This document shows positions 1 through 64,000 of a stretch of DNA of 64,000 nt, piece after piece. A model generated the notes under the pieces. The model worked only from the letters and a program-made list of their open reading frames with translations. It was not told the origin of the DNA and made no database searches. The stretch is from positions 1 to 64,000 of the forward strand of contig NZ_AFHI01000019.1 of the NCBI RefSeq assembly GCF_000217935.1. The letters are read 5' to 3'. The stretch comes from Rheinheimera sp. A13L. Lineage in GTDB: Bacteria; Pseudomonadota; Gammaproteobacteria; Enterobacterales; Alteromonadaceae. Both the position numbers and the translations under genes were made by a program. Each line of letters opens with the position of its first letter. The first letter of the stretch is position 1.

Positions 1-65
1 GTTGCCTATACGACTGGGGCGAGAGCTTGAAGTCAACAACGCTGCGGCTTCAAGTGCAAAGGGTA
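1..65 (-). repeat. Edge-truncated copy of the dispersed palindromic repeat
   Basis: Read on the minus strand, the bases right after the accC stop match the left half of the 126-bp repeat seen at 42687-43010 and 13385-13508: a degenerate ACCCGTCT start, then a TGAAGC-GCAG block and GTTGAC, then a CGCCCCA block. The element runs off the window edge. It begins directly at the accC stop, as expected for an intergenic repeat at a gene 3' end. The match was made by eye. Confidence 0.5.
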
Positions 66-1409
66 TTACTTCAGACCGAGTTTATGTTCAAGATAGTGGA
101 TGTTAGTTCCTCCTTTATTGAAGTTCTCGTCTGTCATAATCAGCTTGTGCAATTCGATATTGGTTTTGATGCCACCGACCAGCAGCTCGCTTAATGCATT
201 ACGCATACGTGCTATTGCGATGTCACGGTTTTCACCGTAGGTGATCAGCTTGCCAACCATTGAATCGTAGTTTGGCGGCACTGTGTAATCTGCGTAAATA
301 TGCGAATCCCAACGCACACCGTTGCCACCTGGTGGGTGGAAGCGGGTGATGGTGCCTGGCGACGGAATAAAAGTCTTGGCATCTTCAGCGTTGATACGGC
401 ATTCCACAGCATGACCACGGATCACAACATCGGATTGCTTAATGCTCAGCGGCATGCCAGAGGCGATACGCAGCTGCTCTTTAATCAGGTCAACACCAGT
501 GATCATTTCTGTCACAGGGTGCTCTACCTGAATACGGGTGTTCATTTCGATGAAATAAAACTCGCCGTCTTCAAACAGGAATTCGAAGGTACCAGCACCG
601 CGGTAGTTCAGATCGATACAAGCCTGCACACAACGAGCGCCGATAAAGTTACGCAGTTCCTGAGTAATACCAGGAGCTGGCGCTTCTTCCACTACTTTCT
701 GGTGACGACGTTGCATAGAACAATCACGTTCACCTAAGTGAATGGCACTGCCCTGACCATCAGCTAACACCTGAATTTCGATATGACGTGGGTTTTCCAG
801 GAATTTCTCCATGTATACCATGTCATTACCAAAAGCAGTGCCTGCTTCGTTTTTGGTCATCGCAATAGATTCAACCAGCTCTTCTTCGCTACGCACCACA
901 CGCATACCACGACCACCGCCGCCACCAGCAGCTTTCACGATAATCGGATAACCGATACGTTTAGCTATGGCTTTGTTGACTTCATCGTCGTCGCCTACAG
1001 CGCCGTCAGAACCTGGTACACAAGGTACACCGGCTTTTTTCATGGCTTCAATGGCAGAAACTTTGTCACCCATTAAACGGATAGACTCAGGACGTGGGCC
1101 GATAAAGACCAGACCACTTTCTTCCACTTGCTGGGCAAAGTCAGCACGTTCAGCCAGGAAACCATAACCAGGGTGAATAGCCTGAGCATTGGTCACTTCA
1201 GCTGCGGCAATCAGCGCAGGAATATTTAAGTAACTTTGTGGTGATGGGGCAGGACCAATACAAATGGTCTCGTCGGCCAGCAGCACGTGTTTCAGATTAC
1301 GGTCTACTGTGGAATGCACAGCTACCGTTTTGATACCGAGTTCCTTACACGCACGTAAAATACGCAGTGCAATTTCACCCCGGTTGGCGATCAGTACTTT
1401 TTCTAGCAT
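66..1409 (-). CDS. accC: Biotin carboxylase subunit of acetyl-CoA carboxylase
   Basis: AccC carboxylates the biotin on AccB using ATP and bicarbonate, the first half-reaction of acetyl-CoA carboxylase, in the cytoplasm. The protein is 447 aa, the usual length. The N-terminus [14 protein letters not shown] is the family signature, followed by the ATP-grasp glycine-rich loop [11 protein letters not shown] near residue 160. [16 protein letters not shown] near residue 290 carries the metal and substrate residues. The gene starts 16 bp after the accB stop, in the usual aroQ-accB-accC order, so the three are probably co-transcribed. Nothing looks disrupted. Confidence 0.98.
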
Positions 1410-1425
1410 GAGTCTGCCTTTTAAC

Positions 1426-1881
1426 TTATTCGATCACAAATAATGGCTGGTCAAACTCAACCGGCTCGCCGTTTTCTACCAGAATTTGTGTCACCACACC
1501 GGCCTTGTCAGACTGGATCTGGTTCATCATTTTCATCGCTTCGATAATACACAAGGTGTCGCCCACTTTAACGCTCTGACCCACTTCAACAAAAGATTTA
1601 GAAGTAGGAGAAGCAGCGCGGTAGAAGGAACCTACCATAGGTGAACGCATCTGATGACCTGTGACTACCGGCTTGGCAGCTTCAGCAGGAGCAGCGGCAG
1701 CCACTGGTGCTGCAGCTGGAGCCTGTTGCATTGGCGCAGCAGCATAGTGCATTGGTGCATATTGCTGCATTGGGCCATTGCGGCTGATACGAACGGATTC
1801 TTCGCCTTCAGTTATTTCAAGCTCGTTAATGCCTGACTCTTCCAGCAGTTCGATCAATTTTTTAATTTTTCTGATATCCAT
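1426..1881 (-). CDS. accB: Biotin carboxyl carrier protein of acetyl-CoA carboxylase
   Basis: AccB carries the covalently bound biotin between biotin carboxylase and carboxyltransferase. The 151-aa protein has an N-terminal helical segment (about 1-35), a flexible Ala/Pro/Gln/Met-rich linker (about 38-72) and a C-terminal biotinyl domain. The biotinylation motif EAMKMMNQI places the modified lysine at residue 117; E. coli has E where this protein has the Q of MMNQI. It lies 15 bp downstream of aroQ and just upstream of accC, the conserved gammaproteobacterial order. Confidence 0.97.
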
Positions 1882-1896
1882 GACGTAGTTGCCTAA

Positions 1897-2355
1897 TTAA
1901 TTTGATGGAATGGTTGATAAGGACGACACCGCCGATTCCAGTGCATAGTGGTAGCCTTTGGCCCCTAAACCACAAATCACACCTTTGGCGATATCGGATA
2001 AATACGAGTGACGACGGAATTCTTCCCGCGCATGTACATTGGACAAATGCACTTCAATAAAAGGGATAGCCACAGCCAGCAATGCATCACGAATGGCCAC
2101 GCTGGTATGGGTATATGCGCCCGGGTTGATAATAATAAAGTCCTGTTGTCCTAAACTTTGCTGAATAGCGTTGATGAGCTCATGTTCGGCGTTGGATTGC
2201 AGATGAGTCAAAGTGGCATTCAGCTCCTTGGCATGAGCAGTTAAGCCATCAACAATTTGCGGTAAAGTGGCGGCGCCATAAATTTGAGGCTCACGTTTGC
2301 CTAACATATTTAAGTTAGGGCCGTTGAGCAGCAAAATACGTAAGTTTGTCGACAT
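1897..2355 (-). CDS. aroQ: Type II 3-dehydroquinate dehydratase
   Basis: AroQ dehydrates 3-dehydroquinate to 3-dehydroshikimate in the shikimate pathway. The sequence [21 protein letters not shown] near the N-terminus is the family signature. NPGAYTHTS (about residue 75) and [14 protein letters not shown] (about 98) supply the usual active-site His and Arg residues. The ATG at 2355 gives a 152-aa enzyme, the normal size. An in-frame TTG at 2487 would add 44 residues with no resemblance to the family and is rejected. First gene of the aroQ-accB-accC group; its promoter must lie in 2356-2609. Confidence 0.96.
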
Positions 2356-2561
2356 ATAGCGCGAATTTCCCGTCATCTTGTTTAATTGCCAACTATCTTG
2401 CCAAAGGCATAAAGCAATTGCATCTTTTTTGTTCAGCGACCAGCAGTCGCTGCAGATTTGCCGCTTATTATAGTGAAATCGTTGCAAATGGCAGCAAAAT
2501 ACTGGTCTTATCAGCAGAACGGAACTTTTTTACGAAGTTGAAACTGAAGTTGAGAAATTCA

Positions 2562-2590
2562 GGCAAAGTCAGAGCCAGTCTGACTTTGCC
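2562..2590 (-). terminator. Strong hairpin downstream of dsbD
   Basis: A perfect 12-bp stem (GGCAAAGTCAGA / TCTGACTTTGCC) with a 5-nt loop sits 20 bp past the dsbD stop. On the minus strand it is followed by only a weak T-rich stretch, so it may be an inefficient intrinsic terminator or an mRNA 3'-end stabiliser. Confidence 0.6.
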
Positions 2591-2609
2591 GAGAGTGTCG
2601 CGGAATTTT

Positions 2610-4433
2610 TTACTGCAGTATTGGGCCTAAATGGGCACTAAAATCTTTTGGTCCCATGAAGCCAGTGATGCGAGATTGCGTTAATTCGCTGCCGTTTTTG
2701 TCAAATAACAGCAAAGTTGGCAAACCTAAAACCTGAAAATGATCCAATAATTGCTGATCCTGATCGGTGGCATGGGTCACATCTACCTTAATTAACGTAA
2801 ATTGCGCCATTAAGCTTTTTACTTCGCCATCGGAAAAAGTGATGTGCTCAAACTCTTTACAGGCCACACACCAGTCGGCGTATAAATCCACCAGCACAGG
2901 TTTACCGGCGTCAGCCGATTTTTTTACTTGCTGTTGCAGCTCATCTAAGGTTTTTACCAGTGTAAATTCAGTGTTTTGTGTTTGACCACTTTGCCCTGTC
3001 ACAACCACTGGCGATGGCAGCCAATACCATAAGTTCGCGCCTGTGGTGCCCAACACAATCACTAGTGCCAGCATCCAACTGATGCTTTGGCCTGTAGTTC
3101 CCTTAGCAAGTTGTTGCGATAAGCGGTGTAAATAGACGGCCAGCATCAATAAAACTAAGGTTCCGGCTATGACTACTATGTAAGTTGGCAGGAAACGGCT
3201 AAGTAACCAGACTGGTACTGCTAATAACAGGAAACCAAAACTGGCTTTGACTACATCCATCCAGGCGCCGGCTTTTGGTAAAAACTTACCGCCAGTGCTG
3301 CCTAAAATCAGCAATGGCAAGCCCATCCCCATACTTAAGATATACAGCGTTAAAGCGCCCAAAGCTAAATCGCCGGACTGAGCTACATACAAAAGTGCTG
3401 CAGTTAAAGGGGCTGTAGTGCAAGGGGAGGCAACTAAACCTGATAACAAACCCATCAAAGCCGCACCTTTAATGCTGCCACCTTGTTGTTTGTTGCTCAA
3501 ACTATTGACTTTGTTTTGCCATTTTTCTGGCAGGCTTAAGTTAAAGACGCCAAACATAGCCAAAGCCAAAGCGACAAATAAAATGCTGATGGCAACTAAG
3601 ACTATAGGGTGCTGAAAGTAGGTCTGGAACTGCAAACCTAAACTTGCCACCAATAAACCCAATAACGAGTAGCTGACCGCCATACCCTGCACATACGCCA
3701 TCGACAAACTAAAAGCACGTTTGCCGGATAACTGCTGGCCTTGCCCTACAATAATGCTGGTTAAAATTGGATACATAGGGAAAACACAAGGCGTAAAGGC
3801 CAAACCTAAACCCAGCAGAAAAAACAAAAACAGCGCTTTGAGCGTGCTGTCGGTTTGTAGTTTATCTAAGAGTTGCAGTTGTTCTGATACAGGAGCTGAG
3901 CTTGTGGTGTCTGAATCAGTTGAAGCCGGGTTGATACCCAAAGCTGCTGCAGCATCAGCTGTACTGGCGCTTGCTGTTGACGCTGGTGCTATCAAAGGAA
4001 TATCCAGTGTTTGCACCGGATAACATAAACCTGCTTCTGCACAACCCTGGAAGCGCACCTTGAGCATGGCTTCAGAACCCAACTGGCTGAGTGGAATATC
4101 CAGAACTACCTGATGGAAATACACTTCGGATTCACCAAAGTATTCGTCGTGGATCATCACACCTTTGGGATACTGAGGATGAGAAAAGGCGGCATCTATG
4201 CCCACAAACTTAAACTTGTCTTTATATAAGTAGTAACCGTCGGCTATGGTAAAGCTGACCTGTACTTTTGATTGTCCTGCAGTATTGTCCTGCTGACGGA
4301 AATCCATCACAAAAGCCTGCTCTACCGGCAGGAACTGCGAGTCTTGTTGCAAAGCGGCCAGTACACTGGTGCTTTGCGCCTGACTTAACAAAGAAAAGCT
4401 TAAAAGCAGGCTAAATAAAAAACTCTTAATCAC
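2610..4433 (-). CDS. dsbD: Thiol:disulfide interchange protein DsbD
   Basis: DsbD passes electrons from cytoplasmic thioredoxin across the inner membrane to periplasmic reductases such as DsbC and CcmG. The 607-aa protein shows all three modules. A signal peptide (1-20) leads into an N-terminal periplasmic domain with the Cys pair C131/C137. A multi-helix membrane core holds C216 (FTPCVFP) and C338 (SPCTTAP). The C-terminal thioredoxin domain has the WCVAC motif at C522/C525. The first codons overlap the end of cutA by 8 bp, so cutA and dsbD are probably co-transcribed. The 254-bp gap downstream holds a hairpin and the aroQ promoter region. Confidence 0.97.
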   Translation of the reverse strand: MIKSFLFSLLLSFSLLSQAQSTSVLAALQQDSQFLPVEQAFVMDFRQQDNTAGQSKVQVSFTIADGYYLYKDKFKFVGIDAAFSHPQYPKGVMIHDEYFGESEVYFHQVVLDIPLSQLGSEAMLKVRFQGCAEAGLCYPVQTLDIPLIAPASTASASTADAAAALGINPASTDSDTTSSAPVSEQLQLLDKLQTDSTLKALFLFFLLGLGLAFTPCVFPMYPILTSIIVGQGQQLSGKRAFSLSMAYVQGMAVSYSLLGLLVASLGLQFQTYFQHPIVLVAISILFVALALAMFGVFNLSLPEKWQNKVNSLSNKQQGGSIKGAALMGLLSGLVASPCTTAPLTAALLYVAQSGDLALGALTLYILSMGMGLPLLILGSTGGKFLPKAGAWMDVVKASFGFLLLAVPVWLLSRFLPTYIVVIAGTLVLLMLAVYLHRLSQQLAKGTTGQSISWMLALVIVLGTTGANLWYWLPSPVVVTGQSGQTQNTEFTLVKTLDELQQQVKKSADAGKPVLVDLYADWCVACKEFEHITFSDGEVKSLMAQFTLIKVDVTHATDQDQQLLDHFQVLGLPTLLLFDKNGSELTQSRITGFMGPKDFSAHLGPILQ

Positions 4434-4746
4434 GACTCGTTACCTCTTGAACCCACTGTAAATAGGGGGCGAATACTTGTTGCGCGGCAATGGCAATAAT
4501 TTCAGGCACTTCATACGGATGTGAAGCACAAATGGCCTGTTCTATTTCAATAAAATCTTCTTTTCTGGCTTTAATTAATAATGGAATTTCAGTGCTTTGC
4601 TCTAACTTGCCTTGCCAGACATAATGCGATTGCACCGCAGGCAAAACGTTAACACAAGCCGCCAGTTTTCGCTCCAACAGGTGCTCTGTTATGCGTTCTG
4701 CGACTTGTAAATCAGGACAATTACATAAAATCAGTTCCATCATCAT
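4426..4746 (-). CDS. cutA: Divalent cation tolerance protein CutA
   Basis: CutA is a small trimeric protein of the PII-like fold, linked in E. coli to copper and other divalent-cation tolerance; its molecular role remains unclear. The 106-aa sequence shows the family pattern: LAACVNVLPAVQSHYVWQGKLE near residues 30-51, EIPLLIKARKE, and the C-terminal HPYEVPEIIAI motif. AGAGGA lies 7 nt before the first of three consecutive ATGs, favouring 4746 as start. It overlaps dsbD by 8 bp, an arrangement common in related genomes. Confidence 0.95.
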   Translation of the reverse strand: MMMELILCNCPDLQVAERITEHLLERKLAACVNVLPAVQSHYVWQGKLEQSTEIPLLIKARKEDFIEIEQAICASHPYEVPEIIAIAAQQVFAPYLQWVQEVTSRD

Positions 4747-4870
4747 GGTCGAATCCTCTTAATCACAGCAGTCAAGACCTGCTCCACTGGTATTTTGTTG
4801 CACCAAAAACACTGTTTGCATAAAAACTGAGCAAAAAGACGTAAAAGCCTAAAATTTTTAAAAAATAGCC

Positions 4871-4900
4871 CTTGGGTTCATAAGGAGATTGCCCCATATA
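4871..4900 (+). promoter_or_regulatory. Sigma32 heat-shock promoter of groESL
   Basis: CTTGGGT at 4871-4877 and CCCCATATA at 4892-4900 are separated by 14 nt. The established sigma32 (RpoH) consensus is CTTGAAA, 11-16 nt, CCCCATNTA; the -10 element matches fully and the -35 element in its first four bases. It lies 60 bp before groES. No CIRCE (HrcA) inverted repeat was seen. Confidence 0.88.
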
Positions 4901-4960
4901 GCTGTCAACCGCTTTAACACTCAATGTTAAACTCAAATCGCTTTTAGGAGATAAAAAAGC

Positions 4961-5251
4961 ATGAATATTCGTCCATTACACGATCGCGTCATCATCAAGC
5001 GTTTAGAAGCTGAAAGCAAATCCGCTGGTGGTATTGTGCTGACTGGCGCTTCTGCTGAAAAATCTACTCGTGGTGAAGTTGTTGCTGTAGGCAACGGCCG
5101 CATTTTAGAAAACGGTTCAGTCCGTCCATTAGATGTGAAAGTCGGCGACAAAGTGATCTTCGGTGCTTATGTAGAGCGCACTGAAAAAATCGAAGGCCAG
5201 GAATATGTCATCACCAAAGAAGACAATATCCTTGGCGTGATCACCGAATAA
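4961..5251 (+). CDS. groES: Co-chaperonin GroES
   Basis: GroES is the heptameric lid of the GroEL folding chamber. The 96-aa protein begins [16 protein letters not shown] and contains the mobile loop near residues 17-35 ([20 protein letters not shown]) and the roof and core strands [10 protein letters not shown] and EDNILGVI, all as in E. coli. A ribosome-binding site (TAGGAG) lies 10 nt before the ATG. It is followed by groEL after 51 bp, and the pair is driven by the sigma32 promoter at 4871-4900. Confidence 0.98.
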
Positions 5252-5269
5252 TTAAACCGAACTTTCTAA

Positions 5270-6940
<1,671 letters not shown>

Positions 6941-6967
6941 TTTTTTTACATCATTGTTTCTTAAATG

Positions 6968-6998
6968 AAAACCTGGCTTATGCCGGGTTTTCTGTTTT
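6968..6998 (+). terminator. Intrinsic terminator of groESL
   Basis: AAAACCTGGC and GCCGGGTTTT (6968-6991) form a 10-bp stem with one G-T wobble and a 4-nt loop, followed by CTGTTTTT. The position directly after groEL fits a rho-independent terminator. Confidence 0.9.
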
Positions 6999-7355
6999 TG
7001 GGGATAGCGAATTCTGAAGGGGGCAGATCAAGATTTGCGAAGCAAATTTGCTCTGATCCCAGTTTGCCATCTGAGTTTAACTTTCTCTTAGTGGTATCAA
7101 GGCCTATTATCCCTAACCTTATGGCTTGAACGCTGCTTACTTGTTTTTTGAACTACTTAGAAATCCTCGGTAGTTCGCGCGCTCGCGGCTCCCGCGCTCA
7201 CTTTTGATCGTTCACTACGCAGTTATACTGGTGTTTGGTATGAGATCTAAAGATCTGCAACCTTGTATCACCAATGCAGCAAATCTTACTACTAATCCCA
7301 AACTCACTGTTTTAAGACTAAACCAGAAAAGCTAACTTATAACAAAATCACCTAT
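6999..7355. other. Intergenic region between groEL and the toxin-antitoxin pair
   Basis: No convincing gene. An imperfect inverted repeat around 7021-7060 (GATTTGC / GCAAATT arms) and a short GC-rich block at 7177-7202 (GCGCGCTCGCGG followed by CCCGCGCTC) stand out; the rest is AT-rich and unstructured by eye. Since groEL is terminated at 6998 and the toxin gene ends at 7356 on the other strand, this is a convergent 3' gap. Confidence 0.5.
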
Positions 7356-7631
7356 CTACCCCGGAAACTGCTGCTTTTGATGCAAAACCCGCATTACGCG
7401 AATAGTTGAACCATCAACCCAATAAGAAACTATCATGGATACTTCAGGAATGATCAGCAAACGACCACGGACCGAAGCGCGCTGAACACCCATAAGTGGG
7501 TGAGCCAATAGATTTTCGACTTTGGCTTCGAGCAGTTCATCGGTTTTTTCAGCGGCTACAGGGTTTACCGCATAAAGGTATTCAAAGATTTTTTCCCTGT
7601 CGTTCAGCGCTTCGTCTTCCCAGTAAATCAT
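7356..7631 (-). CDS. RelE/ParE-superfamily toxin
   Basis: This 91-aa protein has the layout of type II RelE/ParE toxins: an N-terminal W-E-A-L segment, a helix with IFEYLYAVNPVAAEK, the HPLMGVQR turn, a GRLLIIPE strand, and a C-terminal IRVMRVLHQKQQFP. Family members are mRNA interferases (RelE, YafQ) or gyrase poisons (ParE), and the sequence does not settle which. The start codon overlaps the antitoxin stop by 4 bp, so the pair is translationally coupled with the antitoxin first. Confidence 0.85.
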   Translation of the reverse strand: MIYWEDEALNDREKIFEYLYAVNPVAAEKTDELLEAKVENLLAHPLMGVQRASVRGRLLIIPEVSMIVSYWVDGSTIRVMRVLHQKQQFPG

Positions 7632-7912
7632 TCCTTAGCTCTACTGCGAATTTTAGCTTTGCGTGCTGCCATGCTGATTTTCGCTTGTTCGTGGCTGACA
7701 AACTTCGCATTACCTGTATCCAATTTTTCAAAGGCAGCATTTACTTGCTCTGTGAGCCATTGATCATGGGCGCTGACTTTTCGTTGTTCAGCAGCGAGTT
7801 GCTCAGTGAGCTGGCGACAGGCATCACTTAAAGTCCGTCCCTGACTTTCAGCCATCAGCTGAGCAAGGCGTTTGGTTTCTTCATCAACACGAAACTGAAT
7901 TCTGGTTTCCAT
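7628..7912 (-). CDS. RelB/DinJ-like ribbon-helix-helix antitoxin
   Basis: This 94-aa protein begins METRIQFRVDEETKRLAQ, then the helix-turn-helix-like GRTLSDACRQLTEQLA, the ribbon-helix-helix pattern of RelB/DinJ antitoxins. The C-terminal half is charged and rich in Ala, Lys and Arg, suiting a disordered toxin-wrapping tail. The ATG at 7912 was chosen because the ribbon strand starts immediately; an upstream start at 7963 adds 17 unlikely residues. It overlaps the toxin gene by 4 bp. By analogy it represses its own promoter in 7913-8050. Confidence 0.82.
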   Translation of the reverse strand: METRIQFRVDEETKRLAQLMAESQGRTLSDACRQLTEQLAAEQRKVSAHDQWLTEQVNAAFEKLDTGNAKFVSHEQAKISMAARKAKIRSRAKE

Positions 7913-8115
7913 AGCAAAAGACTCGAGGTTTAGTGTGTGTACAAATGTTAGCACTGAATGCATGTGTGAGCCAAATCAGGTTGCCAGGTTGCACTGGCGC
8001 TCCGCTCTGGGTACAACCTACAACTCCATGTCGGTGGCGCTGAAAAACCTGGTTGAAAAACTATGAAAAAGAGCTTAAAAAGTTGGGCAGAGCTTGTCAG
8101 AAAACCAGAGCTTTT

Positions 8116-8382
8116 ATGCCAATATCCCATTTTGATGAGGTTGTTGCTTTGTCTGAGTTGAAACAAAACCTGGCTCAGGTAGTTCGGCTCAGCAAAGTCC
8201 TGCGTAAGCCAGTGCTCTTGACGAGCAAAGGACAGGATGTCGCTGTCCTGCAAGGGCTGGATGACTACACAAAAACAGCAGAAGAATTAAGATTTATAAA
8301 AGCTGTAGCAACAGGTATGGCCAATATTGCTTTGGGTCACACTTTGAGTCTGGAAGAAACATGCAAACTTTCTGATAGATGA
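8116..8382 (+). CDS. Orphan Phd/YefM-family antitoxin
   Basis: The 88-aa product starting at the ATG at 8116 has the Phd/YefM fold signature: an N-terminal VALSELKQNLAQVVRLSKV helix, the PVLLTSKGQDVAVLQGLDDY strand-turn-strand, and a C-terminal acidic tail with GMANIALGHTLSLEET, as in Phd proteins paired with ParE or Fic-type toxins. Phd-type proteins neutralise a toxin and bind their own operator. No toxin reading frame follows in the 210 bp before the usp gene, so this looks like an orphan or the remnant of a degraded pair. An upstream in-frame start at 8053 is possible but adds Lys-rich sequence unlike the family. Confidence 0.75.
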   Translation: MPISHFDEVVALSELKQNLAQVVRLSKVLRKPVLLTSKGQDVAVLQGLDDYTKTAEELRFIKAVATGMANIALGHTLSLEETCKLSDR

Positions 8383-8502
8383 ATCATGAAATGCGGATCG
8401 AGTCAGCACCAATGCCAGTAACCAGCAATCTAATCGACAATCCCGGCTTGTCGCCACGAATAATGTATTAGTTGCTATGCCCCTCTCAGCTGCTACCTTA
8501 TG

Positions 8503-8544
8503 TTGATATGTATCAAAACCTTTGATAGAAAAGCTGTGTAGTAT
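8503..8544 (+). promoter_or_regulatory. Class II FNR-type promoter of the usp operon
   Basis: TTGATATGTATCAA at 8503-8516 is a perfect match to the FNR/ANR consensus TTGAT-N4-ATCAA. Its centre (8509.5) is 41.5 bp upstream of position 8551. A TAGTAT -10-like hexamer sits at 8539-8544, exactly -12 to -7 for that start point. This is the classical geometry of a class II FNR-activated promoter and predicts oxygen-limited expression of the operon that begins at 8596. Confidence 0.85.
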
Positions 8545-8595
8545 CAGGTGGTTCCAAAACACATTTTTAACTGTTTTGTTCAGGAGGACAGGGCG

Positions 8596-9561
8596 ATGAA
8601 AAGATTCAAGAACATTTTGCTTGTAGCTAAACCTCAGTGCGAGCACCCCTTTGAACTTGAAGCTGCGCTGACACTGGCTGAACAAAACTCTGCGGAAATT
8701 ACCTTGCTGATGGTATTACCTGCTCTGAGTAGCTTTCATCTGATTAAACCAGAGCGGCCGCAACAGGACATAGAAAAAGACTATGTTCAGCATCATTTAA
8801 ACGAGTTACTGGCAAGGGCAGGGCGGTATCAGCAACGCGCTGAAATTCGCTGCAAAGTAGTAATAGGTACTGAATTTCTTGAAGTGATCCGCTCTGTTTT
8901 GCGTAACCATCACGACCTAGTGATCAAAACGGCTGAGCCTGCCAGTTGGGTGAAACGGCTGTTTGGCGGCACTGATATGCACTTGCTGCGTAAATGCCCT
9001 TGTCCTTTGTGGTTACTCAAACCTGATGTGGCGCCCAACTACAGCAAAATAGCGGCTACAGTAGATTTTAATCCGGACGAGCCACAAAGTGTCGAGCAAC
9101 CACTGAACAAACAAATCCTCGAACTGGCCAGCTCCATTGCTATCCACAATTCGGCCAGTCTGCATATTTTGCATGCCTGGCAGGTAGAGTCTGCCGGAGT
9201 GGTACTGATGTGGAGCGACAACCCGGAAAGCGCTGAAGCTGAGTACAATCAAAGCCTTTTTTCATCTCACCAGGCCGGCATCAACAGATTAAAACTGCTG
9301 ATGGCCAAATGGATTGGGCAACAAGCCTACGACTACTGCACTCCTCATTTCGAGTTACTGCGGGGGGACGCTTCACATATTCTTGCCAAAAGAGTAGAAG
9401 AACTGGACCCTGGCTTAGTTGTTATGGGCACTGTCGCCCGAACTGGTATTGCCGGATTTCTGATCGGAAACACAGCTGAAGCTTTACTGGAGCAGCTGAA
9501 TTGTTCAGTGTTGGCAGTCAAACCTCTGGGTTTTGTGACTCCTGTTACGCTTGAAGAATAA
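8596..9561 (+). CDS. Tandem-domain universal stress protein (UspA family)
   Basis: This 321-aa protein has two UspA-type domains. The first begins MKRFKNILLVAKP and runs to about residue 145. The second runs from about 155 to the end and contains LHILHAWQVE and the C-terminal GTVARTGIAGFLIGNTAE, which resembles the ATP-binding G-2x-G-9x-G(S/T) loop of UspE/UspF-type proteins. A strong ribosome-binding site (AGGAGG) supports the ATG at 8596. Its gene leads the DUF1538, P-II and CBS genes, with only 26 bp to the next one, behind the FNR-type promoter at 8503-8544. Related Usps act in anaerobic survival in Pseudomonas under ANR; the same role here is inferred. Confidence 0.88.
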   Translation: MKRFKNILLVAKPQCEHPFELEAALTLAEQNSAEITLLMVLPALSSFHLIKPERPQQDIEKDYVQHHLNELLARAGRYQQRAEIRCKVVIGTEFLEVIRSVLRNHHDLVIKTAEPASWVKRLFGGTDMHLLRKCPCPLWLLKPDVAPNYSKIAATVDFNPDEPQSVEQPLNKQILELASSIAIHNSASLHILHAWQVESAGVVLMWSDNPESAEAEYNQSLFSSHQAGINRLKLLMAKWIGQQAYDYCTPHFELLRGDASHILAKRVEELDPGLVVMGTVARTGIAGFLIGNTAEALLEQLNCSVLAVKPLGFVTPVTLEE

Positions 9562-9587
9562 GTAGTAGATGAGCATTAATTAAGCGA

Positions 9588-11087
9588 TTGATTTTCAGAA
9601 GGAAACCAACAATTTCTAACGCATTTTTTCACCAGCTGCTGCATGCGTCTAAAAACCTGCTTCCGATAGTAGTTGTTGTGCTGTTTTTCCAGCTGGCCGT
9701 ATTACAAACCGTGCCTGAAAATCCTTTTGAGCTGATGCTTGGGCTGGCTATTGTTGCGCTGGGTATTGCCTTATTTTTGCAAGGGCTTGAGCTCAGTATC
9801 TTTCCCGTCGGCAAAAATCTGGCTAATCAGTTTGCACTAAAAGGCTCATTGCCACTTTTGGTCGCTTTTGGTTTTGCCATAGGTTTTGCTGCTGTGGTGG
9901 CAGAGCCTGCACTTATTGCTGTGGCCGAGCAGGCTCAGGTGATTAGCGAAGGGCGTGTGAATGGCTTTACTTTAAGGCTGATAGTTGCTTTGTCGGTGGG
10001 CGCTGTGGTGGCGCTTGGCATAGTGCGCACTGTGATGGGCTGGGGTATTCAAAAGCTAATGATAGTGGGTTATTTGTTAGTGCTGACCGTGACATTTTTT
10101 GCTCCTGCAGAAATAGTAGGCCTGGCTTATGATTCAGGTGGAGTCACCACTAATATAGTCACTGTGCCGCTGGTTGCAGCTTTGGGCATTGGGCTGGCGA
10201 ATTCCATAGCAGGCCGGAATCCATTGCGGGACGGTTTTGGACTGGTTGCGCTGGCGGTGATGGTGCCAATGATTACTGTGCAGTTGTATGGCATTTGGGT
10301 GTATCAGTTTAGTGATGTTCAGGCTGTGCCCGTGGCTGCCCTTGTCGCGGAATCCCGGCACTGGCTGGTGACAGTGCTGCTTGATTTAGCCTCGCTGATC
10401 AAAGATGTATTGCCCATTTTAGTGGTCGTGCTGTTTTTCCAGTATCTGGTGCTGAAACGCTCGCTGGCTAATCCGGTGCGGGTGGCCTTTGGTTTTGTGC
10501 TGGTACTGCTGGGTTTATACGCTTTTGTCATTGGCCTGAAACTGGGCTTGTTCCCCATTGGTACTTTAATGGCTGAACAGTTGATAGGCCAAAACCAGGC
10601 AAGCTGGATCTTGTTATTTGGTTTTATGATTGGTTTCGCCACTACTATGGCGGAACCTGCCTTGCTGGCTATTGGCGAGCAAGCCGAACAAGCCGCACCT
10701 GGTAAAATTAAAGCAAAAGTGATCCGCCTTATGGTGGCACTGGGGGTAGCTGTTGGTATAGCTGTAGGTGTATACCGCATCATGGCGGGCACACCAATCC
10801 ACTATTACATTATGGCGGGTTACGCTGTGGTGGTGTTACTTACTGTACTGGCTCCGGATTACATTACAGCGCTGGCTTTTGATTTGGGTGGAGTCACCAC
10901 CTCTGAGGTGACTGTGCCGCTGGTTACAGCGCTTGGTATTGGTTTAGCCAGTTCCATTGAAGGGCGTAATGTACTGATTGATGGTTTTGGACTTATCGCT
11001 TTTGCTTCTATTTTTCCAATTATCAGCGTGATGCTGTATGCAATTGTTGCAGAAAAACTCAGTTTAATGAGGAAACAACCCAGATGA
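9588..11087 (+). CDS. Duplicated DUF1538 integral membrane protein, putative transporter
   Basis: This 499-aa, highly hydrophobic protein is built from two homologous halves (about 24-245 and 270-490). Both halves repeat LPI-VVVLFFQ, then AEPAL-A--EQA, then GGVTT---TVPLV-ALGIG, then GRN----DGFGL. I recognise it as the DUF1538 family, whose function is unknown to me; roughly 12-14 membrane segments suggest a channel or transporter with pseudo-twofold symmetry. The start used is a TTG at 9588 with no clear ribosome-binding site, so the N-terminus is uncertain. Its stop overlaps the P-II gene by 4 bp (ATGA), indicating coupled translation and a probable physical partnership. Confidence 0.85.
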   Translation: MIFRRKPTISNAFFHQLLHASKNLLPIVVVVLFFQLAVLQTVPENPFELMLGLAIVALGIALFLQGLELSIFPVGKNLANQFALKGSLPLLVAFGFAIGFAAVVAEPALIAVAEQAQVISEGRVNGFTLRLIVALSVGAVVALGIVRTVMGWGIQKLMIVGYLLVLTVTFFAPAEIVGLAYDSGGVTTNIVTVPLVAALGIGLANSIAGRNPLRDGFGLVALAVMVPMITVQLYGIWVYQFSDVQAVPVAALVAESRHWLVTVLLDLASLIKDVLPILVVVLFFQYLVLKRSLANPVRVAFGFVLVLLGLYAFVIGLKLGLFPIGTLMAEQLIGQNQASWILLFGFMIGFATTMAEPALLAIGEQAEQAAPGKIKAKVIRLMVALGVAVGIAVGVYRIMAGTPIHYYIMAGYAVVVLLTVLAPDYITALAFDLGGVTTSEVTVPLVTALGIGLASSIEGRNVLIDGFGLIAFASIFPIISVMLYAIVAEKLSLMRKQPR

Positions 11088-11440
11088 AATTCTCCGCTAT
11101 TGTTGTGATTGCCCCTGATGATCTGGAGCAGTTAGCCATAGAAAGAGCCAGAGCAGCCGGTGCCACAGGCATTACTATTTTGCAGGGCAGGGGCATTAGC
11201 AACAGCTCTAAAAAAACCTTTTTTGGTATGACCTTTGAAGGCAATCAAACGGTGTTTTTGATGTTGGTAGCGCGTCATATTGCCTTGCCAATTTTAAAAG
11301 AAATGAAGCAAGTGCTGGTAAAGGACGGCGATTCCAGAGGCATAGCTTTTACTTTGCCTGTTGAACACCTGATTGGAGTTGATGTAGACCAGATTGCAAA
11401 ATTCGAACAACAGTTGCGTGAGCAGCAACAAGAGGAGTGA
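11084..11440 (+). CDS. Divergent P-II-family signalling protein
   Basis: This 118-aa protein matches the P-II ferredoxin-like fold: strand 1 FSAIVVIAPDDLEQLAIERARAAG, the ITILQGRGIS segment before the T-loop position, and GIAFTLPVEHLIGV near the C-terminus (compare the PVE---RI motif of GlnB). The T-loop is short and lacks the uridylylated tyrosine region of GlnB/GlnK, so nitrogen-type modification is unlikely. P-II-like proteins often bind and gate a transporter encoded next door (AmtB-GlnK, SbtA-SbtB). Overlap with the DUF1538 gene suggests the same relationship here; the ligand is unknown. Confidence 0.8.
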   Translation: MKFSAIVVIAPDDLEQLAIERARAAGATGITILQGRGISNSSKKTFFGMTFEGNQTVFLMLVARHIALPILKEMKQVLVKDGDSRGIAFTLPVEHLIGVDVDQIAKFEQQLREQQQEE

Positions 11441-11443
11441 TGT

Positions 11444-11839
11444 ATGAAACAGCAGCTCGTTAACGATCTAATGGTACGTCAGGTGATTAGCATCAGTGCT
11501 TTTGCCCCGATCCGGGAAGCCTTGTTACTGATGAAAACACATAAAGTAAAATGCCTGGTAGTGGACAGGCAGTCGGTACACGACGCCTATGGCATTATTA
11601 CGTACAGCCATATATTAAAAACCATTATTGCTGAGCAAGGTGATATAGATTTAATTAACGTGTATGACGTTTGCACTAAGCCTGCCATTCATGTTCACTC
11701 CGAACTTGCAGTGAAACATGCCGCAGAGCTGTTAACTCAGCATAAAATCAAACGTTTACTGGTGCTGGATAACAATCAACTGGTGGGTTTGCTGACGATG
11801 GATGATTTGGTCAGCAATGTATTTCGTTTGTTGGACTAA
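11444..11839 (+). CDS. CBS-pair protein
   Basis: A 131-aa protein consisting almost only of two CBS domains (about 8-65 and 75-130). Visible pattern elements are VNDLMVRQVISI, DAYGIITYSHI, and in the second repeat HKIKRLLVLDNNQLVGLLTMDDL. CBS pairs bind adenine nucleotides such as AMP, ATP or S-adenosylmethionine and report energy state. It starts 3 bp after the P-II gene, as the last gene of the usp-DUF1538-PII-CBS operon. It may supply a second nucleotide-sensing input to the membrane protein, which is inference. Confidence 0.85.
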   Translation: MKQQLVNDLMVRQVISISAFAPIREALLLMKTHKVKCLVVDRQSVHDAYGIITYSHILKTIIAEQGDIDLINVYDVCTKPAIHVHSELAVKHAAELLTQHKIKRLLVLDNNQLVGLLTMDDLVSNVFRLLD

Positions 11840-11892
11840 AACACTGGTTTGCAGTTAGGCTAACGCCATCAACAGTATTCTAAGAGCCATTT

Positions 11893-13371
11893 ATGCGCCA
11901 GCAAGCCATTTTATCTATAGACCAGGGCACTTCTTCCAGCCGGGCTTTGTTATTTAACCGGGACGGCAAGGTATTGGCTGTGGCGCAGCAAGAGCTGGAT
12001 TGTGTCTATCCACAACAAGGCTGGGTAGAGCAAGATGCAGAGCTGATTTGGCTCTCTGTGCTTAAGGTGTGTCGGCAGGTTTTAGCACAAGCCGTGCAGC
12101 TGGGCATTGAAGTACTGGCTGTCAGTATCAGCAATCAGCGCGAAACTACAGTGCTTTGGCATAAAGCCAAAGATAAAGTGTTAGCTCCCGCTATTGTCTG
12201 GCAAGACAGACGCACAGCAGACTATTGCCAGCAGCTTAAAGATCAGGGCCATGAAGCTCTGGTGCAGCAAAAAACTGGTTTATTGCTTGACCCTTACTTT
12301 TCTGCCAGCAAAATTCAGTGGTTACTCACTCACAATGCCGATGTGCAGCAAGCTTTGGCTCAAGGCGAATTGGCTTTTGGCACCATAGATAGTTTTTTGC
12401 TTTGGCGTTTAACTTCAGGCCTGGTGCATGCCACAGATACGACCAATGCCAGCCGCACTTTATTGCTGAATATTCAAAGCTTAAGCTGGGATCAAGAACT
12501 GCTGCAGTTGTTTGGCGTGCCTGAGCATATTCTGCCGCAGGTAAAACAAAGCGCTGATTCGTATGGGGTCTGTGACACCCGCTTATTTGGTTTGGCCTTA
12601 CCTGTGCTGGCGCTGGTGGGCGATCAACAAGCTGCGGCTTTAGGTCAGGGCTGTATCAGTGCAGGTTCGTTAAAAAGCACTTATGGCACAGGCTGTTTTG
12701 CCTTATTAAATACCGGCTGCAACCCGTTGTTTTCTAAACACAGGTTACTGACCACAGTGGCTTTTACTGTGCAGGGCCACACTTTTTATGCACTTGAAGG
12801 GGCCATTTTTGTCGCTGGTGCAGCAGTCAAATGGTTGCGTGATCAGCTGGGTGTCATTAGTGAAGCCAGTGAAACAGAAGCGTTGGCACAAAGTTTACCG
12901 GATAACGGTGGAGTGTATTTAGTGCCGGCTTTTACTGGTTTAGCTGCACCACACTGGCAACCTGAAGCAAGGGCTGCTTTGGTAGGCATGACACTGGGCA
13001 CAGGCAAAGCGCATATAGCCCGCGCTGCCTTGGAAGCAGTGGTCTATCAGACTGCTGATTTATTCTCTGCCATGCAGGCTGATGGTGCCAAGGTGCAGCA
13101 GTTGCAGGTTGATGGCGGCATGGTGGCAAATAACTGGTTATGTCAGCATCTGGCTGATGTATTGAATATTCCAGTGCTTAAACCCAGTCAAAACGAAGCT
13201 TCGGCTTATGGTGCTTCGATACTGGCAGCTGTGCAGTTAGGCTGGATTGAAAGTCTGAATGCTGCGCCATTCAGCGCTGATGCTCAACAATTTTTACCGC
13301 AGATGTCAGTTGCTAAACGCCAGCAGTTGCTAAGCGGCTGGCAGAAAGCTTTGGCTTTGGTGCTCGGTTAA
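11893..13371 (+). CDS. glpK: Glycerol kinase
   Basis: GlpK phosphorylates glycerol to sn-glycerol-3-phosphate. The 492-aa FGGY-family protein begins AILSIDQGTSSSRALLF (phosphate-1 loop) and has SNQRETTVLW, the substrate-specifying WQDRRTADYC, the adenosine-site STYGTGCFALLNTG, and the signature LQVDGGMVANNWLCQHLADVL. This pattern fits glycerol kinase rather than xylulokinase or other FGGY sugars. glpF and glpD do not adjoin it, which is unusual. It follows the CBS gene by 53 bp but may have its own promoter. Confidence 0.92.
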   Translation: MRQQAILSIDQGTSSSRALLFNRDGKVLAVAQQELDCVYPQQGWVEQDAELIWLSVLKVCRQVLAQAVQLGIEVLAVSISNQRETTVLWHKAKDKVLAPAIVWQDRRTADYCQQLKDQGHEALVQQKTGLLLDPYFSASKIQWLLTHNADVQQALAQGELAFGTIDSFLLWRLTSGLVHATDTTNASRTLLLNIQSLSWDQELLQLFGVPEHILPQVKQSADSYGVCDTRLFGLALPVLALVGDQQAAALGQGCISAGSLKSTYGTGCFALLNTGCNPLFSKHRLLTTVAFTVQGHTFYALEGAIFVAGAAVKWLRDQLGVISEASETEALAQSLPDNGGVYLVPAFTGLAAPHWQPEARAALVGMTLGTGKAHIARAALEAVVYQTADLFSAMQADGAKVQQLQVDGGMVANNWLCQHLADVLNIPVLKPSQNEASAYGASILAAVQLGWIESLNAAPFSADAQQFLPQMSVAKRQQLLSGWQKALALVLG

Positions 13372-13384
13372 AACAAAAAGATAA

Positions 13385-13508
13385 CGAACCCTAATTAATT
13401 GATGTTGCAGCGAGGCGACAAGTGAGCGAGACCCCAGGAGCATAGTTCACCTATGTGACTGCGGTGAGGAGCGAAGGCAACAAAGCTGCAGCTTCAAGTA
13501 AGACGGGT
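13385..13508 (-). repeat. Dispersed 126-bp palindromic repeat, single minus-strand copy
   Basis: Read on the minus strand this matches the tandem repeats at 42687-43010 from end to end. It starts ACCCGTCTTACTTGAAGCTGC, has the central dyad TCACATAG / CTATG flanked by C- and G-runs, then CTCACT-GTC-GTCGCCTCG-TGCAAC, and ends TTAGGGT. The element overlaps the last five codons of the transporter gene 13494-14363: its ACTTGA block provides the TGA stop. Confidence 0.8.
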
Positions 13509-14363
13509 TTCGTCTTGTCGTAACACCCACACCGTAAACAAACTGGCGGTCATAAACATCAGCAAACTATAAACGCTGGGAGCTATCGACATGGCGGTGT
13601 TTTGCAAAATACCTGTGGTGATCATCAAAGCGAGCGTGCCATTTTGCAGGCCCACTTCAAGGCAGATGGTTCTGGCTTGTTTTTCCTGATGCAGCAAAAA
13701 CCGGCCTAACCAATAACCTGCCAGCATGGTGAATACATTCAAAGCTAAAGTGGCAGGCCCGGTTTTTTCTAAAAACAGCCAGAGATCTGCACCTAAATCT
13801 GTGGCTATGCTGATGATCAATAACACCAGCACTATTACCGAAAAGCGGCTGATCACAGGCTGAAAACGATGTGAGCGTTCAGGCCATTTAAAGTTAAACC
13901 ACATGCCAAGCAATACAGGAAAAACACTGACGATCATTAACGTCAGCCAGGTTTTTAATAGCGGAAGTTGCAGCGAGGTATTTTCGCCTAAAAAGTGTTC
14001 TATGGCCCAGACGGTCAAGAGTGGCAAGGTAAAGGGCGTGATAAAACCAACCAGCGCCGTTAAAGCCACAGACAAACCCAGATCGGCTTTACACAAGTAA
14101 CTGTACAAATTTGAGGTAGTGCCACCCGGACATAAGGCCAGAATAAATAAACCTACCGCCAGTTCGCCCTGCAAATCAAACAGATAAATCACCCCTAAAG
14201 CACATAGCGGCAGCAGTAATAACTGCGCCAGGGCACCAACAAAAAACGCTTTGGGCTGACGCACCACTTCCGAAAAATTAGCAAGCCGCAGGCTCATGCC
14301 AACGCCCGTCATAATCAGTATTAGCGCTATAGGTAAACCAATTTGGGTCAAAGCTTCAAACAT
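13494..14363 (-). CDS. Bile acid:sodium symporter (BASS) family transporter
   Basis: This 289-aa protein with about nine or ten hydrophobic segments is a member of the BASS family. Visible family features are the N-terminal IALILIMTGVGMSLRLANF, the crossed-helix region ALCPGGTTSNLYSYL near residue 80, and the C-terminal EVGLQNGTLALMI near 240 (compare E-x-G-x-Q-N of BASS proteins). Members move organic anions with Na+; the substrate is unknown. The last residues and the stop codon lie inside a dispersed palindromic repeat, so the C-terminus may have been remodelled by repeat insertion. Confidence 0.88.
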   Translation of the reverse strand: MFEALTQIGLPIALILIMTGVGMSLRLANFSEVVRQPKAFFVGALAQLLLLPLCALGVIYLFDLQGELAVGLFILALCPGGTTSNLYSYLCKADLGLSVALTALVGFITPFTLPLLTVWAIEHFLGENTSLQLPLLKTWLTLMIVSVFPVLLGMWFNFKWPERSHRFQPVISRFSVIVLVLLIISIATDLGADLWLFLEKTGPATLALNVFTMLAGYWLGRFLLHQEKQARTICLEVGLQNGTLALMITTGILQNTAMSIAPSVYSLLMFMTASLFTVWVLRQDETRLT

Positions 14364-14463
14364 TTTATTAACCTGAGCTTGGGATAATGAGAGTCAAACG
14401 TCATTTGCTTAACTATATGAATAAATTAGATAAAATATATGTTTATGCAGCTTAACCCCTTTC

Positions 14464-14577
14464 TGGCTGAATGCACAGATTTTTGTGGATCTCAAGGCGC
14501 TTTGTCGTACGCCATAGCTGGCTATGGTTAGACAGAGCAACGCAGAGAGGCGCGAAAAGATGCTCATTCAGTGGCTC
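14464..14577. repeat. MITE-like imperfect palindrome
   Basis: Outer arms GGCTGAATG / CATTCAGTGG enclose further complementary blocks (GGCGC / GCGC, GTC / GAC) around a central hairpin CCATAGC-TG-GCTATGG. The whole element of about 114 bp can fold back on itself. It contains no reading frame and differs in sequence from the ACCCGTCT repeat family. Non-autonomous repeat elements of this form are common in gammaproteobacterial intergenic gaps. Confidence 0.6.
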
Positions 14578-14747
14578 TGCTTATCTCAGGCTCAGGTTAC
14601 CCCTCTTCAAAGAGATAGTGTAGTTAACCTACCTTGGAATTCCTGACTGAGCAAGAGTTGCTCGATTCTGGCTGCTGCAGTGCGGTTTTTTCACATTAGC
14701 CTTGCAGTGAAAGAACTAAAAAACTTTGTTTTCCAATCACTTAAATT

Positions 14748-14812
14748 TTGTTTAGAAAATAAGCTTGCACCTATACTGTGTCTCACCTAGCATCACTGTG
14801 TGGCGCACAGTG
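14748..14812 (+). promoter_or_regulatory. padR promoter with overlapping operator palindrome
   Basis: TTGTTT (14748-14753) and TATACT (14772-14777), 18 bp apart, make a plausible sigma70 promoter. Just downstream, CACTGTG-TGGCG-CACAGTG (14794-14812) is a perfect 7-bp inverted repeat covering the expected transcript start. PadR regulators bind such dyads and repress their own genes, so autorepression is the likely function. Confidence 0.55.
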
Positions 14813-14855
14813 TGTGTGGCACAGTATGAGTGATATAGACAAAACAGGATTTTTT

Positions 14856-15206
14856 ATGACCACTTCACAGCTGGACAAAATGCGACTGGAACTGCGCCGT
14901 GGTGTGCTGGTGCTGGCCGTGCTGGCCTCGTTGAAGCAGCGACATTATGGCTACTCGCTTAGAAAGCAATTGCAGGACAGAGGCATCGACATAGACGAAG
15001 GTACTTTGTACCCGCTGGTCCGGCGTTTAGCGGAGCAAGGTTTGCTGGACAGTGAATGGCAGCAGGCGGAAGGGCGCGAGCGGCGTTATTACCTGTTGTC
15101 GGAGCAAGGCAAAGAGCTATTGGCGCAGTTAACCGATGAATGGCTACAACTCAATTCGGCTTTGGGCCCTTTGTTAACACAAGATCAAAGTGGGGAGACA
15201 GAATAA
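14856..15206 (+). CDS. PadR-family transcriptional regulator
   Basis: A 116-aa winged-helix protein of the PadR type. LRRGVLVLAVLASLKQRHYGYSL forms the first helices, and IDIDEGTLYPLVRRLAEQGLL is the diagnostic recognition-helix region (the family G-T-L-Y-P-L---L-E-G-L). The wing is EGRERRYYLLSEQG. The ATG at 14856 has an AGGA 8 nt upstream; longer in-frame starts add residues across the operator. It overlaps the next gene by 1 bp (TAATG), the usual pairing of PadR with a HAAS/DUF1700-type membrane protein it is thought to work with. Confidence 0.88.
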   Translation: MTTSQLDKMRLELRRGVLVLAVLASLKQRHYGYSLRKQLQDRGIDIDEGTLYPLVRRLAEQGLLDSEWQQAEGRERRYYLLSEQGKELLAQLTDEWLQLNSALGPLLTQDQSGETE

Positions 15207-16153
15207 TGGAACTGGTTGAACGTTATGTCGCTGCTGTGCAGCGTGAATTGCCTGAAACGAAAAGGCAGGAAATAGGTCGTGAGCTGAGTGCCAATATTAT
15301 GGATCAGCTGGATGCGCTCAAAGAGCAAAATGGCCAGTTGTCAGAAGATGATATAGCTGCTGTGCTGAAACAAATGGGCCGTCCGGAAGCCGTGGCTAAT
15401 CAGTTTGTGCCACCTAAAGCTTTAGTGGCTGCTGAAGATATGCCTTTGCTGAAGCATGTGTTGTATATGGTATTGGGTGTGTTGTTTGTCGTACAAATTG
15501 TGGGCTCTACGACCCATTGGATGGGCAGCAGTGAAGGTCATTTAATTCGCTTTTTATTGCAGTTGGCTGCTGGTTTTATGGCAGACGCCTGTTTTGCTTT
15601 TACTGTGATAGTGCTGAGTTTTGCTGTGGTGAATAGCGCAGGAGACAGGGTAAGCCGCTGTGCAGGCAAAGACTGGTCGCCAAAAGATTTACCTAAAGCG
15701 GATTTAGGCTGGCAGCGTATCAGCATGACCGATGTATTTACTGATTTAGCCACCTGTTTATTCCTGCTGATTGTGATTTGGTATCCGCTGTGGATGAGCC
15801 CGGAACAAATAGCGGATCGCAGTATTATGTTTACAGACAGTGCTCTGTTGATGTTGCAATGGTTTAGCCCTGTAGTGGCCTTGTCTGTGTTATTCAGCTT
15901 ATGGCAATTACGCCAACGGATCTGGAACCGCAGTTTGTTGCTGGGCAACATTTTGGTGAATGCGACTTTTTCTGCATTTTTTGTCGCGCTGGCTTTTAGT
16001 GGCCCCTTGCTGCAGGTAGGTCCCGTTGAGCTAAAAAGCCTGTTTACTCTGTTACAGCTGGAGAAGGGTTTCACTTATGGGTTGCTGTTCGCCGCTTGTA
16101 TTCCTGCGTATGAAGCAATACGGGATTTGTTCAGGTTCAACAAGCTGAATTAA
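15206..16153 (+). CDS. HAAS-domain membrane protein paired with PadR
   Basis: The 315-aa product begins with a soluble helical HAAS-type domain (about 1-75): MELVERYVAAVQRELPETKR, then REL-ANIMDQLDAL, then LSEDDIAAVLKQMGRPEAVA. About six hydrophobic segments follow (roughly 90-110, 120-150, 185-205, 215-240, 250-275 and 285-305). Such proteins are typically encoded with a PadR regulator and are suspected membrane stress or signal modules; no enzymatic motif was seen. The ATG overlaps the PadR stop by 1 bp. Confidence 0.75.
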   Translation: MELVERYVAAVQRELPETKRQEIGRELSANIMDQLDALKEQNGQLSEDDIAAVLKQMGRPEAVANQFVPPKALVAAEDMPLLKHVLYMVLGVLFVVQIVGSTTHWMGSSEGHLIRFLLQLAAGFMADACFAFTVIVLSFAVVNSAGDRVSRCAGKDWSPKDLPKADLGWQRISMTDVFTDLATCLFLLIVIWYPLWMSPEQIADRSIMFTDSALLMLQWFSPVVALSVLFSLWQLRQRIWNRSLLLGNILVNATFSAFFVALAFSGPLLQVGPVELKSLFTLLQLEKGFTYGLLFAACIPAYEAIRDLFRFNKLN

Positions 16154-16247
16154 GTGCTACTCAGCGGTTGGGGGGCTGTTGATTTCGTTTCACTGCACCC
16201 CCATAACATTTTAAGGCAATCCGCCTCTACCTTATTGAAGGTTTACC

Positions 16248-16646
16248 ATGGCTTTACATCTTCCTGCTATCGTTACTTTACTGGCACTTTTCTTGTTTTT
16301 ATACACTTGCACTGCTGTGGGTATGGCACGGACAAAATATGGTGTTGCTGCTCCTGCGACTACAGGCAATCTGGACTTTGAGCGCATATTCCGTGTGCAA
16401 ATGAACACGCTGGAACATCTGGTGTTGTTTTTACCTGCGCTTTGGTTATTCAGTGAATATGTCAGTCCGGTCTGGGCTGGCTTAGTGGGTTTGGTCTGGT
16501 TAGTGGGCCGTTTGTATTATGCGGTTAGCTATATCAAGGACGCGAAAAGCCGTGGACCAGGTTTTATGATTGGTTTTGTTGCTTTGCTGGTGCTGATGAT
16601 TGGCGCAGCTGTTGGCATAGTACTGCGTATGATGGCTGGCTTATAA
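16248..16646 (+). CDS. MAPEG-family membrane protein
   Basis: A 132-aa protein with four predicted membrane helices. The characteristic motif FERIFRVQMNTLEHLVLFLPALWLF (residues about 45-70) contains the family's R-x-Q-x-N-x-x-E. MAPEG members include microsomal glutathione S-transferases and eicosanoid enzymes; bacterial members are poorly characterised but may conjugate glutathione to lipophilic compounds. It sits 3 bp before an ABC exporter gene, suggesting a conjugate-and-export pairing, which is inference. Confidence 0.85.
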   Translation: MALHLPAIVTLLALFLFLYTCTAVGMARTKYGVAAPATTGNLDFERIFRVQMNTLEHLVLFLPALWLFSEYVSPVWAGLVGLVWLVGRLYYAVSYIKDAKSRGPGFMIGFVALLVLMIGAAVGIVLRMMAGL

Positions 16647-16649
16647 GTC

Positions 16650-18458
16650 ATGAGCAGCACATCCCTCGTGACCGAAGCAGAGCCTGATACTGAAGTTCAG
16701 GCTCCGGCCAAAAAAATTGGGCCGCTTTTTAGTTTAATTCCGTTTTTAACTCCTTACGCCAGCCGCTGGATTTTAACTTTTATCGCCTTAACAGTGGCAG
16801 CTGTGGCCACTCTTACTTTACCCGTGGCTTTTCGTTATCTGATTGATGCTGGTTTTTCTACCGATCAGGCTGGGCACATCGATCAATACTTCCTGGCCTT
16901 ATTTGGTCTTTCTGTGGTGCTGGCTGTAGCTACTGCGTTGCGGTTTTATTATGTGTCATGGCTTGGCGAGCGGGTGACGGCAGACTTACGAAGTGCTGTG
17001 TATGCTCATGTGGTAAAAATGAGCCCGCAGTTTTTTGAGTTGACCAAAACCGGCGAAGTTTTGTCGCGTTTAACTACAGACACCACCTTAATCCAGGCTG
17101 TGGTAGGCACCAGTTTGTCGATGGGCTTACGTAACACATTTTTGCTGGTTGGCGGATTGGTGATGTTGTTTGTCACCAGCGCAAAATTAGCCGCTTATAT
17201 TCTGCTGACCTTAGTGCTGGTGATTTTGCCGATTTTCTTATTTGGCCGCAAAGTCCGGAAGTTGTCGCGTGACAGTCAGGATCGTATTGCCGATGCCAGT
17301 GCTGTGGCAGGTGAAGTGTTAAACGCCATTCCAACAGTGCAGTCGTACCGGCAGGAAGAGCGTGAAACTTCGCGTTTTACACAATCAGTGGAAACGGCTT
17401 TTACCACGGCTTTATCCCGTATTCGAGCCCGCTCTATGCTGACTTTGGTCGCCATAGTCTTGGTGTTTGGTGCTATTTCTTTTGTGCTTTGGTTAGGTGC
17501 TCAGGCGGTACTGGCGAACGAAATGACAGGCGGCGAGTTATCGCAGTTTATTTTATATGCGGTACTCACAGCCGGAGCTATTGGCGCTATTGCTGAAGTA
17601 TGGGGCGATTTACAGCGTGCGGCCGGCGCTGCAGAGCGCCTAATGCAGCTGCTGAATGTGCAGTCTCCTGTGGTAGAACGACCTGCTCCTTTGCCTCTGG
17701 TGTTGCCTGAACATAATCTGGCTGGCACTGGTATTGAGTTTAACGGCGTTCATTTTAGTTACCCGTCGCGGCCAGACACTTTGGCCTTGCAGGATTTTTC
17801 GCTGCAGATTAAACCCGGTGAACATATAGCTTTGGTTGGGCCTTCAGGCGCAGGCAAAACCACCTTGTTCCAGCTGTTGTTGCGCTTTTACGATCCACAA
17901 CAAGGCCAGGTGAAATTTAATGGCATGGATTTAAAAGATCTGCGTTTAACAGATGCCCGTCAGCCTTTTGGCATAGTGTTGCAAGATACAGTGATTTTTG
18001 CAGCTTCTGTGCTGGATAATATCCGTTATGCCCGCCCTGAAGCATCAGAGCAAGAAGTGCAAGATGCAGCGAAAATGGCTGCAGCGCACGACTTTATTCT
18101 GGCGTTGCCCGAAGGCTACAACACTTATTTAGGCGAACGAGGAGTGCGTTTATCCGGTGGTCAACGCCAGCGTATTTCCATAGCACGAGCCATCTTAAGT
18201 AACCCTTCAGTGTTATTGCTGGATGAAGCCACCAGCGCTTTAGATGCTGAAAGTGAGAGGCAAGTGCAGCAAGCTTTGGATAATGCTGCACAAAACCGTA
18301 CTACCCTGGTGATAGCCCATCGGTTGGCTACAGTTCTGGCCGCCGACCGTATTATTGTGCTGGAGGCTGGGCGCATTGTAGCTCAGGGTACTCATACTGA
18401 ATTGCTGCAAAGCAGTGAGTTGTATGCCCGTTTGGCGGCGCTGCAGTTTAGCCATTAG
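16650..18458 (+). CDS. MsbA-related ABC transporter, fused permease and ATPase
   Basis: This 602-aa half-transporter has six membrane helices (residues about 25-325) and a C-terminal ATPase. The Walker A is GPSGAGKTTLF near 397, the signature LSGGQRQRISIARAIL near 502, the Walker B VLLLDEATSALD near 522, and the H-loop AHRLATV near 554. It resembles the MsbA-like lipid or drug exporters of proteobacteria rather than MsbA itself, which is about 582 aa. It works as a homodimer exporting a hydrophobic substrate. It begins 3 bp after the MAPEG gene. Confidence 0.9.
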   Translation: MSSTSLVTEAEPDTEVQAPAKKIGPLFSLIPFLTPYASRWILTFIALTVAAVATLTLPVAFRYLIDAGFSTDQAGHIDQYFLALFGLSVVLAVATALRFYYVSWLGERVTADLRSAVYAHVVKMSPQFFELTKTGEVLSRLTTDTTLIQAVVGTSLSMGLRNTFLLVGGLVMLFVTSAKLAAYILLTLVLVILPIFLFGRKVRKLSRDSQDRIADASAVAGEVLNAIPTVQSYRQEERETSRFTQSVETAFTTALSRIRARSMLTLVAIVLVFGAISFVLWLGAQAVLANEMTGGELSQFILYAVLTAGAIGAIAEVWGDLQRAAGAAERLMQLLNVQSPVVERPAPLPLVLPEHNLAGTGIEFNGVHFSYPSRPDTLALQDFSLQIKPGEHIALVGPSGAGKTTLFQLLLRFYDPQQGQVKFNGMDLKDLRLTDARQPFGIVLQDTVIFAASVLDNIRYARPEASEQEVQDAAKMAAAHDFILALPEGYNTYLGERGVRLSGGQRQRISIARAILSNPSVLLLDEATSALDAESERQVQQALDNAAQNRTTLVIAHRLATVLAADRIIVLEAGRIVAQGTHTELLQSSELYARLAALQFSH

Positions 18459-18492
18459 TGGAGATCTGTATGCAGGCAGGAAGAGCTTTGGT

Positions 18493-19410
18493 TTAAAGCC
18501 AGGGCTCGAGTTTGGTTACATAATCTGCTGGCAACAGATGACCACTGTCGAAGCGGAATAGCCTTTTATCAGCGTTGGGTAAAGCATAAAACAGTTGTTG
18601 GTTCTGTTTGATGCTGGCGTATTCGTCGTCATCTGCGGTGAAAAGCCATACCTGATTGTCGGCAAGACCTGGCATCAGATTCAGTGGTGCAACGAGTGCG
18701 GTCGTGTTGTTCATATGGGGTGGCACTATGGCGGCAATGCTCTGAATACGTGAGTCTACTCCGGCTAACAGTAAACTGATTTGTGCTCCCATGCTGTAGC
18801 CTGCCAGTTTAATCTTACTGCTATCAAATTGAGGTTGTTGCACCAGCCAGTCCAGCAATACACGGTGATCCCGAACTGTATCCACCAGCATTTGTTCATA
18901 AGGGTCACGCTCTCCCCACCAGTGCAAATTATCAATAATATCCACTACGGTCAGATCCGGGTCTTTACGTAAACCATGATGACGGGCATCTATGGCCACA
19001 ACTGCATAACCTTTAGCTAATGCCATAGCTGTGATTTTGTCGGTTTGCTCAAAGGTAGCTCTGTCTTTAAAACTGTCCTGCCACCAGCGAATTTGGCTAC
19101 GCCCCATGGCATGAGCACCAATGAGTACAGGAACCGGGCTTGTGATGGCTTTAAGATCTTGTGGGTAGTGGATACGACCATTGACTATGGCTCCATCAAA
19201 GCTCTGATAGGTAAAATCAAAACTTTGTGGGGTCAGTTTTTTGATCTCCAGTTGCACCTGCTGTTTTACAGGGTAAGCATAACGAGCCGCCAGTTGCTCC
19301 GCGCTCAGATTGTAAGGTTTTAAGCCAAACAGGCCATACCAAAGTGCCGCTATACCAGCGACCACAACGCCGATACTCAGCATGATTTTTTTTCCTTTTG
19401 TGAGTGACAT
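18493..19410 (-). CDS. Membrane-anchored alpha/beta hydrolase
   Basis: The 305-aa protein has one N-terminal hydrophobic helix (about 11-27) and then an alpha/beta-hydrolase domain. The nucleophile elbow is GYSMGAQ near residue 204, the likely acid lies in TADDDEYAS, and the histidine in DSGHLLP near the end. VVAIDARHHG matches the loop of the dienelactone hydrolase / BAAT-like group. Substrate unknown; a membrane-tethered, outward-facing esterase or acyl hydrolase is likely. The start at 19410 has AGGAAAAGG upstream; a longer frame to 19551 adds improbable sequence. Confidence 0.75.
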   Translation of the reverse strand: MSLTKGKKIMLSIGVVVAGIAALWYGLFGLKPYNLSAEQLAARYAYPVKQQVQLEIKKLTPQSFDFTYQSFDGAIVNGRIHYPQDLKAITSPVPVLIGAHAMGRSQIRWWQDSFKDRATFEQTDKITAMALAKGYAVVAIDARHHGLRKDPDLTVVDIIDNLHWWGERDPYEQMLVDTVRDHRVLLDWLVQQPQFDSSKIKLAGYSMGAQISLLLAGVDSRIQSIAAIVPPHMNNTTALVAPLNLMPGLADNQVWLFTADDDEYASIKQNQQLFYALPNADKRLFRFDSGHLLPADYVTKLEPWL

Positions 19411-19611
19411 AGCCTTTTCCTGCTTTGTTTTTTCTGTATGAGAAACAAATATGTGGACCTCTGTCACAAAGAATAAAGAAGCAAATGTCAAAACAATGTG
19501 AAATAGTCCTGTGCTGTGAAAGGACTGGTAGTTTTTACCATCAAGCTTCACAGAATACTGCTAGAGTTAATGCAGTATCAGCTGTCGTTTTTGTTTTTGT
19601 GGTAGCGATTT

Positions 19612-20334
19612 ATGGCTAAGTTTTTTTTCAGTTGCCTGCTATGGCTGGCCTGTTCTTTGGATGTTGCAGCACAGCATCCATTAAAGTTTTTGATGCCTGA
19701 CTATCCGCCTTATACCTATCAGGTAAGCGGACAGAATCAGGGAATAGGCTATGAAGCAGTGGCAGCTATTATGGCGGATATTCAGCAGCCATTTTCTGTG
19801 CAGTTAGTGCCGCATTTTGGTCATGCTATTAGCGATATGCAGCGGGGTTTGGCGGATGGTTTTTTTCTGGCCACTGAAAGTGCAGAACGTAATAAAGTGG
19901 CTGAGTTTTCAGAGCCGGTTTTAACGATTGAATGGACCTGGGTTTGGTTAAAACAACGCTCAGACTTAAACCCGGAATCAAGCCACTTTAAGCACAATGC
20001 TCAGGTATCAGCCCAATCCAATAGTAATATACACAGATGGTTAAAAGAGCATAACTATCAGGTCACAGCAGGAACTACCGATATCAGGGGCTTGTTGAAT
20101 TTACTGAAATACAAAAGAGTGGACGCTATTCTGTTGCCAGAACTGACAGTGAAAACTTTACTGTCAGAACAGGCTGTTGATGCTGACTTGTACAGCTTTC
20201 AACAGGAAATTAATTTACCCTTCTCAATTTATATCAATAAAAATTACCTGAAAAAACACCCGGACTTTATGCAAAAACTAAACGCCGCTATTGGTCGTTA
20301 TCAGGCCAGAGTTCATGCTCTACAGCCTGATTGA
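19612..20334 (+). CDS. Periplasmic solute-binding protein, family 3 (first of tandem pair)
   Basis: A 240-aa protein with a 20-residue signal peptide and the bacterial extracellular solute-binding family 3 fold. LKFLMPDYPPYTYQ, GIGYEAVAAIMADI, the paired-arginine region ESAERNKVAEFSEPV, and VDAILLPELTVKTL are visible. Members bind amino acids or small organic compounds for ABC transport or for signalling. There is no permease or ATPase nearby. It overlaps a paralogue downstream that keeps the same blocks, a clear tandem duplication. Confidence 0.82.
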   Translation: MAKFFFSCLLWLACSLDVAAQHPLKFLMPDYPPYTYQVSGQNQGIGYEAVAAIMADIQQPFSVQLVPHFGHAISDMQRGLADGFFLATESAERNKVAEFSEPVLTIEWTWVWLKQRSDLNPESSHFKHNAQVSAQSNSNIHRWLKEHNYQVTAGTTDIRGLLNLLKYKRVDAILLPELTVKTLLSEQAVDADLYSFQQEINLPFSIYINKNYLKKHPDFMQKLNAAIGRYQARVHALQPD

Positions 20335-21088
20335 TCAACGGATCAACAGTTATGGTGGCAGAAAGTTGCGCCTTTTCATCTTGTGCTGCCTTTTTTGGCC
20401 TGCGGCATTAAACGCAAATGAAACCTTGCGGATGGCGATGCCGGATTACCCGCCTTACACCACTATTCAAAATGGTACCTATCAAGGTTTTGGTTATGAG
20501 GCTTTTGTCAGTATCATGGCCGATCTGCAGCAGAGTTTTACCATTGTGCCTGCGCCTAATTACGGCAGGGCGGTGAAGGATTTGCAAAATCAGCTGGTGG
20601 ATGGTTTGTTTCTGGCTTCTGAGAACGAAGAACGTAATGCTGTGGCTGAGTTTTCTGAGGCAGTGTCTTACAGTGGCTGGACCTGGGTATGGTTAAAAGA
20701 ACGCACTGAATTAGATCCTGCTTCGGCTGATTTTAAAAAAAACGCCATAGTTTCAGCTCAATTAAACAGTAACACTTATATCTGGATAGTGAAGCAGAAC
20801 TACAAAATGGCAGGAGCCCCCAGCAATATCCGTATGTTATTTACCATGTTAAATTCCCGCAGGGTAGATGCTATTCTGTTGCCTGAACTGACGGCAAAAG
20901 CTGTGATGCAACAGGAAAAACTAGACCCTGATTTGTATTCGATGCATTTGGAAGTGCAACTCCCTTTTGGCATTTATATCAGCAAAGCTTATATAGCCCG
21001 CAATCCGGATATTATGCCAAAACTAAATCAGGCTATTGCGCGCTACCACGATCGTCAAAAGAACCCGGCCACTCATGCTCTTCATTAA
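20315..21088 (+). CDS. Periplasmic solute-binding protein, family 3 (second of tandem pair)
   Basis: Paralogue of the preceding protein with the same order of motifs: LRMAMPDYPPYTT, GFGYEAFVSIMADL, ENEERNAVAEFSEAV, WTWVWLKERTELDP, RRVDAILLPELTAK. The start is uncertain. The ATG at 20315 overlaps the upstream gene by 20 bp and gives an odd N-terminal extension. A TTG at 20366 would yield a clean signal peptide (MRLFILCCLFWPAALNA) that aligns with the neighbour's and may be the true start. Product length is about 240-257 aa. Confidence 0.8.
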   Translation: MLYSLIDQRINSYGGRKLRLFILCCLFWPAALNANETLRMAMPDYPPYTTIQNGTYQGFGYEAFVSIMADLQQSFTIVPAPNYGRAVKDLQNQLVDGLFLASENEERNAVAEFSEAVSYSGWTWVWLKERTELDPASADFKKNAIVSAQLNSNTYIWIVKQNYKMAGAPSNIRMLFTMLNSRRVDAILLPELTAKAVMQQEKLDPDLYSMHLEVQLPFGIYISKAYIARNPDIMPKLNQAIARYHDRQKNPATHALH

Positions 21089-21287
21089 CTAAACAGCAAT
21101 GGCTTTGTGCACCTATTCTTCATTCAGTGCTGAAACTATTTGCTGATTCTTTCATCTGACTTCACTGCATTTGCCCTGATGGTTAATTTATTCTGAGGTT
21201 CAGCCGCCAGTCAGGCAAATCAGACAATATGAATGGTTGCAAATCGGCCTTGTTCTCCTACAATGGCGCGGCAACTGGAGGGTGGTG

Positions 21288-22013
21288 ATGAAATTTTCGG
21301 CGGTAATAGCGTTGGCTTTAACGGCCAATTCGGTGATGGCAACTGAATGGTGGCAAACCAAACAGGATCCAAATAATACCCAGGTGATAGCTTTGGGTAA
21401 AAAGCCTGTGCTGTCGGTGGCAAACTGCCCGGAAGATACGGCGCTGCGTTATTATCTGAAAGCCGAAAAAATTACGGCGTTGCAAAATACCTGGTATCAG
21501 CAAGCCAGTGAAGAACCTCATACCGCCTTGTATCGCTGGATTTATGGCGCTACCTGGTTAGAAAGGTTAAATCAGGCAGTGTGGCCCGGTACTGAAGCTT
21601 TCACCAAAGTGGCCTTCCCGGGCGAGATACAACAACTGACGATGGAATTTCCTCAGTCTGAACAAGACCATTTAGCTTTTGATGATGTGCTGGTATTTAA
21701 TCTGCACTTTGCCGGTTTTACTGCCGATCATAAGCCTGATTTGCGTATTCATCTGGACAGGGACCTCAGCAGGGTGGCTGGTGTGGCAGATTTGGATCTG
21801 GCGCTGAATCATCGCCTCGCAAACAATATTTGTGTGGTACATAGCCTGAATCAATTGGCACAGGACAAACAGGTTGAGCTGAAAATTAAAGGTAAAACAG
21901 TGCCCAAGCTGAAAATCAGCTCAGAGGCTGTAGCCAGCCAGCTCTGTCTGGTAGAAATTCATCAGCATCAGGCTGTAAAAGGTTCGCTGACCTTGCCTGT
22001 GACTCAGTGTTAA
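21288..22013 (+). CDS. Secreted protein of unknown function
   Basis: I do not recognise this 241-aa protein. It has a signal peptide (MKFSAVIALALTANSVMA, about 18 residues) with a strong GGAGGG ribosome-binding site before the ATG. The mature part is soluble and mixed alpha/beta. Four cysteines are visible (near positions 45, 183, 220 and the C-terminal residue), which could form disulfides. It follows the two solute-binding proteins by about 200 bp on the same strand and converges on fpr. No catalytic motif was seen. Confidence 0.6.
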   Translation: MKFSAVIALALTANSVMATEWWQTKQDPNNTQVIALGKKPVLSVANCPEDTALRYYLKAEKITALQNTWYQQASEEPHTALYRWIYGATWLERLNQAVWPGTEAFTKVAFPGEIQQLTMEFPQSEQDHLAFDDVLVFNLHFAGFTADHKPDLRIHLDRDLSRVAGVADLDLALNHRLANNICVVHSLNQLAQDKQVELKIKGKTVPKLKISSEAVASQLCLVEIHQHQAVKGSLTLPVTQC

Positions 22014-22029
22014 CAGTCTGAAGGGGTTG

Positions 22030-22773
22030 TTATTTCCAGTACTGCTCCACAGTGATTTGCCCCGGATCGCGGCGCAAGTTCTTTTTCAGACCAAGGCTTT
22101 CCAGCACTGCTTTGGTTTCAGTAATCATTTGTGGGTTGCCACACAACAATACTTGGGATTGAGTACCCAAGCTCTGGCCACAAGTTGCCTGAAGCGTGCC
22201 GCTTTGGATTAACTCCGGAATACGTTGCTGCAAAGCGCCCACTGACTTTTCTCTGGTGACTACAGGCTGATAATGCAGTTGCGTACTATAACGCTGCTGA
22301 AACTGCCGGATCAGCGGCTGATACACCAATTCAGCTTCAAAGCGCACACTGTGCAGCAGAATAATGGAAGAAAAACGTTGCCATAGACTTTCAGTGCCCA
22401 GCATCGACAGATAAGGACCAATACCAGTGCCGGTAGAGATCAGCCAGAGGTTCTCGCCGTCAGGGACTTCATCCAGAATAAAAAATCCGCTGGCAGGTTG
22501 GCTGACTTGCACTGTATCGCCTGGTTTTAGCTGCTGCAGCAAAGGTGAAAGTAAACCATCAGCGACAGTGCTGACTAAAAACTCTTGCTCTTTGCTACCT
22601 GGGCTATTGAGCAGCGAATAAGCGCGTTGCGCCTTGCCATCCGCTGTATCCAAAGCCAGCCTGACAAACTGACCGGCAATAAAGTCAAAGGGCTCTGTCT
22701 GTACTTTGATACTGAACAAAGTATCAGTCCAGTGCGTATTTGCTGTTACTGTGCCGTTAAGCCACTGCGCCAT
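22030..22773 (-). CDS. fpr: Ferredoxin/flavodoxin-NADP(+) reductase
   Basis: Fpr is an FAD enzyme that exchanges electrons between NADPH and ferredoxin or flavodoxin in the cytoplasm. At 247 aa it matches the E. coli length. The FAD-binding RAYSLLNSPG motif is near residue 50, the NADP-binding STGTGIGPYLSML near 112, and LLCGNPQMI near 208. The C-terminus VEQYWK closely resembles the VEHYW(K) end of the bacterial subclass. It is convergent with the secreted-protein gene, 16 bp apart. Confidence 0.93.
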   Translation of the reverse strand: MAQWLNGTVTANTHWTDTLFSIKVQTEPFDFIAGQFVRLALDTADGKAQRAYSLLNSPGSKEQEFLVSTVADGLLSPLLQQLKPGDTVQVSQPASGFFILDEVPDGENLWLISTGTGIGPYLSMLGTESLWQRFSSIILLHSVRFEAELVYQPLIRQFQQRYSTQLHYQPVVTREKSVGALQQRIPELIQSGTLQATCGQSLGTQSQVLLCGNPQMITETKAVLESLGLKKNLRRDPGQITVEQYWK

Positions 22774-22888
22774 AAGCTGTTTCCTGTCGAAGTAAATTAC
22801 GTAAGACTAATAAATAAGGCTTAAGAAAAGTATCTGGTTATAGTTGGCCATTACACTTCTGCTGCTCAACTTCCCAGAGCACATAAGA

Positions 22889-23476
22889 TCAGCGCGCTGC
22901 ACATAGCGAAGCCGAAGCTCTGTCGATATAGGCACTAAGAGGTGGAAGGCCAACCCGGGAGCGGTACTCGTCCACTAAATCCCTGCTTTCCATTGCTTTA
23001 GGTGCCCACTTACCTGATGCTTCGCAATCCCCTTGTGTACCAAACCTCTGGAGCGTACCTTCTGCGACATGTATTCTGTCATGGAGAAAGGCGGCGTTTG
23101 CTGGCAATGCTTCGCCAATTGCCGCCAACTCATACATAACACCAAGGATCTTCTTTTGCAACTCTGGGTCATGATCAGCGTGTTGGGCCAATAGCCACGC
23201 TGCCCGAGCACCAGATTCCCCTACTTCACTCACTCTGGGCCAGCCATCGGTGTCCAATAGTTTTCTTAAGAAGGTACTATTATCCCGGTCAATCTTCTCT
23301 ACATGAACAAAATCCCCTGTAGACCGGGCCTGTTGATCTCTTTCTGCTCTTTCAACAAGTTGTTTTGCCAAGTCACTATTAGCCGCATCCGCTACACTGT
23401 AGAAAGTCATACCAAAGGCCAAAGCACACCCAGCCATTCGGAGTGCTTTCGTTACTGATTTAACAAACGTTGTCAT
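22889..23476 (-). CDS. DUF6624-like secreted protein
   Basis: A 195-aa protein with a signal peptide (about 1-32, ending YSVADA). The mature pattern VEKIDRDNSTFLRKLLDTDGWPRVSEVG, AAWLLAQHADHDPELQKKIL, then LHDRIHVAEGTLQRFGTQ and YRSRVGLPPLSAYI matches the DUF6624 family as I know it. Function unknown. The ATG at 23476 has GAGGAT 7 nt upstream. Monocistronic on the minus strand. Confidence 0.7.
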   Translation of the reverse strand: MTTFVKSVTKALRMAGCALAFGMTFYSVADAANSDLAKQLVERAERDQQARSTGDFVHVEKIDRDNSTFLRKLLDTDGWPRVSEVGESGARAAWLLAQHADHDPELQKKILGVMYELAAIGEALPANAAFLHDRIHVAEGTLQRFGTQGDCEASGKWAPKAMESRDLVDEYRSRVGLPPLSAYIDRASASLCAAR

Positions 23477-23574
23477 CAAAAATATCCTCGCCTTAAAAAC
23501 TCTCGCTTGTCATGTCAGCTAGCATATCAGCAAGCTCTCTTGTCGCAACAGCGCCTAACCGGCTTTTTGCTTAA

Positions 23575-23602
23575 AGCAAAAAAAGCCCGGAATTCCGGGC
23601 TT
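23575..23602 (-). terminator. Intrinsic terminator of the S9 peptidase gene
   Basis: A perfect 20-bp palindrome AAGCCCGGAATTCCGGGCTT (23583-23602) is followed on the minus strand by a run of seven T bases, 18 bp past the stop of the peptidase gene. Textbook rho-independent form. Confidence 0.92.
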
Positions 23603-23619
23603 GATGTGGTGATGTGCTT

Positions 23620-25689
23620 TTAGTTTGAACTGGTTTTGTATTGCTCAAACCAGGCCAGAATGTACTCCACTTTTGTGATCATCCGGCTGGGTTTATTGGC
23701 GATGCCATGAGGCGCGCCAGGAATACGGACCAGAGCTGTATCTACTTTGCGAATTTTTAAGGCCTGATAAAACTGCTCAGATTCACTGATGGGGGTACGT
23801 CTGTCATTTTCACCTGTCATCAACAGGGTTGGAGTGGTCACATTACCTACCAGCGATAAAGGCGAACGTTGCCAATAATGTTCCACATGCTCCCAAGGCA
23901 CACCTGGGAATTGGTGGAAGGTCTGGTACAGGTAACTATCCCCTGTCAGTACTTTGCTCAGCCAGTTGATAATAGGTTTGACCACAGCCGCTGCTTTATA
24001 ACGCTGGGTTAAACCCACAGCATAAGCTGTCGCTATACCACCAGCTGAACCACCAGCGATAAACAGGTTGTCTTTATCGACAAAACCCAACTCAATCATC
24101 GCGTTCACACCTGAATCGTGATCGGCATAGTCTTCAGGCGAGCTGTATTTTCCGTGTAACAACATGGCAAAACGTTCTCCATACGAAGAGCTGCCTCTGT
24201 GGTTGTTGTAAAACACTACATAACCTTCGGTGGCAAAACGTTGCATCTCAGCGCTGAAATGTGGGCCATAAGCCAGATGTGGGCCGCCATGAATTTCCAG
24301 CATCATTGGGTATTTTTTAGTGGGATCAAAATTTGGCGGCGTAATGTACCAGCCCTGGATTGGCTCGCCATCAAAAGAGGATTTGTAATTAATTTCATGC
24401 ACTTGCCCAAGCTTTTTATGCCCCAGCAGATCTTCGTTTAACTGAGTTAAAGTGCGGGTTTTGCCGTTCACTATCACTGCCACATCGGCAGGGCGCTGGG
24501 CATTGCCCTGAGTAAAGGCAATAACTTCATTGGCGACACTGTATTCACCGCTTAAATAAGGCTGAGGTAAACCAGCGCCTGACACCTGATCCGTCAGTTG
24601 CTGCAGCTTGCCGGACAAAGACACTGATGCGAGCGTACGTTTGCCTTTGTCATCAAACTGGATCACTAAACTGCCATTGTCCAGCCATTGCGGGTTGTCG
24701 ACGTCACGATCCAGCTCTTTGGTCAGATCTTTTATTTCACCTGAGCGCCAGTCCATCAGCTTCAGTTTGCCGTTGGTGTAAGGCACTTTTTCATTATTAC
24801 CCCAGACAAAAGCCAGATACTTGCCATCGGGTGAAAACACTGCGGAGCTTTCCCTGCCAGCCATACTGGTTAGCTGTTTGAGTTCGCTGTTGGCCAAAGT
24901 GAATTGATACAAGTCGCTGTCGCGTGGCTGATATTCCCATTCTTTGTGGGTGTTGGCTGAAAAAACCAGCGCTTTACCGTCCGGTGTCCAGCTTAAATCT
25001 GAACCGTAATTCAAATCACCGCTCGTCAGCTGACGTTCTTTGCCTCCAGTTGCAGGCAATACAAACAGATGGCGAAACTCTGATTTTAAAAATCCCTGAC
25101 CATCAGCCTGATACTGAGCCCGCTCAATTAAAACAGCTGGCTCTGACCATTTAGCACCTTCTGGTTTTTTCGGCATTTTGGTGGCTTTGGCAAGCTTAGT
25201 CGGCTGAGCCGGCACATTCATGGTAAAGGCCAGGTGTTCACCATCAGGCGACCAGCTTAAGTTACCCGGGCTTTTAGGCAGTTGACTGACTAAAGCAGTT
25301 TTGTTTTCTTTGAGGTAATGCACATGGATTTGGCGTGAGCCGGAGCGGTCAGAAATAAAGGCAATGCGGCTGCCATCTTCAGACCAGCGTGGGCTGCCAT
25401 AGTTAAACTGATCAACAAATAAAGGGCTTTGGCGGCCAGTTTTTACGTCCAGCAACCATAAGCTGCTATGGGTGCCATCTGTCATAATATCGTTGCTGTT
25501 ACGCACATACACAACTTGTTTGCCGTCTGGTGAAACTTGTGGATCGTTGGCATATTCCAGCGCAAAAATATCTTCAGATTCAAAGTAAGGGCTGGTTGCA
25601 GCTGAGGCCAAAACAGGTGCTGCACAAAATAAAGCAGTGCTGGCGATACAGGAATAAATAAAGGGCGCAAAGGCCACGGGCTTTTTCAT
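23620..25689 (-). CDS. S9-family prolyl oligopeptidase / acylaminoacyl-peptidase
   Basis: This 689-aa serine peptidase has a signal peptide (about 1-30) and an N-terminal WD40/PD40-like beta-propeller with repeated DGK---Y, SPDG and WSPDG strands (about 35-400). A C-terminal alpha/beta-hydrolase domain follows: the nucleophile GGSAGG is near residue 552, the acid in GENDRRTP near 633 and the histidine in GAPHGI near 665. It is secreted or periplasmic and cleaves oligopeptides. An intrinsic terminator follows, so it is probably monocistronic. Confidence 0.92.
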   Translation of the reverse strand: MKKPVAFAPFIYSCIASTALFCAAPVLASAATSPYFESEDIFALEYANDPQVSPDGKQVVYVRNSNDIMTDGTHSSLWLLDVKTGRQSPLFVDQFNYGSPRWSEDGSRIAFISDRSGSRQIHVHYLKENKTALVSQLPKSPGNLSWSPDGEHLAFTMNVPAQPTKLAKATKMPKKPEGAKWSEPAVLIERAQYQADGQGFLKSEFRHLFVLPATGGKERQLTSGDLNYGSDLSWTPDGKALVFSANTHKEWEYQPRDSDLYQFTLANSELKQLTSMAGRESSAVFSPDGKYLAFVWGNNEKVPYTNGKLKLMDWRSGEIKDLTKELDRDVDNPQWLDNGSLVIQFDDKGKRTLASVSLSGKLQQLTDQVSGAGLPQPYLSGEYSVANEVIAFTQGNAQRPADVAVIVNGKTRTLTQLNEDLLGHKKLGQVHEINYKSSFDGEPIQGWYITPPNFDPTKKYPMMLEIHGGPHLAYGPHFSAEMQRFATEGYVVFYNNHRGSSSYGERFAMLLHGKYSSPEDYADHDSGVNAMIELGFVDKDNLFIAGGSAGGIATAYAVGLTQRYKAAAVVKPIINWLSKVLTGDSYLYQTFHQFPGVPWEHVEHYWQRSPLSLVGNVTTPTLLMTGENDRRTPISESEQFYQALKIRKVDTALVRIPGAPHGIANKPSRMITKVEYILAWFEQYKTSSN

Positions 25690-25892
25690 TGGTAAACCTC
25701 TTCTGATAAGACAGCGACTAAACTAACCTGCCTTGGAGTGATGCACAATTTAGCAGCGACCAAAACCTGAATTTAAGCGTTTAGTTTGCCTGCTTATTTA
25801 GCCTGGAGCCAGTCACTACGGCGCTGGCAGCTGGATTTTACCACTCATTTTGTTTACACTGGCGCCACCCTTCTTTTGGTTTGTAGTCTCTT

Positions 25893-26927
25893 ATGTCGTT
25901 AAAAAGTTTGAGTGTTTTGGCCCTCCTTCTTGTTGGTTTAACCGCCTGTAGTCAACCCGATCCGATACAACGTATTTCAGGCCCTGCCCAGGGTTCCAGC
26001 TTTACAGTCAGTTTCTGGACAGAGCAGGGGATCGACAAAAGTGCTTTGGAAAAGCAACTAAAAAAGGAACTGGATCGCATTGACCTGCTGATGTCTAACT
26101 ACAGACCAGACTCTGTCATTGAGGCCTTTAACGCTCAGCAAAGCCAGGACCTGATGGAAGTAGGGGAAGAACTGGTGCTGATGGTGGATATTGCCAAACA
26201 AATATCTGCCCACAGTGAAGGTTGTTACGACTTAACGGTAAAACCCTATTTTGAACTGTGGGGTTTTCGGGGTGATAAATTAACCAAACCCAGTGCTGAG
26301 CAAATTCAGACACTGAAACAAACTATTGGTTTAGACAAGGTAAGCAGTGACGGCAGCCGTCTGGTAAAACATAGTCCGGGTTTAAGAGTGGATGTGTCCT
26401 CCATAGCTCAGGGTTATACAGTAGGCCAACTGGCAAAAATTCTCGATAAGGCAGGCATTCAAAATTATCTGGTGGAAGTAGGGGGCGAGCTGGTGAGCAA
26501 AGGCAAAAAGCCGGAAGCTAAAGCCTGGCGTGTCGCTATTGAAAAACCTTTACCTGATTCACAAAAACTACAAAAAATCATCAGTGTGCAGCAAGACGAG
26601 CCTTTATCTATTATGACCTCGGGCACATATCGCCATTTTTATGATCTGGATGGTGTACGCTACAGTCATGTACTGGATGCCCGCACTGGTACACCTGTCA
26701 CCCACAATACGGTGTCTACCACTATTTTGATACCAGACCCAACCTGGGGGGATGCCTGGTCAACCGCCTTTTTGTGTATGGGTAGCGAGCAGGGACTGAA
26801 AGTGGCAGATGAACTGAAGTTGCCTGTGTTATTTATTGATCAGCAAGGTGCTGATTTTATTGAAAAACCAAGCCAGGCCTTAACTGAAGCTTTAGCTTCA
26901 GGTACAGCCTTCAGCTTCGTGGAGTAA
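25893..26927 (+). CDS. apbE: FAD:protein FMN transferase (ApbE), lipoprotein
   Basis: ApbE attaches FMN to a threonine in periplasmic flavoproteins such as NqrB, NqrC and RnfG. The 344-aa protein has a lipoprotein signal with lipobox LTAC (Cys19) and the family blocks MSNYRPDSVIEAFN near residue 70, VDVSSIAQGYTVGQLA near 168, LVEVGGELVSKG near 195, and the C-terminal SHVLDARTGTPV and DAWSTAFLCMG. It leads an operon with yihY (6 bp gap), pip and dtd. Confidence 0.95.
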   Translation: MSLKSLSVLALLLVGLTACSQPDPIQRISGPAQGSSFTVSFWTEQGIDKSALEKQLKKELDRIDLLMSNYRPDSVIEAFNAQQSQDLMEVGEELVLMVDIAKQISAHSEGCYDLTVKPYFELWGFRGDKLTKPSAEQIQTLKQTIGLDKVSSDGSRLVKHSPGLRVDVSSIAQGYTVGQLAKILDKAGIQNYLVEVGGELVSKGKKPEAKAWRVAIEKPLPDSQKLQKIISVQQDEPLSIMTSGTYRHFYDLDGVRYSHVLDARTGTPVTHNTVSTTILIPDPTWGDAWSTAFLCMGSEQGLKVADELKLPVLFIDQQGADFIEKPSQALTEALASGTAFSFVE

Positions 26928-26933
26928 AACCTG

Positions 26934-27824
26934 ATGGCGCAAGGATGGGACAAAGAGAAGCTGCAGCAGTTGCGTTTAAAGGGCAATGATTTTTTAACTT
27001 TGTATTTTAGACGTTGCCAGCACGACCAAATCAATGTGATTGGTGGTTATCTGGCTTATATCTCGTTATTGTCCCTGGTGCCTTTTATTGCGGTGATGTT
27101 TTCGGTGATGGGCGCATTTCCTATGTTTGGGGAGCTACGTGACCAGCTTGAAGCTTTTTTATATGCCAATGTAGCACCGGCGAAAGGCGATGAATTACGT
27201 TTATATATTGCTGGTTTTGTTGAAAATATTGGCAAAATGACAGCTGTGGGTATTGGTGCTTTGGTGCTGGTGGCTTTAATGCTGATCCACAATATCGACA
27301 AAACCATCAACAGCATATTCCGCATCAAAAAACGGCCACGATTGATTATTTCGTTTTCGATTTATTGGATGGTGCTGACCTTTGGGCCTATTCTGCTGGG
27401 GGCTTCCATCGCTGTCACCTCTTATATCTTGTCTTTGTCCAGTCTGGCTGAAGGTTATACACCAGGGTTAAGCAGCATATTACTGACCCTGACTCCTTAT
27501 GTTTTTTCTATTCTGGCGTTTTTCCTGCTGTATCTGGTGGTTCCTAACGCCAAGGTTCAGTATCGCCATGCCCTGATTGGTGCAACAACAGCCAGCGTAT
27601 TGTTTGAGTTGTTAAAAGAGGGGTTTGCTCTTTATATCACTCATTTCCCGTCTTATCAGGCCATTTATGGTGCTTTGGCTTTAGTGCCTATTTTGTTTTT
27701 GTGGATTTATCTGGTGTGGCTGGTGGTGTTGTTAGGGGCTGAGTTAACGGCTTTGCTGGAAGAACGTTATCTGCAAGCGGCTTCGGAAGCAGAAAAAGCA
27801 GCTGAAAAGGACACCACAGCATGA
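26934..27824 (+). CDS. YihY-family inner-membrane protein (BrkB-like)
   Basis: A 296-aa protein of the YihY/BrkB family (UPF0761) with six hydrophobic helices. Family marks are GGYLAYISLLSLVPFIAVMFSVM near residue 38, NIDKTINSIFRIKK near 120, NAKVQYRHALIGATTASVLFELLK near 205, and YGALALVPILFLWIYLVWLVVLLGAELTA near 245. Function unresolved; older names such as RNase BN and virulence factor BrkB are not well supported. It overlaps pip by 4 bp in the apbE-yihY-pip-dtd operon. Confidence 0.9.
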   Translation: MAQGWDKEKLQQLRLKGNDFLTLYFRRCQHDQINVIGGYLAYISLLSLVPFIAVMFSVMGAFPMFGELRDQLEAFLYANVAPAKGDELRLYIAGFVENIGKMTAVGIGALVLVALMLIHNIDKTINSIFRIKKRPRLIISFSIYWMVLTFGPILLGASIAVTSYILSLSSLAEGYTPGLSSILLTLTPYVFSILAFFLLYLVVPNAKVQYRHALIGATTASVLFELLKEGFALYITHFPSYQAIYGALALVPILFLWIYLVWLVVLLGAELTALLEERYLQAASEAEKAAEKDTTA

Positions 27825-28795
27825 ATACGGCTACCGCTATAGAAGCCTTTTCGACTCAATGGCTGGACACTGCAGATGGACAGCAAATTTATCTGGAGCA
27901 AAGTGGCAACCCGCAAGGTATTCCGGTGATTTATTGCCATGGTGGGCCTGGAGGCGGTAGTTCACCTTTTCATCGCCAGCTGTTTGACCCGACTTTGTAC
28001 CACATTATTATTTTTGACCAGAGAGGTTGTGGTTTATCCACTCCTGCTTTGCAGCTGGAAAACAACAGCACTGTGCATTTGATTGCCGACATGGAGCAAA
28101 TTCGTCAGCATTTGCACATTCAACGTTGGGTAGTGGCAGGTGGATCCTGGGGCAGCACTTTGGCTTTGGCTTATGGGCAGGCTTATCCGGATCGTTGTTT
28201 GGGTTTTATCTTACGTGGCATTTTCCTTGGGCGTCAGCAGGACATTGATTGGTTGTACCGGGCTGGTTTTGGTGCCAGTCAGGTTTTTCCTGATTATTAT
28301 CAGGATTTTATTAAGCCAGTGGCGCAGCTGTTACATCTGGATATTCTGCAGGCTTATCAGTTGCAGTTGCATCATCAAGACGAAAGCCTCCGACTGGAGG
28401 CCGCTTTAGCCTGGAGTATCTGGGAGTCGCGCATTGCTACTTTGTTACCTAATGAGTTTTCCAGAGGCGGTGACATGGATGCCCGGTCGGCTTTAGCTTT
28501 AGCCTTAATTGAGCATCATTATTTTCAGCATCAGTGTTTTTTTGAAACCGACCAGTTGCTTAATAACATACATAAAATCAGTCATTTACCTTGTCAGATA
28601 GTGCATGGTCGTTATGACATGGTATGCAAAGCCGAAAATGCCTTTAGTCTGGCGTCGCTTTGGCCTGGTGCAGAATTGAATTGGGTGGTCGATGCGGGGC
28701 ATTCAGCTTCTGAAGTTGGGATCCGCAGCGCCTTGTATCAGGCCAGTCTGGTGATGGCTGATGTGTTGCAGGCTGTGGAAGTAGAAGTACTATGA
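27821..28795 (+). CDS. pip: Proline iminopeptidase
   Basis: Pip removes N-terminal proline from peptides. The 324-aa alpha/beta hydrolase has the oxyanion motif [10 protein letters not shown] near residue 47, [11 protein letters not shown], the nucleophile elbow [12 protein letters not shown] near 110, the acid in HGRYDMVC near 266, and the histidine in DAGHSASE near 295. LRGIFLGR matches the cap-domain start of the family. It overlaps the genes on both sides by 4 bp, so translation is coupled with yihY and dtd. Confidence 0.93.
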
Positions 28796-29229
28796 AAGCT
28801 TTGATCCAACGGGTCAGCTCCGCCAGTGTGACTGTCGATCACCAGCGGGTTGGTGCCATTCATACCGGCTTATTGGTATTACTTGGTGTAGAAAAAGACG
28901 ATACAGAATTACAGTTAAAAAAGCTGGCTGATAAAGTGCTGAAATACAGAGTGTTTTCCGATGAAAACGGCAAAATGAATTTGAATGTGCAGCAAGCGGG
29001 TGGCGCCTTATTGGTGGTATCGCAATTTACCTTAGCCGCAGACACTAACTCAGGCTTAAGACCCAGTTTCTCCACAGCTGCTGTGCCTGACACGGCGTTG
29101 AAGCTGTATCAGGACTTTGTCGCTTATTGCAGAAGCTACGGTATTGAAGTCGCTACAGGGCAGTTTGGCGCCGATATGCAGGTGGCTCTTGTGAACAATG
29201 GTCCTGTCACTTTTCTGCTTGAGACTTAA
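28792..29229 (+). CDS. dtd: D-aminoacyl-tRNA deacylase
   Basis: Dtd hydrolyses D-aminoacyl-tRNAs to keep D-amino acids out of proteins. The 145-aa length is standard. [16 protein letters not shown] at the N-terminus, [17 protein letters not shown] near residue 80 and the C-terminal [11 protein letters not shown] contain the catalytic Thr and the Gly-Pro chirality-proofreading motif. Last gene of its operon; its 3' end overlaps the convergent gene at 29207-29824 by 23 bp. Confidence 0.96.
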
Positions 29230-29824
29230 TCTCGTACAACAGATTCAGGTAACCTTCGATGCGATGGCACTGATAACTACGTTTTGTCAGCAAAGCTTCC
29301 AGTTGCTGCTGGTATTCAGGTTGTGACAAATTAATCAAAATGGTTCCGCTTAGCTCTAATGTCTTTTGCATCGCCTGCTGCCAGCCGTCAAACAGCGGAT
29401 AGATATCCCAGAGTACAAAAGACCATTGCTCAGTCCTGTGTTGCAGAAAATCCTGAGCAGGCATTGCTATTAACTCTTCCTTACCATTCAGGCAAAAAAA
29501 ACGCTGATAGGCATCAATCACGGCCTGATGCGGCTCCACTGTCACCAGCTGAGTGTTTGGCAACACAGTGCTGATAAAACGATTGATATCACCACCACCC
29601 AATCCCAACTGTAATACAGACGCAGGTTTTAGCTGTTGCAGGGCACGTAAAATGGGCACCAAATGCGGCGAAAGTGTCGCAGCCGGTGCTAATTGGTTCA
29701 TCTTACTTTGCATTATGCCGTCCAGATAAAGGCATAAAAAAGGACCTTCTTCAGTCAGTTCCAGCCGGGGCGGACCCGCTTGAAACCAGACTAACTGTTG
29801 TATAGCGTCAGGTTTTTGTTCCAC
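29207..29824 (-). CDS. Spermidine synthase-like SAM-dependent protein
   Basis: A 205-aa protein with the Rossmann motif [15 protein letters not shown] near residue 68, [18 protein letters not shown] near 95, and FVLWDIYP near 132, the arrangement seen in spermidine-synthase-fold aminopropyl- or methyltransferases. It lacks the N-terminal beta domain and the GGGEG motif of true SpeE, so polyamine synthesis is unlikely and the substrate is unknown. The start is a GTG at 29824 with a GAGGG upstream. It diverges from the YiiD-like gene 35 bp away. Confidence 0.7.
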
Positions 29825-29859
29825 AATACCCTCAAATCAACTGACTACAGGACTACGAT

Positions 29860-30780
29860 GTGAACTGGCAGCTTAGCGCCCCACAAACTGAAGCTCAATG
29901 GTTAGCTTATTATCAATTGCGCTGGCAAGTGTTGCGAGCCCCCTGGGATCAACCCAAAGGCTCGGAACAGGACGAGTCAGAAGCAGTGTCTTTTCATCGT
30001 ATGGTGTGCACCGAAGAAGGTGAGGTGGTGGCTGTTGGCCGTTTGCATAAAGTGGATGAACGGACTGCTCAGGTGCGTTATATGGCGGTGTCAGCTCAAT
30101 GGCAGGGTCATGGTTTAGGGGCTATGGTACTGCAGCAGTTAGAACAGGTAGCGCTGGAGCAGGGCATGCAGCGGATCATTCTCAATGCCCGCGATACAGC
30201 TTCAGGTTTTTATCAAAAAGCAGGCTATAGCTACCTTGAACCCGCCAATTCGTTATTTGGTATAGCTCATCATCGTTACGTCAAAACCTTAGGCTTTTCT
30301 GCTTCAACTGATTTGCTACAACAATGGCGACCTGAATTGCAGAGCACCTTCTGGCAAAAAATTCCGTTGTCCGCTTATATGCAATTGCAGGTGCAGTCGG
30401 TGGATCAACATAAGATCTGTTGTGTCGCGCCTTTAGATCCCAATATCAACTTACATCACACCATGTTTGCCGGCAGTATTTATACCCTGGGTACCTTAAC
30501 GGGGTGGGGTATGGTCTGGTTGTTATTAAAAGATCAGCAACTGGATGGCGATATTGTATTGGCTGATGCACATATCCGTTATCTGAAACCTGTGACTGGC
30601 GCTGCTGAAGGCCGTTGCTGGCGACATCAGTGCGCACCAGACTTTTCTGCTTTGCATCAACAACGTAAAGCCAGGTTGGATATCAAAGTGGGTATTTTTT
30701 GTGATGATATACAAGTGGCTGTTTTTGAAGGGCGTTTTGCTGTGTTACCAAAAAATTCCCGCCCGCCTTTAGCTCCATAA
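29860..30780 (+). CDS. yiiD: YiiD-like GNAT acetyltransferase / hotdog thioesterase fusion
   Basis: This 306-aa protein joins two domains. Residues about 1-145 are a GNAT acetyltransferase (VRYMAVSAQWQGHGLGAMVL is the acetyl-CoA loop, AGYSYLEPAN the end). Residues about 160-300 are a hotdog thioesterase-like domain (ILDPNINLHHTMFAGSIYTL region, starting at LDPN). The fusion matches E. coli YiiD (also called FabY), linked to fatty-acid initiation. GTG start at 29860; an ATG 2 bp upstream is out of frame and hits a stop at once. Nothing in the neighbourhood is clearly related. Confidence 0.85.
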   Translation: MNWQLSAPQTEAQWLAYYQLRWQVLRAPWDQPKGSEQDESEAVSFHRMVCTEEGEVVAVGRLHKVDERTAQVRYMAVSAQWQGHGLGAMVLQQLEQVALEQGMQRIILNARDTASGFYQKAGYSYLEPANSLFGIAHHRYVKTLGFSASTDLLQQWRPELQSTFWQKIPLSAYMQLQVQSVDQHKICCVAPLDPNINLHHTMFAGSIYTLGTLTGWGMVWLLLKDQQLDGDIVLADAHIRYLKPVTGAAEGRCWRHQCAPDFSALHQQRKARLDIKVGIFCDDIQVAVFEGRFAVLPKNSRPPLAP

Positions 30781-30889
30781 ACCAGTATTTTTATATTGAG
30801 ATATGTCAAGCAAATATCAGGGTTAATTCAGGTAAAAGTTCCTGACAGATTTGATACTACAGTCATCAAGTCCGTCAGGAGTGCCACTA

Positions 30890-31507
30890 ATGAATAATAA
30901 ATGGTTGATCAGCTCATGTGTTGCGACAGCCGCAGGAATAATTGCAGGCGCAACCTACCTTCTATTTTCTGAGTATTCAGTTTTATCCGGCAGCCAAAAC
31001 TGGGTGTTAAGTTCCACCTGGTCCAGTGCCATGTTATGGCTTTTTGTTTCTATGTTTCTGCTGGCCCTGTTGTTTAATATTCTGGCATTTCTGGAACTGG
31101 AGCGTCAGGAAGAGGTGCTGAATCCAATGTGGTGGCCACAAGGCAATAAGCTTGCACGGCAACAGCAACAGTTCAAAGAAAACACTCAACTTTTATTGCA
31201 GTTTTTTGGCCGCGAGATGGAATCGCTGGAAGACTGTGATTCCCACTTTTTAGTGCGTCGCCAGCAGCAGGCTTTATTGCTTTATATTCAACCTGAATTA
31301 GATCAGGCTTTAACTGTGGCTCAGGTTCGCTCCGTATTTCAACAAATGTTATCGCTCAACTGCCAACGTGGTTTGATTGTCTGCTATCAAAAAATTAATA
31401 GTCAGGTACGGCTCTTTGCGGCTGAAGCAGGTATAGAACTTTTTGACCAACAACGTTTGAAAAAATACATGAATGCTGAAAGTTTCGACCAATTAGCGCT
31501 GATATAA
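30890..31507 (+). CDS. Membrane protein of unknown function with soluble C-terminal domain
   Basis: I do not recognise this 205-aa protein. It has two membrane helices (about 6-28 and 45-70) followed by a soluble domain of about 130 aa rich in Gln and Leu. The order in that domain, LLLYIQPELDQALTVAQVRSVFQQML then GLIVCYQKI then RLFAAEAGIELFDQQRLKKYM, is reminiscent of the restriction-endonuclease-like (Mrr-type) core, but no complete D-(E/Q)-x-K motif is visible. AGGAG lies 8 nt before the ATG. It is followed by an intrinsic terminator. Confidence 0.6.
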   Translation: MNNKWLISSCVATAAGIIAGATYLLFSEYSVLSGSQNWVLSSTWSSAMLWLFVSMFLLALLFNILAFLELERQEEVLNPMWWPQGNKLARQQQQFKENTQLLLQFFGREMESLEDCDSHFLVRRQQQALLLYIQPELDQALTVAQVRSVFQQMLSLNCQRGLIVCYQKINSQVRLFAAEAGIELFDQQRLKKYMNAESFDQLALI

Positions 31508-31630
31508 GGCTGTTATCACGCTATATAAAGCTTCCATCATGTTTTTTTCGCCAAATTTGTCATGATGATCAGGCGTTTACGAATGTTAGACATGGAACGA
31601 ACAAAGATAACGGATTACACACTTCCTGCC

Positions 31631-31659
31631 TGGCCAGACACTGTCTGGCCATTTTTTTT
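31631..31659 (+). terminator. Intrinsic terminator
   Basis: TGGCCAGAC-ACT-GTCTGGCCA, a perfect 9-bp stem, followed by eight T bases. It lies 120 bp past the stop of the unknown membrane protein and ends that transcript. Confidence 0.88.
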
Positions 31660-31927
31660 ACTTCCACACTAACAATCTCTGAGTTATATCTGCTTTGTTT
31701 CATCCAATGAATTGGCTGATATGACCTGGCATCAGAAGTGGTAAACACAATTCTGTATGCAGAGCCTCTGTTCAATTTATCCTGCCTGGCCATTCTTCTG
31801 AACCAATAACAGCAGAAACAGCTGCACCTGAAATAAACACCCATTGAACCGCAGTGTGCGAAATCTTTGCATCTGGATCATTGCTTTTAAAGTACAAAGA
31901 GCTTTGTTCACTCGTACCTGACGGACA

Positions 31928-31955
31928 TAAAAAAGCCAGAGCAGTTGCTCTGGCT
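31928..31955 (-). terminator. Intrinsic terminator of the chemoreceptor gene
   Basis: AGCCAGAGC-AGTT-GCTCTGGCT (31934-31955), a 9-bp stem, followed on the minus strand by a run of T bases, 20 bp past the stop of the receptor gene. Confidence 0.9.
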
Positions 31956-31975
31956 GGAGAGGATTTGCAACAAGT

Positions 31976-34003
31976 TTAATGCAATTTAAAGCTACGTACT
32001 GCGTTTTCCAGTGTACTGGCTGCTGTAGCTACCTGAGCGCTTTGTTCCAGTGTGGAGGTTGCACGTTCAGTACTTTGTTCTGCTAAATCCACCATACTGT
32101 GCATGCTGTGTTCTATCGCAGTTCCAAGCTGTAACTGACTGGATGTCGTAGTGGCTATGTTGTCACTGATCTGATGCATAGCTTCTATAGCCTGATTAAT
32201 TTCGGCCAAAGCAGTCATCAACTGACTGTTTTGCGCTACACAGTTATTGGCATCAGTCTGGCCTTTTTCAATCGACTTCACTGCATGCATACTTTGTTGC
32301 TGCAAGCTGGCTATCATAGTGCGGATTTCATCCGTGGCCTGCTGACTGCGCACCGCTAAAGAACGTACTTCATCTGCGACTACAGCAAAACCACGGCCTT
32401 GCTCACCGGCTCTGGCTGCTTCTATGGCGGCGTTTAACGCCAGCAGGTTAGTTTGCTCAGCAATGCCACGAATGGTCGTCAGAATGCCGCCTATGTTGTT
32501 TGATTCAACGTTGACGGCCTGCATTGTATTGCTGGTGTCATTCAGTTGCTGCGCCAGCTCCTGGATCAGGGTATTGTTGGCCGCTGAAACCTGATCAATT
32601 TGCAGGCTTTGGCTTAACGCCTGCTGCATTTGTTGCTGCGCCTGATCGGCTTGTTCGGCGATTTGATGAGTATTGGTTGCTAACTGCTGGGTGATACCGT
32701 TGACCTCAGCCACCTGATGATGCTGGGTACTTAAAGCCTGATGAATAGCGCTGACTTCCTGACTGGATAAACGGGCACTCTGATTCAGTTCCAGTACCCC
32801 TTGTTGTATTTGTTCAATCAACTGGCGTAAGGCTTTAATCAGTGTATTCACATTGGCAGATAACTCACCAAATTCATCATCGGAATTGATGGTCAGCTCG
32901 CGGCTTAAATCACCTTGGGCTATGCGACCCAAGACTCTGTTGATCCCGGACAAAGGGGTTATCATGGCTTTGATGGTCAGATAAGCAGCACCTATAGCTA
33001 AGCCAACCAAAACAATCAGCATAATCACAGCGCGGATAGTGCCGGAATTTAGAGCTGAGGATAGATCCTGCTGCAACGAGTTAAACTGGCTGTCTGCCTG
33101 GCTGATCATTTGATCTAAAGCGGCTACAGCCTGGGTCACCTGTTGCTCGGACTGGTCCAGTTGCTGCCGCGCTGCTTGTAGTTGTTTGACCTGCAATAAT
33201 TTGATACTGACTAAGTTATTTTCGCCCTCAATCCGGCTTTTGGCGTCGTCCAGCTGAGCCAGAAAATCCTGCCAAAAGTCCTCTGCATTCACTTGCTTCA
33301 CTATATTGGCGATGTAATCCAGGTTGCCTTGCATATCACTAAAAGCAAAACCTAAGTTCTCCTGACTGCTGGCTAATTGCTCCGGATTTGTCATGGCCGC
33401 AATTTCACGTACAGTTTTCAGCAGGCCCAAAAGCTGACCATCTACCCGGCCAGCTGCCCCTTCTAAGAGTTCCATTTGGCTGGTTTTACCCGGTGCTTCC
33501 AAAAATGAAATATCCACTAAGGTAGCACCTGCTGTATCAATCAGGTTTTCCAGCTCTTTTAATTCAGCTGAGGCTTGATCACCCTGAGCTATGGCTTCTA
33601 AACGGGCTTTAAATAATTGTTCAACAGCCTGTTGATAGGCCTGATAGGTTTGCTGAGCTTCAGCTAAGGGTTTTTGTAAAGTAGGTTCTTTGGCAACTAA
33701 AGGCGTCAGGCTGGCCATTCTGTTACGGTAGACTTCGGCTGCCTGAGTAAATTCATCTTGATAACTCTTAATTCTCTTTGCATCTTCAGCTGTGTAACCC
33801 AAAGCAGACAACTTGGCGAGTTTCAATAATTGAATTTGTGCCATATTGCTTTGTTGTTGCACTGGCACTGCAGTTTCATTCATCTGGCTGCTGGTGCTGT
33901 TTACTACGGCAAAACTCCAGAGTGAAGATAAACTGGCGACTAATAACAGCAAGGCAATAAAGCCAAAGCCCAGATAAATTTTATGTGCAACCCGAAGTTT
34001 CAT
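31976..34003 (-). CDS. Methyl-accepting chemotaxis protein
   Basis: A 675-aa inner-membrane receptor. It has an N-terminal membrane helix (about 8-30), a long helical periplasmic sensor (about 31-325), a second membrane helix (about 328-350), a HAMP domain (about 351-403), and a cytoplasmic signalling domain whose hairpin tip [35 protein letters not shown] is the universal MCP signature. The ligand is unknown; its position beside the hut cluster makes histidine or urocanate worth testing. Flanked by terminators on both sides, so it is transcribed alone. Confidence 0.95.
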
Positions 34004-34133
34004 AGGATAATTCCAACAGCTGTTATGGTTTTAGTATTGGTTAGAATGCGATAGATAGAAAATAGACAGCTGAAACTAACAAAGTTTTTTCAACTGGTCT
34101 AGCCAGATTGGTGCAAATTTATTCGATGCAGAT

Positions 34134-34166
34134 AAAAAAAGAGCACCAATTTGGTGCTCTTTTTCA
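34134..34166 (-). terminator. Intrinsic terminator of hutH
   Basis: GAGCACCAA-T-TTGGTGCTC (34141-34159) with A-runs before and T-runs after, so it can work in both directions. It lies 24 bp past the hutH stop and ends the hutC-hutU-hutH transcript. Confidence 0.92.
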
Positions 34167-34189
34167 AAAAAACTAATAAAAATAGAAGC

Positions 34190-35725
34190 TTAAAAACTGC
34201 TTAATAGATTAGCAGGCAGTAAAGAATTTAAGCTGCCATGGCGCAAGAGTTCAGCGGCTTTTTCGATATCTGGCGCGAAGTAGCGGTCAACATCATAGAA
34301 GCTGACTTCCTGACGTAATACGGCTTTGGCTTGTTCTACTGCAACTGCGCCTTTTAATGGTGCACGGAAGTCTAAACCCTGAGCAGCTGCCAGATACTCA
34401 ACAGCCAGTACGCCTAACGTATTTTCAGCCATATCGGCTAAACGACGGGCAGCAAAAGTGGCCATAGACACATGATCTTCCTGGTTCGCTGACGTAGGTA
34501 AGCTGTCGACAGATGCCGGATGCGCCAGAGATTTATTCTCTGAAGCCAAAGCTGCTGCTGTGACCTGAGCAATCATAAAGCCGCTGTTTACGCCGCCGTT
34601 ATTGACTAAGAAGGCGGGTAACTTGCTTAAATGTGAATCGATCAGAAGAGCCATACGGCGCTCTGAAATAGAACCTATCTCAGCAATAGCCAAAGCCAGA
34701 TTATCGGCGGCCATAGCCACAGGTTCAGCATGGAAGTTACCACCAGAGATAATGTCATCTTCAGCAGCAAACACCAACGGATTGTCTGTCACACCATTGG
34801 CTTCAACCAATAACACAGAAGCTGCGAAACGGATTTGAGCTAAACAGGCACCCATCACCTGAGGCTGGCAACGTAAGCTGTATGGGTCTTGTACTTTTTC
34901 ACAGTTTTTGTGTGAATCTGCAATTTCTGAACTTTCACCTAACAAGTGGCGATAAATCAAAGCTGCATCTATCTGGCCTTGCTGACCACGTACCGCATGA
35001 ATACGGGCATCAAAAGGAGAACGACTGCCCATAGCAGCTTCCACACTCATAGCACCAATCACAGAACCTGCTGCGTATAAATCTTCAGCGCGGAATAAGC
35101 CTTCTAAGGCAAAAGCAGTGGAGGCCTGAGTACCGTTTAATAAGGCCAGACCTTCTTTCGCTGCCAAGGTGATTGGCTCTAAACCTGCTATTGCTAAACC
35201 TTCTTTGGCAGAATAAATCTGGCCTGCGATACAAACTTCGCCTTCACCTATCAGTGGCAACACCATATGAGATAAAGGGGCTAAATCGCCTGAAGCGCCT
35301 ACTGAGCCTTTTTTCGGAATGCAAGGATAAACACCTGCATTGACCAGTTTAATCAGCGCTTCGATCACTAAAGGGCGAACGCCAGAATAACCACGGGCCA
35401 AGGAATTAATTTTCAGTACCAGCATTAAACGTACTGTGCTGTCGTCCATCAAATCGCCAAACCCAGCGGCGTGAGATAAAACGATAGAACGCTGCAAAGT
35501 TTCCAGTTTGTCCTGATCAATTTTGGTATTGGCCAATAAACCAAAGCCTGTATTGATGCCATACACAGTGCGGTTTTCGGCGACTATTTTGGCCACTGTA
35601 GCAGCTGATGCTTCAATAGCTGGCAAAGCCGCTGGGTCCAAAGTCACAGTGACTGCATGTTGTTGCACCTGACGCAGTTGCGCCAGAGTCAGTTCACCAG
35701 GGGTGATGGTTAAAGCGTAAGTCAT
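34190..35725 (-). CDS. hutH: Histidine ammonia-lyase
   Basis: HutH deaminates L-histidine to trans-urocanate, the first step of histidine use. The 511-aa cytoplasmic enzyme has the [15 protein letters not shown] motif near residue 140, whose Ala-Ser-Gly cyclises into the MIO prosthetic group, and the YGINTGFG loop near 55 with the catalytic Tyr. The ATG at 35725 has an AAGGA 7 nt upstream and gives the family length; a TTG at 35740 is also open. It follows hutU by 16 bp and ends the hutC-hutU-hutH operon. Confidence 0.97.
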
Positions 35726-35741
35726 AGTCTTATCCTTCAAA

Positions 35742-37418
35742 TTAGTTCTGGTTGATCATTGGCAGATCAAGGCCTTGTTCACGGGCGCAATTTTTCGCTA
35801 TGTCATAACCTGCATCGGCATGGCGCATCACGCCAGTGCCCGGGTCATTCCACAATACGCGGCCTAAACGGCGTGCTGCAGCTTCAGTACCGTCGGCTAA
35901 AATCACCACCCCTGAATGCTGGCTGTAACCCATACCTACACCACCACCATGATGCAATGACACCCAGGTTGCGCCGCCCGCTGTATTTAACAGCGCGTTT
36001 AATAATGGCCAGTCAGACACTGCATCTGATCCATCCATCATGGCTTCAGTTTCACGGTTTGGACTGGCCACAGAGCCGGAATCTAAATGGTCACGGCCAA
36101 TAATGATCGGTGCTTTTAACTCGCCATTTTTCACCATGTCGTTAAAAGCTAAAGCAATGCGGGCACGGTCTTTTAAACCAATCCAGCAAATGCGGGCTGG
36201 TAAACCCTGGAATTTAATCCGCTCACGCGCCATATCCAGCCAGCGGTGTAAATGTGGATTATCCGGGATCAGTTCTTTGACTTTCGCATCGGTTTTGTAG
36301 ATATCTTCAGGATCGCCTGATAAAGCCACCCAGCGGAATGGGCCTATGCCTTCACAAAACAGCGGACGGATATAAGCGGGCACAAAACCCGGATAATCAA
36401 AGGCGTTTGTTACACCCATGTCCAAAGCCATCTGACGGATATTGTTGCCATAATCCACAGCAACAGCGCCTTTGCTTTGCATATCCAAAGTCGCCTGAAC
36501 CTGGATTGCCATAGAGGCTTTGGCGGCCTGTACTACAGCTGTTTCGTCTTCAAGGCGACGCGCTTTGGCTTGATCCATGGTCCAGCCTTGTGGCAGGTAA
36601 CCGTTCAGTGGATCGTGAGCCGACGTTTGGTCAGTCACTACATCAGGAATAATGTTGCGCTTCACTAGTTCGGCGAAGATATCTGCCGCATTGCCTAACA
36701 AACCGATAGAAGTGGGTTTGCCTGATGCTTTGGCTGCTTCTAATTGAGCTAAAGCCTCATCCAGGTTGTAGGCTTTTTGATCAACATAACCAGTGCGTAA
36801 GCGGAAATCGATACGGGATTCATCCACTTCGCAGGCAATCATATGAAAACCAGCCATAGTAGCAGCTAATGGCTGAGCACCGCCCATGCCACCTAAACCA
36901 CCAGTTAATACCCATTTGCCATTGGGCTCACCGGAAAAATGCTGTTTGGCGATGGCAACAAAAGTCTCGTAGGTGCCCTGAACTATGCCCTGAGTACCAA
37001 TGTAGATCCATGAACCAGCAGTCATCTGGCCGTACATCATCAGGCCTTGTTTATCCAGCTCGTTAAAGTGTTCCCAATTGGCCCAGTTTGGCACCAGGTT
37101 TGAGTTGGCCAGCAAGACACGAGGGGCGTCCGGGTGAGTCGGGAATACGCCCACTGGTTTGCCGCTTTGGATCAATAAGGTCTGGTCGTCGTTTAATCTG
37201 TCCAGTACTTCAACAATTTTGTCATAACAAGCCCAGTCGCGAGCTGCACGGCCTATGCCACCGTACACTACTAAAGAGGTTGGGTGCTCTGCCACTTCAG
37301 GGTCGAGGTTATTCATCAACATACGTTTGGCGGCTTCGGTCTGCCAGCTTTTAGCGGTAATTTCACTGCCTCGGGCGGCACGGATCACACGGCTTGGGTC
37401 TAAACGTGGATTACTCAT
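35742..37418 (-). CDS. hutU: Urocanate hydratase
   Basis: HutU converts urocanate to 4-imidazolone-5-propionate using tightly bound NAD+ as electrophile. The 558-aa length is standard. [17 protein letters not shown] near residue 51, the NAD-binding [11 protein letters not shown] near 175, and [16 protein letters not shown] near 410, which includes the conserved urocanase cysteine, are diagnostic. It sits 13 bp after hutC and 16 bp before hutH. Confidence 0.98.
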
Positions 37419-37431
37419 AGGGATTCTCTCA

Positions 37432-38157
37432 TTAAGTCTTGGGTTTAATAGATAAATGGCCGCCTAAACGATAGCGGCTGCCTGCAGAGGTAAGGTAAGC
37501 AAAACTGACTGCGCCACCCCGGCTGAAGGTGCGGCGTGTCAGGCGTAAACAAGGTTCAGAAGCTGGTATTTTTAAATGCTGACGGGTCAGTTCATCTGGC
37601 AATACAGCTTCAACTATATGCTCGGCGTCTGTTAAAGGCGCTACAGCACTTAAGTATTCATGAGGCGTTTGTAATACAAAATCCTGAGCTAAATAATCCG
37701 GCACCTGCTGTGGATTCACATAACGGGCTTCCAGCTGCAGTGGCTGCTGGTTTTCATAATGCACAATGAGTGAAAAAAACACCGGAGCGTTGCGGCTTAA
37801 ACCTAAAGCCGTAGCCACCACACCAGGGCAAGGCAGGCTGGTCAGTTGCACCAGTTCAGCTTTATGAAAATGGCCACGGCGCTGAATTTCATCGGCAATA
37901 TTACGAATTTCCAGCAAGGAAGATTGTGACTTAGGCGAGGCGACAAAACTGCCAACCCCTTGAGTGCGATATAAAACGCCTTGTTCGGTCAGTTCCTGCA
38001 AAGCACGGCGTGCCGTCATGCGACTGACCGAAAATTGAGTAGCCAGCTCGTTTTCCGATGGAATACGACTATGCTCAGGCCAGGCTGCAGTTTCAACCTG
38101 ACTCAAAATATAATCTTTGATAGTGGCAAACTTCTTTTGCCCTGAACTGTTTTCCAT
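37432..38157 (-). CDS. hutC: Histidine utilisation repressor HutC (GntR family)
   Basis: HutC represses the hut genes and is released by urocanate. The 241-aa protein has an N-terminal GntR winged helix (about 10-75, [25 protein letters not shown]) and a C-terminal UTRA ligand domain ([22 protein letters not shown], then [28 protein letters not shown] near the end). It is the first gene of the operon with hutU and hutH, so it controls its own expression. The divergent promoter region carries a matching palindrome at 38208-38219. Confidence 0.95.
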
Positions 38158-38207
38158 GACCGCTTTGACGCCTCGAGTTTAATGCTAAGAAAAATAGCTG
38201 AATTTGG

Positions 38208-38219
38208 TTGTATATACAA
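38208..38219. promoter_or_regulatory. Candidate HutC operator in the divergent hut promoter
   Basis: TTGTATATACAA is a perfect 12-bp palindrome 50 bp before hutC and 63 bp before hutI, between the two divergent hut units. It fits the GntR/HutC-type operator style built around TGTATATACA. One site could repress both directions. No other copy was seen in the hut cluster. Confidence 0.75.
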
Positions 38220-38282
38220 GTTGATCGGGTAGAATTAATTTCAGCGCTGAAAAATCAGGCCAAACGCCATGAAGGGGATGAA

Positions 38283-39518
38283 ATGCAAGTCTTTGATGCA
38301 ATTTGGATTAATGTCAATTTAGCCACTATGACCGATAATGGTGAACCTTATGGTGCCATACCCAATGGCGCTTTGGCCGTGAAAGAGGGGCGTATTGCCT
38401 GGTTGGGTCCTAAGGCAGAATTGCCGGAAACGGATTTGTTATCTACTCCTTTGTATGACGGTAAGGGCCAATGGTTATTGCCGGGTTTGATCGACTGCCA
38501 TACTCATCTGGTGTATGCAGGTAGCCGCGCCAATGAATTTGAAATGCGTTTAAATGGCGCGACTTATCAGCAAATAGCTGAGGCAGGCGGTGGTATTAAA
38601 TCCACTGTGGCTGCAACCCGTGCCGCCAGCCATGAAGACTTGTTTGTGCTGAGTAAACAGCGGTTGAATGCACTTTTAAGACAGGGCGTGACGACAGTAG
38701 AAATCAAATCAGGTTATGGTTTGGATCTGGAAACAGAGCAAAAAATCCTCGAAGTAGCAGCAGAGCTTGATCGCACTCATCCAATAGATATTCAGAAAAC
38801 CTTTTTAGGTGCTCATGCTTTGCCTTTGGAATATGCCGGACGTCCTGAAGACTATATGCAGCTTGTGGTGGATCAGATGTTGCCCCAACTGCATCAGTTA
38901 GGCTTAGTTGACGCTATAGATGTATTTTGTGAAGGCATAGGTTTTTCCGTAGAACAAAGCCGTTTATTGTTTGAAAAAGCCAAAACTTTGGGCTTGCCGG
39001 TAAAGGCCCATGCTGAACAGTTATCGCATTTAGGTGGTGCCAGTTTAGTGGCTGAGTTTAATGGTTTATCTGCTGATCATATTGAATATTTACAAGAGCA
39101 AGACGTGCTGGCAATGAAAGCTGCAGGTACTGTGGCTGTGCTGTTGCCTGGCGCCTTTTATTTTTTACGTGAAACTAAGTTACCTCCTTTTGAACTGTTG
39201 CGTAAACATCAGGTGCCTATGGCAATTTCCACTGACTTAAACCCTGGAACTTCGCCTTTCTGTAACCTGCTGTTGATGCTGAATATGGCCTGTACTTTAT
39301 TCCGCTTTACGCCGGAAGAGGCGATAGCCGGTGTCACCCGGCATGCGGCAGCTGCTTTGGGTAAAACCGACAGAGGTACTTTAGCTGTTGGGCTGCAGGC
39401 TGACTTTGGACTCTATCAAATCAGTCAGCCGGCAGAGCTGTGTTATCAGTTTGGGGTCAACACTTTAACTCAATTGGTCAAAGCAGGGCGGGATGTCAAT
39501 CTGCGTGGACTGAGCTAA
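38283..39518 (+). CDS. hutI: Imidazolonepropionase
   Basis: HutI opens the ring of imidazolone propionate to N-formimino-L-glutamate, the third hut step. The 411-aa amidohydrolase has the metal-binding [19 protein letters not shown] near residue 75, [10 protein letters not shown] near 185, [12 protein letters not shown] near 245, and the aspartate in [10 protein letters not shown] near 320. The ATG at 38283 has GAAGGGGATGAA just upstream; a longer frame beginning at 38208 would start inside the HutC operator and is rejected. It diverges from hutC and is followed after 52 bp by an EAL gene on the same strand. Confidence 0.96.
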
Positions 39519-39570
39519 CTTTACAAGGCAGGAAAACAGAGTAATCTTAAGATCTTATCTGATCTTTTGA

Positions 39571-41127
39571 GTGTTAGCTGTGTTGTTACCTTTCAGGTCT
39601 GTTTTATCTGTTGTATTGCTGACCAGCTCTGCCCCTGCTTTGGCCCAGAGTCTGGCTGGCCAGCCTTTGTTGTATATAGTGCTGTTGTTAGCCGCCTTGG
39701 TCCTGCTGTTAGCTGGCTGGGTGCTGGTGCTGAAAAAACGTCTGGCCCGGCAACAACCCGTGGAAGAAGAAGCTAAACCCCAAGACCTGTCCTTTTTATC
39801 TTTGCATGATGATACCAGTGGTTTGCCGAATAAATTGCAGTTACAACAGCAGTTTGAGCTTTGGTGTCGCAGCCATTCCAATCAGAAAGCCTCGTTATTG
39901 TTATTAAAAATTCAGAACTTTGAACGGGTGAATCAGGCTCTGGGTCATCAGAATGCCAATTTAGTGTTGTTGCAGATAGCGCAGCGTATTAATGCAGCAG
40001 TGCAACAGGATCAGGAGCTGCTGGTACTGGAACAAGAAGGTAAACAAAGCAGCAAAGTTGCACATTTAGGCGGAGTGGATTTTGTATTGTGGGTGGATGC
40101 CAGCACCCGTCAACATGCAGCTGAGCAAATTGCCCGCCGACTGGAACATAAGGTCCCTGAAGCTTTACTTATTCATGGCTGTGCCGTGGAATACCAGCTC
40201 AAAAGTGGTATTGCACATTATCCACAACATGGGGAATTGTTATCTGATTTGATTGACCGCGCTCATCTTGCCATGCAAAACCGGCAATGGACCCAGACCA
40301 GCTCGCAAGTTTTCCATCCGGATCTGATCAGTTACAACAATGAAAAACTGGGCTTAATGGCCGAGCTGCGGCATGCCATTAGTCAGCAGCAACTGAAACT
40401 GCATATCCAGCCACAAATTGCTTTAAGTTCACGCCAGGTCGTAGCTGGTGAAGTTTTGGTACGCTGGCATCATCCACGCCGTGGTTTGTTAGGTCCAGCT
40501 GAGTTTTTAGAACTGGCCGAACAAATGGGCGTGATTTATCCGCTGACTCAGTGGGTATTGGAAAAGGCGGTGATGACTTTGGCTGAACTGGCGCAGCAAG
40601 AGATCCATTGCAAAATAGCGGTGAATATATCCAGTAAAGATTTATTGCAGGATGAGCTGGTGGACAGTTTAGAGCTCTTGCTTAAACGATATAAGGTGAA
40701 GCCTTCGCAACTGGTGCTGGAATTAAAAGAAAGTGCTTTAGTGGCAGAACCTGACAAAGCGATGCGGATGCTCAACCATCTGGCACAGCTTGGTGTCGAG
40801 CTGGCACTGGACGATTTTGGAACCGGATTCTCCTCTTTGGCCTATTTGCGGGAATTACCTATCAGTCAGGTGAAAGTGGATTGCTCCTTTATTTTTGATT
40901 TGCACCGCTCCGATACCCATACCGCTATTACCGGCGCCATTATTGATATGGCAAAAAATATGAATTTTATGGTGGTAGCCGAGGGTATAGAACAACCTGA
41001 AGTGGAGCAAAAACTGATTGCTATGGGTTGTGCCAGAGGGCAGGGCTTTTTATATGCCAAACCCTTTGCATTGGACGCTTTCCCTGACTGGGTAAAACAG
41101 TGGAGTTATAGCAAAGCGACGTATTAG
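39571..41127 (+). CDS. Membrane-anchored EAL phosphodiesterase with degenerate GGDEF domain
   Basis: The 518-aa protein has two N-terminal hydrophobic stretches (about 5-25 and 33-53), a degenerate GGDEF domain (about 85-245, GGVDF in place of GGDEF) and an EAL domain (about 260-510). The EAL catalytic set is present: E in GEVLVRWH, N in NISSKDL, E in ELKES, D-D in LDDFGTG, K in QVKVD, E in AEGIE and Q in GQGF. It should hydrolyse c-di-GMP but not make it. It starts 52 bp after hutI and overlaps hutG by 4 bp at the 3' ends. The GTG start is weakly supported. Confidence 0.85.
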   Translation: MLAVLLPFRSVLSVVLLTSSAPALAQSLAGQPLLYIVLLLAALVLLLAGWVLVLKKRLARQQPVEEEAKPQDLSFLSLHDDTSGLPNKLQLQQQFELWCRSHSNQKASLLLLKIQNFERVNQALGHQNANLVLLQIAQRINAAVQQDQELLVLEQEGKQSSKVAHLGGVDFVLWVDASTRQHAAEQIARRLEHKVPEALLIHGCAVEYQLKSGIAHYPQHGELLSDLIDRAHLAMQNRQWTQTSSQVFHPDLISYNNEKLGLMAELRHAISQQQLKLHIQPQIALSSRQVVAGEVLVRWHHPRRGLLGPAEFLELAEQMGVIYPLTQWVLEKAVMTLAELAQQEIHCKIAVNISSKDLLQDELVDSLELLLKRYKVKPSQLVLELKESALVAEPDKAMRMLNHLAQLGVELALDDFGTGFSSLAYLRELPISQVKVDCSFIFDLHRSDTHTAITGAIIDMAKNMNFMVVAEGIEQPEVEQKLIAMGCARGQGFLYAKPFALDAFPDWVKQWSYSKATY

Positions 41128-42155
41128 TTTTGTTTTCCGAATAGGAAAGCACAGACTAAAGCAGTTAAGATCTGGCCTGCATCATTCATACCTGCGGCTA
41201 AACCTGCCGGATGCTGAGCCGGAGCTGCTTCAGCCAGATGTAAATAACGGCTTTGAGCTTGGCTTGCCAGCAGATAAACAAAATGTTCAGCTTGTTGCAC
41301 TGACACACCGCAGCTGTTGTAAGCACTGACGGGCATACCGGTAATGGCGTCTGTATCCAGCTCTATACCAAAGACCTGCTGCGGATCGCGTTGACTTAAC
41401 CAGAGTTTCAGCAGCTCTGGCCATGTTGCCTGTTCCCGCACAAAGAGTTGCTGATAACTCAGCACATCCACGCCAGCCGATTTAATTTGCGCTAAAGAGC
41501 TCGCTGAGTTTTTCAACTCGTGCAAACCCATGACCAGATAACCCTCTAAATGACCCGCAGCTTTGGCATAACTAAAACCATTACCGCTGTGGCGTCCTTC
41601 GAGTAAACGAAAATCCGCATGAGGATCAAGGTTAATGCAATTGACGGCCTGTTGTTCACTTTTGGCTAAAGCGGCTAATAACGGCAGACTGTTATTATGA
41701 CCCCCACCTATAACAATGGGCGTTAAACCCGCATTGAAGATGGCCAGCAGCACGGGTTCTAAACGTAAATCAATGTCTGCGCAGAGGGTACGTAAGGTCG
41801 CGATATCGGCATTTTGGCTTTGCTGTTGCAAGTCGGCGCAGTTCAGCTCACCCAGCATCAATATTTGTGAGCCGTCTAAAAAATCGTTTTGTTGTAAATT
41901 AATAAACTTACGGACAAAAGCCTGCCAGCCAAGCTCGGAGCCGCCCTGACCCAGGTTAGCGCGTGGCCCTATATCTTCAGGCACACCCAATAACACAAAA
42001 GCACAGCCTTGCTGCTTTGCAGTAGCCAAAGCTTCAGCTAAAGGCAAGCCGGGATCCGGATAACGCAAAGCCTGACCTAAACGGGTTTCACCTTCACGTT
42101 GTTGTTGAAAGGCCGCCAAAGCGGCGGCCTGATAGCGAATGACAGCATCACTCAT
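41124..42155 (-). CDS. hutG: Formimidoylglutamase (arginase family)
   Basis: HutG hydrolyses N-formimino-L-glutamate to glutamate and formamide, the last hut step in this route. The 343-aa protein shows the arginase-type Mn2+ motifs: GGGHNNS near residue 152, NLDPHADFR near 175 (D-x-H-x-D) and GIELDTDAI near 265. The hut context separates it from arginase and agmatinase. It starts 3 bp after rraA, so it is probably read from the rraA promoter rather than with hutI, and it overlaps the convergent EAL gene by 4 bp. Confidence 0.88.
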   Translation of the reverse strand: MSDAVIRYQAAALAAFQQQREGETRLGQALRYPDPGLPLAEALATAKQQGCAFVLLGVPEDIGPRANLGQGGSELGWQAFVRKFINLQQNDFLDGSQILMLGELNCADLQQQSQNADIATLRTLCADIDLRLEPVLLAIFNAGLTPIVIGGGHNNSLPLLAALAKSEQQAVNCINLDPHADFRLLEGRHSGNGFSYAKAAGHLEGYLVMGLHELKNSASSLAQIKSAGVDVLSYQQLFVREQATWPELLKLWLSQRDPQQVFGIELDTDAITGMPVSAYNSCGVSVQQAEHFVYLLASQAQSRYLHLAEAAPAQHPAGLAAGMNDAGQILTALVCAFLFGKQN

Positions 42156-42158
42156 CTG

Positions 42159-42644
42159 TTATTCCAGATCTAAAGGCTCGGGTGACAAAATAATACCTGT
42201 ATTGTCTGCATACAGATGATCACCAGGTAAAAAAGTCACACCACCAAAATTAACAGGAATTTCGTGTTCACCAAAACCACGATCATCAGCACCTACAGGA
42301 ATAGCGTTGACTGCCTGAATGCCAATATCAAAATCTTCCAGCGTATCAACATCACGCACACTGCCGTAACAAACAATACCTTCCCAACCGTTAGTTGCAG
42401 CCAGAGATGCTAACTCGCCATCGATCAAAGCACGACGGGCTGAACCACCACCGTCAACCAATAACACTTTACCGACGCCAGGTTCAGCTAAAGCCTGACG
42501 AATTAAACCGTTGTCTTCAAAGCATTTAATCGTCTGGATTGTGCCACCAAAAGAACGACGACCACCGTAGTTGGCGAAAATGGGCTCAACCACATCGATC
42601 ATGTCTGCATAAAGGTCACATAATTCCGAAGTGTTATATTCCAT
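42159..42644 (-). CDS. rraA: Regulator of RNase E activity RraA
   Basis: RraA is a trimeric protein that binds RNase E and RNA helicases and slows mRNA decay. The 161-aa product begins [21 protein letters not shown] and continues [28 protein letters not shown] and [20 protein letters not shown], nearly parallel to E. coli RraA, which is also 161 aa. The ATG at 42644 has GGAG 8 nt upstream. It is followed 3 bp later by hutG, an unusual pairing, and preceded by tandem palindromic repeats. Confidence 0.97.
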
Positions 42645-43200
42645 GTTGTGCTCCAAAGGTTAAGTCTTTGATCAAAAACACAGTATACCCGTCTCACCTG
42701 AAGCTGCAAGGTCGTTGACAGCCCTCAATCGCCCCAATCACATAGTTTGTCTATGCTCATGGGGACTCACTCGTCTGTCGCCTCGTTGCAACTTCATCTG
42801 CTTAGGGTATGAACCCGTCTCACCTGAAGCTGCAAGGTCGTTGACTGCGCTCATTCGCCCCAATCACAGAGTTTATCTATGTTCATGGGGGCTCACTCGT
42901 CTGTCGCTTACTTGCAACTCCAGTTGCTTTGGTTATTAACCCGTCTCATCTGAAGCTGCAAGGTCGTGAATTGCGCTCATTCGCCCAATACCATAGTTCG
43001 TCTATGCTTATGTAACTACGTGGCTTTAATACAAATTCAATTCTTTAGATTCGCTCGCTGTTTTATCGCAAGAACCTTTTAGCACAGCAAGGTTAATTGT
43101 TCATTTCACTATTCTTCTACACCTTGATTGTGACTCTGTGTTGCCAGTGCTAAGGTGACTTTGCTAATTTAATTAAAGTTGTTTAATCAGGATCCTGCCT
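42645..43200. other. Intergenic region upstream of rraA and the 665-aa GGDEF/EAL gene
   Basis: Besides the repeat array this gap holds the promoter region of rraA (42645-42686) and about 190 bp of AT-rich sequence (43011-43200) that must contain the promoter of the GGDEF/EAL gene. No convincing -35/-10 pair was picked out and no gene is supported. Confidence 0.5.
42687..43010 (+). repeat. Tandem array of a 126-bp palindromic repeat (2.6 copies)
   Basis: The anchor ACCCGTCT occurs at 42687, 42813 and 42939, an exact 126-bp period. Each unit reads ACCCGTCTCA-CTGAAGCTGCAAGGTCG, a central dyad (CCCCAATCACATAG / CTATG-TCATGGGG), then ACTCGTCTGTCGC and TTGCAACT. The third copy loses similarity near 43010. 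Single or partial relatives lie at 13385-13508, 1-65 and 60599-60634. An open frame crossing the array is a by-product of the non-triplet-breaking period and not a gene. Confidence 0.93.
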
Positions 43201-45198
43201 TTGAGTTCAGAGCTGTTAGCCCGTACCTTGTTACACCTGACGCAAATAGGGTTTGCAATCACCCTCTCTGCTTTACTTTGGTATTTTTTCAGGGTGTATC
43301 AACGCAACTACCTGAAATCCTGGGCTATAGCTTTCTGTTGTTTTACTGCCTACGCAGCTTTAGTCCTGGTGGATGTGTTCTGGCGACCTGTATTTGCCGC
43401 TGTCTGGTTGGGGCAGATGGTTAAATTTTTATTAATCTGTTTTTGTTATGGCTTCGCCGTTTGGATCCTGGTTGGGGTTTTTGAAGCGGTAAAACAACAA
43501 CGACTGGCCGCAAGAACAGTGAATCAGCTGTTGTTGCTGGTGACAGGTATTTCATTTTTTTCTGTAGTCCCGTTTCTGGTTTTCCCTCAGGCCCAGGATT
43601 GGCTGGTCTACCTGCAGCTTTATATGCGGCTATTTTTGATTGGTGCTGCTTTGTGTGTGGCAGGATTTTGGTTATGGAGTTTAACTAAACTTATTTTTGC
43701 CACCAAAGTGGTTGCCAGTGCGATGTTGGCCTGGGGCTTGCTTTTTTTGACCAGTGGCAGCGCTATAGCCTGGCAGAATGCTGAAGTCGACTACCATCAG
43801 GTTGCTATGTATTTCAAACATCTGGAACTACTGATCCAGGTGATCTTAGGCTTAGGCCTGATCATTTGGTTACAGGAAGATGAGCGCAGCACGAACCGCG
43901 AATTAACGGCCAAAACCCAGTATCTGGATAGTCATGACCCTTTAACCGGAGCTTTAAACCGGGACGCTTTGTTGCGGGAGTTAGAATTATTGTTGCAGGC
44001 AGATACGCCATTGACCTTGCTGATGATTGGTCTGGATAGCTTTAAGGTGGTGAATGAGTCTGTTGGTTTAAAACAAGGCGACCGTATTTTACGTGAAGTC
44101 AACCGGCGTTTTGAATCCTCTATTGTGAAGCCCCGGCTGATAGCCCGCACAGGTGGCGATATTTTTGCGTTGGTACTGGAAGATTGCAGTACAGACCGAC
44201 AAAAGCTGTTTGCGTTACAGCATCTGGAGCAACTGATTGAAAAGCCCTTTACCACAGACAACGGCTTGATCAAATTAACGGCCAGTATAGGGTTAGCCAA
44301 TGCACCACAGCATGCTGTGGAAGCCGATCAGGTATTGCAGAAAGCCAATATTGCTTTTCACCACTGTAAGCGTCTGCAGCAACGCTGTACCTTTTATCAG
44401 CCAGGCATGGAAGAAGAATCAGCCCGTTTGCTGAATTTAGAAAAAGACTTGCTACTGGCTCTGGAACAAGATCAATTTGTGTTTTATTTCCAGCCCCAAT
44501 GGGACCTTCGTGAGCAAAAAATTGAGGCTTTTGAGGCTTTAGTGCGCTGGGAGCATCCGCAAAAAGGTTTGCTGATGCCGGGCCAGTTTTTACCTTTAGT
44601 TGAGCAAGTCGGATTAAGTAAAGAGCTGGATTTGTTGCTGCTGGAGAAAGCGGTCGGCACTTTAGCCGAATGGAAAAAACAAGGTATTCATATTCCCATC
44701 GCTGTAAATATGTCACCCGTGCATTTTCAGGTGGATGGCTTAAAAGGGCGAATTCAGCAGTTACTGTTGAAGTATCAGGTTTCACCAGCTGTACTGGAAC
44801 TTGAGATCACAGAAAATACGGCCATGAGTGATATGGAAAAAGGCTCTAACTACATCAATGAGTTACAGCAAATGGGTATCCGTGTTTCTATTGATGACTT
44901 CGGTACTGGTTATTCGTCTTTAGGTTATTTACGAAAAATGCCAATCGACAAAATCAAAATTGACCGTAGCTTTGTCACCGATATGGCCGCGAATGATTCC
45001 GATATGATGATAGTTAAAACCATGATTACTCTGGCTCATGGCTTAGGCAAGCGTATTCTGGCGGAAGGGGTTGAAACTGAAACCCAGTTGCAGTTACTTC
45101 GTACTTTAGCCTGTGATGCGATTCAGGGCTACTTACTGGCTAAACCTTTGCCTGAAGCTGAAGCTTTGGCTTTGTTGAATGGCTGTACCTTGTCCTGA
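43201..45198 (+). CDS. Membrane GGDEF/EAL protein, probable phosphodiesterase
   Basis: A 665-aa protein with about seven hydrophobic helices at the N-terminus (about 10-225), a GGDEF domain (about 235-395) and an EAL domain (about 410-660). The GGDEF signature reads GGDIF, missing the catalytic Glu, so cyclase activity is doubtful. The EAL set is intact: EALVRWEHP, NMSPVHF, ELEITENTAM, IDDFGTGYSS, KIKIDRSF, AEGVETE and IQGYLLAKP. It should degrade c-di-GMP in response to a membrane signal. The start is a TTG at 43201 with AGGA 8 nt upstream. Confidence 0.88.
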   Translation: MSSELLARTLLHLTQIGFAITLSALLWYFFRVYQRNYLKSWAIAFCCFTAYAALVLVDVFWRPVFAAVWLGQMVKFLLICFCYGFAVWILVGVFEAVKQQRLAARTVNQLLLLVTGISFFSVVPFLVFPQAQDWLVYLQLYMRLFLIGAALCVAGFWLWSLTKLIFATKVVASAMLAWGLLFLTSGSAIAWQNAEVDYHQVAMYFKHLELLIQVILGLGLIIWLQEDERSTNRELTAKTQYLDSHDPLTGALNRDALLRELELLLQADTPLTLLMIGLDSFKVVNESVGLKQGDRILREVNRRFESSIVKPRLIARTGGDIFALVLEDCSTDRQKLFALQHLEQLIEKPFTTDNGLIKLTASIGLANAPQHAVEADQVLQKANIAFHHCKRLQQRCTFYQPGMEEESARLLNLEKDLLLALEQDQFVFYFQPQWDLREQKIEAFEALVRWEHPQKGLLMPGQFLPLVEQVGLSKELDLLLLEKAVGTLAEWKKQGIHIPIAVNMSPVHFQVDGLKGRIQQLLLKYQVSPAVLELEITENTAMSDMEKGSNYINELQQMGIRVSIDDFGTGYSSLGYLRKMPIDKIKIDRSFVTDMAANDSDMMIVKTMITLAHGLGKRILAEGVETETQLQLLRTLACDAIQGYLLAKPLPEAEALALLNGCTLS

Positions 45199-45274
45199 CC
45201 ATTTATTGGTTGTCATGTTTTTGTCACTAAGCCTCTTTAAGCTACAAGAGTCAGGGTAAAACGACGGGTGGCTT

Positions 45275-45799
45275 ATGTGGTTACAAAAGCTCGGCTTGTG
45301 GGACCAGCGCTGTTTTCTTGCGCTTTTTAGCAAAAGTGAACGAAAACGTATCTATCAATTTAGTTTCTGGTGTTCTAAAACCGGTGACGGCCCTTTATAC
45401 CTGTTGTTAGTTGCGTTGCTGTTTGCGTTAGAACTGACCCATGCCAGTGCCTTTACCGAGTTGCTACTGCTCAGCTTTGCGATCGAACTGCCTTTGTATC
45501 TGTTGCTGAAAAACTCGATTCGCCGTCAACGCCCTTATCAGTTAATGGCGGGAATGATGCAGGCCCATATTGAAGCCTCAGATAAATTCAGCTTACCTTC
45601 TGGTCATACAGCTGCGGCTTTTGTTGTTGCCAGTGCTTTGTTGTGTTTTTATCCACAGTGGGCCTGGTTGGCTTTTAGCTGGGCAGGCTTAATTGGTTTG
45701 TCACGTATACTGTTAGGGGTACACTTTCCACTGGATATTCTGGCAGGTTCTTCTTTGGGTGTGTCCAGTAGCGTGATTGCACAGCAAATTTTGCATTAA
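45275..45799 (+). CDS. PAP2-family membrane phosphatase
   Basis: A 174-aa protein with about five hydrophobic helices and the three PAP2 motifs: KNSIRRQRPY near residue 83, SLPSGHTAAAF near 108 and SRILLGVHFPLD near 145. PAP2 enzymes remove phosphate from lipid carriers such as undecaprenyl diphosphate or phosphatidylglycerol phosphate, with the active site facing the periplasm. The exact substrate (BacA-like, PgpB-like or other) cannot be told. Monocistronic by spacing. Confidence 0.88.
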   Translation: MWLQKLGLWDQRCFLALFSKSERKRIYQFSFWCSKTGDGPLYLLLVALLFALELTHASAFTELLLLSFAIELPLYLLLKNSIRRQRPYQLMAGMMQAHIEASDKFSLPSGHTAAAFVVASALLCFYPQWAWLAFSWAGLIGLSRILLGVHFPLDILAGSSLGVSSSVIAQQILH

Positions 45800-45946
45800 T
45801 TTTGCACGTTTTACTAAATATTTCATATTTCATTCGACTAAAGTATCACTCTCTCAGTTTGCTTCTCTATAATTAACGAGTTCCGACTAATCCTTCGTCG
45901 ATTCAGTCCGTTGGATAGCCTTGCCTTTGTTTGTGGAGTAGCTCAA

Positions 45947-47827
45947 ATGGCCTTTTTACGTCAGTTTTCAATACGTCAGCGTTTGTTGCTGAATGCAGTG
46001 ACAGTCGCTGTGTCGATGTTAATTATGTTGGGGTTGTTATTGTTCCAAAGCAACCAGCTTAATTCTTTATCAGAGTTACGGCTTGAGGTTGAAAACCTCA
46101 AGCCAGCTGTACTGCAATTACGTCGTGATGAAAAGGACTTTTTACTGCGCTCTGATATCGAATATCAGCAAAAATTTAATCAGTCTTCAACTGAACTGAA
46201 CAATAAAGTCAAAGTGCTGACAGATGGCCTGGCAGCCGAAGGTATAGACACCACCGCCTTGAAGTCTTTTAGTGAGTTCACTCAAACCTATCAGCAGTTG
46301 TTTAATCAACTGGTGCAACTTTCGGTTGAGGTGGGTTTAGACCCTGAATCCGGTTTATATGGCGAGTTCCGTTCAAAAGCTCATGCGTTAGGCCAGGCTT
46401 TTAAAGACATCAGTGACTGGCAATTAACAGCTCAGTTATTACAACTGCGTCGTGATGAAAAAGACTTTATGCTGCGAAAAGATTTGAAGTACTTAACAGC
46501 TTTTAACAAAGGGCTCGCAGGTTTTCGTGCACAAATTCAGCAAAATATTTCAGACCCTGCTTTGGTGTCGCAATTGCAGCAATTGGCAGATGCTTATGGT
46601 GTAGCTTTTGTGCAATTAGTGGAAGGGGAGCAAAAAATTGGTTTGGCCCATGACCAGGGGCTGATGGGACAAATGCGTGCTGCTATTCATCAGACTGAAG
46701 ACAGCCTGGAATCTATGTCAAAAGAAGCTGAAGCTGCAGTACAGCAAGCCAGTTCGTCCAGTGAAACTCTGGCCATCAGCTTGTTTGTCCTGGTACTGGT
46801 TCTGGTGATAGCTTTAGTGCTGATGACCAGTAACAGCATTCTGCAACCTATACAAAAGGTCTGCGCGACCATAGCTTTAGTTCGCAGAGACAACGACTTC
46901 CGTTTACGGGTGGACGAAGAGGGTCAGGATGAAATGACCACTCTAGCTAAAGATTTTAATCATATGTTGTCTGATGTGCAGGGGCTGGTACGTAACGTCA
47001 ACCAAGCGTTGGAAATGTTGGATGTTGCCACACATGAACTGGCAAAATCCACCTCGGAAACCAGTAAAGGTATGGCACAGCAGCAAATGGAAAGCGATAT
47101 GGTGGCTACCGCTGTGACGGAAATGGGCGCTACTGTCGATGAAATAGCGGTCAATACCGAAAACACTGCGTCTAAAGCACAAGACACCAACGCCAACGCC
47201 ATGTCAGGTTTAAAAGAGGTAGAGCAAACCGTTAAACGTATTAATGGTTTATCCCAGGAACTGCAGCAAGCTTCAGTGGTTCTGACAGAACTGGAGCAAG
47301 ACAGCGCTACTATAGGCTCTGTGCTGGATGTGATCCGGGGTATAGCTGAACAAACCAATTTGTTGGCGCTCAATGCAGCTATTGAAGCGGCGCGTGCTGG
47401 CGAACAAGGTAGGGGGTTTGCCGTTGTGGCGGATGAAGTTCGTAGCCTGGCGCAGCGTACTCAGGAATCAACAGGCCAGATTGAGAAAATCATTTCAGGT
47501 CTACAGCAACGCACCAAAAACATTGTGGCTGTGATGCAAAACTGCCAGACTCAAGGCAAAGAAAGTGCCAGTCAGGCAGGCTCGACCATAGAGTTGTTAA
47601 GACAAATCACCAACGACGTGGCTCAGATTATGGATATGACTACCCAAATTGCCACTGCAGTGGAAGAGCAAAGTTTAGTGGCTGCTGATGTGAATAAAAA
47701 TGTAGTGCGTATTCGGGATATTTCTGAAGACTCGTTAAATATTTCCAAACACAATGCCCAAATCAGTGAAGAAGTTGCCAATCAGGCCAGTATGTTGCAT
47801 CAAACTGTGGATAAATTTAAGGCTTAA
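45947..47827 (+). CDS. Chemoreceptor with HBM-type sensor domain
   Basis: A 626-aa MCP. One membrane helix (about 12-32) is followed by a helical periplasmic sensor (about 33-280) holding two near-identical motifs, [11 protein letters not shown] and [11 protein letters not shown], about 104 residues apart. This is the helical bimodular (HBM) sensor pattern, whose best-known member McpS of Pseudomonas binds organic acids. A second membrane helix, a HAMP domain and the MCP signalling hairpin ([26 protein letters not shown] region near 473) follow. The ATG at 45947 has GGAG 9 nt upstream. The PAP2 gene lies 147 bp upstream. Confidence 0.92.
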
Positions 47828-47885
47828 AACTTTAGCCTGCTAACATGCTGTGGTTTACCGCGTAGTATTAATTCATCGTTTGCAA

Positions 47886-47916
47886 AGACCAGATGCAGCT
47901 TTTGCGCATCTGGTCT
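47886..47916. other. 11-bp perfect hairpin after the chemoreceptor gene
   Basis: AGACCAGATGC (47886-47896) and GCATCTGGTCT (47906-47916) pair perfectly around a 9-nt loop. No T-run follows in either direction except short ones, so it may be an mRNA 3'-end structure rather than an intrinsic terminator. Confidence 0.55.
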
Positions 47917-47952
47917 GCACTGCCAGCTCCGTAGCAAGTAAAACAAAATACC

Positions 47953-48095
47953 TTGTTGAGTTTTTCAGGAATTTATTATGTTTGTGTAAGCGGTTTGAAT
48001 TTGTTTAGGCAGACATGAGGTATGTTGATTCTTTCCCTGTTGATCCAGCAGTTTTAGTCCTTGTCTTTGAGGAGCTCTTTAGCTCCTCTTTTTCT
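47953..48095 (+). ncRNA. Candidate small RNA in the receptor-GGDEF/EAL gap
   Basis: TTGTTG (47953-47958) and TATGTT (47977-47982), 18 bp apart, could form a sigma70 promoter starting near 47989. About 100 bp later an intrinsic terminator (48069-48093) ends the unit. The sequence between has no convincing gene; the only reading frame runs across the terminator. The alternative is that this is just the distal end of the chemoreceptor transcript. Confidence 0.25.
48069..48093 (+). terminator. Intrinsic terminator
   Basis: GAGGAGCT-CTTT-AGCTCCTC, a perfect 8-bp stem, followed by a T-run, 76 bp before the next gene. It lies 242 bp past the chemoreceptor stop, which is far for its terminator. Confidence 0.85.
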
Positions 48096-48168
48096 TATCT
48101 GACCATGGAGCAATAATTCTGCCATAAATGTGTCGTATGCTTGCGGCTGTATTGTCGGGGGTCTATGT

Positions 48169-50619
48169 ATGCGAAAGTTTTTGGACTATTTACCACTCGC
48201 CAGCGCTCTTGTCATTCTCAGTACGACCCTGATTATTGCCGCTTATTCCTATCAGCAAGAATTTAATAAAAGCAAATTACGCTCTAGCAATCTGGCTCAG
48301 CAACTAGGCACTTCACTGGAGATACTGTCTGCAGACCGTTCGAGAGCTCTTCGTAGCCTTGCAGAGAACTGGCCAACCGGATTAGCGAATCCGGTAGATT
48401 GGTTTAATGTCAGAGCAAAAGATATCAGCAGGATGCTACCTGGCTTTGAAGATATAATCCTGTCTGATGCTCAAGCTCAGATCACATGGTCTATCCAGCA
48501 AGACAACCGAAGCTTGATCGCTACACCCTTGCAGAATTTATTGAACAGTACATTTGATTTTACTCATGAGTTTCACTCTGTCGTGATCACGTTACGCTCA
48601 GAGCACTATGTAGCACTGAGTATGCCCGTCTATATCAATGATAAACTGGCCTGGTATCTGACGGCCTTGATCGACAACAGAGCTGTGCTCTATGCATTAA
48701 CCAGTGATTTTGAAGAACGGCAAATTAGTCTGGATGTCATGGATGGGAATTTCCAAATTCTCTCCTTGGGTAAGATCAAAAACAGATACCCTTACGCAGA
48801 GATCCATAGCAGCTTCGCTAAACGAGACTGGCGTTTACAAACCCAAAGTTACGAAGATACGTATCGTCAGCCCTCCCTTATTGCACTAACCGGCTTTTTA
48901 TTATCTATAGCTGTGTACCTGATACTGTCGGGGTGGCTTCGACGTGAACTACATATCAAGGAGCTGCAGTCTTTTTATCAATCTGCAGCCGACGCTTCTT
49001 TAGACGGCGTCTTGCTTTTTGTTGCTACGACCATTGTAACCAGGCCCAGATTTACTGTGATTAGCCTTAATAAAGTCGCAGCAGAGCTGTTTTATCAAAT
49101 ACACCCTATTCCTTCGCACACCAGTCTGACAACCTTTAGTCATCATATTGGCTATCCGCAACTTGAAGAGCTTAGTCTGAAGGTGTATCAGCATGGCGAA
49201 CCCTTCAGCGATATCATTCAGACGCATGAGCGTATGAGTCCAGTAAGTTGGCTAAAGATTCAATTGGTGCGTACCGAAAAAGGTGTTGCATTAACCTTGC
49301 ACGATGTATCGAAAGAGCAAGAGCTGCAACAAAAAATTGTATTCCAGGCACATCATGATCAATTAACCGGACTATTAAACCGCTATGCCTTTAGTCATGA
49401 ATTGCAGCGTTTAGTTGGTGAACAATCCAGGTCATTTTTATGCTACATCGATATGGACAGGTTTAAGCAAGTGAACGATAGCTGCGGCCATGTGGCGGGA
49501 GATGAATTGCTGCAAAAGGTTGCTCAATTATTGTCCAGTTGCTTAAAGCGAAATGATGTACTGGCTCGAGTCGGAGGAGACGAGTTTTGTCTGGTGATCA
49601 GAAATAAGACTCTACCCCAGGTAAAAATCGTATTGGATCGACTTCTCAAACTCATTGCTGATTTCAGGTTCCGTTGGAATGATCAGGTGTTCATTGTTGG
49701 TGCCAGTATAGGCGTACTTGAGCTGAGCGATGGTTATCACAGAGATCCGATTGATATGATGAAGGCCGCAGATGCAGGCTGCTACATTGCTAAAAATGCA
49801 GGCAGAAATCAGTATTTTATTGTGGACGACAGAACGCCGGAATTTAACCATATTGAACAAGAACGCTACTTTATGAATGTGGTTCGTCGAGCTCTGGTGA
49901 ATGACGAGTTTACTCTTTACGCACAGCCTATAATCCCGCTGGCTAAAACAGGACAAATCCATATCGAGATTTTGTTGCGACTCAAAGGCGATACGGGGGA
50001 GGACATTTCCCCTGGAGTATTTATTCCACTCGCTGAGCGTCAGGGCATGATGCGGGAAATAGACCAATGGGTGATCACTAAGGTCTTAAGTGAACTGGAA
50101 CATCACCCGGAGTATTTAACCGAGCTGGATAAATGCGCCATTAATATCTCTGCGGTGTCATTGTGCGATTTGAGTTTTTTGCCCTGGTTGGTGGCTCAAC
50201 TAAAAGCCAGCAATGTACCAGGTTCTAAATTGTGTTTTGAAATAACAGAAACTGCAGCTATTACAAACCTGGCTCATGCTCAGAAGTTTATCCGAGAGCT
50301 ACGCCAACTCGGTTGTCGTTTTTCGCTGGACGATTTTGGCGTGGGTATGTCTTCTTTTGGTTCCCTGAAAACCTTAGACGTGGATTACGTCAAGATTGAC
50401 GGGTCTTTTGTCAGAAATATGAAGTGTGACAGCTCTGACGCGGCTTTAGTAAAAGCCATGACAGATATAGTCCATAGCATGAAAAAAGAGGCTATTGCTG
50501 AATTTGTCAGTGACAACGAAACCTGTATTTTGCTCAAAGAATTTGGCGTTGAATATGGTCAGGGCTTTGGTCTTGCTATGCCTGAGCCGTGGACACAAAT
50601 TTGCGATAAATCTAAATAG
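48169..50619 (+). CDS. Sensor GGDEF/EAL protein with extracytoplasmic domain
   Basis: The 816-aa product has a membrane helix (about 8-27), an extracytoplasmic sensor (about 28-235), a second helix (about 238-262), a weak PAS-like stretch (about 270-385), a GGDEF domain (about 390-555) and an EAL domain (about 570-815). GGDEF is intact (ARVGGDEF), but the product-inhibition site five residues upstream reads K-R-N-D rather than R-x-x-D. The EAL set is nearly complete, with EILLR replacing EALVR and AEFV replacing AEGV. It may both make and degrade c-di-GMP. The ATG at 48169 has a GGGGG-type ribosome-binding site. Confidence 0.88.
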   Translation: MRKFLDYLPLASALVILSTTLIIAAYSYQQEFNKSKLRSSNLAQQLGTSLEILSADRSRALRSLAENWPTGLANPVDWFNVRAKDISRMLPGFEDIILSDAQAQITWSIQQDNRSLIATPLQNLLNSTFDFTHEFHSVVITLRSEHYVALSMPVYINDKLAWYLTALIDNRAVLYALTSDFEERQISLDVMDGNFQILSLGKIKNRYPYAEIHSSFAKRDWRLQTQSYEDTYRQPSLIALTGFLLSIAVYLILSGWLRRELHIKELQSFYQSAADASLDGVLLFVATTIVTRPRFTVISLNKVAAELFYQIHPIPSHTSLTTFSHHIGYPQLEELSLKVYQHGEPFSDIIQTHERMSPVSWLKIQLVRTEKGVALTLHDVSKEQELQQKIVFQAHHDQLTGLLNRYAFSHELQRLVGEQSRSFLCYIDMDRFKQVNDSCGHVAGDELLQKVAQLLSSCLKRNDVLARVGGDEFCLVIRNKTLPQVKIVLDRLLKLIADFRFRWNDQVFIVGASIGVLELSDGYHRDPIDMMKAADAGCYIAKNAGRNQYFIVDDRTPEFNHIEQERYFMNVVRRALVNDEFTLYAQPIIPLAKTGQIHIEILLRLKGDTGEDISPGVFIPLAERQGMMREIDQWVITKVLSELEHHPEYLTELDKCAINISAVSLCDLSFLPWLVAQLKASNVPGSKLCFEITETAAITNLAHAQKFIRELRQLGCRFSLDDFGVGMSSFGSLKTLDVDYVKIDGSFVRNMKCDSSDAALVKAMTDIVHSMKKEAIAEFVSDNETCILLKEFGVEYGQGFGLAMPEPWTQICDKSK

Positions 50620-51030
50620 TTATAGGTTTTAGCAGAAGCTTCTCTTTGAAAGTAGCTTTGTTGTTTATAGTTATGCAGCTCAATTGCTACGGGGATTTTC
50701 AATAACAGGTTTAAGTTGTCGGTGGTAAATGCACACGCAAACTTAATTTGTCTGAACTGTGTCTCGGTCTTAAAGATGGATCGACACCTTTTAAATTCTG
50801 CTATTGAGCATAGTTATAAGTGTCAGCCCCAATAGCATAAGTCAACTCAGTTTTATGTTGTGTCATAGAACCAGATGATTAAGTAGTTTGGTCGTTCCAC
50901 AGCGTCATAAAAAACCAGTATTTCTGTAATACACACGTAATTGCAATGGCATAGCATTTTGCCCATAAAGATGAGTGATTTACATATTGTTTTAAATCAC
51001 TGTAACTCAATAATTCAGCCATAACTGACG
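50620..51030. other. Intergenic region upstream of siaA with a degraded duplicate
   Basis: The first part (50627-50702) is a diverged copy of the sequence at 54250-54327 upstream of the small gene 54332-54652. Weaker similarity continues to about 50765 (AAACTTAATTTGTCTGAA against AAACTGCAATTATCTGAG inside that gene). The remainder is AT-rich and must hold the siaA promoter; no clear -35/-10 pair was chosen. Confidence 0.45.
50627..50702 (+). repeat. Left copy of a 75-bp direct repeat flanking the sia operon
   Basis: The best-conserved core here is TTATAGTTATGCAGCTCAAT, followed by TGCTACGGGGATTTTCA. The partner at 54250-54327 reads TTATAGTTATGCGGTTCAAT, then TGCAGCAAGGATTTGCA. By eye about seven in ten positions agree over 75 bp, in the same orientation. 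Confidence 0.6.
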
Positions 51031-52281
51031 ATGACCACTATGCAAATGTCGCCGCTTCCGCCAATGAGTTTTAGAGCAGTCGTTCAGCAGCCCAGTGCGC
51101 TGGATCTGTGTGTGGAAACCCCTTGGGTTACTGCAGACGATCTCAATGAAAGGGTATTAGAGGTATTTAGCAAACACCGTGACCTGACCAGTTTGCCTGT
51201 CACTGAAGACGATCGGCCTATTGGACTTATTAGCCGCAGTATTTTTTTATCGCAGATGAGCAAAGCTTATCACAAGGAACTCTATGGCCGTAAAAGCTGT
51301 ATTGCTTTTATGGATAAAGATCCTCTGGTTGTTGATGCGGGAATGGATATTGAGAGCCTTACTTTCAAAGCCGTAGAGTTCGGCGAAAAAGCGCTGGCCG
51401 ATGGTTTTATCATTACCCGGGAGGGTAAGCTGGCTGGCGTTGGCCATGGCTTGCAACTGATGCGTATTGTTGCGGACATTCAAGCTGCGCGCAACCGTCA
51501 AGTAACCCATAGTATTGAATATGCTAGTGTTATTCAGCGCTCTATGTTACGCACCTCAAGCGAGGCACTGCAAAATGTGTTGCCGGATTCCGACTTGGTA
51601 TGGGAACCACGCGACATAGTCGGCGGTGATTTTTACCACTTTGCTTCGCAAAAGGGTGGCTGGTTTGGTGCTGTGGCCGATTGCACAGGTCATGGTGTCC
51701 CTGGCGCATTTATGACGCTGATTGCCAGCAGTAGCCTGGGCCAAGCCATTGAGCAACTGGGGGCGGATAACCCGTCGCAATTGCTAGGTCAGGTCAACCG
51801 CGGCATTAAACAAATGCTTGGCCAGATCAATGATCAGGATGCTACGCCGGGATCAGATGATGGCATGGATGCGGCTTTCTTTTGGTTTAACACCGCCGAG
51901 CGGACCTTATTGTTTGCTGGTGCCAAATCCATTCTGTTTGTGCTCCACCCCGGTGAAGAGGGGGTGGAAATGATAGACGGCGACCGCAAGGGGGTGGGCT
52001 ATGTTGACAGTGATATGGATTTTAACTGGACGAATCGCTTAGTGCAGCTCAGGGCAGGCAGCCTGGTATTTGTGACCACTGATGGTCTGATTGATCAGAT
52101 TGGCGGCCCAAAGGCGATCGCCTTTGGCAAACGTCGTATTCGGGAGGTCTTGCTGGCAAACCGCCATCAACCCAGCTGCACCATTAACCAGATCATGCTT
52201 GATACTTTTGGCGAATGGCAAGGACAGCAGCAGCGTCGTGATGATTTAACTTTTTTCTGCTTTCGTGTACAGGAATCTTAA
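51031..52281 (+). CDS. siaA: SiaA-like PP2C/SpoIIE phosphatase with CBS-type sensor
   Basis: This 416-aa soluble protein has two CBS-like repeats (about 20-145; ERVLEVFSKHRDLTSLPVTEDDRPIGLIS is the clearest), a short helical linker (about 146-175) and a C-terminal SpoIIE/RsbU PP2C phosphatase. Metal and active-site motifs are DIVGGDFYH near 193, ADCTGHGVPGAFMT near 213, TTDGLIDQIGG near 350 and DDLTFFCF near 403. In Pseudomonas aeruginosa SiaA dephosphorylates SiaC to activate the cyclase SiaD, but has a membrane/HAMP sensor. The replacement by CBS repeats is the notable feature. It overlaps siaB by 1 bp (TAATG). Confidence 0.82.
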   Translation: MTTMQMSPLPPMSFRAVVQQPSALDLCVETPWVTADDLNERVLEVFSKHRDLTSLPVTEDDRPIGLISRSIFLSQMSKAYHKELYGRKSCIAFMDKDPLVVDAGMDIESLTFKAVEFGEKALADGFIITREGKLAGVGHGLQLMRIVADIQAARNRQVTHSIEYASVIQRSMLRTSSEALQNVLPDSDLVWEPRDIVGGDFYHFASQKGGWFGAVADCTGHGVPGAFMTLIASSSLGQAIEQLGADNPSQLLGQVNRGIKQMLGQINDQDATPGSDDGMDAAFFWFNTAERTLLFAGAKSILFVLHPGEEGVEMIDGDRKGVGYVDSDMDFNWTNRLVQLRAGSLVFVTTDGLIDQIGGPKAIAFGKRRIREVLLANRHQPSCTINQIMLDTFGEWQGQQQRRDDLTFFCFRVQES

Positions 52282-52850
52282 TGACTACACCTTTGTTCGT
52301 TAATGATCAGCTGGCGTTTTGTGAAATTGCCCGCAAGCATCACGTGATTTTTTATTATGTTGGTTACTTCTCGCAGAATATTGTTGCTGCCATGGCCGAT
52401 GCAGTAAAACTTAAACTGGAAGTCAGCGGTGTAAACGGCCCGACCCGGCGTAAATTGTTTTCATCCTTTGTCGAAATGGCTCAGAACATTATTCATTATT
52501 CTGCGGATGCCTTAACGCCCGCAGAGCAAGTTAACCATGAAATACGTCATGGTTCGGTCTGCATTAGTGAAAATGCCGGACAATACAACTTACTCTGTGC
52601 CAACCCTATTAGCACTGATGTTGCTGAAGACCTGCGCCAGCGCTTAGAGGCATTGCGGGGCATGACGATGGATGAGATCAAGCAAGCCTATAAGGAGTCA
52701 CTGCGCGCTGAAGCTCACGAAGGTAGTAAGGGAGCAGGTTTGGGTTTTCTGACGATGGCACGTGATTCACGTGAACCGCTGGAGTTTGAGTTTTGGCCTA
52801 TGGAACAACGCCCAGATGTGGCTATGTTCTACCTCAAAGCCTCTATCTGA
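52281..52850 (+). CDS. siaB: SiaB-family protein kinase
   Basis: A 189-aa protein with a GHKL/HATPase-like fold: an N-box-like FVEMAQNIIHYS near residue 64 and a G-box-like GSKGAGLGFLTMA near 150. It matches the SiaB (DUF6272) family, whose Pseudomonas member phosphorylates SiaC, opposing SiaA. It lies between the phosphatase and the SiaC-like gene; the ATG overlaps the siaA stop by 1 bp. Confidence 0.85.
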   Translation: MTTPLFVNDQLAFCEIARKHHVIFYYVGYFSQNIVAAMADAVKLKLEVSGVNGPTRRKLFSSFVEMAQNIIHYSADALTPAEQVNHEIRHGSVCISENAGQYNLLCANPISTDVAEDLRQRLEALRGMTMDEIKQAYKESLRAEAHEGSKGAGLGFLTMARDSREPLEFEFWPMEQRPDVAMFYLKASI

Positions 52851-52893
52851 AAGAATTAAGCTATAAACTGAATCGATGGAGAGAAAATTGTTG

Positions 52894-53274
52894 ATGGAAA
52901 ATTTATATATAGCCGCCACCCCAAGTTCGCCAGAAGTGAACTTCGATTTTGCGCAACACCACCTTAGTGTTCGCGGCGAGTCTTATCCGGAGAATGCAGC
53001 AGCATTTTACGGCGACATCATCAAATCCCTGCGTGATTACTTAGCGCTTTGTACCGATACTAGTATTAGCATGGATATTGCTCTGGCTTATTTCAACAGT
53101 TCCAGTACCAAGATGTTGTTTAATATTTTTGAAGCGCTGAATGATGCACAACGTGCTGGTAATAAAATTACGGTGAATTGGTATCACGATGAAGAAGACG
53201 ATACCATGCTGGAGTTTGGTCAGGAACTCAGCGACGATTTCACTGACATCACCTTTATCAACCACGCCGTCTGA
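52894..53274 (+). CDS. siaC: SiaC-family regulatory phosphoprotein (DUF1987)
   Basis: A 126-aa protein of the DUF1987/SiaC family. MENLYIAATPSSPEVNFDF, then GESYPENAAAFYGDIIKSL, then the switch segment ALAYFNSSSTKMLFNIFEAL, then NKITVNWYHDEEDDTMLEFGQEL. In Pseudomonas, SiaC is phosphorylated on a threonine (T68) in the equivalent N-(T/S)-S-S region and, when unphosphorylated, binds and activates SiaD. Here the segment has serines instead, so serine phosphorylation is inferred. GGAGAG before the ATG at 52894 favours that start over 52876. Confidence 0.88.
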   Translation: MENLYIAATPSSPEVNFDFAQHHLSVRGESYPENAAAFYGDIIKSLRDYLALCTDTSISMDIALAYFNSSSTKMLFNIFEALNDAQRAGNKITVNWYHDEEDDTMLEFGQELSDDFTDITFINHAV

Positions 53275-53292
53275 CAAGACTGATGCAGTATT

Positions 53293-54015
53293 ATGTCTCA
53301 GCCTAATCCCGATTTGTTTGACCAGGAAAATCTTGCGCTTGCCGCGGCTCGCTCAACTTTTGAAAGCGACACAGCATCCTCTGCCCAGTACCGCGAAGCA
53401 CTTGGCGAGTTGATTAACTGCTATGAACGGTTACTGCGTGAGACCAGCCGTTTAATCCGCCGCAGTGACCGCGAAGAATTTGAAATGAATCAGCTTAATA
53501 ACAGGCTAAATGAGCTGGCAAGTGAACTGGAATACCGTGCCACCCACGATGCACTGACCAATGCACTGAACAGAGGTGCAGTTATAGCAAAGGCAAATCA
53601 GATTATCCGCAGCCAGGGGCTTGCAATCATTGTGCTCGATATAGATTTTTTCAAACAGGTAAACGATAGTTTTGGCCATTTGGTGGGTGACAAAGTAATT
53701 TGTGGCGTCGTAGAAGCGGTGGAGCGTTGCTTACCCGAAAGTGGCCTGGTAGGGCGGGTTGGAGGTGAGGAATTTACCGTGTTGCTGCAAGACAGCGATT
53801 ACACTCAGGCATTTACCATTGCAGAGCACATTCGCGCTGAAATTGCAGGCTGGGATTTCTCCTTACCTCAACCGAGGCAAATCACTGCAAGCTTTGGTGT
53901 AAGCTGGACACCGGCAGGCGCGAGTTTCAGTATTGCTTATGGTGCCGCAGACGAAGCGCTGTATAAAGCCAAAAAAGCCGGCCGCAACCGCGTGATGCGA
54001 GCCGACCAGCTGTAA
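53293..54015 (+). CDS. siaD: SiaD-like diguanylate cyclase
   Basis: A 240-aa soluble protein. A coiled helical N-terminus (about 20-85, with the motif CYERLLRETSRLIRRSDR typical of SiaD-type cyclases) is followed by a GGDEF domain (about 90-240) with an intact GGEEF active site and ATHDALTNALNRGA at its start. No R-x-x-D inhibitory site is visible five residues upstream of GGEEF. It should make c-di-GMP when bound by unphosphorylated SiaC. Last gene of the siaABCD operon, 18 bp after siaC. Confidence 0.88.
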   Translation: MSQPNPDLFDQENLALAAARSTFESDTASSAQYREALGELINCYERLLRETSRLIRRSDREEFEMNQLNNRLNELASELEYRATHDALTNALNRGAVIAKANQIIRSQGLAIIVLDIDFFKQVNDSFGHLVGDKVICGVVEAVERCLPESGLVGRVGGEEFTVLLQDSDYTQAFTIAEHIRAEIAGWDFSLPQPRQITASFGVSWTPAGASFSIAYGAADEALYKAKKAGRNRVMRADQL

Positions 54016-54331
54016 CCAGATTAACCTTATCCTCGTATGATCAAAATACCTAAGCTGCCAACTCAAGTCTGAGTGAAATAGCTGATCCTAATTGTGATAC
54101 AGCTGCTTCAACCTATGCTTACCACCCGTAAATGCTGCAGCGATATCCATAAAGTAATAAAACTGCTCCAGTAATCAGAGAATTTTTTTATCAGGCTAGC
54201 TATATCTGGCTGGCGGGGCCAAATTTGTTGTAAATCAAAGTAGTTGCAGATTTTTGGCAGCAGTTTCTCGTTTTATAGCGTAGTTTTGCTTATAGTTATG
54301 CGGTTCAATTGCAGCAAGGATTTGCATCACT
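54016..54331. other. Intergenic region downstream of siaD
   Basis: No gene or terminator is supported. It contains the right copy of the flanking direct repeat (54250-54327), which ends 4 bp before the next start codon. Confidence 0.5.
54250..54327 (+). repeat. Right copy of the 75-bp direct repeat flanking the sia operon
   Basis: Same orientation as 50627-50702, with the strongest match over the last 40 bp. It includes the AAGGAT ribosome-binding-site-like block of the downstream small gene, so the repeat corresponds to that gene's promoter and leader region. Confidence 0.6.
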
Positions 54332-54652
54332 ATGTTGAAATGTGTGAGTGTTCAATGTTCGCGTAAACTGCAATTATCTGAGCGTGAGCGACTGGCGATA
54401 GTTGACGAGCAGGGTAAAATTTTTATGTATACAGGGCTTTTTGGATCAGAAAAAGACCTGATGGACAAAGCTGCTCAACAGCAAGTGGCTTTTGTTTTTG
54501 TGAATAACAGTTTCTATTTGCCTGAGTCATTTCTTCAGTCGATGTACCCAGAGCGTATGCAGCAATTGAGTGAGATGCGCAACAGCATTGATGAACAATG
54601 TGAGTGTGAGTCCTCAAGCTTGGCGGGTTCACATGAACTTTCGTTTGGGTAG
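54332..54652 (+). CDS. Small protein of unknown function
   Basis: I do not recognise this 106-aa protein. It has an N-terminal two-Cys segment (CVSVQCSRKLQLSERERLAI), a central FVFVNNSFYLPESFLQSMYPERMQQLSEMR, and an acidic, Ser/Cys-rich tail. No signal peptide or membrane helix. The start lies just after the conserved repeat block, with AAGGAT 13 nt upstream. A degraded duplicate of its leader appears before siaA. It converges on the DUF971 gene, 10 bp apart. Moderately likely to be a real gene. Confidence 0.5.
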   Translation: MLKCVSVQCSRKLQLSERERLAIVDEQGKIFMYTGLFGSEKDLMDKAAQQQVAFVFVNNSFYLPESFLQSMYPERMQQLSEMRNSIDEQCECESSSLAGSHELSFG

Positions 54653-54662
54653 TCTCCTGGGC

Positions 54663-55073
54663 TCAAGAAATCTGTTTAATACTCAGTTGGCTGTCGCGGT
54701 TGCTGTTAGCCTGTTTTAAGCGTAGCAAATAATCCTTCCAGAGTTCATCCTGCTCAGCCGCCAGTTTTGCCAGATAAGCCCAGCTATACAAACCTGTCTG
54801 GTGTCCATCGTCAAATACCAGTTTCACCGCGTATAAACCGACAGGCACGATCTGGCTGATCGCTACGTCTTTTTTATGGCTGACCAGTTGGGGTTTGCCA
54901 TGACCACGCACTTCAGCCGAAGGCGAAAACACCCGTAAAAATTCAGCGCTAAAACTACAGCTCTGGCTGTCTGAAAATTTAACGTCCAGAACTTTGCTGA
55001 AGCGATGGTAATGCAGCACAGACACCAACGAGGTTTTTGCAGCTGTAAAAGAAGCTGAAGTCTGTGCTGTCAT
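54663..55073 (-). CDS. DUF971-domain protein next to hslVU
   Basis: A 136-aa protein of the DUF971 (gamma-butyrobetaine hydroxylase-like N-terminal) type. VLDVKFSDSQSCSFSAEFLRVFSPSAEV, then VGLYAVKLVFDDGHQTGLYSWAYL (the family signature G-Y-A-V-----DGH-TG-Y-W-YL) and ELWKDYLLRL near the end. The role of stand-alone DUF971 proteins is unclear; they often neighbour hslVU in gammaproteobacteria. An AGGTGG lies 6 nt before the ATG at 55073. Confidence 0.85.
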   Translation of the reverse strand: MTAQTSASFTAAKTSLVSVLHYHRFSKVLDVKFSDSQSCSFSAEFLRVFSPSAEVRGHGKPQLVSHKKDVAISQIVPVGLYAVKLVFDDGHQTGLYSWAYLAKLAAEQDELWKDYLLRLKQANSNRDSQLSIKQIS

Positions 55074-55100
55074 CGGGTCCACCTTGAGTCAACTATCAGG

Positions 55101-56432
55101 TTATAAAATAAAGCGGCTTAAGTCTTCGTCCTGTACTAAAGCGTCCAGATGCGAATCCACATAAGCTGCATCGATCAAAATTTGTTGACCACCATGATCG
55201 GCGGCATCAAAAGAAAGATCTTCCAGTAATTTTTCCATCACAGTGTATAAGCGACGGGCGCCTATATTTTCAGTGCGTTCATTGACCTGCCAGGCCGCGT
55301 TGGCAATACGCTGAATGCCATCTTCGGCAAAACGTATTTGCACACCTTCAGTCGCCAGCATAGCCACACTTTGTTCGGTCAGCGAAGCTTTAGGCTCGGT
55401 CAGAATACGCTCAAAATCATTGGCTGATAACGCATCCAGCTCAACCCTGATTGGCAAACGGCCTTGCAACTCTGGCACTAAATCTGATGGTTTTGCCATC
55501 TGAAAGGCGCCACTGGCAATAAACAGAATATGGTCGGTTTTTACCATGCCATGTTTAGTGGTGACAGTGCAGCCTTCGATTAATGGCAGCAAATCCCGTT
55601 GCACACCTTCACGCGAAACATCAGGCCCACTGGTTTCGCCGCGCTTACAAATTTTGTCGATTTCATCAATAAAGACAATACCGGTTTGTTCTACCGCTTC
55701 CAGCGCTTTTAGTTTCAGCTCTTCCGGATTCACCAGACGGGCGGCTTCTTCTTCCACCAGCTGTTTAAAGGCATCTTTAATTTTCAGCTTACGGCTTTTT
55801 TTCTTGTCTGAACCCAGATTCTGGAACATAGACTGCAGCTGGGATGTCATTTCTTCCATACCGGGTGGCGCCATAATTTCCACACCCATCACAGGGGCTG
55901 CCAGATCGATTTCAATTTCTTTATCATCCAACTGGCCTTCACGTAACTTTTTACGGAAAGTCTGGCGGGTGCCGCTGTCTGATTCGCTGGTTTCAGCTTT
56001 ACCCCAGGCATCACGGGCCGGTGGCAACAACGCATCCAGAATACGTTCTTCTGCTGCTTCTTCAGCGCGGAATTTGTTTTTCGCCACTTCCTGCTCACGG
56101 AACATTTTCACAGCGCTGTCGGTTAAATCTCGGATAATACTTTCCACTTCTTTACCGACATAACCCACTTCAGTGAACTTGGTGGCTTCTACTTTAATAA
56201 AAGGCGCATTGGCTAATTTAGCCAGACGACGGGCGATTTCAGTTTTACCTACACCAGTTGGGCCTATCATCAGAATGTTTTTTGGCGTGATTTCCTGACG
56301 TAAAGCCGGGTCCAGCTGCATACGGCGCCATCTGTTGCGCAGCGCTATGGCTACTGCACGTTTAGCATTGGCCTGACCAATAATATGGCGATCCAGTTCG
56401 TGGACTATTTCTCTTGGAGTCATATCAGACAT
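55101..56432 (-). CDS. hslU: HslU ATPase subunit of the HslVU protease
   Basis: HslU is the AAA+ unfoldase hexamer that feeds substrates to HslV. The 443-aa length is standard. Walker A is GPTGVGKTE near residue 56, the substrate pore region [10 protein letters not shown] near 88, the Walker [10 protein letters not shown] near 253, and the C-terminus DLSRFIL inserts into HslV to activate it. It starts 11 bp after hslV and is expected to be co-transcribed from the sigma32-like promoter upstream. Confidence 0.98.
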
Positions 56433-56443
56433 TCAAATTACCC

Positions 56444-56962
56444 TTACAATTCTTCAATGGTCTGGTGATGATTGGTATACACACAAATATCACCAGCTAT
56501 GGTTAAACTTTTTTCTGCAATTTCGCGGGCGCTTAAATCAGTGTTGGCCAGAAGTGCAGTGGCAGCCGCCTGGGCAAAAGGGCCACCGCTGCCAATGGCA
56601 ATCAAATCATGTTCCGGCTGGATCACATCACCATTGCCTGTGATGATCAGCGAACAATTGGCATCAGCCACTGCTAATAAAGCTTCGAGCTTGCGTAACA
56701 TGCGGTCGGTGCGCCAGTCTTTGGCTAATTCAACAGCTGCACGCATTAAATGGCCCTGATGCATCTCGAGTTTGGCTTCAAAGCGTTCAAATAAAGTAAA
56801 AGCGTCGGCCGTGCCTCCGGCAAAACCTGCCAGCACTTTGCCATGATATAAACGGCGAACTTTGCGGGCATTGCCCTTCATCACAGTATTGCCAAGCGAT
56901 ACCTGGCCGTCACCTGCAATGGCAACATGGCCGTTGCGGCGTACAGAAACAATAGTGGTCAT
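56444..56962 (-). CDS. hslV: HslV peptidase subunit of the HslVU protease
   Basis: HslV is the proteasome-like peptidase ring. The 172-aa product begins [21 protein letters not shown], giving the catalytic N-terminal Thr2 after removal of Met, and continues [27 protein letters not shown] and [15 protein letters not shown]. The length is as in E. coli (176). First gene of hslVU. Confidence 0.98.
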
Positions 56963-57001
56963 CAGAAGCCCTTTTTGGCTGAGGAAAACGAATTACCAAG
57001 G

Positions 57002-57029
57002 AGATAAGGGTGGATATGCAGATTTTCAA
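57002..57029 (-). promoter_or_regulatory. Sigma32-like heat-shock promoter of hslVU
   Basis: On the minus strand, TTGAAA (57024-57029) is followed after 13 nt by CCCTTATCT (57002-57010). This approximates the sigma32 pattern CTTGAAA, 11-16 nt, CCCCATNTA. It lies 40 bp before the hslV start, and hslVU is a heat-shock operon in E. coli. Confidence 0.65.
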
Positions 57030-57030
57030 T

Positions 57031-57070
57031 GCCCTTTCTGTGGAAAGCTGTTGCTTTGAGCAGAAAGGGC
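57031..57070. other. 40-bp dyad between the SPOR gene and the hslVU promoter
   Basis: GCCCTTTCTG and CAGAAAGGGC pair perfectly (10 bp). Inside, AAAGC-TGTT-GCTTT forms a second stem. No T-run follows on the minus strand. It may be a transcript 3' end for the upstream SPOR gene or an operator beside the heat-shock promoter. Confidence 0.55.
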
Positions 57071-57081
57071 TAAGAGGAGGA

Positions 57082-57609
57082 TCAGAGTGTGGCGATACGG
57101 CAGTCAGCCACTTTTTGGCGTAGTAAACGACTTCTGTCACTTTCCGCCTGACGTTTGCTGCTGTAAGGCCCTAAAGTAACCCGAAAAAATACGCCGTTTT
57201 TGCCTTCTATACGTCGTACTTCCGAAGGGTAACCAGCAAAGGCCACTTTGGCTTTCATTTGCTGAGCCGTTTCGTTGGCACGGTAAGTACCACAAAACAT
57301 TAAAAACGGCCCTTTGGCTTCCAGTTCTTCCACTGTCACCTGAATTTCCTTGTTTTCCAGCTCTTCAATATACTGGTAAGGCTCTTTCGCAGGCTTAGGT
57401 GGCAAATCGTCTTTTTTGCTGGTGATCGCCGGAGTGACTGGATCTGCTACCGGAGTTTTTTGCGATAAATGGTATAAAAACCAAATAAAACCAATGACTA
57501 AAACACCGACCGTTATCACTAATGGCCAGGGGAAAGGTTTCACTGTTTTGGTGTTTTTTCTGGGTCTGGGCGCGGCCCGACCTGCTTTGACATAATCTTT
57601 TTGTGGCAT
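57082..57609 (-). CDS. SPOR-domain membrane protein (FtsN-like)
   Basis: A 175-aa bitopic protein with a short basic cytoplasmic tail (MPQKDYVKAGRAAPRPRKN), a membrane helix (about 28-48, WPLVITVGVLVIGFIWFLYHL), a Pro/Lys linker and a C-terminal SPOR domain (about 95-175, PFLMFCGTYRANETAQQMKAK then VTLGPYSSKRQAESDRSRL). SPOR domains bind denuded septal peptidoglycan. FtsN is encoded at this spot between priA and hslV in enteric bacteria, so it is probably the FtsN counterpart, although shorter than the E. coli protein (319 aa). Confidence 0.82.
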   Translation of the reverse strand: MPQKDYVKAGRAAPRPRKNTKTVKPFPWPLVITVGVLVIGFIWFLYHLSQKTPVADPVTPAITSKKDDLPPKPAKEPYQYIEELENKEIQVTVEELEAKGPFLMFCGTYRANETAQQMKAKVAFAGYPSEVRRIEGKNGVFFRVTLGPYSSKRQAESDRSRLLRQKVADCRIATL

Positions 57610-57674
57610 CTTCACAACTAAGGACAACTGGCCTGATGTCCGCATTCTACTGCAGTTTTGTTAAAAAGAAATGT

Positions 57675-59837
57675 TTAATTCAGGTCTTGTGGGTCTACAT
57701 CCAACTGCCATTTCACCTTGCGGCTTAGCGACCAACGGCTGATTTCGGTCAATACAGAGTCCAGACTTTGGTGTAATTGTTTTCTGTCTTTGGCAAAAAG
57801 CTGAATTTGCCAGCGGTATTTGCCCGCCTTACGTTCCATAGGGCAAGCCAACGGCCCCAACAACTGCACTTGTGGCCAGTTTTTATAATGTTCCGCTACT
57901 TTTTGCAGCCATTCTTTACAGAGTTCCAGTTGATGGGCCTCCACTCTGAATAACGCCAGAAACATAAAAGGTGGTAAAAAGGTTTGTTGTCGCTCTTTTA
58001 ATGCACTGCGGGCAAAAGAGGCGTAACCGTTTTGGATCACATCCTGCAGCAGCGCATGGCCCGGATAATGAGTCTGCAGCAGTACTTTGCCAGGCTGTGA
58101 GCCTCGTCCGGCACGACCTGAGACTTGGGTTAACAACTGAGCTAACTGTTCAGGTGCTCTGAAATCATTGCTGTATAAAGCAGAGTCGACATCAATAATC
58201 ACCACCAGGCCAACATTTGGGAAATGATGGCCTTTGGCCAGCATCTGAGTGCCTAAAATAAGCTGGGGTTCGCCCTGTAATATCTGATCCAAGGCTTTTT
58301 GCAAACTGCCTTTGCGTCTGATGCTGTCTCTGTCCAGCCGGGTGACGGTATGAGTTGGGAAAAGTTGTTGCAGCTGCTCTTCCAGCTGTTCAGTGCCCTG
58401 ACCTACAGGTGCCAACTGAGTACTGCCACAACCGCCACATTGATGCGGCACCCCTTTGGTCGCACCACAGTGGTGGCACACCAGCTGGCGGCTTTGTTTA
58501 TGAAAGGTGGTAAAAGCACTGCATCTGTGGCATTCGGTCATCCAGCCACATTCATGACAAATAAGAGCTGGCGCAAAACCACGACGATTTAAAAACAGCA
58601 GCACCTGCTGGCCTAGTTTTAAATGTTGTTCGATACGCTGCCGGGTTAAACCTGCCATGCCATGTAACATTTGCTGCTGCTTTAAATCCACCAGCTCGAC
58701 AGTCGGCATTAACTGGCCAGCGGCGCGGTCGGGCAACTCCAGATGAGTGAAACGGCCTTGCTGCACATTGGCAAGGCTCTCTAAGCTCGGCGTCGCTGAG
58801 CCTAATAAAATAGGGCAGCCCTGAATAGAGGCACGTTTAATGGCTAAATCGCGGGCGTGATAGCGAAAACCGTCCTGCTGTTTAAAGGAGTTGTCGTGTT
58901 CTTCATCAATAATCAGCAAATCAAGCTTAAGGAAAGGTAAAAACAACGCAGAGCGGGTGCCAATCACTATAGCTAAATCACCGGTTTGGCAGCGTTGCCA
59001 GACAGTAAAACGCTCCAGATCTGTCATATTGGAATGCCAGACGCCAACAGGCACGCCAAAACGTTGTTCAAAACGGGCTAAAGTTTGTGGTGTTAAACCA
59101 ATTTCCGGCACTAACACCAGCACCTGACCAGCTTTTTTCACCACAGGGCTTATCGCCTGTAAATAGACTTCAGTTTTGCCGGAACCTGTGACCCCTTCCA
59201 GTAAAAAACAGCTAAAACTGCCTAAAGCCTGCTGTACTGCAGTCACTGCCAACGCCTGAGCTGGATTCAGTGGTAAGGATTTCTGTTGTTCATCCGCCGT
59301 TTGATAAGGGCCGTATAAGAGTGGCGTGACTTGAGCCCAACCTTGTTCAACAAAATACTGCAGCTCTTTGCGCTGAAAATGCTCCAGCAACTGGCTTTCG
59401 GTTTGAGGTTGTTGCAGCTGCTGCCACAAAGCCAAACGTTTTTTTGCTGCCTTAAACTGCTGTTCGGTTAAATGCAGACCTGCTTCGGTCAGGCTATAGC
59501 TATGGCCTTTGACCGGATCGGCATTTTTACCATCACGTAATAAAGCGGGCAGGGCACTGGTCAAAACATCGCCTAAAGGATGATGGTAGTAATCTGCGGC
59601 AAAACTGAGTAACTGGCGAATAGGGGCTGCTAATACCGGAGTTTGATCCAATACTTCGGTCACAGCTTTTAATTGAGCTGCGTCGTAACTGTCGGTTGGG
59701 TTCAGTTGCCAGACAATACCTATCAGCTCGCGTTTGCCAAAAGGTACTAAAACACGACAACCTGGGCTTACCTGCTCATCACAAAGGTAATCAAAATGCA
59801 CCCGAAGAGGAATGGGCAACGCCACCCGAATTACCAT
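57675..59837 (-). CDS. priA: Primosomal protein N' (PriA helicase)
   Basis: PriA restarts stalled replication forks by loading the replisome. The 720-aa protein has the N-terminal DNA-binding domain (MVIRVALPIPLRVHFDYL), the Walker A GVTGSGKTEVY near residue 220, the helicase box DEEHDNSFKQQDG near 315, eight zinc-binding cysteines in CHECGWMTECHRC and CHHCGATKGVPHQCGGC near 440, and the helicase motifs LILGTQMLAKGHHFPNVGLV and VSGRAGRG. Start uncertain among ATG 59837, GTG 59840 and TTG 59846. It diverges from rpmE. Confidence 0.96.
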   Translation of the reverse strand: MVIRVALPIPLRVHFDYLCDEQVSPGCRVLVPFGKRELIGIVWQLNPTDSYDAAQLKAVTEVLDQTPVLAAPIRQLLSFAADYYHHPLGDVLTSALPALLRDGKNADPVKGHSYSLTEAGLHLTEQQFKAAKKRLALWQQLQQPQTESQLLEHFQRKELQYFVEQGWAQVTPLLYGPYQTADEQQKSLPLNPAQALAVTAVQQALGSFSCFLLEGVTGSGKTEVYLQAISPVVKKAGQVLVLVPEIGLTPQTLARFEQRFGVPVGVWHSNMTDLERFTVWQRCQTGDLAIVIGTRSALFLPFLKLDLLIIDEEHDNSFKQQDGFRYHARDLAIKRASIQGCPILLGSATPSLESLANVQQGRFTHLELPDRAAGQLMPTVELVDLKQQQMLHGMAGLTRQRIEQHLKLGQQVLLFLNRRGFAPALICHECGWMTECHRCSAFTTFHKQSRQLVCHHCGATKGVPHQCGGCGSTQLAPVGQGTEQLEEQLQQLFPTHTVTRLDRDSIRRKGSLQKALDQILQGEPQLILGTQMLAKGHHFPNVGLVVIIDVDSALYSNDFRAPEQLAQLLTQVSGRAGRGSQPGKVLLQTHYPGHALLQDVIQNGYASFARSALKERQQTFLPPFMFLALFRVEAHQLELCKEWLQKVAEHYKNWPQVQLLGPLACPMERKAGKYRWQIQLFAKDRKQLHQSLDSVLTEISRWSLSRKVKWQLDVDPQDLN

Positions 59838-60033
59838 CACAGCCAAAATCCACCTGTTTTATCAATCAATTAGTGTAATGGCCCAGCACAGACAAAGCCA
59901 TTAAAAATAAATTGGTCAATTTGTTGAAACTTTGAGCCTTACCAATTAAACTACGCGCCCTAATTTAACTGAAATTGCGTATGGTGTCTGACAAAAGTTG
60001 ATCAGATAGCGATACGGCCTAACGAGGTAACCC

Positions 60034-60246
60034 ATGAAACCAAGTATCCACCCGGAATACAAAGAGATCACTGCAACTTGTACTTGCGGTAATGCTTTCA
60101 AAACTCACTCTACACTGTGCAAAGACATCCACTTGGACGTTTGCTCAGCTTGCCACCCATTCTATACTGGTAAGCAGAAAGTGTTAGACGTAGGCGGCCG
60201 TGTTGACCGCTTCAAAAAACGTTTCGCAGTACTGGGCGCCAAGTAA
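60034..60246 (+). CDS. rpmE: 50S ribosomal protein L31, zinc-binding type
   Basis: The 70-aa L31 begins [22 protein letters not shown]. It has four cysteines in CTC and CSAC positions (CTCGNAF and [17 protein letters not shown]), the zinc-binding (C+) form used when zinc is plentiful, as opposed to the RpmE2 paralogue. It ends with the basic [15 protein letters not shown]. Preceded by GAGGTAAC before the ATG and followed by an intrinsic terminator. Monocistronic, divergent from priA. Confidence 0.98.
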
Positions 60247-60261
60247 TTTCAGGCATCAGTC

Positions 60262-60290
60262 AAAAAAGGCACCTTGGGTGCCTTTTTTTA
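60262..60290 (+). terminator. Intrinsic terminator of rpmE
   Basis: AAAAAAGGCACC-TTG-GGTGCCTTTTTTT, a stem flanked by A and T runs, 15 bp past the rpmE stop. Confidence 0.93.
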
Positions 60291-60481
60291 TGGGCTGCAA
60301 AATATTCCGGCCAGCGGTCAGAGCCACTGGCGCTCATCCGGGCATTGCCAAACTGTTGGCAATGCTGAAACCGGCTTCGCCCTCCGGGCCATAGTCGCTC
60401 CGCTCCGCTGTTAAAAAACAGCAGGACAGCTGTTTTCACAGCTTTAGCTGCCGTAGGCGAACATCAAGGACGATGTGAGTG

Positions 60482-60508
60482 AAAAATCGTTCCAGACGAT
60501 TTTTTTAT
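60482..60508. terminator. Terminator-like hairpin
   Basis: AAAAATCGT-TCCAG-ACGATTTTT with A- and T-runs built into the stem ends, followed by further T bases. No gene ends immediately before it, so it may belong to a repeat element or act as a backup terminator for rpmE. Confidence 0.6.
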
Positions 60509-60598
60509 TGGGTGTAATTCAAGACGGGCGGGGATCATGGATTGTAGGGGCGCCCTTTATGGTCGCCCGCGCGGGGTCCACATACCTAAATTGGATGT

Positions 60599-60634
60599 GC
60601 AGTCAACGCCGCTGCGGCTTCAACAGCGGCGGGT
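60599..60634 (-). repeat. Partial copy of the dispersed palindromic repeat
   Basis: On the minus strand it reads ACCC, a short variable stretch, TGAAGCCGCAGC and GCGTTGACTGCA, matching the left quarter of the 126-bp repeat. Similarity stops there, followed by a different GC-rich palindromic block. Confidence 0.5.
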
Positions 60635-60665
60635 AAAAAATCAGTGCTTTCATAATGCCCCTCAC

Positions 60666-60688
60666 AACTATATATTAAACATATAGTT
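60666..60688. promoter_or_regulatory. Candidate operator before the wHTH/STAND gene
   Basis: AACTATAT and ATATAGTT are perfect 8-bp inverted arms with a 7-nt spacer, ending 17 bp before the start codon. The encoded protein has its own winged-helix domain, so autoregulation is a plausible but untested reading. Confidence 0.4.
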
Positions 60689-60705
60689 AACTTCCGGTTC
60701 TGGTT

Positions 60706-63700
60706 ATGAGCGGTACTTTCTTTTTTGGCGAGTGGCAGGTGGATCCCAGTGCCAATACGCTGAGGCTTGGCAAACAGCTGATCCAGCTTGAACCTAAAGC
60801 TATGGATGTGCTGGTGCTACTGTGTCAAAAGGCCGGAGAAGTACTAAGCAGTGATGAGATTGTCAGCACCTGCTGGCCTCAGACCGAAGTGGGCGATAAC
60901 CCACTGCATAAAATTATCACCCAAATTCGTAAAGCCCTTGGCGACAGCGCTACCTCTCCTTCTTATATTGAAACCATCCGTAAACGCGGTTACCGCACCC
61001 TGGCTCAGGTGACTTTTCCGCTGGGGCAGGAAGAAAGCGCCACACCACAAAGCTGGCAGGGGAGTTCGCCTTTTCCGGGTTTACAGGCTTACGATGCGCG
61101 TTATGCCAAAGTGTTTTTTGGTCGAGGCAGCCAGATTGATACCTTATTGGAACGTGTTGCGCAGCAAGTGCAGTACGGCAGAGCTTTTTGCTTAGTCTTA
61201 GGTCCAAGCGGCAGTGGTAAATCCTCGTTAATCAACGCTGGCGTGATGCCAAATCTGATGCAAAACAGTGGCTACCATGGCGTCAAGGTGGAGTCGTACA
61301 GCAGTCTGGATTTAGCCGATCTGACACCAGGCCAATTATTGATGCAGCTCGGCAGTGCTTTGCTCGACTGGGAGGTGGCGGACCAGCCGGTATTTGACGG
61401 CTGCAGTGCCGAACAGCTCGCAGACAAATTACAACATCAGATGGACTGGGTGCTGCAAAGCTGTAAAAAGGCGCTACAAAACCAAAATCACAGCCAAAAT
61501 GAAAGCAAATCCCGTTTTGCCATTTTTATCGACCGGCTTGAAGTGCTGTTATCCTCGCCGCTGTTTAGTGAAGAAGAGCGGCTGCTGTTTATCGACCGGA
61601 TGGAACAACTGGCTACTTCAGGTTCTGTGGTGGTGTTAAGTGCCTGTCGTAACGAGTTTTATCCTTTACTGGTCACCTATCCCAGTTTGATGGCAGGCAA
61701 AGCCCGTGGCGCGCATTTTGACTTAGCACCGCCCGGCAGAGCTGAACTTTTACAAATGATCCGCTTACCCGCCATTGCCGCCAATTTAAGCTGGGACTTA
61801 GACCCAAACACAGCAGTGCCGCTGGATGAGTTGTTGTGCAGCGAAGCCGCCAGTAACCCCGATGCTTTACCTATGCTGCAATACACCTTGCAGGAATTGT
61901 ATTTACAGCGCAGCGATAGCAACCAGCTGTTGTTTTCTGTCTATAAAAACTTAGGCGGTATTGAAGGCGCTATAGGTAAAAATGCCGAGCAGGCTATAGC
62001 CATGTTAAGCACAGCAGAAAAAGACAGTTTACCCAGGGTTTTATCTTTACTGGTGACTTTACGTGAAGACGAACAGTCCATCACCAGCCGCACTGCACTC
62101 TGGCAACAATTACAAAATGATGCTGAGCGCTTTTTGGTACAAGCCATGGTGGAGCATCGTTTATTTGTCTCCCACCTGCAAAATGCTGTGCCTTGTTTTA
62201 GCATAGCGCACGAAGCTTTATTAAGACGCTGGCCACGAGCCACAGCCTGGATAGCAGAACATCATCAAAGTTTAAGTGTAAAAAGCCGCCTGCAGCATTT
62301 AACCAAACGCTGGCTGGCCGAAGATAAACACAGCGCTTATTTATTGGCCGACGGCAAACCTTTAGCTGAAGCCCAGCAGTTGGCACAAAATGGCTTTTTT
62401 ACTTTAGATGCCAATGAACAAGCTTTTATTTTGGCTTCAGGCAAAAGATCCAAATTAGTACGCACCAGCAGGCGCTTCACCTTTGCTTTACTCTGTGTAC
62501 TGACTTTTACTGCAGTATTAATGAGCTTCAGAAGTTTTGAAGCGGAAAAACAAGCACAGCAAAAACGATTAGCAGCCGAAAGTTTATTAGGTTTTATGGT
62601 GGGTGATTTTGCCGACAAGTTACGCAGCATAGGCCGGATGGATTTACTCGACGGTATCAGCAATAAAGCACTGGAGTATTTCAGCGATTTTTCTGATGCA
62701 GAACAAGACCAATACCTAAGCACCCAGGCCCGTTTACAGCATGGCCAAACGCTGGAAGCTATGGGTGAAGTGGCTTATTCACGTGACAAAATTGATGAAG
62801 CCAAAACTGCTTTATTAGCAGCCAGAGAAAAACTGGCACCAGTACTTAGCGAGCAGCCAGATAATTTAGAACTGCTAAAAACCTTAGGCGCTAATGCCTT
62901 TTGGTTGGGGCAAATTCATTACGATGCCAAAAACTGGTTGGCCGTTAAACCAGAATTTGAGCTGTATTACAGCTATAGCCAGGCTATGTACAAAATAGCG
63001 CCAGACAGTGTCGATGCGTTAATGGAGCTATCCTACGCTACTAATTCGTTAGGCTCTTTAGCTATGAATTTGCAAGAGTTTGAGCAAGCTACAGCTTTTT
63101 TTGATGAATCGCTCAATCTTAAATTATTAGCAAAAGCTAAAGACCCAGCTAACACTGCCTTAATTGCTGATATAGCAGATACCCGCTCTTGGTTGGCTAG
63201 TGCTGCTGCAGCTAGAGGGGATGCTCCTAAAGCTATAGCGGTACACCAACAAATTCAGGGCGAGTTCGAAAGGCTGGGCAAGAATCTTAAAGCAGATGCT
63301 TATCTCCTTGAAAAAGTATTCAGTAGCTACTCCATATTAGCTTCTATTTATCAGCATCAAGGACTAGTCAAGCAGGCATTTACTAAGCTATACCAAGCAC
63401 AAAATTTATTAGAGCAAGCTTTGAGTCAAGATCCGGCGAACAAAGTTTGGCGAATAGAGTTGTTCCACATTAAGACTCAATTAATGCGTATAAATGTTGG
63501 CTTAAAGGATGTACGTGTTAGCTACAGACCCGAGTTGCTAAAATTAGAACTGGACGACGAGAATAAAGAGTTTATTAGTGAAGCGCAGTACCGTAGTGGC
63601 TATGGTCGATGGCTGGTTGAGTCTTCGCGTTATTATCAAGGGATTGGAAAGTGGAAAGAAAGTGAAGATCTTACTAGGCAGGCGTTACTATTTTATAGGG

Positions 63701-63981
63701 AATTATTCTCTGTGACCCCTGAAGATAAGCATTTAAAGGTTTTCTTAGCCGAAATGGAGTTACTACAGGCTATTCATTATGAAAGACAGCTCCTGCACGA
63801 TAAAAGTCAACAATCTTGCGTCAGGGCAAAAAGTTTATTGGAACCCTTACAGCTGAAAGATAAAACGCCTCATTATATTCAACCTTATGCCAGAGCTTTA
63901 AGTTGTCTAAATGAACTTGAGCAACACCCTGAGCTGCAACAACTTTTACAGAGATCGGCTATCGTACTTACTATTTTTTAA
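60706..63981 (+). CDS. Winged-helix / STAND NTPase / membrane / TPR protein
   Basis: A 1091-aa protein with four parts. Residues about 1-105 form an OmpR/ToxR-type winged helix (EPKAMDVLVLLCQKAGEVLSSDEIV, then HKIITQIRKALGD, then YIETIRKRGYRT). Residues about 122-560 are a STAND-type NTPase (nSTAND1-like), beginning SPFPGLQAYDARYAKVFFGR, with Walker A GPSGSGKSS near 166 and a Walker-B-like FAIFIDRLEVLL. One membrane helix lies near 590-607. The remainder is helical TPR-like repeats (about 640-1080). Architecturally it is a CadC-like one-component regulator with a signal NTPase inserted. Trigger and targets unknown. The gene ends 19 bp before the window edge. Confidence 0.8.
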   Translation: MSGTFFFGEWQVDPSANTLRLGKQLIQLEPKAMDVLVLLCQKAGEVLSSDEIVSTCWPQTEVGDNPLHKIITQIRKALGDSATSPSYIETIRKRGYRTLAQVTFPLGQEESATPQSWQGSSPFPGLQAYDARYAKVFFGRGSQIDTLLERVAQQVQYGRAFCLVLGPSGSGKSSLINAGVMPNLMQNSGYHGVKVESYSSLDLADLTPGQLLMQLGSALLDWEVADQPVFDGCSAEQLADKLQHQMDWVLQSCKKALQNQNHSQNESKSRFAIFIDRLEVLLSSPLFSEEERLLFIDRMEQLATSGSVVVLSACRNEFYPLLVTYPSLMAGKARGAHFDLAPPGRAELLQMIRLPAIAANLSWDLDPNTAVPLDELLCSEAASNPDALPMLQYTLQELYLQRSDSNQLLFSVYKNLGGIEGAIGKNAEQAIAMLSTAEKDSLPRVLSLLVTLREDEQSITSRTALWQQLQNDAERFLVQAMVEHRLFVSHLQNAVPCFSIAHEALLRRWPRATAWIAEHHQSLSVKSRLQHLTKRWLAEDKHSAYLLADGKPLAEAQQLAQNGFFTLDANEQAFILASGKRSKLVRTSRRFTFALLCVLTFTAVLMSFRSFEAEKQAQQKRLAAESLLGFMVGDFADKLRSIGRMDLLDGISNKALEYFSDFSDAEQDQYLSTQARLQHGQTLEAMGEVAYSRDKIDEAKTALLAAREKLAPVLSEQPDNLELLKTLGANAFWLGQIHYDAKNWLAVKPEFELYYSYSQAMYKIAPDSVDALMELSYATNSLGSLAMNLQEFEQATAFFDESLNLKLLAKAKDPANTALIADIADTRSWLASAAAARGDAPKAIAVHQQIQGEFERLGKNLKADAYLLEKVFSSYSILASIYQHQGLVKQAFTKLYQAQNLLEQALSQDPANKVWRIELFHIKTQLMRINVGLKDVRVSYRPELLKLELDDENKEFISEAQYRSGYGRWLVESSRYYQGIGKWKESEDLTRQALLFYRELFSVTPEDKHLKVFLAEMELLQAIHYERQLLHDKSQQSCVRAKSLLEPLQLKDKTPHYIQPYARALSCLNELEQHPELQQLLQRSAIVLTIF

Positions 63982-64000
63982 TTCTCGTTATTAAACCCAA

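Follow-up and report, generated by a model that had tools for sequence, protein, structure and literature searches.

Among the membrane proteins built from DUF1538 repeats, UmpAB of Halomonas zhaodongensis is a Na+(Li+,K+)/H+ antiporter, and a clone of the two umpAB genes alone worked in E. coli (available part of PMC5484666), so that a cognate P-II protein was not needed there. PII proteins are known to control transporters that take up ammonium, nitrate, urea or bicarbonate. In the AmtB-GlnK system, for example, a membrane transporter is gated by a PII protein encoded alongside it (both in the accessible part of PMC10710835). Similarly, in SbtA-SbtB the transporter gene shares an operon with a PII-like gene, and the T-loop of SbtB blocks the SbtA transporter in part (accessible sections of PMC8352866). 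A pairing of DUF1538 or UmpAB with PII was not described among the matches listed by a literature search that had most subscription papers and preprints outside its reach. The main text of PMC5484666 has no occurrence of P-II, PII, GlnB, CBS or FNR; that of PMC12093952 and of PMC13255231 has none of P-II, and that of PMC10030654 none of PII.

Organization of the A13L operon

The window analysed comprises the first 64,000 nucleotides of contig NZ_AFHI01000019.1 of Rheinheimera sp. A13L. An operon at positions 8596-11839, with an FNR box upstream, runs on the + strand from usp through genes for a double-DUF1538 membrane protein and a P-II-like protein to a CBS pair. The gene order, coordinates and spacing given in the original prediction were borne out when the sequence was re-read. 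The first gene (8596-9561) starts with an ATG behind AGGAGGA and encodes a UspE-like tandem universal stress protein that matches Pfam PF00582 in two stretches and reaches 160 bits against NCBIfam UspE (cut-off 227). Its stop, at 9561, is separated by a 26-bp gap from TTG 9588 of the DUF1538 frame (9588-11087, +), for which ATT 9612, behind AAGGA and 1-2 residues from the starts of relatives, is a possible alternative start. The ATG of the P-II-like gene (11084-11440, +) overlaps the end of the DUF1538 gene (11087) by 4 bp, and a 3-bp gap precedes the CBS gene (11444-11839, +). No similar DNA was found among plasmid records at blastn sensitivity, and DUF1538 was present only in A13L among the 8 genomes sampled in the host genus.

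A fused relative of the UmpAB antiporter

The double-DUF1538 protein scores 443 bits against Pfam PF07556 (cut-off 22.6) in two stretches. These represent an internal duplication, as predicted: the UmpA-like domain 1 (9666-10295, +) and the UmpB-like domain 2 (10416-11048, +) score 222 and 234 bits separately. UmpA and UmpB are both present within the one polypeptide, with best NCBIfam stretches at residues 12-236 and 267-492. The scores, 438 bits for UmpA (NF041627, equivalog cut-off 490) and 370 bits for UmpB (NF041628, cut-off 500), fall short of both thresholds. The protein is an UmpAB-like fused relative, not UmpA or UmpB proper. It shares with H. zhaodongensis UmpAB the DUF1538 repeats, the UmpA-UmpB order and the protein family (PMC5484666, in its available part), but differs in being a single polypeptide below the equivalog cut-offs and in its surroundings, where an FNR box and the usp, P-II and CBS genes accompany it. 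Since a DUF1538 member has been demonstrated to be a Na+(Li+,K+)/H+ antiporter, the prediction's statement that DUF1538 has no described function was wrong and, by analogy, an exchanger is the likely activity of the A13L protein. Searches of PDB sequences with the protein and with its profile found no convincing relative.

The scores below the UmpA and UmpB cut-offs mean that the substrate may differ. Moreover, one biochemically tested pair is known from the literature found on DUF1538 and UmpAB, and the A13L protein might share only ancestry with UmpAB and carry a substrate other than Na+ or K+, such as an organic ion. However, this seems rather unlikely in view of the AEPAL, GGVTT and DGFGL segments, which are invariant across 16 aligned DUF1538 domains, and of the carriers of DUF1538, which include salt- and alkali-tolerant species of Halomonas and Thioalkalivibrio.

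The P-II-like protein and the CBS pair

The product of the third gene reaches 23.3 bits against Pfam PF00543, where the gathering cut-off is 25. Its structure model adopts the PII (ferredoxin-like) fold and matches GlnK1, TTHA0516 and SbtB, with a best Foldseek E of 2.4e-06. The absence of the GlnB tyrosine loop, already noted in the original prediction, is complete in that the protein has not one tyrosine. The survey of related domains covered 192 distinct sequences, all above 95 bits. The T-loop tyrosine occurs in none of the 161 that fit the loop pattern, DGK in 1 of the 192 and an RTGE-like motif in 0. The GDGK B-loop and RTGE C-loop are functional residues of canonical P-II. Alignment with GlnK revealed that the canonical PII nucleotide residues are absent from the A13L protein, which makes nucleotide binding uncertain. 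Identity as a canonical GlnB or GlnK was rejected because the T-loop, B-loop and C-loop residues are wrong. The A13L system thus differs from AmtB-GlnK in its lack of tyrosine and of GDGK/RTGE, and also in that separate canonical P-II genes are located elsewhere in the genome.

An SbtB has its partner SbtA encoded alongside, whereas the neighbour in A13L is DUF1538. Unlike the A13L antiporter relative, SbtA is a trimeric Na+/bicarbonate symporter, and some SbtB proteins have a CGPxGC loop (PMC8352866). Such a loop is impossible in the A13L P-II-like protein, which has no cysteine, and SbtA-SbtB has no CBS component. SbtB is the top structural match of the PII domain in a model of a natural UmpA-UmpB-PII fusion, in which the VIA rows span residues 529-635. 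To our knowledge, no covalent fusion of SbtA and SbtB is known. The KTFFG loop segment, conserved in stand-alone P-II-like proteins, is altered (NFY-R) in the fused domains.

The fourth gene encodes two CBS domains (79.9 bits against Pfam PF00571, two stretches), the second of which ends in GLLTMDD. In CBS-regulated transporters such as CorB and MgtE, a CBS pair is likewise a nucleotide-sensing addition to a transporter (PMC10710835), but in A13L it is a separate small protein, which some members of the family lack. The predicted role of CBS as an operon partner holds as that of a frequent third gene, following P-II in only 49 of 81 phylum units.

These features bear on the identity of the ligand. 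Solved SbtB complexes contain AMP, ADP, ATP and cAMP, and the GLLTMDD end of the second CBS domain is a motif that we take to mark adenosine binding. It is conceivable that the same gate responds instead to bicarbonate, c-di-AMP, a cation or pH: the canonical GDGK and RTGE loops are missing, and the fold matches include CPII bound to bicarbonate and SbtB bound to c-di-AMP. Given the SbtB complexes and the CBS motif, such a ligand in place of ATP, ADP or AMP is considered unlikely.

Linkage of DUF1538 and P-II across phyla

The original prediction was open to refutation by DUF1538 and P-II genes not co-occurring elsewhere. Such a lack of co-occurrence is contradicted by the 299 genomes of the host's phylum, in which the P-II-like subfamily is present in 109 of the 116 with DUF1538 and in 9 of the 183 others. 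P-II lies directly 3' of DUF1538 in 94 of 100 units read in the phylum, in all 35 units of the host's family (loci from 35 of 45 DUF1538-positive genomes) and, among 17 genomes of Actinomycetota, in 16. The two are linked in all 29 DUF1538-bearing Campylobacterota genomes, 9 of which carry the natural UmpA-UmpB-PII fusion. For these two added samples (centres L099 and L069), whose phylum names are assumed here, one locus per genome was used, also in G679 and G698, which have a further, divergent DUF1538 locus. A fusion of this kind occurs, for instance, in Poseidonibacter ostreae (L099). A PII domain is also tethered to the antiporter in 15 loci of a named set consisting of the best 80 of 583 and biased to the closest relatives of the A13L locus. 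The proposed genome-neighbourhood check thus revealed that the two genes are usually adjacent in the three phyla sampled, in addition to fusions.

The phylum count derives from 103 loci read from the 116 DUF1538-positive genomes, G000 and G007 being counted elsewhere. Among the 11 positive genomes outside it, coordinates place P-II beside DUF1538 in 8, G218 and G272 have fragments only, and G116 has a DUF1538 unit without adjacent P-II (L282) and a P-II-CBS pair on another contig (L279). Neighbouring P-II was likewise not found at units L030, L110, L195, L197, L205 and L211. Loci ending right behind DUF1538, or with <150 aligned residues, were dropped from the linkage counts (L055, L067 and L098 from the named set; L214, L218, L224, L228 and L232 from the phylum set).

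Co-occurrence, adjacency and natural fusions suggest the antiporter as the likeliest P-II target. AmtB is known to hold GlnK, and UmpAB might in the same way be a sensor or anchor that sequesters P-II at the membrane, the freed P-II acting on another target. In some lineages, the P-II subfamily and CBS are found apart from DUF1538, next to ETF-QO (L264-L266) or to the gene of a malic enzyme (L278, L279), and some PII proteins act on several targets (PMC10710835, accessible part). However, tethering of the PII domain to the antiporter is seen in the 15 loci of the named set and in 9 of the 29 genomes of Campylobacterota, and the fused copy is the sole P-II-like match at E 1e-6 in 8 of 11 fusion genomes searched (a separate match is strong in G491 and G493, weaker in G489); sequestration therefore appears quite improbable. 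Chance proximity of functionally unlinked usp, DUF1538, P-II and CBS genes, with which the occurrence of usp near DUF1538 in few other loci would agree, has a negligible probability. For DUF1538 and P-II it was rejected, being contradicted by the linkage, co-occurrence and fusion counts; usp may still be a chance neighbour.

The FNR box and a candidate promoter

The perfect FNR box TTGATATGTATCAA was confirmed at 8503-8516, 79 bp 5' of the usp start codon, and resembles boxes upstream of umpAB operons in relatives. Perfect sites number 22 in the 4.52-Mb A13L genome, against 0 for the reversed control pattern; 9 of 15 whose surroundings were inspected lie inside open frames of at least 150 codons, which cautions against over-reading the box alone. 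In the host's family, a box with at most 1 mismatch is present upstream in 23 of 33 cases (control palindromes: mean 1.1, maximum 3), which are not independent, near relatives and members of the same genus sharing one promoter. Upstream regions were cut from 210 to 198 for similarity, and some near relatives remain. Outside the gammaproteobacterial sets, FNR boxes were scarcely above controls. The recurrence of the box in relatives and an encoded Fnr with its cysteine motif support the predicted FNR control. The predicted transcription start 41.5 bp from the box fared less well: it derives from a -10-like TAGTAT (8539-8544, +) picked by eye, which puts a candidate +1 near 8551, and a sigma-70 promoter scan gave no site there.

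Proposed mechanism

Gene content, the family of each protein, the P-II linkage, the natural fusion and the recurring FNR box were observed directly. From these we infer P-II/antiporter binding, its ligand and gating direction, antiport by the A13L protein and FNR-dependent expression. The antiporter is probably induced by FNR and gated by a P-II protein of the SbtB type, with CBS as an optional second sensor. The operon would provide a monovalent-cation/proton antiporter of the UmpAB family, as a single UmpA-UmpB polypeptide, and a P-II-type regulator dedicated to it. This regulator most likely binds the antiporter from the cytoplasmic side and would open or close it depending on the small molecule that it carries. 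As in SbtB, an adenine nucleotide is the likeliest such ligand; the structure model of the fusion yields no interface evidence. The CBS pair, where the family has it, may be an additional adenylate-type sensor, and usp may be a lineage-specific companion. At low oxygen FNR would turn the operon on, and an energy-limited cell would have cation/proton exchange at hand but throttled. The earlier interpretation is supported as to the P-II/DUF1538 partnership, the CBS third gene and FNR control, but not as to the absence of a known function.

A broader reading is more tentative, and we lean slightly away from it: the whole DUF1538/UmpAB family may be P-II-gated, with the SbtB-like subfamily, in some cases covalently attached, sensing the energy state, throttling the antiporter and sparing proton-motive force at low oxygen and ATP. 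As PII proteins are trimers, the working antiporter would then comprise three UmpA-UmpB units and would be more than a simple heterodimer.

Biological significance

That a PII-type sensor accompanies this antiporter in most genomes examined, sometimes within the same polypeptide, suggests a signal-gated valve on the bacterial ion gradient that has so far gone unreported. We know of no PII-controlled Na+/H+ antiporter, and none was found among the papers listed by the literature search. If the proposed gating is true, small-molecule (probably adenylate) signalling would be tied directly to ion gradients and pH homeostasis in a wide range of bacteria. The natural antiporter-PII fusion would be a handy object for structure and transport assays, and an unannotated P-II-like subfamily would acquire a function.

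Organisation of the operon

The four genes of the operon lie on one strand and in the order originally noted, behind a perfect FNR box (8503-8516): a tandem Usp protein gene (8596-9561; Usp family scan, 93 bits), a double-DUF1538 membrane protein gene (from 9588, or possibly 9612, to 11087; DUF1538, 443 bits over two stretches), a P-II-like protein gene (11084-11440; P-II family scan 23.3 bits, slightly below the cut-off) and a CBS pair gene (11444-11839; CBS family scan 79.9 bits). The glpK gene starts at 11893, 53 bp past the CBS pair gene (glycerol kinase, 623 bits, cut-off 590). The listed DUF1538 start, TTG 9588, is without an evident ribosome site and the frame is without an ATG near its beginning. 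ATT 9612 sits behind AAGGA, at most one to two residues from the DUF1538 starts of relatives, and may be a rare ATT start. A search of the rest of the genome revealed no second DUF1538 gene; two canonical P-II genes are located elsewhere. The window's locus (8503-11839) is sporadic, and DUF1538 occurs in one of eight sampled genomes of the genus, the window's own. Toxin-antitoxin-type genes lie close to the operon on its 5' side, at 7356-7963 (minus strand) and 8053-8382 (plus strand): a ParE-type toxin gene, a partner that weakly resembles RelB and, apart from these, an antitoxin gene of the Phd/YefM type.

Genomic linkage of DUF1538 and P-II

P-II is the regular partner of DUF1538. The anticipated co-occurrence in other genomes is borne out: DUF1538 is present in 116 of 299 phylum genomes and the P-II-like subfamily, searched for with profile A3 at E 1e-6, in 118; 109 genomes carry both, 7 DUF1538 alone, 9 P-II alone and 174 neither. 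At the loci read, in genome samples that share ancestry and whose counts are not independent events, P-II starts directly 3' of DUF1538 in 94/100 phylum units and in 35/35 units of the window's family. Among the six phylum exceptions, a P-II gene is immediately upstream of DUF1538 in one (L154), a P-II-like gene is located elsewhere in the genome in three (G084, G093, G121), and a profile A3 search of the genome found none in two (G245, G172). In named units, taken from the best 80 of 583 relatives, P-II is directly 3' in 62/79 and fused in 15/79; of the two leftover loci, L109 has P-II and CBS ahead of DUF1538 within one gene run, and L110 is without P-II. DUF1538 occurs in 29/200 Campylobacterota genomes, with P-II 3' in 18 (one weak, L341), fused in 9, and P-II and CBS in front in 2. 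It occurs in 17/246 Actinomycetota genomes, with P-II 3' in 16; the 17th locus leaves its contig, and a second fragment of that genome carries a DUF1538-P-II pair. Five of these genomes have a single DUF1538 match, with P-II still 3'.

At six loci (L036, L038, L049, L056, L064, L100) P-II-like genes lie on both sides of the DUF1538 gene or pair, and those upstream copies that were read are distinct from their downstream counterparts. In two genomes of one family (L278, L279) a P-II-CBS pair adjoins a malic enzyme/phosphotransacetylase gene away from DUF1538, and in a third genome of that family (L280) the contig that bears it has no DUF1538. Members of this P-II-like subfamily are also found directly 5' of an ETF-ubiquinone oxidoreductase gene (L264, L265, L266).

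CBS is a common yet dispensable third part, located 3' of P-II in 49/81 phylum units, in 34/35 units of the window's family and in each of the 62 named units whose P-II is unfused (from the best 80 of 583 relatives). The window's CBS pair ends in GLLTMDD, an instance of the G-h-h-T-x-x-D pattern that we take to be an adenosine-binding mark. Of 147 distinct CBS stretches, truncated ones included, 89 show a loose form of this pattern close to their end and 68 show it in their first half. Usp turns up occasionally beside DUF1538 loci: it is 3' of CBS in two Oceanospirillum loci (L035, L043), divergent in L067 and L068, part of the gene run at L109 and at L337, and nearby in L073 and three Actinomycetota loci (L348, L357, L358).

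DUF1538 and P-II-like proteins

The original view that DUF1538 lacks a described function has to be abandoned: UmpA and UmpB of Halomonas zhaodongensis, when co-expressed, form a hetero-dimer with demonstrated Na+(Li+,K+)/H+ antiport (PMC5484666). The two halves of the window's protein carry the NCBIfam labels UmpA (438 bits against a cut-off of 490) and UmpB (370 bits against 500), and because both scores fall under the curated cut-offs the protein is UmpAB-like and no equivalog. Split UmpA/UmpB of a Nitrincola locus (L036; 421 and 489 bits) are closer to the models, under the cut-offs, and UmpB of a Halomonas genome (L389) reaches 491 bits, also under its cut-off. Both split gene pairs have a P-II-like gene directly 3', so that the P-II linkage reaches closer kin of the tested antiporter. 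DUF1538 also appears in the key-gene table of a study that applied machine learning to optimal growth pH (PMC13255231), which independently hints at a role in pH or ion homeostasis.

Loci L206-L223, L281 and L341 carry a divergent class of fused DUF1538 proteins, about 600 aa long; in most of them one or two P-II-like genes with weak matches come next. In Actinomycetota loci L355-L359 a single-domain DUF1538 gene, perhaps encoding a homo-oligomeric relative of UmpA/UmpB, precedes P-II.

The window's P-II-like protein is predicted to adopt a PII fold, in which the loop at 39-45 is modelled with low confidence, and its model matches GlnK1, TTHA0516 and SbtB. Whereas a loop tyrosine, DGK and an RTGE C-loop are expected of canonical P-II, 192 distinct P-II-like domains scoring over 95 bits are mostly or wholly without them: of the 161 that fit the loop pattern not one carries a tyrosine in it, in line with the original observation that the window's protein lacks the GlnB tyrosine loop, and DGK occurs in one of the 192 and an RTGE-like C-loop in none. 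A strongly conserved K-T/V-F-F-G segment adjoins the 39-45 loop; fused P-II domains have another motif in its place.

FNR box

The perfect FNR palindrome occurs in 11 of 198 upstream regions, including the window's, against 0 or 1 for 19 control rearrangements of the same half-site. Each region spanned 300 bp together with 60 bp of frame, and the set had been thinned of similar sequences. With at most one mismatch the palindrome occurs in 41/198, against 0 to 7: in 23/33 regions of the window's family (controls mean 1.1, maximum 3), 7/40 named, mostly gammaproteobacterial loci (mean 0.2, maximum 1), 6/36 named, mostly Campylobacterota loci (mean 1.3, maximum 3) and 4/88 in the rest of the phylum (mean 1.3, maximum 4). 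On these per-group counts, FNR control seems to be a conserved trait of the window's family and of some further Gammaproteobacteria, and not a universal one. Several matches in the family are the identical one-mismatch site TTGTTTTAAATCAA and clearly go back to a single inherited promoter. The box lies 5' of the antiporter gene in the relatives from the family and those further Gammaproteobacteria and 5' of usp in the window, a position that fits usp being part of the operon transcript. The window's genome encodes an Fnr protein (L298) that has the motif C-x2-C-x5-C and, as its recognition helix, TVETISR, presumably the marks of Fnr.

Possible mode of action

Control of a transporter by a PII protein encoded with it is well established; the literature searched on DUF1538, UmpAB and PII yielded no cation/proton antiporter under PII control, nor one with PII built in. 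For the present operon, family membership, P-II linkage, fusion and the FNR box are observed, whereas docking, ligand, sign of control, trimeric state and FNR-dependent expression are proposed. At low oxygen, FNR would raise transcription of the operon, and the UmpAB-like protein would exchange Na+ or K+ against protons. The known pairs GlnK-AmtB and SbtB-SbtA dock through the T-loop on the cytoplasmic side, and the SbtB-SbtA complex was solved with AMP (PMC8352866, PMC10710835). By analogy, the conserved loop region of the P-II-like protein would be the natural candidate for docking on the antiporter. Gating by energy state would prevent loss of the proton gradient through the antiporter at low ATP.
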